Origin: a virus
Virus record (IMG/VR): IMGVR_UViG_3300035179_000049
Location: 1 to 29,748 of that record
Strand: one strand, 5' to 3'
DNA length: 29,748 nucleotides
This document shows, piece after piece, positions 1 to 29,748 of this stretch. The position numbers and the translations under genes were made by a program. The notes under the pieces are model-generated. The model was not told the DNA's origin, searched no databases, and worked only from the letters and a program-made list of their open reading frames with translations. Within the stretch, counting starts at the first letter, position 1. Every line of letters begins with the position of its first letter.

Positions 1-236
1 GAATATCTTTCCATTAGGGTATGTTCCCGCCAGCGCAATTCCGTTGCCCAAATAGGCAAGAGAATAGATATGGGTTTCCGCCGCCTGTTGTCCAAGGTCT
101 GTCCAAGTAGCCCCATAATCCGTAGAGCGGAATATCTTTCCATGCCCGCCTGTTCCCGCCAGCGCAATTCCGTTGCCCAAATAGGCAAGAGAAAGGATAT
201 AGGTTTCCGCCGCCTGTTGTCCAAGATTCGTCCAAG
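1..236. repeat. Tandem 129-bp coding repeat (43-residue blade)
   Basis: Bases 1-107 and 130-236 are near-identical copies with a period of 129 bp, which keeps the reading frame of the fibre gene. The array starts at the window edge, so more copies may lie outside. DNA-level identity is much higher than protein structure would require, suggesting recent duplication or ongoing recombination. Confidence 0.85.
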
Positions 237-879
237 GATAACGCCCAAGATCTTCGGTCAATCCCATCAATGCACCAAAAACACCTGGATAATAATTTTC
301 GGCCATAGCCGAAATATTAATTCCCTTGGATTCGATAATTTTGGTGATATGTAAGTGATCAAATATTGGCCCATCCGTATCTTTTAAGTTATTTATGTTG
401 GCTTTTTGTGCCGCATGAATATGATCTCTTCTTGAGGCATATAAGGAGATTCCATCTGCGGCCGTACCTATTTCAACCGGATCGCCCTCCGCGTCATTGA
501 ATGAATATACGGAACTTTTTAGATTTCCAAGTTGATCGAATACTCCATCAAGAGTCCATGTATCTCCAACCGCAAGAGTCCCTTTCCAGATTTGTCTTGT
601 CCCTCCCGACGAAACATATCTAATCGTAACGACTACGGCCGCCGTGTCCCTATTCTGTATTGTTATCGCTTTAATAATCCTTTGAGTGCTCGCCCCAGGG
701 GAGGCAACCAAAGTAACTGGCGTAGTCCCGTTCAAAACCCCATCATTCGAGCCCTCAAGAAAAGAAGAAGTTGTAGCATCGGCATAATGAGCCGTAAAAT
801 CAGGATTTGTGGTAGCAGCCGCACCCGCCATGATGGCCGTTATGCTTTTAGTCGTTGCGTCAAGAATTAATATTTTCAT
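1..879 (-). CDS. Tail fibre / receptor-binding protein with beta-propeller repeats (3' end cut off)
   Basis: This gene runs off the left edge; 293 codons are present. It starts at ATG 879, which overlaps the stop of the upstream gene (ATGA), with AAAGGAG nine bases before the start. The first ~190 residues look like a phage tail-fibre shaft and include an SLYASRRDHIHAA segment, of the kind often seen where fibres fold back or trimerise. From about residue 217 there are near-identical 43-residue units containing SLAYLGNGIALAGT, GKIFRST and GATWTDLG, which resemble BNR/sialidase or YCF48-type propeller blades. Its position after the tape measure and distal tail genes suits a host-recognition protein. 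The fibre role is inferred from position and repeats; no catalytic residues can be judged because the gene is incomplete. Confidence 0.75.
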   Translation of the reverse strand, partial: MKILILDATTKSITAIMAGAAATTNPDFTAHYADATTSSFLEGSNDGVLNGTTPVTLVASPGASTQRIIKAITIQNRDTAAVVVTIRYVSSGGTRQIWKGTLAVGDTWTLDGVFDQLGNLKSSVYSFNDAEGDPVEIGTAADGISLYASRRDHIHAAQKANINNLKDTDGPIFDHLHITKIIESKGINISAMAENYYPGVFGALMGLTEDLGRYPWTNLGQQAAETYILSLAYLGNGIALAGTGGHGKIFRSTDYGATWTDLGQQAAETHIYSLAYLGNGIALAGTYPNGKIF

Positions 880-1829
880 AATAGCCAACTCCTTTGTTTA
901 GACTCAATTATTGATGCGGTCAATCCGGCAATGGCGGCCTGATTCAGCGTCGCCCAGGCCGGTATAGCGCCCGTAACGCCAGCGAGATATTCTCCCGTTG
1001 CCCCTACCGCCGCGAGTTCGCCGATAGTATTCGCCGCCATAGCCACCGGCAACCGGAAGGCCGTCGCCGAGTTAGGCAGAATCAGCGTTGACCAAAGGGG
1101 AGCCGCGCCGACCCCGCCGCTCCGGAGATAGGAACCTACGGCAACGTCGGCGAGGGCCGCTAGGTTAGTCGTGGCCGAAGCATAGAGAATATCTCCTATG
1201 GCCAGGGCAGCTATATGAACTCCATCCACTAGATCAACGTTGAGATTCGTGCATTTAGTTGTGGACGTGACATTGAGAGGCATCGTCCCTATCGCTAAAG
1301 ATGAGACGATCTGGCCTATGACCGTGATCACCCCGGCGGTAGAGATTTGAAGAATAGCTGCCGACCAGGATGCTCCATCGTGATGATGGATTTTTAGAGC
1401 ATAAGTCTCAGCCAAATCCCTAATTGACAGACACCAGGTTTTATCGCCGCCTTCGTTTCGTAAATAAAAACAGGCATATCCACCCGTAGAATTCGTGCCT
1501 ACCAAAGCTAGTGCTGCATTCGTAGCATTTGCGATTGTAAATTGCGCTGCTACCGGATCGGTCATCGGCGACGTGCCGCCGAGAACTATGGCCGTCGCAC
1601 TTGCCCGATATAGAGGACTGTCTGCCACGGCACCTGCGGCAGTAGCGTAAGGCATATAACCCGCCGCAAGCGCAACATTCGAGGCGAGTTGGCCCGCCGC
1701 GTTCGTGACAACGAGCCTCGAGGCCGTCAGAGCTACGCCACCGCTGACAACTGCCCGGACATCGTTCAATCGTAGTTTTAGCTCAGCAATCTGGCCCCGA
1801 ATTTTGCTGAGATCGTCTTGAACACTCAT
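876..1829 (-). CDS. Tail fibre / baseplate-associated structural protein
   Basis: The 317-residue protein starts with a short coiled-coil-like segment (DDLSKIRGQIAELKLRLNDV) and continues as a low-complexity, Ala/Gly/Thr/Val-rich chain. Motifs of the kind GDILYASATTNLAAL and LPVAMAANTIGELAAVG are frequent in phage tail fibres and probably form beta-helical shaft repeats. It starts in an ATGA overlap with the distal tail gene, with AGGGGA upstream, and ends in another ATGA overlap with the propeller fibre gene, so the two fibre genes are translationally coupled. It may form the proximal part of the fibre. The exact role is inferred from position and composition. Confidence 0.65.
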   Translation of the reverse strand: MSVQDDLSKIRGQIAELKLRLNDVRAVVSGGVALTASRLVVTNAAGQLASNVALAAGYMPYATAAGAVADSPLYRASATAIVLGGTSPMTDPVAAQFTIANATNAALALVGTNSTGGYACFYLRNEGGDKTWCLSIRDLAETYALKIHHHDGASWSAAILQISTAGVITVIGQIVSSLAIGTMPLNVTSTTKCTNLNVDLVDGVHIAALAIGDILYASATTNLAALADVAVGSYLRSGGVGAAPLWSTLILPNSATAFRLPVAMAANTIGELAAVGATGEYLAGVTGAIPAWATLNQAAIAGLTASIIESKQRSWLL

Positions 1830-2632
1830 AGCAGAGTGATTCCCCTGGTCAAGACCTTGAAGTCAATCGTCCACTCCCTCAGCTCTTTCGCGTCTGGATT
1901 ATAGATAATCCTTCGAGCTGACGGCGACCCCATCACCTTGACCATGTAGACATGCGGCAGATGATGATCTGGAATGAGGACAAACCGTCCGGCCGGTCCT
2001 CCGATCGCCGTCAGGAAAGTCTCGAAGGCGTCCAGGACGGCCGGGTCGTTGAGATTCGAGAATTTAATTTTGAGAATTTTCGACTCCGAGTAATAGGCAT
2101 CCCAATCCTGGCCGTACTGCGTCACCTGCTCCGAGGCGTAAAACTGGGATCCATCATCCCGGCCCGGCTGGATATGGGCGGTCGGGAAGTTGCCGAGCGC
2201 ACCCAGCCAAAGCTCTCCGATCCTGGGAAAGACCGTGTTTGCCCCATCCTCCACGTTGAGATGCCACCAGCGGTGCGTGTGGTCAAACCGGCCGTAAAGG
2301 TCATAAAGACGGTATGTGAGGGGGATGCTGTGCAGCCAGGGACCCGTCAAATTATTCACAGGATGAGCGTCAGGGTCCGGCACGTGGAGAATAAGCGAGA
2401 GACCGGCCGAAACAACGGGGTCTTTGAAATTATGATTGAATATCCCGCAGAACTGCACCTGCGCCGGACCATCCAGGTCGACGGTAATCCACTGACTCGT
2501 CTTGGCTGTAAAATAGAACGGCTTCGAAGGCCGCCCGTCATACAGATTTTCCATAACGTACAGGGTGTTCTCGCTTGATACGTCGTGAAGGGTCACGGCA
2601 TTTATCAGATTCGTCGTCGAATAGTATAGCAT
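1826..2632 (-). CDS. Putative distal tail / tail-tip protein
   Basis: A 268-residue protein directly downstream of the tape measure, where siphoviruses keep their distal tail protein. Residues ~24-75 (LYVMENLYDGRPSKPF then WITVDLDGPAQVQFCGIF) resemble the beta-sandwich (discoidin-like) start found in some phage tail-tip proteins, and the C-terminus (ELREWTIDFKVL) resembles the end of a Dit-like beta domain. GGAG lies six bases before the ATG. It overlaps the next fibre gene by ATGA. I do not recognise a specific family, so the call rests on position and general fold. Confidence 0.55.
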   Translation of the reverse strand: MLYYSTTNLINAVTLHDVSSENTLYVMENLYDGRPSKPFYFTAKTSQWITVDLDGPAQVQFCGIFNHNFKDPVVSAGLSLILHVPDPDAHPVNNLTGPWLHSIPLTYRLYDLYGRFDHTHRWWHLNVEDGANTVFPRIGELWLGALGNFPTAHIQPGRDDGSQFYASEQVTQYGQDWDAYYSESKILKIKFSNLNDPAVLDAFETFLTAIGGPAGRFVLIPDHHLPHVYMVKVMGSPSARRIIYNPDAKELREWTIDFKVLTRGITLL

Positions 2633-2633
2633 C

Positions 2634-5600
2634 TTAAACTCCGAACGCTTCCATCATTTGACGTTTATTAATATTCGCCTTCAACATGGCGATAAGCTCC
2701 GGACCGATCTTTTCCCGGACGATTTTTCTCACGGAATTTCCATCTATGGCGTCGATATAAAAGGACGGATTGAAGTTCAGCGTAACGCTCTTCCCGCCTT
2801 CACTCCTGACGGCGTTTATAATATTCGCAGCCGGCGCCGTGATCTCCGGCTCGCTCGGCGTTCCGTGGGTCATGATCAACTCGGTTTGCGTGGAAACATG
2901 GCCGGCCTGGGCTCCGCCGATTCCTTCAATGGCCGTAATAATACCTGATACCCCATCATTTATTTGACTCAATTTCTCCCATATAGTCGTATTCAAAATG
3001 TTTGCAAGATTGTCTATCTTGACGCAGACGTCGGTCATGATCCCGCCTAGTTGCGACTGGATCCCCCAGATAATATCGTTCATCTGGTTATCTCTAATGT
3101 CGATCTGCAGAACATTCAAAAGCCCCTCGGTTGATATCTGGATTTTTTTGATATTAGCTTCCGCGGAACTGGCCATCCCGCCGCCTCCGAAGAGGGCCTT
3201 AACGGCCGAGAACCCCGCAAATATGGCTATCGCTATAGCCCCGACAATTATAAGAGCCGGAGCAGCCGCAGCGAGAGTGGTGGCCGCAGTAGCGATCGCC
3301 GTGGCCAGAACGGTGATGGCCGAGGCGATCCCGGTCGCGATGGCGGTTATTCCCGTCCCAACGGCTGTCGCAATCGCCGTGATAGCTGTCCCAATTCCCG
3401 TCCCTATATTCGCGATTAGACCGCCGATCCCACTCAAAGAGGTACTTACTCCCCCCAAAGCGGTTTCCGATGTCTTGCCAGCGTCTATAATATTCTTCCC
3501 CATGTCGGTTGCACTTTTCCCGACGTCCGAAAAGAGATCCGTGAGAAGTTTCTTGAACTCTTTCACAAGGGCTGAGCCGATCATCTGGCTTATAACTTGG
3601 AAAAAAGTCTCCCTCGCAGTTTTCCATGCCCTGTTCCAAAGCGTTACGATCGACATCGGCTTGCCTTCTACTATGCTGTCTACAAACTGTCCCATCAGGT
3701 CTCCCCATTTCGAGCCGACCTGATTGAAAAAACCGTCCCACTCCGTGCTCATCGTCTCAGTCGCAGTGGTCGTTTCGGTTGTCACCCCTCTAATATCCCC
3801 CTGAACTTTCTGCATCCCCTTTGCGTAGTCTTGGGCACTAATATCGCCCTTGTCAAAAGCTGTTTTCAGGTCTGCCTGTTCTCGTATGAGCTCCCTAGTC
3901 CTATCTATCGTTTGGCGAATTGTAAGGATGCCTAATTTCTCTAAAGTCTGCTGATATTTATAGGCAAACGTATTAACATCGGCAAAAGCTGGGGCGGCCA
4001 ATTTTATAACGCCGTTCAGATCCCGGGCCGGAGGAAGGAGTCCGGTTACCTGTTGCTTTGTCCCCTTGAGATCCTCATTGACCTGTCGGACGCCGATGTC
4101 ATACTCCTTCTGCGTGATCTTGTGGTCTCTCAAGAGATCGTCCAGTCTCTTGAGATGGCCCTTTGCCTCGGACCAAGCCTTGGCCTGATTGTCTATCGTC
4201 ACAATTCCTGTCGATGCAATCCAAGTCGCCCAATCCTCCTCCGCCTTGGCCGCGGCCTCGGTCTCTGCCTCCATCTCCCCCATCGTTTTTTTGTGGACTT
4301 CACCGACTGTTTTTACTGCGGTGAGATTCTTATCCCATCCCACGACCATAGCGTCCAACGTCGCGGATCCAGTCGTGCCGTGTTCTTTATACTGAGCGAT
4401 GAGAATGGCCTGGGCGTCGCTGATGTTCGTGATGCTTTTTCCCACCAAGTCGGAGGCTACGGCAAGGGCCTCAGCTCTGACCTTTGCAGCCTCGAAATGT
4501 CCCGGCAGCAATTCGATGGGACTGCCTTCGCCTCTTTTCTTATAGAGTTTGTCGAAGAGCCTGCCGATCGCCTCGTCCACACCGGGGATTTCCCGAAGAA
4601 GTGTACCTATGCCCCAACCAATAAAAGCAGCCACACCAACAGCTGGGATCTTCTTGAGAATACCAGAGATGCCCGCCTCGCCCAGGCTTGCGCCTAGTCC
4701 CGTGAATTGGCTGATGAGTTTTGAGCCGATATCTAGGCCCTTCATCGCTTGAAAACCGGCCACAATCTTCGGCAGTATCAAAAGCATCGGCCCCATGACC
4801 GACATGATAACTCCGAGGGCGCCTGCCGTCTTAACGATGGCATCTGTCAATCCCGGATGCGCCGCCATCCATGCTGTTATTTTTCCGACCACGGCAGTAA
4901 TTTTGTCAACCATGGATGTAAGAGCTGGCATCATCGACCCAACGAGATGTTCAGTCGACGCCTTGAGGGCTAACTTAAGCGTCGTGACCCTGTCTCCGAA
5001 ATTATCCGCGCCCTCGGCCGCCTCTTTGGTCATGACAAGCCCGAGTTTTTTCGCCTCCTCCATCTGCTCCCGGATTGCCTTAGAGCCTGTATTTAACATC
5101 GGGATTAAATCCAGACCTGATTTTCCAAATATTTTCATAGCCATCTCAGACTTTTCGGCGCCATCAGGCATTTCCTTAAATCTATCTGCCACATCCAGCA
5201 TGACGTCGTTCATGTCTCGCAGAACGCCATGCGAATCTCTCGTCTCAATCCCCAAATATTTGAACATTTGGGCCGCTTTGCTTCCCTTGTCATCGGCCTC
5301 CATCATGTTCATAGAGAGGCGCTTCATGCCCGTAGCAATACCTTCAAGCGATGTTTCGTTTGTCTCTGCAGCCAGGCGAAGCGCCGAAAGGGTCTCTACA
5401 GACACACCTGTTTGCTTTGAGAGTTTTGACAGAGATTCGCCGGTATCTACGACCTTGAATATCATCGCCCCCAACGAGGCGACGACGGCCCCGCCCACAG
5501 CCGTCATCGCCGTACCGATGCCCTTTATGGTAGCGCTGTGTTTTTGGATGGCGCCGGCCAGGCCCGCCGCTTCACCCTGTGCTTCCTTGGCCGAGGCAGA

Positions 5601-5669
5601 GAACCCCGACTTGTCCAGCATGAGTTTGCTGACAATAGCACCGGCCAGAAAACCGCCGCCAGTACCCAT
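2634..5669 (-). CDS. Tail tape measure protein
   Basis: This 1011-residue protein is the longest gene in the window and directly follows the G/GT chaperone frames, as expected. The N-terminus (SKLMLDKSGFSASAKEAQGE, then ATIKGIGTAMTAVGGAV) is typical of tape measures. It continues with LSKLSKQTGVSVETLSALRL and a DLIPMLN segment characteristic of the family. Residues ~743-830 are an alanine/isoleucine/threonine-rich hydrophobic stretch (about 3180-3440) that may insert into the host membrane. At the usual ~0.15 nm per residue the tail would be about 150 nm; this is an inference. The ATG overlaps the stop of the frameshifted GT reading frame (TAATG). Long plus-strand frames across this gene are shadows. 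Confidence 0.93.
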   Translation of the reverse strand: MGTGGGFLAGAIVSKLMLDKSGFSASAKEAQGEAAGLAGAIQKHSATIKGIGTAMTAVGGAVVASLGAMIFKVVDTGESLSKLSKQTGVSVETLSALRLAAETNETSLEGIATGMKRLSMNMMEADDKGSKAAQMFKYLGIETRDSHGVLRDMNDVMLDVADRFKEMPDGAEKSEMAMKIFGKSGLDLIPMLNTGSKAIREQMEEAKKLGLVMTKEAAEGADNFGDRVTTLKLALKASTEHLVGSMMPALTSMVDKITAVVGKITAWMAAHPGLTDAIVKTAGALGVIMSVMGPMLLILPKIVAGFQAMKGLDIGSKLISQFTGLGASLGEAGISGILKKIPAVGVAAFIGWGIGTLLREIPGVDEAIGRLFDKLYKKRGEGSPIELLPGHFEAAKVRAEALAVASDLVGKSITNISDAQAILIAQYKEHGTTGSATLDAMVVGWDKNLTAVKTVGEVHKKTMGEMEAETEAAAKAEEDWATWIASTGIVTIDNQAKAWSEAKGHLKRLDDLLRDHKITQKEYDIGVRQVNEDLKGTKQQVTGLLPPARDLNGVIKLAAPAFADVNTFAYKYQQTLEKLGILTIRQTIDRTRELIREQADLKTAFDKGDISAQDYAKGMQKVQGDIRGVTTETTTATETMSTEWDGFFNQVGSKWGDLMGQFVDSIVEGKPMSIVTLWNRAWKTARETFFQVISQMIGSALVKEFKKLLTDLFSDVGKSATDMGKNIIDAGKTSETALGGVSTSLSGIGGLIANIGTGIGTAITAIATAVGTGITAIATGIASAITVLATAIATAATTLAAAAPALIIVGAIAIAIFAGFSAVKALFGGGGMASSAEANIKKIQISTEGLLNVLQIDIRDNQMNDIIWGIQSQLGGIMTDVCVKIDNLANILNTTIWEKLSQINDGVSGIITAIEGIGGAQAGHVSTQTELIMTHGTPSEPEITAPAANIINAVRSEGGKSVTLNFNPSFYIDAIDGNSVRKIVREKIGPELIAMLKANINKRQMMEAFGV

Positions 5670-6225
5670 TACGCTTCCTCCTCCTCAATCGTCCTTATCT
5701 GCCACTTGATCGAATCGAAGAGGTCCGAGACGTCATCCGCCGAGCCATTCACGGCAATCCGCACGTTTCCAACAAAGTCCCGCTGTTCTGCAAGCAATTT
5801 CACTCTGGCCTTCTTTAGCCAAAAGTAGAAATCCCGGATGTCGAGCGCGAGCAGCCTGTCGAATGAAAAGAGACCAGGGAACGCCTCCGCTATTAAAGCG
5901 CAGGAGTTTCCCCAGTCTCTGATCTGTTTTTTGCCGCTTCCGGTTCACCCTTCCCGCGGATCCGGTCGCTTATATGTTCAACCAGATCTCTAAGGTCCAT
6001 GATGTCCATGGCGTCGACGAGTTCCTTTGGGACGTTCGTCATCATCACAACTTGGTCATACAGTGCCCCAAAGTTTCCGGCCCTGATTTCGGCCTCGAGA
6101 CCTTGCGCCGATTCCCACGTGGCCCTGTTCAGGCGGACGACGCTGTATGTCTCGCCGTCGACTTTGAAGGTGATGGGCCGTTGAAGCGTACCCTTCGTCG
6201 CGATATCCATTATCTTCCCGCTCAA
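5669..6225 (-). CDS. Tail assembly chaperone G-GT, made by -1 ribosomal frameshift
   Basis: The G frame reads GCA AAA AAC at 5934-5926, which contains the heptamer A AAA AAC (5932-5926), a classic -1 slip site. Shifting back one base opens a frame of 85 codons that begins QIRDWGNSCALIAEAF and ends at TAA 5669-5671, overlapping the tape measure ATG. The extension contains LLALDIRDFYFWLKKARV, with normal protein composition, and has no start codon of its own near its beginning. The predicted fusion is about 185 residues. This matches the lambda G/GT arrangement. A weak stem (CGC/GCG with CTC/GAG) lies ~20-40 bases downstream and could stimulate slippage. Confidence 0.8.
5893..6225 (-). CDS. Tail assembly chaperone G (unshifted product)
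   Basis: A 110-residue protein between the tail tube and the tape measure, the standard place for the tail assembly chaperone. Residues 12-35 (GTLQRPITFKVDGETYSVVR) are typical of the N-terminal domain. The TTG start at 6225 overlaps the tube stop; an ATG at 6210 (residue 6) is an alternative, preceded by GGGAAG. The last ten codons follow a canonical slippery site, so this is the short product and a longer one is made by frameshifting. Such chaperones bind the tape measure and recruit tube protein; they are not part of the virion. Confidence 0.8.
   Translation of the reverse strand: MSGKIMDIATKGTLQRPITFKVDGETYSVVRLNRATWESAQGLEAEIRAGNFGALYDQVVMMTNVPKELVDAMDIMDLRDLVEHISDRIRGKGEPEAAKNRSETGETPAL
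5926..5932 (-). other. Programmed -1 frameshift slippery heptamer
   Basis: A AAA AAC in the G frame at residues 98-100 of the tail chaperone. The shifted frame stays open until exactly the tape measure start. Confidence 0.8.
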
Positions 6226-6743
6226 GGATTGACCCCGATCGTCCCGAACTCACCCTCGTTCCCGCTGTCAAGGCTGGGGAATACCAGGAACTTGACGCCG
6301 AACGTCCTCTGGCCGCTCCGGTCGTAGCCGATCGCGAACTCCCTGTACGGATGGGCGTGGTAGATGTGGAGCCACTCGGACTTCACGGTACTCACCTTCC
6401 CGTCCTTGAACAGTTTGATGACGATGGCCTTCGCGTTGACGTACATGTCCGTCCCGCACTTGTTTTTCAGCAGCAAGGCGGATCCGCTCAGGCTCGACCC
6501 GGGCATCACCGTTTCGAGCTGGTTAAGCGTGCTACGTGTCATCGGAACGACGAGCTCCATGACCGACCCGGAGAAAACCGCGTCGACGTACGCATCCCCG
6601 TAGGCCTCTTCGTAGACCTTCGAGATCGAGTCCTTCATCGAAAGCTCGACCTTCCCCAGGAAGGGGGCTAGATTGACTTCCGTCCCTCCGTAGTCCCATG
6701 TAACTTGGCAAGGACCAATGTCCCCTATCGGGAGCTTTGGCAT
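6222..6743 (-). CDS. Major tail tube protein
   Basis: A 173-residue protein just upstream of the G/GT frames and tape measure. The opening (IGDIGPCQVTWDYGGTEVNL) and the close (FGVKFLVFPSLDSG) fit the phage tail tube fold, in which one protein polymerises as hexamer rings around the tape measure. AGGAGG lies six bases before ATG 6743, one of the strongest ribosome sites in the window, as expected for an abundant virion protein. Upstream is a hairpin with a U-rich tail and an inverted homing endonuclease gene. A shorter relative is encoded at 29191-29595. Confidence 0.8.
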   Translation of the reverse strand: MPKLPIGDIGPCQVTWDYGGTEVNLAPFLGKVELSMKDSISKVYEEAYGDAYVDAVFSGSVMELVVPMTRSTLNQLETVMPGSSLSGSALLLKNKCGTDMYVNAKAIVIKLFKDGKVSTVKSEWLHIYHAHPYREFAIGYDRSGQRTFGVKFLVFPSLDSGNEGEFGTIGVNP

Positions 6744-6758
6744 TTTATGCCTCCTATT

Positions 6759-6789
6759 AAAATAAATTAAGGAATGGCTATGCCACTCC
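6759..6789 (-). terminator. Hairpin with U-rich tail upstream of the tail tube gene
   Basis: Read on minus, GGAGTGGC-ATA-GCCATTCC forms an eight-pair stem (one G-U) with a three-base loop at 6789-6771, followed by TTAATTTATTTT. It looks like an intrinsic terminator, though the U tract is interrupted. It could stop transcripts arriving from the tail terminator gene across the antisense endonuclease, or be a processing or stabilising hairpin for the tube mRNA. Confidence 0.4.
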
Positions 6790-6795
6790 TGTCCA

Positions 6796-6825
6796 TTGAC
6801 ATTTGAAGGTTAGGTAATGTAAAAT
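6796..6825 (+). promoter_or_regulatory. Sigma70-like promoter for the plus-strand HNH gene
   Basis: TTGACA (6796-6801), 18 bases, then TAAAAT (6820-6825). The expected start of transcription, about seven bases on, falls on ATG 6832, so the message could be leaderless from that codon. Confidence 0.5.
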
Positions 6826-6906
6826 AAATTCATGAGAAAAACTTATAAAAGGACAAAAGCAATAAAGGAAAAATTGCGTTAGGCCGCCCTCCGTGCCTAT
6901 GAGAAA

Positions 6907-7383
6907 ATGAGGATCGAGGGTCGCCCATACCCTATGACAGGAAGACATCATTCCCGGGCAGCAAGAAAGAAAATGTCTGAGGCGATACAGCATTATTTGG
7001 CTGCTCGTCGCAAAGCGGGACTTCCCCATTTTCTGGCCGGGAGAAAACGGCCTGAAGATCAAATCGAGAAACAACGCCAGACGATGAAAGGCCGTTATAA
7101 AGGCTCCGCAAACCCGGCCTGGAAAGGCGGACGGAAAATCAATCTCGGCTATTTTTATGTTCTTTGTCCTGGTCATCCAGAGGCTAATTCCCTCGGCTAC
7201 GTCCGAGAGCACCGCCTTGTGATGGAGAAGAAACTTGGGCGTCTTCTCCGGCCCGGAGAAATTGTCCACCATATCAACGGGATTAAGACGGACAACCGGC
7301 CCGAAAATCTCAGCCTTTTTCCGAGTAATAAGGCGCACAGCGATTTTCACCAGATTTGTCCCCATTGCGGTAAGCGCCTTTAG
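6907..7383 (+). CDS. HNH homing endonuclease, free-standing, opposite strand
   Basis: A 158-residue protein with NUMOD3-like basic segments at ~15-75 (SRAARKKMSEA; SANPAWKGG) and an HNH nuclease core at ~98-148 (EHRLVMEKKLGR, IVHHINGIKTDNRPENL, NKAHSDFH), plus a terminal CPHC pair. The metal and catalytic residues H121, H122, N130 and H144/H148 are present. It lies inverted between the tail terminator and tail tube genes, with eight bases separating its end from that of its convergent neighbour. The same frame is open upstream to ATG 6832 except for one TAG at 6880-6882. Codon 1 at 6907 has no clear ribosome site. It may therefore be a nonsense-damaged gene or restart internally. Confidence in the family is high; activity is uncertain. 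Confidence 0.85.
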   Translation: MRIEGRPYPMTGRHHSRAARKKMSEAIQHYLAARRKAGLPHFLAGRKRPEDQIEKQRQTMKGRYKGSANPAWKGGRKINLGYFYVLCPGHPEANSLGYVREHRLVMEKKLGRLLRPGEIVHHINGIKTDNRPENLSLFPSNKAHSDFHQICPHCGKRL

Positions 7384-7391
7384 CTCGCTTT

Positions 7392-7811
7392 TCATAGCCT
7401 TGTTATCCTGAAAATAAAATTCATGCTGAATGAAAATACGCCTTTCTCCTCCGGATTCTCCAAGGGATAGGGAGGGCTGACGCCATCAATCGTGTTCGCC
7501 AGATATTCCTCTCCCGACATGAGGACCGGCAATCGCCAGCCAGCTTGGCCATGCAGAAAATTGAATATCTCATACGCCATGGCCCGGGCCGTGAAGTAGC
7601 TCTCAGCCTTGACGAGGACTTGGATCTCCTTCTGCTGGTAGTCCGGCCAGTCCCCATCCGTAGCACTCGGCGTTCTCTCGAGTACCACCGCCAACCGGAT
7701 CGGCGGCTCCGTCCCGCTGGGCCGCCTGGTAGGCAGATGGCCACTGAATAGATTGACACCCAGCACGAAAGATGTATGGTCCTCGATGAACTGCGTGATC
7801 TCCTCGAGCAT
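7392..7811 (-). CDS. Tail terminator / minor capsid-type protein
   Basis: A 139-residue protein between a gp10-like protein and the tube gene, matching the slot and size of tail terminators. The pattern fits the minor capsid / tail terminator families: an N-terminal helix (EEITQFIEDHTSFVLGVNLF), then IQVLVKAESYFTARAMAYEIFNFL, and a beta-rich end (FSFSMNFIFRI). The role would be to cap the polymerised tube and join it to the head connector. It begins in a TGATG overlap with the upstream stop, with GGGAGGA just before the start. Confidence 0.7.
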   Translation of the reverse strand: MLEEITQFIEDHTSFVLGVNLFSGHLPTRRPSGTEPPIRLAVVLERTPSATDGDWPDYQQKEIQVLVKAESYFTARAMAYEIFNFLHGQAGWRLPVLMSGEEYLANTIDGVSPPYPLENPEEKGVFSFSMNFIFRITRL

Positions 7812-8224
7812 CAGGATCCTCCCGCCGCCTTCGCTATCTCGTCCGCGACGTATTTCATGTACTTCTCCTTATTCCTGGCCAGCTTCGTGCTTAGGAACTT
7901 TGGTCCCGACCCTGCTAATGTCCAATTCACTTGTTTTTCGCCGTATTGTTCGCTGGGTACCCACTCATGAACTCGGGCAGCATAATCGGCATTGAATCCG
8001 GCCTCGACGCTTATATCGTCCGACGTGATATCAGGCGTTTCGATATGCTGAGTGCGTCTGAGATTTCCGGTTTTTTTCGGGACCGTAGGTTCTTCGCGCA
8101 GCGCATCCCTTATCACGAGCGCCCCCGCCCTGAAAAGAGCGTCGGCCGCGACCCTGGGAATGGTATTCTTCACGATCTCTGCGAACTTCATATCGAAATC
8201 CTTTGTATCTACCTCGAAACTCAT
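7811..8224 (-). CDS. HK97 gp10-like tail completion / connector protein
   Basis: A 137-residue protein. The motif NADYAARVHEWVPSEQ followed by GSGPKFLSTKLARNKEKYMKY is the typical C-terminal half of HK97-gp10-like proteins, which complete the head-tail joint. The N-terminus has the usual helix with AADALFRAGALVIRDALRE. The gene is coupled by ATGA to the head-closure gene upstream and by TGATG to the tail terminator downstream. Confidence 0.8.
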   Translation of the reverse strand: MSFEVDTKDFDMKFAEIVKNTIPRVAADALFRAGALVIRDALREEPTVPKKTGNLRRTQHIETPDITSDDISVEAGFNADYAARVHEWVPSEQYGEKQVNWTLAGSGPKFLSTKLARNKEKYMKYVADEIAKAAGGS

Positions 8225-8526
8225 CTGACCAGCGCCTCCTTGTGATGGATATGAATCTGATTCTGCGGAGTGCTCAACTCCGCAATGGGATGGTCTTTGC
8301 CGTCGAACCGGAGGTAACTCTGATTCGTAGCCACTGAATTAGCTTTCAAAAAGACCTTTGCATAGCAAAGGATTTCCTGACCGCCCGTCGTCCGCACGAG
8401 CCTGTTCATGTACTCGATCCGGCACTTCTCCGGCGTGAGGACAATCACTCCCGTAGGTTCGCCCCATTTATCGTACTCCGCATCCACAACAACGCAATGA
8501 TTTATGAGGAGGGAATTATAGCTCAT
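8221..8526 (-). CDS. Putative head closure (stopper) protein
   Basis: A 101-residue, beta-rich protein. Its size and place, immediately before the gp10-like gene, match the head-closure connector (YqbH/XkdH position in PBSX-like phages). Features such as GVIVLTPEKCRIEYMNRLVR and a C-terminal QIHIHHKEALVR are consistent but do not identify it. It overlaps the upstream methyltransferase by 11 bases, so the inserted glycan/methyl island is translationally linked to the connector block. Confidence 0.55.
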   Translation of the reverse strand: MSYNSLLINHCVVVDAEYDKWGEPTGVIVLTPEKCRIEYMNRLVRTTGGQEILCYAKVFLKANSVATNQSYLRFDGKDHPIAELSTPQNQIHIHHKEALVR

Positions 8527-9058
8527 GCGTCACCACGATATAGAAGAACGGATTCTCCCGGATAATCTCATGCTTCCAGGCCTTGAATAATTTCTCCAGG
8601 CCCGCCGCATCATAGACTCGCAGGTGCCCGGGATCCGACACCTTTATCGTAGGGGTCGTGAACACGGCCTTCATCCTGGCCATCTCCACTACCGCCTTCG
8701 CAAACTCGGCGTCTGATTCGACGTGTTCCAGGACTTCGGAGCAAACGACCGAATCGAACCGCCCGGCGAGATTTGGCAACTCTTTGACTGTGTTAAGATA
8801 AATCCATCTCATGGACGGAAAAAGCCCCGCGGCCTTTACGATCGCCGGCTTTGAGAATTCCAAGCCCGACCAATCTCCTCCTCGGAAGCCGGCCATGATT
8901 TGTGTGGAATGACCGAAGGCACACCCTACATCGCAGAACGACAGGCCGGCGACCAATTCCGCGCACCTCTTGAGCCTCGCCTGATGCTTGGGCCATTTTA
9001 AGTGAGTCCACACTTCTCTAGGCGCCCAATGCTTTTCCAGGTAATCGGTCGCGTTCAT
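8516..9058 (-). CDS. Class I SAM-dependent methyltransferase
   Basis: A 180-residue Rossmann methyltransferase. Motif I is LSFCDVGCAFGHST (~39-52), and the acidic motif and post-motif DSVVCSEVLEHVE lie at ~102-114, as in UbiG/Methyltransf_11-type enzymes that often act on small molecules or sugars. It starts in an ATGA overlap with the preceding methyltransferase and is the last gene of a six-gene island. The substrate is unknown; sugar O-methylation is a reasonable inference from the glycosyltransferase neighbours. Confidence 0.8.
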   Translation of the reverse strand: MNATDYLEKHWAPREVWTHLKWPKHQARLKRCAELVAGLSFCDVGCAFGHSTQIMAGFRGGDWSGLEFSKPAIVKAAGLFPSMRWIYLNTVKELPNLAGRFDSVVCSEVLEHVESDAEFAKAVVEMARMKAVFTTPTIKVSDPGHLRVYDAAGLEKLFKAWKHEIIRENPFFYIVVTHEL

Positions 9059-9969
9059 CTTACCCTCTCGCTTATCCAGAGCTGACGTATTTCCCCGACT
9101 ACCGGGAAATTCTTCGTCACCTTGAAGCTCTTCTTCGCCAAGGCCTCGGTGAGCCAGCCGTGAGTAGGCAGAGTTTGCGTTCCCGCCCTTGTCAGCCTTG
9201 CGCCTGGCCCAGGATCCAGCCTCAACTCGAGAATCAATAGCCGGCGCGCGACCGTTGCCATCGAATTAAGCGCCACCTCAAAATGATTCGCCGGAAAATA
9301 ATGGGGAAGCCCAAGACAATGAACGATGTCAAAACTCTCCATGAACAGCGGCCCGGCAGCCAGCCAATCGGCCTGCCGAAATGAAACCCTATTCTCGAGC
9401 TTGAGCTGAGCCGCAGCCTTCTTCGCCAAGGCCGCCATGTCTGATCTCAGCTCGATTCCGAGCGCGTTTTTCGCCCCGGCCAGCACGGATCCCAAGCAGA
9501 CGAACCCACAATGGCTTCCGATGTCCAGTACGCTTGCCCCGCAATAATCGACCGCCTCTTCGAGGTGACGCCACTTTTTATCCCTGCAGGCCGTGAGCCA
9601 GGCCAGGTCCTTTTTATCGCCTTTGACGTTGGCCTTGACCAGCGTCTCGAGTACCGTAAATAGGCTGGGATTGAAATGATGGCACCGAGCGTGGGCCTCG
9701 ACCTGGACCGTACTCATGCCCCTTATCTTCGCAATATGCAGACGATGGGTCCCGTCCTCGAGCCTCCGGTGGACGCAACAATAATAAAGCGGCTTGAACT
9801 TCCCGCCATCAAAACCCTTGATGAGCTCTGCGATTCGGGCCTTCCAGGATGGCTTGTCCTTTCTCTGATTGATATAGCTCCACAGGAACGCCAAGGCCGG
9901 GCTATCTACCTCGACCTCGATGATCTGCCCTGGATTGAGGAAGGCTATATCTTTATTTTCAATGCTCAT
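9055..9969 (-). CDS. SAM-dependent methyltransferase with N-terminal ParB-like domain
   Basis: A 304-residue protein from ATG 9969, which overlaps the preceding glycosyltransferase stop (ATGA); the frame stays open farther upstream but that part is not needed. Residues ~11-92 look ParB/sulfiredoxin-like, with EDGTHRLHIAKIRGMSTVQV as the DGxHR box. A Rossmann methyltransferase follows: motif I SVLDIGSHCGF (~146-156), ALGIELRSDM as the ribose-binding acidic strand, then SFDIVHCLGLPHYF. ParB-like folds occur fused to methyltransferases in phages and polysaccharide loci. Here the N-terminal part may bind a nucleotide or phosphate-linked substrate. The specific substrate is unknown. Confidence 0.75.
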   Translation of the reverse strand: MSIENKDIAFLNPGQIIEVEVDSPALAFLWSYINQRKDKPSWKARIAELIKGFDGGKFKPLYYCCVHRRLEDGTHRLHIAKIRGMSTVQVEAHARCHHFNPSLFTVLETLVKANVKGDKKDLAWLTACRDKKWRHLEEAVDYCGASVLDIGSHCGFVCLGSVLAGAKNALGIELRSDMAALAKKAAAQLKLENRVSFRQADWLAAGPLFMESFDIVHCLGLPHYFPANHFEVALNSMATVARRLLILELRLDPGPGARLTRAGTQTLPTHGWLTEALAKKSFKVTKNFPVVGEIRQLWISERVR

Positions 9970-10625
9970 TGTCCCACTCTCGCCGCCCGACTTTGTTTCC
10001 AGACCTTCGCATAGAACGCCTCTCTCTCGTCCCGGGCACCTGGATTGTAATAGAGGCACCCAGGGCCGCTTGCGTCGGCCAAACTCACATAGTTTTTAGT
10101 CGGTACTATAATCTTTTTAACTTCCGGCCAAATACCGCATTGACAGAACAGGTCCTCGATGGCCGTACCGCACCCCTTCAAGTCGTACGCCAACAAGCTC
10201 CTGTCGCACATCGTACAAACGCCGACGAAGTCTACCTGAACCGGCCTGTCAATTTGCCTTGCCGAATAGCACACGGTGTTTTTATAATATGCCGCTCCGT
10301 TGAACGTCCTGCCGTGGACTCCATAAAATGCCGTTCCGTATATTTTCCACGTTGCCAGGAAATCATCGACCAGCCCGGCCTTCGGCATCACGTCGTCATC
10401 GGCCTTGAACACGAGCTCTCCGTTCGTCATCAGAGCCATAGCGTGACGTGCCTTGCTTCCGGGATCCGGGGAGAACCGGACATGCCTGACCCCATCCGGT
10501 GCCTTGAACGACGTTCCAGAACAATCGGCCAGCCACACTTCGTTTGCCTGGGCCAGCCAGCTCTTGAGGATCGGCCCGAGTGTCTCAAGCCTCCGGTAGC
10601 TCACTACAACCACACTAACGTCCAT
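9966..10625 (-). CDS. Family 2-like (GT-A) glycosyltransferase
   Basis: A 219-residue protein. It begins SVVVVSYRRLETLGPIL, the usual first strand and helix of GT2 enzymes, and has the metal/nucleotide-sugar site FKADDDVMPK (~73-82). Cysteines near 118-165 (NTVCYSA, GVCTMCD, LFCQCG) are unusually dense. It overlaps the preceding transferase by 11 bases and the following methyltransferase by ATGA. It probably adds a sugar from a nucleotide donor. The acceptor is unknown. Confidence 0.8.
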   Translation of the reverse strand: MDVSVVVVSYRRLETLGPILKSWLAQANEVWLADCSGTSFKAPDGVRHVRFSPDPGSKARHAMALMTNGELVFKADDDVMPKAGLVDDFLATWKIYGTAFYGVHGRTFNGAAYYKNTVCYSARQIDRPVQVDFVGVCTMCDRSLLAYDLKGCGTAIEDLFCQCGIWPEVKKIIVPTKNYVSLADASGPGCLYYNPGARDEREAFYAKVWKQSRAARVGQ

Positions 10626-11205
10626 CCGCTGCTCCCTGGATTAGATGATTTTCAGGACGTCCCCTACCTGCGACTGACTGCATCTTTGCCACCACGAGAT
10701 CCAGCCACATGTGGTCTTTCGTCTTGCTATAACAACGGGCGATGAAACTGAAATCGCCTCCGAATCTCTGCCGCCCAAATTCGTGGATATATTTCCTCCA
10801 GATGTCCGTCCTGATAGCAAAGCAAAACGAAGCTATTTCCGTATAGAGAGGAGCCCTGCCCCAGCGTTCCGGACGCGGCAACGTCCCGAACCCAGCCGTT
10901 ATTCCCTTAAAAAAGACGATCTCCGGAGTCCGACCCTCTATCTTCTTTTTGAATATCTCCACAAACCGCGGCTCGATTAGCTGGTCGTCGTCGTCCAGGA
11001 CCATGACGTACTGCGCGTCGATGGATTTGATTTTCATAAAAGACTGATTCGCCAATAGCCCTCCATATCCCGTCGGCGTCTTGTCGTCCCTGTGAATGAT
11101 GTGGATGTAGTCCTCGTCCGTCTGGCTCTTGACCGACTCGATGCAGACCGCCAGCATCTTCGGCCGCTGCGGATGAACGCGGGTCACGAAGGCAATCGTT
11201 TTCAT
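10615..11205 (-). CDS. GT-A glycosyltransferase
   Basis: A 196-residue protein starting at ATG 11205, whose ATGA overlap with the upstream stop decides the start; upstream codons in the same frame lie inside the previous gene. It shows TIAFVTRVHPQRPKML at the N-terminus, the acidic site MVLDDDDQL (~68-76), and FGGDFSFIARC near the end, all as in small GT2-type transferases. Part of the coupled island. Confidence 0.8.
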   Translation of the reverse strand: MKTIAFVTRVHPQRPKMLAVCIESVKSQTDEDYIHIIHRDDKTPTGYGGLLANQSFMKIKSIDAQYVMVLDDDDQLIEPRFVEIFKKKIEGRTPEIVFFKGITAGFGTLPRPERWGRAPLYTEIASFCFAIRTDIWRKYIHEFGRQRFGGDFSFIARCYSKTKDHMWLDLVVAKMQSVAGRGRPENHLIQGAADGR

Positions 11206-12713
11206 CGGTACTCCCACTGCTGTTCGATTTCCGGAAGGCCGCGCGCCGTCCGTATCGACCGCGTTCCTCGGGGAATGTGATGGATGTATTCTCTCAGCTC
11301 TCCCTTCCACGTGAACCCCTGGCCTGCCGAATGACCGAGGCCCACGAACTCTTTTAAAACCTTATTGGACAGCCCCTTCTTGTAGATATCGAGCATCGTC
11401 AGAAAACACGGGGCCCCATGATGCACGTAGCGGTGATACTTTTTATAATTGCCGATGTCTATCAGTTGGAAATAAGGATGAAGATAAGGCATCCAGCCTT
11501 CGCTAACATGATGGGAGTGAGCTCCATAATTGTAGCCATCGAACCCTGTCTTTTCGATATACCCGACGCCGAACGTGTCCGGCTCCATCATGGCCAGCAT
11601 GGCCTCCACCGGGGATTTCAGCATTTCGATATCCGAATCGAATACCAAGGCGTACCTCGTCCTGACTTTATCAAGCCCCATGCACAAGCCCCGGCCGTGC
11701 CCTATGTTATATCCCAGCGAAATGACGGTCGTCTTGTAAGAGGCGAGGCTCTTTACATAGGCGGCGCATGGGTCGCCAGCGTCCGACCCGTCGATGATGA
11801 TGATCGGCATGTCCGGATGGAACTTGCGAATCGAGTTATAGGCCCTCTCGATCAGCGCTTGCGAATTCCAGCACACTGAAACCCCTGTTATGGGAAGGAC
11901 GTTGGGAAAATAGGATTTATAATTGTCCTCCGTCAGCTTCCCGTTCAGTATGTCCATGTAGACCCGGAAGTCTTTAGGCACCCACCGCTTGAGGATAGCC
12001 CTGTCTGAGCTGTCCACGGTTTTATAAAGCGTAGTCTTGTGACCCGCTCCGATCCCCGCGCGTCCGGGCAGCCCCTTCATCCCTAGATACAATGGCTTCT
12101 CCGTGTCGACGAAGAGATATCCAAGGCTCCCGGCTTTTTGCCATAACCGGGTGTCCAGGAATGGATTGCTACTCGCCTCGAGCAGCTCTTTAACTGTCGG
12201 GATGAACGAACTCTTGAACCCCGTTTCCGCAAGCGAAGCATGGGCCGTGTTCCCGATCTGCATGTAGCCGCCGGATACGATGTGATAATACTTGGCCCTC
12301 ATGATTCCGACGACCCTATGCGCCTCCAACTGCCGGGACATTTCTTTGATGTAATCCGGGGCGTAATACTCATCGTCCTCGATGATCACAACATTATCGC
12401 CCTGGATTAAGGGGAGCACAGCCCTCAGATTCAGGGCGAGCGTATGCTTCGGATCCTCCGGCTGCGGTTCTCTCCGTACATATTGCATGCCCCATGAAGG
12501 GATCATCGGCACCTTCCCGTCGTCCACTACGAGCCATTGGTCGGGAGGCCTTGTTTGGTTTCTCATCCACTGCTGACAGAGAGCAAAGGCTAACGGCCTG
12601 TCCCCGGTCGGCGTGATAGCCGTGACCTTGGACCTGACCTTGGGCTTGGGCTTTTGGGGAGGCTTGGATAAACCGTACTTTTTTACATTGTCCCGAAACC
12701 GACTGAGGGCCAT
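11202..12713 (-). CDS. Two-domain glycosyltransferase (two GT-A domains)
   Basis: A 503-residue protein with two transferase modules. Domain one (~28-240) has VTAITPTGDRPLAFALCQQW and the acidic site VVIIEDDEYYAP (~108-119). Domain two (~275-470) has TGVSVCWNSQALIERAYNSI, then IIIIDGSDAGDP, the GYNIGHGRGLCMG helix and VFDSDIEML as its DxD. Both acidic sites look intact, so it may add two sugars in sequence. The TAATG overlap with the DUF115-like gene and the GGAGGAG site show tight coupling. The basic, proline-rich N-terminus (KPPQKPKPKVRSK) could be a linker or docking tail. Confidence 0.85.
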   Translation of the reverse strand: MALSRFRDNVKKYGLSKPPQKPKPKVRSKVTAITPTGDRPLAFALCQQWMRNQTRPPDQWLVVDDGKVPMIPSWGMQYVRREPQPEDPKHTLALNLRAVLPLIQGDNVVIIEDDEYYAPDYIKEMSRQLEAHRVVGIMRAKYYHIVSGGYMQIGNTAHASLAETGFKSSFIPTVKELLEASSNPFLDTRLWQKAGSLGYLFVDTEKPLYLGMKGLPGRAGIGAGHKTTLYKTVDSSDRAILKRWVPKDFRVYMDILNGKLTEDNYKSYFPNVLPITGVSVCWNSQALIERAYNSIRKFHPDMPIIIIDGSDAGDPCAAYVKSLASYKTTVISLGYNIGHGRGLCMGLDKVRTRYALVFDSDIEMLKSPVEAMLAMMEPDTFGVGYIEKTGFDGYNYGAHSHHVSEGWMPYLHPYFQLIDIGNYKKYHRYVHHGAPCFLTMLDIYKKGLSNKVLKEFVGLGHSAGQGFTWKGELREYIHHIPRGTRSIRTARGLPEIEQQWEYR

Positions 12714-13477
12714 TAAACAACTCCTCCACCCAGGACCTCGTCTACGGTCTGAAATTCAAAACAGCGTAGTCCCGATCCTGGATTGAGATTGACGACTCTT
12801 GTCCCGGCCGCCTTGATCTTCGGCGCCCATTTCTCGAACGGACCCTTGTATTTGTCGAGCGTCTCCTGAGCCAGAGGCCTCGTATGCCCCTCGTGCCAGT
12901 GCGTCCCCGCGGGGCCGATCGTCATGTCGTAGCCGAGCAGGTAAATGGGATTTGCCCCTAACAGGAACGCCAGATTCAACGCTCCAAAGCCGCTGTTGTC
13001 GCCGTGCCCGCAGCCCTCTTCCATTTTGAACGAAAAATTCTTCATCCCGAAGTCGTGATTCTTGAGCACCCTGATTACAAAAATATCCTCCGGCAATTTG
13101 GCCGAATAGGTGAGGAGCCAGCACTTATACGCCGGCGTCTTTTCAAACTTCTCCTTTAACCCTGGGTATATCTCGTCGTACCTTCCGTTCAATATCCAAT
13201 GCAAAAACCGGGTGTCCATCGCGAACGCTACCGTCGGGTCGAAATAGTAAAACGCGAGATTGATACCGATCGTTCGAAGCCCATCGAGCCTCTTCCAATC
13301 GAAGCCCTTCAAGCTCGGGCCTCCACCGACGATGAACGCCGGTCCGTCCGACCAGCATCCCGCCGGCAACACTTCGGAGATTTGACGGTTTGAGATCGTC
13401 GGCGATTTGAATAGAATGGGAGCCCGGCCCAGAACCCAGGGGATCTGTTCTTTCATTTCCGCCAAGCTCTCCATCAT
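12713..13477 (-). CDS. DUF115/Maf-like glycosyltransferase-related protein
   Basis: A 254-residue protein with PAFIVGGGPSLKGFDW (~46-61), then TIGINLAFYYFDPTVAFAMD and, later, NPIYLLGYDMTIG. This pattern is typical of the DUF115/MptE-like superfamily, which includes Maf flagellin glycosyltransferases that transfer nonulosonic acids and related phage proteins near structural genes. It is the first gene of the sugar island and is coupled by ATGA to the head-tail connector upstream. A role in moving a nucleotide-activated sugar to a protein is plausible by family but not shown. Confidence 0.7.
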   Translation of the reverse strand: MMESLAEMKEQIPWVLGRAPILFKSPTISNRQISEVLPAGCWSDGPAFIVGGGPSLKGFDWKRLDGLRTIGINLAFYYFDPTVAFAMDTRFLHWILNGRYDEIYPGLKEKFEKTPAYKCWLLTYSAKLPEDIFVIRVLKNHDFGMKNFSFKMEEGCGHGDNSGFGALNLAFLLGANPIYLLGYDMTIGPAGTHWHEGHTRPLAQETLDKYKGPFEKWAPKIKAAGTRVVNLNPGSGLRCFEFQTVDEVLGGGVV

Positions 13478-14130
13478 GGCGCCATAATGACGATCTTCTT
13501 CCGTCTGAACAGGGCGATGATATCATCCGCCTCTTTGATCCCCGTCTTGTATTTCGGCTGCCCGGGCACGGACCCGAGCGAATAGGAATAACTGCCGATA
13601 CTCTCCGAGGCGAACGCATAGGATGTGTAGAGGGTAGGGTCGATCGACGCTTCTGCCAGGATCTTCGCGACCTTCTTAATCCAGGCCGGCACCGCCGCGG
13701 GACCGCACTTCCCTACGACCCTGATATTGTTATAGCCCCTGGGGAAAATCCCCGTCGCTGAAACCGTGCTAAGCAGGTAATCCAGCTCGGGATTTCCGAC
13801 TCCGGCGCCGCTTGCCGAGAGGTCTATGAAAACGCTGTTCTCATCCCACGTCCACCAGGTCGCGTCCATCTCGATACCGCCCACGTACACGTGCGATACC
13901 TCTCTGATGTTCGACGTTAAGGGGAGGAACAGCCGATTTTTTCCGTTGCCGTTCAGCTTGATGTCGAAAGCCTTGTCGTAATAATGGACGCCCAGTGCCC
14001 TTTCCAGGATGGCCTCGGCCGTTTCGATGACCGCCTGCTTCTCCGCGTCCGATGTCCCCGTCTGCCAATTCGATATATCGGCCGAATTTACATAATGGCC
14101 TTGGTAGTTAGGCAATTCTTCCCTCCACAT
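13474..14130 (-). CDS. Head-tail connector / adaptor protein (gp6-like)
   Basis: A 218-residue protein with early helices (DAEKQAVIETAEAILERALG), a beta-rich middle (NIREVSHVYVGGIEMDATWW) and YNNIRVVGKCGPAAVPAWIKKVAKILAEASID, a pattern typical of gp6-like adaptors (YqbG position in the skin element). It docks below the portal. The ATG at 14130 lies inside the end of the homing endonuclease gene without a clear ribosome site. A TTG at 14115 is preceded by GGAGGGAAGAA and is an attractive alternative start. Confidence 0.7.
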   Translation of the reverse strand: MWREELPNYQGHYVNSADISNWQTGTSDAEKQAVIETAEAILERALGVHYYDKAFDIKLNGNGKNRLFLPLTSNIREVSHVYVGGIEMDATWWTWDENSVFIDLSASGAGVGNPELDYLLSTVSATGIFPRGYNNIRVVGKCGPAAVPAWIKKVAKILAEASIDPTLYTSYAFASESIGSYSYSLGSVPGQPKYKTGIKEADDIIALFRRKKIVIMAP

Positions 14131-14656
14131 GGAAACGCTTGAGTTTTTCTATGAGGACGGCGAGATCCCTTAATTCAAGATTCCAAACAATCAATGTTTC
14201 ATAACCCTGCAACTTGAAAAATTCTGTTCTCTTCTCCGCTTCTTCCTCATCATGATATCTGTCCCCGAATAACTCTATTATTTTCTTCGAGCCCTCAGTG
14301 CTGACGAAATCTGGATTTTTCCCATCGACCATAAAGGAGAAGTCTCCGGTGAACAGATACTTTCCTGGGAAAAGAATTTGCAATAGAGCATTGAGACCAT
14401 TCTCTGATTTGTTCGGCCCTTTTTTTCTGCCCAAATGTTGTTTGGCCGCGTATTCGGCCGTTTTCCATAGAGCCTTTATCCGGTCACTATGGTCTGGGTT
14501 TTTCTTGCCGAACCGGGCTTTACTCATCGCATCGCATTGTGCCGGAGTTCTTTTAATCCCTTTGTGAGTAAGGTTCTGATGACCCAGCTTGAACTCTGTT
14601 CTAGGGCTTGTATGCCGCCCCTTTAGTGACTTACTTCGCGTTTCACTATACGGCAT
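14108..14656 (-). CDS. EDxHD (Vsr-like) homing endonuclease
   Basis: A 182-residue protein. The N-terminal part is basic with NUMOD-like repeats (SLKGRHTSPRTEFKLGHQN; IKRTPAQCDAMSKARFG). The C-terminal part fits the Vsr-like EDxHD nucleases: E85 in SENGLNALL, D116 in KNPDFVS, then IIELFGDRYHDEEEA with H135-D136, and GYETLIVWNLEL. GGAGG stands eight bases before the ATG. It is inserted just ahead of the head-tail connector, whose start it overlaps. Free-standing nucleases of this type spread by cutting phages that lack the insertion. Confidence 0.8.
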   Translation of the reverse strand: MPYSETRSKSLKGRHTSPRTEFKLGHQNLTHKGIKRTPAQCDAMSKARFGKKNPDHSDRIKALWKTAEYAAKQHLGRKKGPNKSENGLNALLQILFPGKYLFTGDFSFMVDGKNPDFVSTEGSKKIIELFGDRYHDEEEAEKRTEFFKLQGYETLIVWNLELRDLAVLIEKLKRFHVEGRIA

Positions 14657-14678
14657 TTCTTAGGCCTCCGTTTATAAG

Positions 14679-14721
14679 AAGACGGCGAGAACCGCAGCTC
14701 AGCTTTAGTCCTCGCCGCCTC
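14679..14721 (-). promoter_or_regulatory. Long hairpin before the EDxHD endonuclease
   Basis: GAGGCGGCGAG (14721-14711) pairs with CTCGCCGTCTT (14689-14679): 11 pairs including G-U pairs, with a 21-base loop. No long U tract follows. It may insulate or control translation of the endonuclease, whose GGAGG lies just after it. Confidence 0.4.
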
Positions 14722-14728
14722 AATTCCA

Positions 14729-14751
14729 CAAAATCGGGCCTCTAAGACCCG
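14729..14751 (-). terminator. Weak intrinsic terminator after the capsid-region genes
   Basis: CGGGTC-TTAGA-GGCCCG (six pairs, one G-U) followed by ATTTTG, read on minus and lying just after the ConA-like gene. The short U run makes it weak, so read-through into the connector genes is likely. Confidence 0.4.
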
Positions 14752-14778
14752 GGTCCCGACTTACTTAGCCGGTCCGCC

Positions 14779-15534
14779 TTACTCGACGTAGCGTTCAGCA
14801 ACGCACTTGAAATAGTCGACGTAAAGGAATTTGCTGTCGGCCTCTCCGTTCCGGACACCGAAACAAATCCGGAGTTCCTCGTCCTGGGGGAACCCCGTCG
14901 TGACGACGCCCGTCGCAAGGCAAACCCGGTAATCGTCGAATACGAACCAGCGCAGGTTGCCGGCTCCGTCCCAGTGGAAGCCGATCCTGTACCAGGTAAA
15001 GGCCTCCAAGTTGACATCCGTGTCCGTGTCCGTAACCACCGCGTTGTCCTCGCAGGCGAAGATGAGGGAAGCGTTTCCGTCGTCCTTCCTAAAATAGACG
15101 CCATGATTTCCGCCCGCGGCATAGTAGCCAAGCGCATCGAGCAGCCCGGCGTAGAACTCGGACTCGTCCGTGTCGCTCAGCAGGAACCGCATCTCGAAAT
15201 ACATGGGGAAGGCGTCGTACAGGCGCCAGGTTTCATGATTCTGATACCTTTCGGCATAGGCGTCATCGGTCTGCGCTTGCGGTGAAAACAGCATAACCCC
15301 GTTCACCATGTCCGTCACTTCGACCGACCCGCCGGCTGCGGTATTCGTCCAGTCGTCGACTTCCTCATTATAGAAGTCGTCCTGGAGCCTGACGCAGCTC
15401 GAGATGTCGATGTAGCTTTTGAGCCAGTGCCACTTCTGGAAATTGATGTCGATGTTCAGCGGGAACACGTCCATCAAATAGTTCTCGCACACGTCTCCGC
15501 CCAAATCACTGTGTGGGAAATGTTCATTGTCCAT
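14779..15534 (-). CDS. ConA-like (LamG-type) structural protein near the capsid
   Basis: A 251-residue, beta-rich, acidic protein. Segments such as GVMLFSPQAQTDDAYAERYQ, YFEMRFLLSDTDESEFYAGL, TWYRIGFHWDGAGNLRWFVF and ELRICFGVRNGEA fit the strand pattern of concanavalin-like jelly rolls. It could decorate the capsid and bind glycans or host surfaces. GAGGAG lies seven bases before the ATG, and it overlaps the YqbF-like gene by 11 bases. The fold is inferred from sequence pattern; no family is certain. Confidence 0.55.
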   Translation of the reverse strand: MDNEHFPHSDLGGDVCENYLMDVFPLNIDINFQKWHWLKSYIDISSCVRLQDDFYNEEVDDWTNTAAGGSVEVTDMVNGVMLFSPQAQTDDAYAERYQNHETWRLYDAFPMYFEMRFLLSDTDESEFYAGLLDALGYYAAGGNHGVYFRKDDGNASLIFACEDNAVVTDTDTDVNLEAFTWYRIGFHWDGAGNLRWFVFDDYRVCLATGVVTTGFPQDEELRICFGVRNGEADSKFLYVDYFKCVAERYVE

Positions 15535-15832
15535 AATGTTTCTCCTCTAGGGCCTTGATTAGATCCGCCCTCCTCATCCTCGAGAAGCCGCGAATCTTAT
15601 ATCTTACCGCGATACTTTTGAGTTGGGTGATTTTGAACGAGGACCAGTCGACTCCCGGCTTCGGTACTTTGGATGGTCCTTTGCAGACGACCTTCAACAT
15701 GGGAAAAGCCTTGAGTTCCTCGATCGCCTTCTCGTTCTCTATCTCCCTCGTCTCCGTCGCGCCGATATAGACGTTGCCGATGCACGTCGGGAACGACCTC
15801 GTTTGACCGAAATTCGTAACCAACGCTATCAT
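15524..15832 (-). CDS. YqbF-like small protein with Rho-N/SAP-like C-terminus
   Basis: A 102-residue protein after the major capsid gene, the place of YqbF in the Bacillus skin/PBSX-type elements. The N-terminal half is beta-rich (VTNFGQTRSFPTCIGNVYIG). The C-terminus (ITQLKSIAVRYKIRGFSRM then RRADLIKALEE) resembles the small helical Rho-N/SAP-like domain of YqbF-type proteins. GGAG precedes the ATG. Function is unknown; a head-completion or capsid-associated role is inferred from position. Confidence 0.6.
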   Translation of the reverse strand: MIALVTNFGQTRSFPTCIGNVYIGATETREIENEKAIEELKAFPMLKVVCKGPSKVPKPGVDWSSFKITQLKSIAVRYKIRGFSRMRRADLIKALEEKHYGQ

Positions 15833-15854
15833 CGGCCCGTCTCCAAGCCCGTCT

Positions 15855-16973
15855 TTAGCACTCGTGCTCCAAGCACCGGATCAGAACAACCGCGTCCACG
15901 TTCTCCAGGGCGAAGTCGATCTTGAGCGAATAAAAGACGTACGTGCACTGGTCGGCCGGCTCACGCTTGGACTCGATCTTGATGTCCCGCTGGATGGCGA
16001 TGATCAGATTGTTCTTCGGCGTGAACAGGCAATCCGTGTAGACGCCCGCTCCGATGACCCCGTCCTGCCCCGCACCCGGATCTCCCAGGTTTGTCGGCAT
16101 GAGAGGAACGTCGATGATCCCCACCCGGCCGTACTGCGGCTGCATCGTCCCCTGCAGGACTGCGTCTCCGATGATCGTGCTTCTCTGGCTCAACGCGGCC
16201 AGGTAGTCCTGCGTCACAAGGTCCGAGTTTAGGAACGACATGTTGGCCAGCCCGCCGTTAGCCTTGTACTTGGACGGCATCGCTTTGATCGCTTTGTGGT
16301 ATTTGAACTCCCAGCCATAAGGAGGGGCGGGATTTTGTTCGGCGATCAGTCCTGGGTATTTGAACTCGTTGCCCGTTTCTCCGCCCTCGCAGGCGTCCAG
16401 GAGATGCGCGGATCCCGAGACCTTGTTGAAATACTGCTGGCCCGCAGCGCTGTGGCTGATGATGTAGCGCCATCCGTCCCAAAGGCTTCTGATGTCGTCG
16501 GCGGCAAAGCCGTTAAGGCCGTGCCTGTCGCTCATGTACCCAGCCTCTTCGATCTCGATGGCGATCTTCTTCGTGATGATCCCCATGAGCTGGTTCTGGT
16601 ACTGGTCAGGCGTGATTGCGGGCGGCAGATCCTCGAGGTCGTTGTCGAAGATGGCGACGCAGCCGCGCGCCTCTTTCGTCGAGAGTTGAATCTTGTTGTC
16701 GATCCACTGTTTTTTGTACTTGCTCTCGTCGAACTGCCCGGCCGGGTACAGGAACTTCCCGGACCCGAACCCGATAGCCCTCAGATTCTTCTGCGGCACG
16801 TTCATCCGCTCGATCCGGGCGTAGCCCTTCATGGCCGATTCGTCGACCATGTAGTCAATGAATCGGTCGGCCTCTTCCTCGGTCAGGGTGATCTGCGGAA
16901 GGGAGATGAGATTGTAACCCTTCTCAATCCTGTCCATCCGCAGCTTTTGCAAAAGTGATTTTGTCGTGTTCAC
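15855..16973 (-). CDS. Major capsid protein (HK97 fold)
   Basis: The 372-residue protein follows the scaffold, as in PBSX-like heads. The start is GTG 16973: AAGGAGG lies six bases upstream and overlaps the end of the scaffold, whereas farther upstream codons have no ribosome site. Typical capsid features are the long N-terminal helix region (TEEEADRFIDYMVDESAM), the EARGCVAIFDNDLEDLPP segment, and the C-terminal half with LVTQDYLAALSQRSTI, VGIIDVPLMPTN and NNLIIAIQRDIKIES (the P-domain end). The N-terminal part probably acts with the protease and scaffold in prohead maturation. Confidence 0.85.
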   Translation of the reverse strand: MNTTKSLLQKLRMDRIEKGYNLISLPQITLTEEEADRFIDYMVDESAMKGYARIERMNVPQKNLRAIGFGSGKFLYPAGQFDESKYKKQWIDNKIQLSTKEARGCVAIFDNDLEDLPPAITPDQYQNQLMGIITKKIAIEIEEAGYMSDRHGLNGFAADDIRSLWDGWRYIISHSAAGQQYFNKVSGSAHLLDACEGGETGNEFKYPGLIAEQNPAPPYGWEFKYHKAIKAMPSKYKANGGLANMSFLNSDLVTQDYLAALSQRSTIIGDAVLQGTMQPQYGRVGIIDVPLMPTNLGDPGAGQDGVIGAGVYTDCLFTPKNNLIIAIQRDIKIESKREPADQCTYVFYSLKIDFALENVDAVVLIRCLEHEC

Positions 16974-16974
16974 G

Positions 16975-17784
16975 TTAGTCCTCCTTAACAACCTTCCCGA
17001 CTATGCTCGGCCACAGGAGACGGCCGCCGGCCTTTTTGACTTCCTTCTCGTACTTGGGATCGGCGAACTTCGCGATCGGTTCGTCTCCCTCATCCCCTTC
17101 ATCTCCCTCATCGGCATCGAGGCTCTTCTTGACCGCCTTCTTCGCCGGTACGGCCTTCGCGATCGCGGCCTTGATAAGCTCCTCAACGTCGGACTTTTTG
17201 AGGGCGGGTTCCTTCGCCTTCGCTTCGAGTTCCTCGAGCCGTTTCATCTTCTGGATGAAGACTTCGGCCGTAAGGCCCTCGGCGTACTTCTTGACTTCGT
17301 CTGCGGCCGCTGGGTCTTTCAGCAGCTCGTCCAGGATTGCCGTGGCTTTCTTTAGAGCCCCGGCCTCAGTGATGAGCTTTGCGACGATGTCTCGCAATCC
17401 CGTCAACTGCTCCTTCGTGAGTTTGCTGAGCCTGGCACCGGTCTTCTCGAGATTCATCTCTCCCTCGTCATCCGACTCGACGAGCGGATAATCGGTGGTG
17501 GAGAATTTGACCAGAGCCTTGACCGCGTCCTCGAACTCATCCGGCCAGGCGTCCCTGTTGCGCTTCAAAACCTCGAGCGCGCTGACGATTTCGACAGCCG
17601 TGTCTTCCGGCAGCTCGCCTACCTTTTTGATTTGCTCTTTGGACAGGTCGCCTCCCAGGAACTTCTTTATGGTGTCCAAGAATTTCATGCTTGTTCTCCT
17701 TTTTTTGAGGTAAAACCTCTTTTTATTTGCGGCAGCATCGACCAAGCTCACCTCGAGCACTTCCAAATCTTTTAATCGCGGCAT
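16975..17784 (-). CDS. Capsid scaffold protein (with an internal second start)
   Basis: A 269-residue, highly charged, mostly helical protein just upstream of the capsid gene, fitting an internal scaffold. The long form starts at ATG 17784 (GGAGG eight bases upstream) and opens with PRLKDLEVLEVSLVDAAANK, a motif often found next to XkdF-type proteases. A second ATG at 17688 has AAAGGAG seven bases upstream and would give a 237-residue form beginning KFLDTIKKFLGG. The middle is coiled-coil-like (EVFIQKMKRLEELEAKAKE). Near the C-terminus is a short GDE repeat (DADEGDEGDEGDEP) encoded by a 9-bp DNA repeat. It should fill the prohead and then be removed by the protease. Confidence 0.75.
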   Translation of the reverse strand: MPRLKDLEVLEVSLVDAAANKKRFYLKKRRTSMKFLDTIKKFLGGDLSKEQIKKVGELPEDTAVEIVSALEVLKRNRDAWPDEFEDAVKALVKFSTTDYPLVESDDEGEMNLEKTGARLSKLTKEQLTGLRDIVAKLITEAGALKKATAILDELLKDPAAADEVKKYAEGLTAEVFIQKMKRLEELEAKAKEPALKKSDVEELIKAAIAKAVPAKKAVKKSLDADEGDEGDEGDEPIAKFADPKYEKEVKKAGGRLLWPSIVGKVVKED

Positions 17785-17946
17785 ACCACAAACCTCCACG
17801 AAAAAATTGACCTTTGGATTGGCCCCCTTGCGCGATTGCCGCTCGGCAGGTTCTCTTGGCACCTAGTGGAGCATGGAACCTATGGCGCCGAATCCGCTGA
17901 CTGGATCGGCCCTGGCTCCATCTTACATCAGTCCAGGTACTATTCT
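17785..17946 (-). ncRNA. Structured 5' leader of the scaffold-capsid message
   Basis: The predicted transcript starts near 17946, and folding begins almost at once. P1 pairs 17940-17933 with 17866-17859 (8 pairs, two G-U). P2 pairs 17920-17915 with 17872-17867 (6 pairs). P3 is a hairpin at 17910-17887 (8 pairs and one bulge) with loop AGTCAGC. The bulge between P1 and P2 contains CTGAT, which can pair with GTCAG in the P3 loop, giving a pseudoknot. CTCCAC at the P1/P2 junction is also complementary to GTGGAG at the scaffold ribosome site (17799-17794). I do not recognise a known riboswitch class. Pairings were found by eye. Confidence 0.45.
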
Positions 17947-17952
17947 CTTAAT

Positions 17953-17981
17953 CCTATACGCCACTTTTTTTTGCTTGTCAA
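17953..17981 (-). promoter_or_regulatory. Sigma70-like promoter for the scaffold-capsid genes
   Basis: On minus, TTGACA (17981-17976), 17 bases, then TATAGG (17958-17953). This is the best promoter in the head module and would restart transcription after the HNH gene. GCCACTTTT (plus-strand sense) occurs in the spacer and again ~60 bases upstream, possibly by chance or as a regulator site. Confidence 0.65.
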
Positions 17982-18099
17982 GTCCCAATGCCTAAAATTT
18001 TCGCTTGATATGCATTTGAGGCCACTTTTAAAAGGAAGATGATGAATATTGAGCGGCCAGATATATGCCCCTATTTAGGCCTAAGATCAACGCTGGCGT

Positions 18100-18699
18100 T
18101 TAGATCGAATTGCCGTGTATCTTGGCTATCTTCTTACAATAGATTATAAATTCTTGATCTGTCCTGGATCCCTTCGTCCAATTGCATGAATGGCAGATAA
18201 TCCTAATGTTTTCAATATCGATTGTTTTCCCGTTATGAATACGGTCAAGTGATGGAGTATTGTTATATGTTCCCTTCCCTTTATACTCCCAATGCAGACC
18301 GTCTCCGCAATAGAAACAATGATCGGTTTTCCCTGCAAGTTCTATTAATTGGGCAGTCGTTAAGGTTCCTTTAATTCCCCGATATTTATGATGATAAAGA
18401 GTATCTCTAGCCCACATTTTTATATTAAACTTTATATCTTGTTTTCTTTCTTCAGTGATTTTTTTGCAACGTTCTCTCCCATATTCGGGATGTAATCGTC
18501 GCCATTCTTTGTTAAGGTATTTAATCTTTTCTTTATTTTCTAGACAATATTTTTTCCTATATTCCTTCATTTCTTCGGAATGTGCACGATGCCATGCATT
18601 TGCACGATCCGGATGAGCCTTATTAAAAGCGGATTGTCTTGCTAATATACGTTCTTTGTTTTTTAAATAATATTTATGTTGATAGGCTTTCCCATCCAT
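18100..18699 (-). CDS. HNH endonuclease, AT-rich free-standing homing type
   Basis: About 199 residues from ATG 18699 (an ATG at 18723 is also possible; neither has a good ribosome site). The N-terminal 100 residues are lysine/arginine-rich repeats of the kind YYLKNKERILARQSAFNK, YCLENKEKIKYLNKEWRRL, as in DNA-binding arms of phage HNH proteins. The nuclease core has HCFYCGDGLHWEY, then PSLDRIHNGKTIDIENIRII and CHSCNWTKG, so two CxxC zinc pairs and the D-R-I-H-N catalytic strand are intact. The gene is visibly more AT-rich than its neighbours, which suggests transfer. It sits between a small head-region gene and the scaffold promoter. Confidence 0.85.
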   Translation of the reverse strand: MDGKAYQHKYYLKNKERILARQSAFNKAHPDRANAWHRAHSEEMKEYRKKYCLENKEKIKYLNKEWRRLHPEYGRERCKKITEERKQDIKFNIKMWARDTLYHHKYRGIKGTLTTAQLIELAGKTDHCFYCGDGLHWEYKGKGTYNNTPSLDRIHNGKTIDIENIRIICHSCNWTKGSRTDQEFIIYCKKIAKIHGNSI

Positions 18700-18764
18700 A
18701 GAAATATTATATAGCAAATCCATGGAACATAAAAGCGTTTTGCCGGGATAGATTTAGGAGGAGA

Positions 18765-19145
18765 TTAGCCTTGATTATTCTTGGAACTGATTATGGGTCT
18801 TTCGGTATTTTCAATCTCCGTCCACTCGATTTCACCGCCCTTACAATGAAGGCCCTCTGCAACAGCATGATAGAGATGACCATCGCCGACAAGTGCCTCG
18901 CCTGCCTCTTGGAGTTGTTCGACATATTCTTCCACAATGACTAAAAATTGTTTATCCGTCACCTGGCCATGTGCCCATTCCGCGAATTTCTGTTCGAACC
19001 AAATGAGCCCACCTGGGATTGCCGGTTGACCAAGTACCTTCCTAATAAGGACATTTTCGATCTGCCGTAGAGCATTCCGCAACCACCACGGTATTCGGTA
19101 TCTCCGGATCCCTTTCTTCTTTGCTAGTTGTTCATTCGTCTTCAT
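18765..19145 (-). CDS. Conserved-looking protein of unknown function in the head module
   Basis: A 126-residue protein from ATG 19145, chosen because GGAG lies six bases upstream; a TTG four codons earlier has no such site. It has a basic start (KTNEQLAKKKGIRRYRIPWW), a middle containing IPGGLIWFEQKFAEWAHGQV, a helical part (FLVIVEEYVEQLQEAGEALV) and GDGHLYHAVAEGLHCKG. I recognise no domain. It lies between the XkdF protease and the HNH gene, so it could help head assembly, but nothing in the sequence shows this. Confidence 0.55.
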   Translation of the reverse strand: MKTNEQLAKKKGIRRYRIPWWLRNALRQIENVLIRKVLGQPAIPGGLIWFEQKFAEWAHGQVTDKQFLVIVEEYVEQLQEAGEALVGDGHLYHAVAEGLHCKGGEIEWTEIENTERPIISSKNNQG

Positions 19146-19180
19146 ATTTATCTCCAAACAAAATAAAAAAAGTATCTTTG

Positions 19181-20374
19181 TTATGCTCTCCTAGCGAAGC
19201 CTCCCATACTCAGTCCGGTAATCGCGCCAGCTTCAATTTCCGCCCAAACTCCCGCGTCCGTGATCTTTATCATCATCCACCAAGCGCCGGCTTTGATCAT
19301 ACCGTCGCCCTTCTTTGTGTCATGCTCCGGCTGGAAACATTCGAGGATGGGAAACATATGGGCCGTGCCCTTGTGCATGATCTTGATACGGCTCGGCTGT
19401 TCGGCATACTTCATCATGAACCCGTACATCGTCTTCTGGATCTCGGCCGCGTCCGTCCAGTCACCCTGGGTATCGACTGCGTTCGGCTCATAGACGATCC
19501 CGCCCACGATCTGCTGCGCTGCGTCCTTCTTCAGGATCTTGAAGATAGCCTCAGACTCGCCATCATCGATCGCCTTCTTTTCTTCCTTGGCTGGCTCGAA
19601 TGATATAAATTTGATTTTATTGTCCTTCAGCCATTTTCTCGCCTCGGCCTCGGTCCAGTCCTTGATAGGAAAGCGCAGCGCCTGCGGGATGGCAGCCTTC
19701 GGCGGGCCGTTTTTCGGATGACCCCAGATGATATCAATAGAGGCGGGAACGACAATCGCCCCTCCATATATTTTTCCGCCCTTGGTTCTGCCGAACCTGT
19801 CGAATTTTCCGGGGTCGCTCAATCTCGCCGCGTGCTCGTTGGGATAGGGCTTTTCTATAACTTCCAAATCGGCCTTGTCCAGGGCAAGCCCCCAGGTCCC
19901 GGCGTCGTATCTTGCCGGGGACTTTTTCCAGCCCTTGCAGATTCCGCCCACCGGCTCATCGTTGCCGCACTTTAGGCACCGCGGGCTTCCCCAAGAAGTT
20001 GTCCACTTCGCCGGCTGGAATTTGTGTGACTTTTGCGCGTCGGCCTTCATGGAATTTTCAAATATTAGAGCCGTTTCATCGTCGTATGATTTTTGGTCCT
20101 CGGGACTGAGGCTTGTTTTGAAACCCGGCATTGGACCCGCCTTGTTGATGAACCTTTCGATACTGGATTCAACACCGATAGGCATGAACCTCTTTTCCAT
20201 CTCGGTCCGGAGCATCATGTATTTGGCCATAAACTCCGGCCACTCCGCAATTTCCGAGAACTTTTTGTTGCCGTGATATTGATTGAATAGTTGGATGAAC
20301 TTGAACCGACACTCTTTCAATTCTTCTGGAGTCGCCTTCGTCAAAAGCTCTTCATTAATTTTTTCGATTCTCAT
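19181..20374 (-). CDS. Prohead protease, XkdF-like, with long N-terminal extension
   Basis: A 397-residue protein. The C-terminal ~110 residues (~287-395) match the XkdF-type phage serine protease: QQIVGGIVYEPNAVDTQGDW, IKIMHKG (H334), then GVWAEIEAGAITGLSMGGFA with S389, giving likely catalytic H and S. Before it lies an unusually long region: helices (~1-65), a short cysteine cluster (PRCLKCGNDEPVGGIC), a segment with NEHAARLSDPGKFDRFGR, and DWTEAEARKWLKDNKIKFIS. The protease should cut the scaffold and the capsid N-terminus during maturation. It starts in an ATGA overlap with the membrane coiled-coil gene. Confidence 0.8.
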   Translation of the reverse strand: MRIEKINEELLTKATPEELKECRFKFIQLFNQYHGNKKFSEIAEWPEFMAKYMMLRTEMEKRFMPIGVESSIERFINKAGPMPGFKTSLSPEDQKSYDDETALIFENSMKADAQKSHKFQPAKWTTSWGSPRCLKCGNDEPVGGICKGWKKSPARYDAGTWGLALDKADLEVIEKPYPNEHAARLSDPGKFDRFGRTKGGKIYGGAIVVPASIDIIWGHPKNGPPKAAIPQALRFPIKDWTEAEARKWLKDNKIKFISFEPAKEEKKAIDDGESEAIFKILKKDAAQQIVGGIVYEPNAVDTQGDWTDAAEIQKTMYGFMMKYAEQPSRIKIMHKGTAHMFPILECFQPEHDTKKGDGMIKAGAWWMMIKITDAGVWAEIEAGAITGLSMGGFARRA

Positions 20375-20712
20375 GTGACCCTCCCATTCCTGGCCTCGAT
20401 GGCCTCGTATATCCGATTATGATCCTCTCTGTTTTCTTTTCTCAATCCGGCGATTTCTTCGGCGGCGTGCTCTACCTCAGCCTCGACCCTTGCTATCTTC
20501 TCGCCATGAATTACCACCTTGTCCGACAGGACATTCACCCGATCGGTTTGTATCCCGATCTCCTCCGTGTGTTTATCCACCCTCTCCTTCGTCCCGTTGT
20601 CGCTGGAGTTTCCCCCCTTGTTTTTTCTCATGTAATAAAGGACCGTCAATAAGGCCCCTATGTTTCCCAGCCCGACGAAGATGTTCCCCATCGTCATTAG
20701 TTCAGTTGCCAT
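20371..20712 (-). CDS. Membrane-anchored coiled-coil protein
   Basis: A 113-residue protein with one N-terminal membrane segment (GNIFVGLGNIGALLTVLYYM, ~9-28), a basic stop (RKNKGG), and a long coiled coil (KHTEEIGIQTDRVNVL to HAAEEIAGLRKENREDHNRI). This layout resembles inner-membrane spanins and XhlA-like or holin-accessory proteins, so a lysis role is possible. Its place inside the head operon is atypical for that. GGGGG precedes the ATG, two bases after the upstream gene. Confidence 0.6.
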   Translation of the reverse strand: MATELMTMGNIFVGLGNIGALLTVLYYMRKNKGGNSSDNGTKERVDKHTEEIGIQTDRVNVLSDKVVIHGEKIARVEAEVEHAAEEIAGLRKENREDHNRIYEAIEARNGRVT

Positions 20713-20714
20713 GG

Positions 20715-21029
20715 TTATCCCCCTTCAAATGAAAATCCGCACCCTTGGAAAATGACTTCTTCGGGTGTAGTCGGATAGATTTTGCAAATCTTTTCCTTTT
20801 TATCATGAATGAGGCAGACCGCCTTTTTTGTTTCGATGTCGTAAACCAGCGCCTCGCACGGAAAACCGTCGCCCTTCTCTTCGGGTATGACGCGGACCTT
20901 TTCGAGTTTCAAGGTCGTCCAATCATACTCGTCCGGGAGTAGTTTCTTAGCGCTATAGCAAAAACGCCAGGCCTCTAGGCAGCATTGACCACAGCGCTTA
21001 CAATGGCCGATCCTCTTTGGGGTGCTCAT
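20715..21029 (-). CDS. YkgJ-type CxxCxxCC metal-binding protein
   Basis: A 104-residue protein with HCKRCGQCC near the start (~9-17), GFPCEALVYD, KAVCLIHDKKEKICKIYP and a terminal GCGFSFEGG. This is the cysteine order of the YkgJ/UPF0153 family, thought to bind Fe or Zn. ATG 21029 overlaps the stop of the upstream small gene (ATGA). A TTG at 21077 in frame has AAGGA before it and would add 16 residues. The molecular role of the family is poorly known. Its presence in a phage head operon is unusual but seen in other phages with small metal-binding proteins. Confidence 0.75.
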   Translation of the reverse strand: MSTPKRIGHCKRCGQCCLEAWRFCYSAKKLLPDEYDWTTLKLEKVRVIPEEKGDGFPCEALVYDIETKKAVCLIHDKKEKICKIYPTTPEEVIFQGCGFSFEGG

Positions 21030-21253
21030 TCCGTCTTCGTCCCATACGCCCACCGGATAATAGGAAATCTTAACCAAATTTCCTTATAAATATGAGGCCA
21101 TCTCATCCAAATCAATAAGCAGAAATATCGTTCTTCCTCGTCTTCCATTTGCATCCAGAAGATGTTGAAGATAAATTGCCACAAAAGGACAATCCCAAAA
21201 ATGTCTCCCGTTCGCGTTCTGCTTATTCCTATTACTTTCGGTTTTGTTATCAT
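21026..21253 (-). CDS. Small hydrophobic protein, unknown
   Basis: A 75-residue protein. It is supported by AGGAGG eight bases before ATG 21253 and by ATGA overlaps with both neighbours. A basic start is followed by a hydrophobic aromatic stretch (DIFGIVLLWQFIFNIFW, ~17-33), an acidic break (EDEEE) and a second aromatic region (FCLLIWMRWPHIYKEIW). It may be membrane-bound. I do not recognise it. Confidence 0.55.
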   Translation of the reverse strand: MITKPKVIGISRTRTGDIFGIVLLWQFIFNIFWMQMEDEEERYFCLLIWMRWPHIYKEIWLRFPIIRWAYGTKTE

Positions 21254-21420
21254 CTTCCCGGCCTCCTCGTATGGCCTTCCCTATAATGACACACCTTGTC
21301 CGGACACTTCCAGATCGTCAGCCATCCGTTCTTCTTCCAGGAACAACAGGCCCAGGTTACTTTCATCATCTTCCCGCACCTCGGACACGACTTCGGCTTA
21401 TTGTCCGTGATCTCATTCAC
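21250..21420 (-). CDS. Small zinc-ribbon protein
   Basis: A 56-residue reading frame from GTG 21420, with GAGGAG four bases upstream and the start inside the end of the gp7-like gene. It reads CPRCGK near residue 12, then WACCSWKKNGWL, WKCPDKVCHYREG, so it has two to three cysteine pairs of a zinc ribbon. It ends at TGA 21250-21252, which overlaps the next ATG. The length is below the usual gene-caller cut-off. It probably binds zinc; its partner is unknown. Confidence 0.65.
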   Translation of the reverse strand: MNEITDNKPKSCPRCGKMMKVTWACCSWKKNGWLTIWKCPDKVCHYREGHTRRPGR

Positions 21421-22318
21421 TTGACTCCTCGCCTATCGCCATCGCCCAGCAACATTCGCACCGGGGATGCGCCGGAATCTCCCCCTCTGCCTCATCCACG
21501 TCGTAGACCCTCCCATCATTCGGAAGGCAGATCTCCTCGCAGGCCGTAGGATCCGCGACCCATTCAAGTTTCTCGATGCCGTGCTCCTTGTACGACAACC
21601 TCGTTCCTTCACTCAATGCCTCGGCCGTCTCAGTCCGGGCGATCGTCATGGCCCGGTCGGTCTGCATATGCTGGGCGAGCCGCTCGATCTTGCTCATGAT
21701 CTCGCCCTCGTCCATCCCGCTTTCCAAAAGGTCGCTGTAATATTTGCCGAGGCTCTCGCCCTGTTTTCCGCTAACCCCGACGATCGTCCTTAGTTCCCTA
21801 CCCAGCGTCCCAAGATCCCGCCCTGATACAATGCCCGAGGAGATGTATCCCCTGATTCCGTACCTCGTCTCCTCGGTGATCCCCTTCACGAGTTCCCCCG
21901 CGTGCTTTCCTGCCCACTTAGCCGAGCGCTCGGTCATTTCCCCTATGCTTCCTCCGCCAGCCTTGAAGCGTACGCTCTTGTACCCAAGACTGTGGGCTTC
22001 CATGAGTGCAGGGAAGAAAATATCCTCACCCATCTTCTCCAAGGCCTTCCAATCGGCCAGCTTGTCCGCTATCTCTGCCGGACTGCCCTTCGGGAGTCCC
22101 CTGGCCAGCCTCGCCAGGACGGCCTTCCTGACCTTGTCCTTCCATAAGACTGCTGCCCTGGCCATGTTCTTTTGAGCCTTGACCCTCAAGACTTTGTAGG
22201 CCCGGGGGATCCCCGCCCTTCTCGCCTTGTGAATCTGGGCGAGCTCCCGCCTCACCGCAGCCAACTCGTGAATATGCCGCGGCTCGAAGGATATGGAAAG
22301 GGACAGTTCTTCGCTCAA
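21413..22318 (-). CDS. Head morphogenesis protein, SPP1 gp7 / Mu F-like
   Basis: A 301-residue protein. The C-terminal part carries the family pattern: ARTETAEALSEGTRLSYKEHG, then LEWVADPTACEEICLPNDGR and EIPAHPRCECCWAMA, where the cysteines and histidine likely bind metal. The first half is helical and basic. Such minor head proteins bind the portal and enter the prohead with DNA-ejection functions. It starts at TTG 22318 (GGAGG nine bases upstream, stop overlap TTGA) just after a small gene that follows the portal. Confidence 0.85.
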   Translation of the reverse strand: MSEELSLSISFEPRHIHELAAVRRELAQIHKARRAGIPRAYKVLRVKAQKNMARAAVLWKDKVRKAVLARLARGLPKGSPAEIADKLADWKALEKMGEDIFFPALMEAHSLGYKSVRFKAGGGSIGEMTERSAKWAGKHAGELVKGITEETRYGIRGYISSGIVSGRDLGTLGRELRTIVGVSGKQGESLGKYYSDLLESGMDEGEIMSKIERLAQHMQTDRAMTIARTETAEALSEGTRLSYKEHGIEKLEWVADPTACEEICLPNDGRVYDVDEAEGEIPAHPRCECCWAMAIGEESSE

Positions 22319-22617
22319 TTATGACGGCCTCCGCCTGGGATCCTCGTTACCGGCTGAATCATCCGGCGCCCTTGAGCATCCCTGGGATCCTCTCTCTGTT
22401 TCTTGATCTCGGCCATGGATGCCTCGAGTTCCTCGGTCGTTATCTCTTTGATGAAAACGACGTTGTCTGCCCGGACCATCTTCTTGCCTCCGCTGGCTGA
22501 GATGATTTCAACGATCCTGCTCGGCTTGCCGAACTTCTTCTTGAGTTCCTCCGCGTCGTATTCGTCCCTCGTCAGGATCGTCATCGCCGGCACTCCCAAA
22601 TAAATAATCAGTGGCAT
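22315..22617 (-). CDS. Small protein between portal and gp7, unknown
   Basis: A 100-residue protein. AAGGAG lies eight bases before ATG 22617; an internal ATG at 22584 would remove a short hydrophobic start. The body is beta then helical (SRIVEIISASGGKKMVRADN; ITTEELEASMAEIKKQRED), with a basic, disordered-looking tail. No family is recognised. It could be a small head-associated protein. Confidence 0.55.
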   Translation of the reverse strand: MPLIIYLGVPAMTILTRDEYDAEELKKKFGKPSRIVEIISASGGKKMVRADNVVFIKEITTEELEASMAEIKKQREDPRDAQGRRMIQPVTRIPGGGRHN

Positions 22618-22620
22618 AGG

Positions 22621-24249
22621 TCACTCTCCTTCTTCGATTTTATCTCTTGCCTCGGCCGCGGCCATCCGCGCTGCCTCCGCACTTGCTCGTCCCTTCTTCG
22701 CCTCGTCCAGAATCTTGTCTACCCTGGCTGCCAGTTCCTCGACCTGGGCGTCCCGGCCCTGGGTCATCCCTCCCACGCCGGCGTCGGACAAAGGCACATA
22801 GGCCGTGGAGATGTAGTACCTTTCCGCGTCTTCATCTTCGGGCGCCTCGACGTCCACCTCGTCCGCAATCTGCTTCCTGTTCATGACTCCGACTCCGAAG
22901 AGTTGAACGCACCTGTTCGCGATTGCGTTGATATCCCGCAGGTCGACGTCGCCCCACCAAAATTCGAACTTATCATTTTCGAGTCCCTTCTCGATAACCA
23001 AGGACGTGATGATCCTGGCCGTCACGAGCTTGAGCGGATTGACGCTGCTTTCGATGTAGACCCTCGTCGCTTCGGACGCTATATTCCCGCCCAGGCTGCC
23101 TTGCCTTGCAATGCCGATCCGATAGGGAGGCATCTTGAACGGGACCAGGACCTCGTCGATCAGCGATGCGTGATAGAGTTTGAAGTGGCCCTCTTTGATC
23201 TCGGTAACCAGGGGCTCCCACGTCACCTTGCCGCCTTCGGGAGGATTGACGACGATCGTCTTGTGGGCGTTCGCGCTGCCCTTGATATCGACGTCGATGA
23301 AGTCCGAAATGAGTTTGACGTTCTCCTCGTACCAGTCTCCCTCGACGATGACCATGGCCGCCGGCACCCCGTAGTTCTCGAAGAAGGCGAGGTTGTAATC
23401 CCTCGCCCCGATCATGGCCCTGACGCTTCCGACCGCCGGCAGGATGGGCGGCTGGCCATAGAACGAACTCTGGGGATAATAGTTGACGAAGAAGATCAAC
23501 TCGTTCGCTCTCTTATCTTCGGGCACGTTCTTCTCATCGCCCGTGTCCTGGTGGACGTCACCCTCGTATCCGAACTTCTTGAACCACTTCTTGTCTATGC
23601 CCCGAATCTGGCAATATTTGTTGCGGTCTTTATGCACTCGTATCATGTGGGCGTGAACGTGGAATAGAGCGTCGATCTTGCCGTCCTGCCCGCGGGATAC
23701 CTCGATGCCCATTTGGCCAACGGACTCGAAGTCTATGATCGCCCTCTTCCAGATCTCTTCGAACGTTTCGACGTCGTCATTCGGATTCCTGAAAAAATGA
23801 GACAGCCGCTTGAGCTCTGCGTCGTTTGGCCCAGGTGCTTTCGATGCCGCGGGAGCAGCCTCTACTTCGCCCTCCCCTGGAGTTGCCTCTGCTTCCTCCT
23901 CGGGCGCCGCTTCTACGTCCTCCTCCTCTTTCTCGGTGATGTCGTACCCCTGCCCCGTGACGTCCGTCGCGATCTGGCGGACACAAGCGTCGAAGTAGGA
24001 GCAGTTGTCCATGAGGAGCAGAATCGAAAGCATGTCGAACGGCGGGGGAGCCAGGTTGTTTTCGGTAAGATATAACTGCTCGATCGCGAGCTGCTTGCTC
24101 TTCTTGTTCGCGGCCTTCGTCTCTTTCTTGATCTCCGCCTTTCTTAACTGCTCCCAGGGGAATAGACCCCGGCTTGTGTAGACGTACCGGAATACTTTGC
24201 CCTTCCGCTTAACGGGAGGAGATGAAGACTCTTTGTTTTCGCTGCCCAT
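22621..24249 (-). CDS. Portal protein (PBSX/SPP1-like)
   Basis: A 542-residue protein. ATG 24249 is preferred because GGAGG lies five bases upstream; an ATG ten codons earlier (24279) has a poorer site. Signature segments are DMLSILLLMDNCSYFDACVR, SSFYGQPPILPAVGSVRAM, IGARDYNLAFFENYGVPAAM and PPYRIGIARQGSLGG, as in PBSX-family portals. The C-terminus is a long coiled coil (DAQVEELAARVDKILDEAKK). At ~107-141 there is an acidic Ala/Pro/Glu insertion (EEEDVEAAPEEEAEATPG) not typical of the family. The protein forms the 12-subunit DNA channel and terminase dock. It overlaps the terminase by 41 bases. Confidence 0.9.
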   Translation of the reverse strand: MGSENKESSSPPVKRKGKVFRYVYTSRGLFPWEQLRKAEIKKETKAANKKSKQLAIEQLYLTENNLAPPPFDMLSILLLMDNCSYFDACVRQIATDVTGQGYDITEKEEEDVEAAPEEEAEATPGEGEVEAAPAASKAPGPNDAELKRLSHFFRNPNDDVETFEEIWKRAIIDFESVGQMGIEVSRGQDGKIDALFHVHAHMIRVHKDRNKYCQIRGIDKKWFKKFGYEGDVHQDTGDEKNVPEDKRANELIFFVNYYPQSSFYGQPPILPAVGSVRAMIGARDYNLAFFENYGVPAAMVIVEGDWYEENVKLISDFIDVDIKGSANAHKTIVVNPPEGGKVTWEPLVTEIKEGHFKLYHASLIDEVLVPFKMPPYRIGIARQGSLGGNIASEATRVYIESSVNPLKLVTARIITSLVIEKGLENDKFEFWWGDVDLRDINAIANRCVQLFGVGVMNRKQIADEVDVEAPEDEDAERYYISTAYVPLSDAGVGGMTQGRDAQVEELAARVDKILDEAKKGRASAEAARMAAAEARDKIEEGE

Positions 24250-25846
24250 GATTCCCTCCAGCCTTAACTTCGGACTCATTCACTACTGACCCTTCCGCCG
24301 GCCTTGGTTGGTCCGCCGGCACTTCTTTCTCCGGAACCTTCATGCCGCCGTGGATAACTTTTCCTCCGCGTCTCACCGGACCGAGTTTCCACATTACCCA
24401 GTAACGAGTTTCATCGAGGCTATGGTCTTTTTCCTTGACCGGCTTCCCTTTCCGCTCGAGATAATTATTCACTTCCATGAGCCAATATTGACAACGTCGA
24501 TTAACCCGGAATTTGGGCGGCCCCAGGACTGGGCGGAGGGCATTGCGGACGGCCCCGATGCCGATCTCAATATCATTATTCGCAGCATATAATTTTATTC
24601 CGGCCGCCGCCCATTCCTTTATCAGATCTGGACGGCTTGGATCGGCTACCCCCTCAGAAACATTCGGCCACCATGGCCGACTCCGGGCCTCCTCGATCAA
24701 TCTTGTGTTCGTTGTGTTCGCGATATATATCTCATCGACCCTGATCCATCCGAGCGGCGTGAATTTCTGCCAGACGCCAAGCGAGAAAGGATTCGTCCCG
24801 CCCCAGTCGATCGAGATCACGGCCGGTAGATCGGGGCTGAAATCAGGCAGATCGAGCGGCGAATGGATGGCTTCATCGAACTGTTCGCCATAAACGAGAT
24901 CGGATCGCCCTACTTTATTGCAAAACCAATCGGTCTGAAGACTCATGAGCGACAGGTCCCTGAGTTTGCTTACGAAGTCGTGGATGGCATAATGGCCCTC
25001 GGCATTCTTCATCTGCAGGCCCGGACAGAAAGGTGTCAATTTGCATGTAGAACATGAGTAGTCCCGGCAACTTTCCGATGTCTCGAAAATACACCAATGA
25101 TATATGGGGATCCCATGCTCCTTCGCGTTGGCCAGGGCCAAGTCCATCGCCCCGCCCACGCGGTGATTCGTGGATAGCCTTCCCAGGGAGCTTATGTGGC
25201 CATGTTTGCTCTGAGGCTGGGAAAGCGCCGCTATATAAACATCCTCCGGCATTTCGTCAACCTCATCCATGATCAACTGGACCGGATGAGGACCGCGGGC
25301 CGAGCGAGTCGAGGCGGTGAGGACCGACACGCGGCTCTTATTTTTCCATTCCGTCAGCCTCCGCATGGGCTCGCCTGTGAGCCAGTCGTCCCGGAGCCCC
25401 GTCGAATCCCAGAAATCGCCCATTGCCTTATAGACCTTTTCGCTCTGCTCGAACGAACCGCCGAGGATCGTCGTGTCATAGTCCGGGAGGAATCCACTTT
25501 TCACCCAGGTCACGAGCGCCGCTAGATAGCTCTTCCCGCCGGACCGGTTGGCCCAGACCACATAATCATGGACCCGGCCGAGAAGGATATCCGTCACGAA
25601 ATCCAGCGGGGCGCGGTGGTTGGGATTGCCGCAGTTAACGCGGCTGCTGATGCGCGGGCCGCGCAGCCATTCTATAAGCGCCAAGACATCCGCCGCGGAT
25701 TTTAGGCCATTACGCCTCAGGCCCTCGATCATCACCTTCTGAATCTTCCGGCTGTATGGGAAGCTCCAGAAGGCGTCGATGTCCGTCCCCGTTTCCATTG
25801 CGGAGGATGGCGACGAATTCCTTGACGCCTGTGATTCCATATTCAT
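24209..25846 (-). CDS. terL: Terminase large subunit
   Basis: A 545-residue protein with both motor and nuclease parts. Walker A is ANRSGGKS (99-106), Walker B LIMDEVDEM (191-199), and the coupling region STNHRVGGAMDLAL. The nuclease begins ISIDWGGTNPFSLGVWQ (D347). Between them lies a cysteine cluster (ESCRDYSCSTCKLTPFCPG, C260, C265, C268, C274), probably a structural zinc or Fe-S site. ATG 25846 has AAGGAG seven bases upstream but overlaps the upstream gene by 137 bases. M39 at 25732 has AGAAGGTG directly adjacent and is the other candidate start. It packages DNA through the portal. Confidence 0.93.
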   Translation of the reverse strand: MNMESQASRNSSPSSAMETGTDIDAFWSFPYSRKIQKVMIEGLRRNGLKSAADVLALIEWLRGPRISSRVNCGNPNHRAPLDFVTDILLGRVHDYVVWANRSGGKSYLAALVTWVKSGFLPDYDTTILGGSFEQSEKVYKAMGDFWDSTGLRDDWLTGEPMRRLTEWKNKSRVSVLTASTRSARGPHPVQLIMDEVDEMPEDVYIAALSQPQSKHGHISSLGRLSTNHRVGGAMDLALANAKEHGIPIYHWCIFETSESCRDYSCSTCKLTPFCPGLQMKNAEGHYAIHDFVSKLRDLSLMSLQTDWFCNKVGRSDLVYGEQFDEAIHSPLDLPDFSPDLPAVISIDWGGTNPFSLGVWQKFTPLGWIRVDEIYIANTTNTRLIEEARSRPWWPNVSEGVADPSRPDLIKEWAAAGIKLYAANNDIEIGIGAVRNALRPVLGPPKFRVNRRCQYWLMEVNNYLERKGKPVKEKDHSLDETRYWVMWKLGPVRRGGKVIHGGMKVPEKEVPADQPRPAEGSVVNESEVKAGGNHGQRKQRVFISSR

Positions 25847-26201
25847 CCAAGAACTCCTTCAATTCCTGCATCGGGCCGATCTCCTCGATTATCGGTTGGC
25901 TGATTTTTCCCTCCGTCCTTTCGGCTATAAAGTTGACGGCCCAGGCCTCCCCGGCGATTGCGGCCCGCCATACGGATTTGATCAGCCACAACACCCTTTT
26001 CAGGTGCAGTGTCTTCTCCCCTATTTTGCCGGTTTCCATCTCCTCGCCTTCGGTAATCAGAAGGTCGCGGAGCGTCCTATTAAAAGTGAGAACTTTGTGA
26101 CTGATCTGTCCGTTACGATTGATGCGAGGATCGCCCTTTTTGAAAGAGCCTGCTGTCGGAGGACGTTGAGCTGTATTACTGTCTATTTTCTCATTCATCA
26201 C
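25710..26201 (-). CDS. DUF5681-like protein, probable small terminase partner
   Basis: A 163-residue protein. The N-terminus has GSFKKGDPRINRNG, the hallmark of DUF5681 proteins that lie next to large terminases. A helical region follows (TLRDLLITEGEEMETGKIGE; LHLKRVLWLIKSVWRAAIAG) and an acidic end. It starts at GTG 26201 or the adjacent ATG; the ribosome site is weak. It is divergently arranged with the DUF523 gene, with 138 bases between. DNA recognition for packaging is inferred from its position. Confidence 0.75.
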   Translation of the reverse strand: MMNEKIDSNTAQRPPTAGSFKKGDPRINRNGQISHKVLTFNRTLRDLLITEGEEMETGKIGEKTLHLKRVLWLIKSVWRAAIAGEAWAVNFIAERTEGKISQPIIEEIGPMQELKEFLDEYGITGVKEFVAILRNGNGDGHRRLLELPIQPEDSEGDDRGPEA

Positions 26202-26282
26202 ATTTCTTTATCATTTTGGGGACTTCATTTTTATCGACATAATCCACGTATCGCTTTATTGGATTTCATTTTATATGTTCAC

Positions 26283-26311
26283 TTGACAGGAAATTCGCGG
26301 CGATTTATATT
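26283..26311 (+). promoter_or_regulatory. Near-consensus sigma70 promoter for the DUF523 gene
   Basis: TTGACA (26283-26288), exactly 17 bases, then TATATT (26306-26311). The predicted start near 26318 leaves a ~22-base leader before AAAGGAG and ATG 26340. It faces against the packaging operon. Confidence 0.7.
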
Positions 26312-26339
26312 TTAAGTGCAAATAAAGAAAGGAGTTAAG

Positions 26340-26801
26340 ATGATTATCTATTGCAGTTCGTGTCTTCTCGGGAAGCAATGCCTCTGGCATGGTAATATTC
26401 TTAAATTCTCGGCAGGGGGAATCGCGATGATTGCTGCGGCTGGCCATATCTTCATCGATTCCTGCCCCGAGATACTTGGCGGTTTGTCTTGTCCTCGCCC
26501 CCCTTCTTATCGCAGGCCTAATCGCCCGGGCCTGCTCATCGCGGCCGGCAAGGACGTCACGCCGGCGTTCGAACTCGGGGCAAGGCGGGCGCTGGCATTT
26601 CTGCGCGAAGCGCGGCCGCGTCCAGAGCTCGCCCTCCTGTTGGCCAAAAGTCCCTCCTGCGATCCCGGCTTCGGGATATTTGGCCGCGAAGCGGCAAAAT
26701 TTATCCACGCGATCGCCTGCAATCGCAAGGATGGCCTCTGGCTCGAGCAGGCCTTGAAATTCTTGCATATCCTTCCACCTCAACGATATTTATTCCAATA
26801 G
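26340..26801 (+). CDS. DUF523-family protein (TudS-like Fe-S desulfurase candidate)
   Basis: A 153-residue protein on the plus strand. It shows the family order: SSCLLGKQCLWHG (C8), DSCPEILGGLSCPRPP (C42), GKDVTPAFELGARRAL, and LLAKSPSCDPGFGIF (C107). Three conserved cysteines at these places match those that hold the [4Fe-4S] cluster in thiouracil desulfurase TudS. ATG 26340 has AAAGGAG five bases upstream. The family glycine after SPSC is aspartate here. It has its own promoter and overlaps the end of the convergent PAPS-reductase-like gene by 22 bases. The minus-strand frame across it looks like a shadow. Desulfuration of a thio-nucleobase is inferred by family only. Confidence 0.85.
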   Translation: MIIYCSSCLLGKQCLWHGNILKFSAGGIAMIAAAGHIFIDSCPEILGGLSCPRPPSYRRPNRPGLLIAAGKDVTPAFELGARRALAFLREARPRPELALLLAKSPSCDPGFGIFGREAAKFIHAIACNRKDGLWLEQALKFLHILPPQRYLFQ

Positions 26802-27976
26802 TTATAAAAATAATCAATATTATTATCACCTGAATGGCGAGGAAATTTCAAGGTCATTGCCAAGATGCGCATTTCTTCCCAAAGCATTGGATAACATGTT
26901 TGGAGCGCTTCCCACTGAGGACTGGATTTACTTTTTCCTTGAAATGGACACATCCAACAAGCTGTTCTCTTAAATCCCCGAACATAACCAGGCCAAAGCA
27001 ATCCCTCTGCTTTTTTTAATAATTCCTCATACTCATCCTTTGATGTTTTGAAATAGGGGGAATAACTTAATCCCTTCGAGGATAAATGTACCGATGATCT
27101 TCGGGTACGACTTATAATTTGATCGGGTCGCCCTCCCCTTATTTTCAAAACCTTGACCGGGTCCGTATTATCTATCGTCTTCTCTATAACATCGTTTATG
27201 AACATATGTTGGCAATCTCGATATATGGGGTCTGGCCATTTCCCTTTCTGAATATAATGCGCTATGATATTTTCTGTCGCATGTAGTATACGGAGATTGA
27301 ATCCTTGTGCCTTCGCCAGACGCAAAATATACGCTATTAAATCTGGAAATTCGGCCCCCGTTTCAACAAATAAAGCCTCAAATGATTTCCCAATAATTTC
27401 ACAAGCTTTTTTAGTCCAATATAAGGCGAGAAGAGAATCTTTGCCGCCACTGAATTCAACAAAAATATATTCAAAATTCGCCAACCAGATAAGCTTATCT
27501 TCGGGTATTTGCGGAAGATCCGGAAGTTTAATTAAATTATCCAATTGATTTCCACCTGGTCCATATTGTTCAATTATATTTTTTAAATTTACCGCCTTTC
27601 CTAGATCGATCTTATAATCTTCAAGATTAATTTCTTCAAAATGCGGATATACCAGTTCGGCCAATTTATCCTCGAGATATTCCCCCGCCCGATCATTGTC
27701 CGAGAGCGCGTATTTTATCTTTTCCGCTTTCGTCTCAGCCCTGACGACTGATATTTCAACATCTTTATGGCCAAGTTCCAGAAGTGCCCTTATCCTCATA
27801 TTCCCGCCGAGCGTTATGAATCCGCCGTTCTCCTCAACGCAGATGAGCGGCTTATAAATTCCGAGGTCCTGGATCTGCCGCTTCAGACGCCCAAAGTCGG
27901 CGGTCTTGATATTTCTGGGATTTTCCGCCCATGGCTTGACGAACTCAATTGAGACTTTCCGGATGTCCATTCCCAT
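26780..27976 (-). CDS. ParB-like / PAPS-reductase-like fusion (IbrB-IbrA type)
   Basis: A 398-residue protein. The N-terminal domain (~8-130) is ParB-like: WAENPRN (16-22), GGFITLGGNMRIRALLELG (51-69), ALSDNDRAGEY. The C-terminal domain (~165-390) is a PAPS-reductase/N-type ATP pyrophosphatase: EFSGGKDSLLALYW with PP-loop SGGKDS (176-181), LFVETGAEFPD, YRDCQH (C255), and RTACWMCPFQGKS with C340 and C343. IbrB and IbrA are separate proteins in Escherichia; here they are one chain. The family includes DndC-like sulfur-transfer relatives, but typical sulfonucleotide reduction is not established. AGAGG lies before ATG 27976. The gene is more AT-rich than the packaging genes. Confidence 0.85.
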   Translation of the reverse strand: MGMDIRKVSIEFVKPWAENPRNIKTADFGRLKRQIQDLGIYKPLICVEENGGFITLGGNMRIRALLELGHKDVEISVVRAETKAEKIKYALSDNDRAGEYLEDKLAELVYPHFEEINLEDYKIDLGKAVNLKNIIEQYGPGGNQLDNLIKLPDLPQIPEDKLIWLANFEYIFVEFSGGKDSLLALYWTKKACEIIGKSFEALFVETGAEFPDLIAYILRLAKAQGFNLRILHATENIIAHYIQKGKWPDPIYRDCQHMFINDVIEKTIDNTDPVKVLKIRGGRPDQIISRTRRSSVHLSSKGLSYSPYFKTSKDEYEELLKKAEGLLWPGYVRGFKRTACWMCPFQGKSKSSPQWEALQTCYPMLWEEMRILAMTLKFPRHSGDNNIDYFYNYWNKYR

Positions 27977-27998
27977 CTTGGGCCTCTTCCCGGCTTCA

Positions 27999-28028
27999 AT
28001 AATGGGACAGAATGAGGATGGCTGTCAA
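27999..28028 (-). promoter_or_regulatory. Sigma70-like promoter for the ParB/PAPS-reductase-like gene
   Basis: On minus, TTGACA (28028-28023), 18 bases, then CATTAT (28004-27999). Transcription would start near 27992, about 16 bases before the ATG, leaving just enough room for its ribosome site. Confidence 0.5.
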
Positions 28029-28107
28029 GAAAAAAGTTATTTTATTGAATCAGATTATATTTATTGGCCACCAATTTTGGCCTAGCCCATTAGCATTGAA
28101 ACCGCCG

Positions 28108-28302
28108 CTATTCCTCGCTCATCCTCTTCTCATAGCAGTCCGGCCCGCAGAATATTCTGTGATTCGGATGGATGTATCTGATACCTGGATGGATAATCCC
28201 GCAAATCGGGCACTGCACGGCTATCCCCGATTCCAACGCCTCTCTGACGGACATTCTGTTGATTTTTTTCATTAAATCGTTATACCGTTTGTCATGTGTC
28301 AT
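28108..28302 (-). CDS. Small zinc-finger protein
   Basis: About 64 residues from ATG 28302 (AAGG just upstream; the frame stays open farther up but runs into the preceding gene). A basic helical start (DKRYNDLMKKINRMSVREAL) is followed by CPICGIIHPGIRYIHPNHR and FCGPDCYEKR, a four-cysteine zinc finger with extra histidines. It may bind nucleic acid or another protein. No specific family is recognised. Confidence 0.55.
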   Translation of the reverse strand: MTHDKRYNDLMKKINRMSVREALESGIAVQCPICGIIHPGIRYIHPNHRIFCGPDCYEKRMSEE

Positions 28303-28318
28303 TTTCCTTGAATTTTCG

Positions 28319-28516
28319 CTAGCTTTTATTCGCACATCCGGGGCATAGATGCGACCAATCTCCGACATCATCCTTGGATATCTTCCAGCCGATCATTTTT
28401 GCGTCGGCTATAAAATCCTTGAAATAAGTTCGGTCAAAAAATTCGGATATTCCGCAGTCGTCACATTCCATATCAAAGCCGGAAATTCCGCCTTCCCTGG
28501 CCCAATCAGTTATCAT
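28319..28516 (-). CDS. Small zinc-binding protein
   Basis: A 65-residue protein with ECDDCGISEFFDRTYFKDF near residues 17-35 and a terminal HLCPGCANKS, so two CxxC pairs that can form one zinc site. GAGGAAA directly precedes ATG 28516. Similar tiny proteins are common in phage genomes, often described as recombination- or host-control-associated hypothetical proteins. The role here is unknown. Confidence 0.6.
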   Translation of the reverse strand: MITDWAREGGISGFDMECDDCGISEFFDRTYFKDFIADAKMIGWKISKDDVGDWSHLCPGCANKS

Positions 28517-28575
28517 TTTCCTCTATGGTCTAAGCTTATGCATGTGTTCATGCTCCGTAGCTATCGGTTCGCTAT

Positions 28576-28878
28576 TTATTTCTCGGGTATCTTCCTGTAC
28601 TTTTTGAGCTCGAGTTCCAACTCGGCGACTTTGCTCCACGCCCAAATCGCCTTGAGGATGAAAGCCTTGGTCACAATCGTATACTCGCCGGCCGGATCCG
28701 CGTCGGCAGCCCAGGCCAGGACGCCCGCTGTGATCGACCCTATGACCTTCTCCTCCCCGACCGGCACGTAAATATTGGGGGGAGGGATCTTACCGCAAGC
28801 CGTGAAGTAGCTTAGCGATAATACGATTGAGAGCGTCAAAATCATTGCTCTCCATGGCTTTGAGCGCATCTTGTTCAT
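28576..28878 (-). CDS. Small lipoprotein, start nested in upstream gene
   Basis: A 100-residue protein from ATG 28878, with AAAGGA six bases upstream; earlier in-frame codons lack a site. It has a signal peptide with basic start (NKMRSKPWRAM), hydrophobic core (ILTLSIVLSLSYF) and lipobox ending TAC-G. The mature part includes a helical segment (FILKAIWAWSKVAELELELK). The start lies 88 bases inside the preceding gene in another frame, similar to Rz/Rz1 spanin pairs. It could be an outer-membrane spanin, but the mature domain is longer and less proline-rich than usual. Confidence 0.65.
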   Translation of the reverse strand: MNKMRSKPWRAMILTLSIVLSLSYFTACGKIPPPNIYVPVGEEKVIGSITAGVLAWAADADPAGEYTIVTKAFILKAIWAWSKVAELELELKKYRKIPEK

Positions 28879-29002
28879 CTTTGTTCCTTTCCTTTTGAAT
28901 TTCGTCGATTTTCTCATTGATCTTCTCCAACTCTGTCTTTAACAGATGAGGCAATAATTGGAGAACCAGCTCTAGAATTCCTCCGATCACTTCTCCCGGC
29001 AT
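28790..29002 (-). CDS. Small amphipathic / coiled-coil protein
   Basis: A 70-residue protein. An N-terminal amphipathic helix (EVIGGILELVLQLLPHLL) leads into a charged coiled coil (TELEKINEKIDEIQKERNKD) and a helical end. AAGGA precedes ATG 29002, two bases after the upstream gene. The hydrophobic part contains Glu, Gln, Pro and His, so it is not a convincing membrane anchor. It may pair with the lipoprotein encoded in its 3' end. No family is recognised. Confidence 0.5.
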   Translation of the reverse strand: MPGEVIGGILELVLQLLPHLLKTELEKINEKIDEIQKERNKDEQDALKAMESNDFDALNRIIAKLLHGLR

Positions 29003-29003
29003 G

Positions 29004-29180
29004 TTAGTCCTTGAATAATCCGGATTTCTCCGCTTCTGTCAAAACCGATAAGACGTGTTCGTATACGCGATTATAAGCGGCAGTCTCCAACTTCGGAAGT
29101 TCCGGCGGTCTAATGCTCGACCAAAAAATAAGCATGATTTTTTCGGTCAACATACCCGCTTTTGTTTTTGGTGTTTCCAT
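29004..29180 (-). CDS. Small protein, unknown
   Basis: A 58-residue protein from ATG 29180; AGGAGG lies six bases upstream and settles the start. It is helical (AGMLTEKIMLIFWSSIRPPE; YNRVYEHVLSVLTEAEKSGL). It sits between the tube-like paralog and the coiled-coil gene in the same operon. Function cannot be assigned. Confidence 0.5.
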   Translation of the reverse strand: METPKTKAGMLTEKIMLIFWSSIRPPELPKLETAAYNRVYEHVLSVLTEAEKSGLFKD

Positions 29181-29190
29181 GTTATTCCTC

Positions 29191-29595
29191 CTAAAATCTA
29201 AATTTAACAAAATCTCCGCGCCTCCTCGGGGAATCGTCGGGAAAACTGATGAAGGTGAGTTTGTAGAGACCGTTCTCTGATTCTAATCCGACCGGGTACG
29301 CTCGGTAAACTGTTAGCCACGTTTTTTTTGCCGATACAATTCCTCCGGCCGCCCGTTTCAAAATGAGTTTCTTGGATTCGGCATACACCGATGCCGGCTT
29401 CATCCTGGCCTTTATGAGCTTACGGAGCACGACTCTCAAGCCCGAGTTGCCCTCAAAAGTGCATTGGAATTTGAGAACCGATGTGTAAAGCCCCGCGTTC
29501 TTTTGAACTGCCATACAGTCTTTTGCCAAGCCGAGCTCCTTCTTGTCCCACACTACCTTGCATGGACCCAGGTCTGATACGTAATTCGGGCTCAC
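29191..29595 (-). CDS. Diverged tail-tube-like paralog
   Basis: A 134-residue protein that resembles the tube protein at 6222-6743 at both ends. The start YVSDLGPCKVVWDKKELGLA compares with IGDIGPCQVTWDYGGTEVNL. The end has YAESKKLILKR, KTWLTVYRAYPVG and LYKLTFISFPDDS, against YVNAKAIVIKL, SEWLHIYHAHPYR and TFGVKFLVFPSLDS. The middle is ~40 residues shorter. It starts at GTG 29595 in a GTGA overlap with a 30-codon frame. It could be a minor tube, tail-end or terminator ring component, or a related cargo; the sequence does not decide. Confidence 0.65.
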   Translation of the reverse strand: MSPNYVSDLGPCKVVWDKKELGLAKDCMAVQKNAGLYTSVLKFQCTFEGNSGLRVVLRKLIKARMKPASVYAESKKLILKRAAGGIVSAKKTWLTVYRAYPVGLESENGLYKLTFISFPDDSPRRRGDFVKFRF

Positions 29596-29684
29596 CTCAC
29601 CGCCCCTTCATCCCCGCTCCCCGGTTTCCCGATGGCCACGTCCATGACCCATTCTTGCACCTTTGCTGCAAGTTTGTGTGACAT
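29592..29684 (-). CDS. Very small open reading frame (30 residues)
   Basis: It starts at ATG 29684 with TAGGA seven bases upstream, begins SHKLAAKVQEWVMDVAIGKP and ends in a GTGA overlap with the tube-like gene. The overlap and ribosome site suggest it is translated, perhaps mainly to couple expression. No function can be given. Confidence 0.35.
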   Translation of the reverse strand: MSHKLAAKVQEWVMDVAIGKPGSGDEGAVR

Positions 29685-29693
29685 GATGAATTC

Positions 29694-29748
29694 CTAGTTT
29701 TTATTTAATAAAACCCGCCTTACAAATTCTGCCATGACGGTGCCCACA
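29694..29748 (-). CDS. C-terminal end of an unknown gene (cut by the window)
   Basis: Seventeen codons ending AEFVRRVLLNKN and TAG 29694-29696. The stop region also forms the ribosome site of the next small frame, consistent with an operon continuing from outside the window. Confidence 0.3.
   Translation of the reverse strand, partial: VGTVMAEFVRRVLLNKN

Follow-up and report, generated by a model that had tools for sequence, protein, structure and literature searches.

Sulfur enzymes related to the window locus

The IbrB/IbrA pair of E. coli consists of a ParB-like and a PAPS-reductase-like protein encoded by separate genes, and IbrBA acts on gene expression in E. coli. The locus described here has the same two kinds of domain, but joined in one fusion protein, and next to the fusion gene lies a gene for a TudS-like protein. 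PAPS-reductase-like PP-loop domains are also found in SspD, DndC and BrxP; the cluster ligands of DndC (C146/C280/C283) form a C...CxxC pattern, and the cluster takes its sulfur from a desulfurase, as outlined in PMC12193691. The tRNA thiolases TtuA and NcsA share the PP-loop fold and bind a [4Fe-4S] cluster through three cysteine residues, one iron being free (PMC10067955). TudS (PF04463, DUF523) is a [4Fe-4S] thiouracil desulfidase of solved structure (PDB 6z92-6zw9). In TudS_A the cluster cysteine residues are C10, C43 and C104, Arg17 has been assigned to the substrate phosphate by docking, and a [4Fe-5S] state is formed by the enzyme (PMC10611767). In the experiments summarized in PMC10611767 and PMC11417400, stand-alone TudS acted on 4-thio-UMP and left s4U of E. 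coli tRNA unchanged; single-domain TudS salvages thiouracil, and RudS, a TudS-DUF1722 protein with a phage-borne representative (RudS_vir of Escherichia phage 1H12), lowers tRNA s4U (PMC11417400). Phage fusions of the same kind of ParB domain with a DNA methylase (phrog_498) are described in PMC12704722, which presents phage relatives of the ParB part annotated as DNA methylases; at least 40 such relatives were seen among the 505 records listed. The window has a PP-loop enzyme where these fusions have the methylase.

The window, a 29,748-nt stretch of viral DNA, carries the two genes as a convergent pair, as shown by ORF calling and translation. The fusion, a proposed sulfur 'writer' of 398 residues identified by Pfam, PHROG, AlphaFold2 and Foldseek/VIA, is encoded at 26780-27976 on the minus strand, and the TudS/DUF523-like desulfidase, a proposed 'eraser' or cleaner of 153 residues identified by PF04463, Foldseek and AlphaFold2, at 26340-26801 on the plus strand. 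The first-pass annotation had noted a 22-base overlap between the end of the fusion and a plus-strand DUF523 gene, and the ORFs do meet over 26780-26801. The TudS gene is preceded by a sigma-70-like promoter (TTGACA-17-TATATT, 11/12 match, 26283-26311, plus strand) and an AGGAG ribosome-binding sequence (26330-26334, plus strand), and a weak promoter-like TTGACA-18-CATTAT (10/12, 27999-28028, minus strand) lies ahead of the fusion gene. The fusion gene reads in the same direction as the packaging genes of the window, namely the portal protein (22621-24279, minus strand; PF04860, E 4.9e-15), the terminase large subunit (24209-25846, minus strand; PHROG terminase families, best E 2.2e-10) and a candidate small terminase subunit (25710-26201, minus strand), the last named by position only, as family searches gave no match for it. 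The same phage is present as a 54.5 kb contig with 99.96% identity over 29,739 bases. A distant blastn search of 26200-29748 against phages gave no match, and neither did tblastn of the window TudS against phages and plasmids. The view of the first-pass annotation that no phage system with this exact pair has been described holds as far as the literature was searched, in which no description of a fusion plus TudS pair was found.

Conserved residues of the fusion protein and its TudS partner

The first-pass annotation had read the fusion as a ParB-like and a PAPS-reductase-like domain in one protein with intact SGGKDS and CWMC motifs, and Pfam, PHROG, fold and translation agree on this. The ParB/sulfiredoxin-fold part (approximately residues 1-130; 27587-27976, minus strand) matched Pfam ParB_N at E 2.6e-4 with 21.4 bits, below the cut-off of 26.3; the assignment was kept because the PHROG ParB families and the fold matches agree. 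The AlphaFold2 model of the fusion (pLDDT 88.9) superimposed on ParB 7bnr_A with a VIA Z of 12.7 (95 residues, rmsd 2.6), ParB 4umk was matched by profile at E 6e-13, and the box-II nucleotide-binding arginine of the GxxR motif (G58..R61) is kept in 28 of the 31 aligned fusions. By its fold and box-II arginine, this part is thus of the ParB-CTPase type.

The PP-loop domain (residues 170-343; 26948-27469, minus strand) matched PAPS_reduct (PF01507) at E 1.4e-10, above the cut-off. It contains the SGGKDS pyrophosphate loop at residues 176-181 (27434-27451, minus strand), Cys255 (27212-27214, minus strand) and the C340-W-M-C343 motif (26948-26959, minus strand; ACWMCP at 339-344), the two cysteine residues of which are predicted Fe-S ligands. 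Our alignment comprised the window and 30 full-length fusions, made non-redundant with a 95% threshold on the final 100 residues; Blf4 and incomplete or divided fusions (among them L010, L020, L026, L106, L118, L121 and L134) stand outside it. Both SGGxDS and the three cysteine residues are invariant (31/31), and other cysteine columns reach at most 17/31. Among defence-system profiles the nearest to the PP-loop half were SspD, matching all 31 fusions, BrxP (28/31) and DndC (7 and 5 of 31 with two models). The assimilatory PAPS/APS reductase CysH has ECGxH as its C-terminal catalytic cysteine motif and an altered, non-ATPase P-loop; ECGxH was found in 0/31 fusions. The thiolases NcsA, TtuA and LarE were among the structural matches of the fusion model, with NcsA (Z 12.0) scoring below APS reductase (14.4), FAD synthase (14.2), TilS/MesJ (13.7) and GMP synthetase (12.7), so that the modelled fold alone does not single out thiolases. 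In profile searches against the PDB, the best matches were GMP synthase and QueC, via the PP-loop, and those to NcsA (E 6e-4) and TtuA (E 0.0017) were weak and confined to the PP-loop region; a profile built from the C-terminal portion of the domain gave no PDB match. The PDB chain PptA (21fy) was also among the profile matches of the fusion.

The window TudS matched PF04463 at E 3.6e-15 (56.7 bits against a cut-off of 34.7), as did all 36 aligned relatives at E ≤ 0.001, and its AlphaFold2 model (pLDDT 92.8) matched the solved TudS 6z96_A with a Foldseek E of 1.4e-8 and a TM score of 0.72. PF04463 is the only Pfam domain in it; it has no DUF1722, unlike RudS. The alignment consisted of the window and 35 of 38 non-redundant sequences (L119, L122, L125 and Blf4 outside it). 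The cluster cysteine residues, in place as the first-pass annotation had stated, are C8 (26361-26363, plus strand), C42 and C107, which align with C10, C43 and C104 of TudS_A, and the catalytic E45/S101/S103 correspond to E44/S104/S106. C42 and Glu44 lie at 26463-26471 and the S104-P105-S106-C107 motif at 26649-26660, both on the plus strand. C8, C42 with Glu44, S104 and P105 are present in 36/36, S106 in 29/36 (the remaining seven have Ala or Met) and C107 in 35/36, or 35/37 counting L119; the third cluster cysteine is Gly in L017 and absent in L119. Together with the invariant residues of the fusions, this runs counter to a loss of the PP-loop or cluster cysteine residues in close homologues, which the earlier annotation had named as evidence against its proposal.

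The cassette proteins also differ from other TudS. They are set apart from eight other TudS in the tree (81/97, on a branch not starred), and they have no YDGTFTG-like stretch. Asp19 is replaced by His in 31 of the 36, and an Asp directly follows the last cluster cysteine in 26. The Arg17 equivalent is Arg in 30/36, but is lost in the window's clade, the window having Leu15. An additional Cys14 is nearly invariant (35/36) and is present in some other TudS as well (L177, L178 and L181).

Linkage of the two genes across viruses

Of the 18 loci with PAPS in the first viral scan, 16 had TudS next to the PP-loop domain, compared with none of 62 ParB-only loci (Fisher p 6e-15, the loci being not all independent; nine of the 62 were shorter than 6 kb, and L062 and L063 carry a weak PAPS match elsewhere). 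With the window's own phage counted, the TudS-side scan placed a PAPS domain near TudS in 37/44 loci, and the fusion-side scan found TudS close to the fusion in 34/39; these raw counts include near-copies (L015/L016/L026 and others), and L118 and L122 are close relatives. Bacterial and archaeal assemblies had the pair in 5/5 loci, with one TudS cut by a contig end. The linkage rates apply to this clade, since the first fusion query (A1) was built from two TudS-bearing phages and the TudS patterns from linked genes. Among 29 measured non-redundant pairs, drawn from 33 fusions (L022, L025, L141 and L172, four further fusions without a complete TudS, one of them cut by a contig end, were left out), 28 lie within 300 bp and 15 overlap. 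The co-occurrence of the two families within a few genes, put forward in the first-pass annotation as a check, was thus borne out, and its opposite, independent occurrence, gave way to adjacency in most loci found. The pair is also present in a cultured lytic virus of archaea, Blf4 of Methanoculleus bourgensis, where it is annotated as "DNA modification methylase" and "hypothetical protein"; a methylase domain was looked for in the former and none was found.

Fusions without TudS are L022, L141 and L025 (none found on a contig of 61.8 kb), together with L163, which is cut by the contig edge, and L169, with a weak and different match. TudS without PAPS in the locus was seen in L092, L110 and L127, with TudS near contig ends, and in L101, whose contig carries a fusion at its opposite end. 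In L119 and L120, TudS is accompanied by a weak ParB-type match only, and L125 has a canonical TudS without PAPS. L010 has ParB and PAPS as separate ORFs, and L202-L206, methanogen-class PP-loop proteins (E 1e-30 to 1e-33), have neither a ParB part nor TudS within 3-3.6 kb.

Orientation varies while adjacency is constant, with 20 convergent, eight co-directional and one divergent among the 29 pairs. At least three changes of the co-directional label are forced by well-supported branches of the tree, and the label is barely more clustered than in shuffles (48/500 as low). A sigma-70-like site at p<0.05 in mononucleotide shuffles precedes nine of 25 convergent TudS genes, window included, and none of six co-directional ones; among the eight of 39 rows outside these two groups (seven with orientation unset by the script, one divergent), L092 and L119 reached p<0.05 and the co-directional L176 did not. 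The binomial p built on these shuffle values uses them as they stand. PAPS and TudS distances are correlated (Mantel r 0.44, p 2e-4, n 26; 0.23 for PAPS against the ParB part of the same polypeptide), which may be plain co-inheritance of linked genes.

Several broader associations were rejected. Chance neighbours or a merely shared operon do not account for the co-occurrence counts and orientation flips; the 0/62 result, repeated with shorter ORFs, speaks against a general association of phage ParB with TudS. So does, for a general TudS-PAPS association, the scan with non-cassette TudS, in which neither of two viral loci had PAPS (L191, the contig of L125, and L192). No PAPS match was found in the flanks, up to 5 kb, of L177-L181, five records read from the TudS-bearing phage-collection records (11 and 27), of which L180 (Acinetobacter phage MD-2021a) is, to judge by its annotation, host chromosome, nor within the stretch fetched around the RudS gene of phage 1H12 (L186).

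Of 148 ORFs selected at 32 loci, 114 entered the survey of neighbouring genes. Packaging genes lie near the pair in many loci, and none of DndD/DndE, SspB/SspC, PglZ/BrxL or cysteine desulfurase was among the 25 most frequent of 166 and of 44 neighbour families. The cassette thus differs from SspD, DndC and BrxP in its N-terminal ParB domain, its TudS partner, its mostly viral contigs and the absence of those partners from these frequent neighbours.

A possible sulfur mark and the competing explanations

Because the genes are linked far beyond chance, it is very probable that they are functionally coupled, and the fusion probably inserts sulfur. The latter reading draws on SGGxDS, the three cysteine residues, the SspD and BrxP profiles, the thiolase fold matches and the DndC-like C...CxxC pattern, as that of the eraser does on PF04463, the TudS fold and the retained catalytic residues. 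The first-pass proposal of two opposing activities is to this extent partly supported, the opposition itself and a role in defence or counter-defence being conjectural. We tentatively propose, with rather less confidence, a phage-borne cassette in which a ParB/PP-loop writer thiolates nucleic acid and a dedicated desulfidase erases the mark or cleans up after it, its chemistry, substrate and direction being inferred. The ParB-fold domain would act on nucleic acid either as a clamp gated by a nucleotide or as the part that confers specificity; that a base-modifying enzyme is a usual cargo of such domains is indicated by the many phage ParB relatives annotated as DNA methylases. In the PP-loop domain, three cysteine residues would bind a [4Fe-4S] cluster with one iron left free, and the domain would activate a carbonyl oxygen by adenylation for replacement by sulfur, the likeliest target being a pyrimidine base. 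The TudS-like protein would carry out the reverse: its [4Fe-4S] cluster, likewise open, would accept the sulfur from C=S.

Since in the window the writer gene shares the direction of the packaging genes, and convergent TudS genes often have their own promoter-like site, the mark may be placed at a late stage, on DNA for packaging, and removed when the eraser is made separately; alternatively, the eraser may clean up free thio-nucleotides of the mark. A speculative and rather unlikely version of this is a reversible mark: guided by ParB, the PP-loop enzyme would thiolate bases of the phage genome late, at packaging, and TudS, expressed from its own promoter, would strip off the sulfur as the next infection begins or clean up stray thio-nucleotides. 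Against the writer/eraser reading stand the fusions without TudS (L025, L022 and L141), the loss of the phosphate-binding Arg in the window's clade and the Ala or Met at the S103 position in 7/36, the fold that is not thiolase-specific and the lack of promoter signal in co-directional pairs. Furthermore, the nearest defence profiles make a backbone phosphorothioate, not a C=S of the kind TudS is known to attack, and TudS would have to act on a polymer, a new activity for it, as the stand-alone enzyme left tRNA s4U unchanged.

It is somewhat less likely still that TudS is a supplier, drawing sulfur from host thio-nucleotides (e.g. 4-thio-UMP, from tRNA decay) and handing it as cluster-bound sulfide to the PP-loop enzyme and so to phage nucleic acid. 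Three cysteine residues in each protein, predicted to suit a cluster with a free iron, the [4Fe-5S] state of TudS (PMC10611767), the transfer of sulfur from a desulfurase to DndC (PMC12193691), the absence of a desulfurase among the frequent neighbours and the near-invariant Cys14 are consistent with such a relay. However, a supplier would be expected to be co-expressed, and 20/29 pairs are convergent; moreover, Cys14 occurs in other TudS, and the sulfur could come from host IscS.

Improbable, in our judgement, is backbone phosphorothioation as by SspD and DndC, with ParB taking the role of DndD/DndE or SspB/SspC, while TudS repairs or regulates by an unspecified reaction. The defence-profile matches agree with it, and DndB itself belongs to the ParB superfamily (PMC10853773), but TudS is known only for thiocarbonyl and the expected partners were missing from the most frequent neighbours. 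More doubtful again is a regulator resembling IbrBA, which would tune host or phage expression with no stable sulfur mark and with TudS as a metabolic add-on: although ParB-fold proteins bind NTPs and can switch (PMC12704722) and L010 encodes the two parts separately, the strictly conserved PP-loop and cysteine residues and the TudS pairing argue against it. Auxiliary metabolic genes serving the host by thiouracil salvage and by sulfate assimilation, the role assigned to biogas phage PAPS genes in PMC8879888, are highly improbable despite the thiouracil salvage by single-domain TudS (PMC11417400) and the best fold matches to APS/PAPS reductases, because the missing ECGxH, the intact SGGxDS, the ParB fusion and the packaging genes nearby in many loci speak against CysH-type sulfate assimilation, which was rejected on motif and context.

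Taken together, the presence of the pair in many different microbial viruses suggests an undescribed viral sulfur-marking system. We know neither of a thio-base in viral DNA nor of a sulfur mark with its own writer and eraser. Blf4, as a cultured lytic virus with the pair, opens the question to bench work at once, and two annotations are corrected, that of its 'DNA modification methylase' and that of PHROG 27395, labelled 'unknown', which matches the TudS proteins. The results also cast doubt on the sulfate-assimilation reading of the phage PAPS genes of this clade. If the reversible-mark reading is true, some phage 'PAPS reductase' genes filed under sulfate metabolism would be nucleic-acid modifiers, and the cassette would represent a viral epigenetic cycle, the first reversible sulfur mark of its kind and a candidate counter-defence.

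Linkage of the fusion and TudS genes

The phage of the window is also known from a longer 54.5 kb record (G001), which is 99.96% identical across 29,739 bases. The window genes tested that have family matches (tape measure, head genes, portal and large terminase) are all oriented leftward. The TudS gene (26340–26801, plus strand) is flanked by a candidate small terminase on one side and by the fusion gene (26780–27976, minus strand) on the other, the 3′ ends of TudS and fusion overlapping by 22 bases. ORF and Pfam analyses bore out the first-pass annotation of this locus in all particulars tested: in the fusion a ParB-like domain is linked to a PP-loop domain resembling PAPS reductase, and the small plus-strand gene encodes a TudS/DUF523 protein. 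The G+C content of the fusion gene was 41%, compared with 56–57% in TudS, terminase and portal, and this composition hints at a recent entry of that gene. A tandem repeat with a 129-base unit is present in 1.8 copies at positions 1–236 of the window, with additional copies in the longer record (G001 24469–24968). The other half of the phage (L006) has a 256-aa frame at 6177–6944 with CPHKCKYCY, which looks radical-SAM-like by eye.

A viral scan using the window fusion and its relative from Methanoculleus virus Blf4 as queries yielded 80 loci, with the PAPS domain in 18 and the ParB part alone in 62. A TudS profile match adjoined the PAPS domain in 16/18 loci, compared with 0/62 ParB-only loci (Fisher p 6e-15); the first-pass annotation had proposed a search for such co-occurrence in phages. 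From the TudS side, the PAPS domain was present in 37/44 loci (36/43 excluding the window's own phage), and a scan with a wider fusion alignment found TudS in 34/39 (33/38 with the same exclusion). TudS likewise adjoined the fusion in all five loci from four bacterial and archaeal assemblies: one assembly each of Planctomycetota and Methanosarcinales, and two of Akkermansia that together contain three of the loci. One of these TudS is cut by a contig end (25 bits). No PAPS domain was detected near the two non-cassette TudS in viral contigs.

Several other arrangements were seen. Weak PAPS-profile matches occurred near a ParB-only gene at L062:8061–8264 and L063:6855–7058. In Acutalibacteraceae phage NatCom_991 (L182:5004–7060), a gene labelled DNA methyltransferase, which has a ParB match, precedes one for a distinct PAPS-like protein containing CWCCP; no TudS match was seen at this locus, and the arrangement is a possible intermediate. 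The annotated metabolic genes of the Acinetobacter phage MD-2021a record (L180) resemble a host chromosome, not a phage.

Gene order and expression of the pair

Pair geometry was analysed for 33 fusions (30 non-redundant, the window, Blf4 and the split L010), 29 of which had a complete TudS to measure. All but one of these pairs (28/29) lay within 300 bp, contradicting independent occurrence of the genes, and 15/29 overlapped. Twenty pairs were convergent, eight co-directional with the fusion first and one divergent; on the TudS tree the co-directional label needed six changes, at least three of them forced by well-supported branches. Among the 25 most frequent families of the 114 neighbouring ORFs (32 loci) were portals and the large terminases GpA (7), Terminase_3 (5), Terminase_6N (5) and TerL_ATPase (2). 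Since adjacency persists through orientation changes and beside several terminase families, we infer that selection retains the pair across differing packaging modules. PAPS and TudS distances were correlated (Mantel r 0.44, p 2e-4, 26 pairs), above the 0.23 for the PAPS and ParB parts of the same chain; this comparison is soft, since the ParB parts have diverged further and align with more gaps.

A plus-strand sigma-70-like sequence match (TTGACA-17-TATATT) ends 28 bases upstream of the window TudS start codon, and promoter-like sites in the region numbered 11 against 5.6±2.2 in shuffles. Such an upstream site reached shuffle p<0.05 for 9/25 convergent TudS genes (binomial p 2e-6) and for 0/6 co-directional ones. 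Judged from these matches, a TudS gene facing the fusion may often be transcribed separately.

Conserved residues and folds of the two proteins

SGGxDS was kept in 31/31 aligned fusions, as were Cys255, Cys340 and Cys343, with any other cysteine column reaching at most 17/31; the loss of the PP-loop that would have counted against the proposed sulfur chemistry was thus not seen in these homologues. The C...CxxC layout matches that of DndC Cys146, Cys280 and Cys283, which with a fourth ligand, Cys273, are the cluster ligands by model in the available text of PMC12193691. All 31 fusion PP-loop domains matched the model for the phosphorothioation enzyme SspD, 28/31 that for BrxP, and 7 and 5 the two DndC models. 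The ECGxH motif of assimilatory reductases was found in 0/31. The AlphaFold model (pLDDT 88.9) gave APS/PAPS reductases as best fold matches (7lhs_B, VIA Z 14.4, rmsd 3.4, 183 residues), followed by FAD synthase (14.2), TilS/MesJ (13.7), GMP synthetase (12.7), NcsA (12.0), TtuA (11.6) and LarE (11.1). Because all of these match, the predicted fold identifies a PP-loop enzyme and nothing narrower. The ParB part matches ParB (VIA Z 12.7).

The TudS model (pLDDT 92.8) matches solved TudS. In 36 aligned cassette TudS, Cys8, Cys42, Glu44, Ser104 and Pro105 were invariant; the third cluster cysteine, Cys107, was present in 35/36, and so was Cys14. Asp19 was replaced by histidine in 31/36 and Arg17 retained in 30/36. 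In six other TudS (L125, L177–L181), [RK]Y[DN]G occurs together with a YDGTFTG-like stretch that is absent from cassette TudS, and a moderately supported branch (81/97; 80% of 200 bootstrap trees) parts the cassette TudS from eight others. A four-member clade (the window, L009, L092 and L093) has a C-terminal extension, leucine for Arg17 and a long branch; its TudS has possibly shifted substrate. PHROG phrog_27395, filed under unknown function, matches TudS/DUF523 proteins.

Distribution and proposed function

The cultured virus Blf4 carries the pair (L003:1242–2486 and 2532–2942), followed by a terminase. Its annotated 'DNA modification methylase' (1242–2486) contains PAPS_reduct and a below-cut-off ParB_N, with no methylase domain found by Pfam, and the following 'hypothetical protein' is 2-thiour_desulf, i.e. 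TudS. The available text of the Blf4 paper (PMC8540584) reports no tests of DNA modification. At E 1e-30 the PP-loop domain occurred in 2/260 genomes of the family to which the Akkermansia assembly belongs, where matches carry ParB and TudS, and in 6/237 of the methanogen assembly's class, where the starting genome alone had both and the other five lacked them within the fetched DNA (starting genomes counted). Given this rarity and these five bare matches, the limited sample makes the cassette look like a viral element and not a chromosomal one.

Host phosphorothioation systems, RudS (TudS-DUF1722, a phage one included) and phage ParB-methylase fusions are already known. Biogas-plant phage PAPS genes were interpreted as sulfate-assimilation genes in the text available (PMC8879888), and PAPS had no match in the available main text of a ParB-fold survey (PMC12704722). 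In agreement with the first-pass annotation, no description of the pair was found among the matches listed from the open-access PMC literature. The pair is real and conserved, and undescribed so far as that literature was searched.

Linkage and conserved active-site residues are demonstrated; the function we infer. According to the available text of PMC10067955 and PMC10611767, PP-loop enzymes work by adenylating a substrate, clusters with three cysteine ligands keep one iron open to sulfide, and TudS removes sulfur from C=S. A relay in which TudS supplies sulfur to the fusion accounts for the same facts as a writer and eraser, differing solely in direction, and we consider it unlikely. Backbone phosphorothioation by the fusion agrees with the nearest defence profile but disagrees with TudS as partner, and seems somewhat less probable still. 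We propose instead that the fusion writes and TudS reverses: the ParB part would position the enzyme on nucleic acid, as DndB-linked and methylase-linked ParB domains suggest (available text of PMC10853773 and PMC12704722), the product would be a thio-base, because that is a change TudS can reverse, and TudS would erase the sulfur or clean up.
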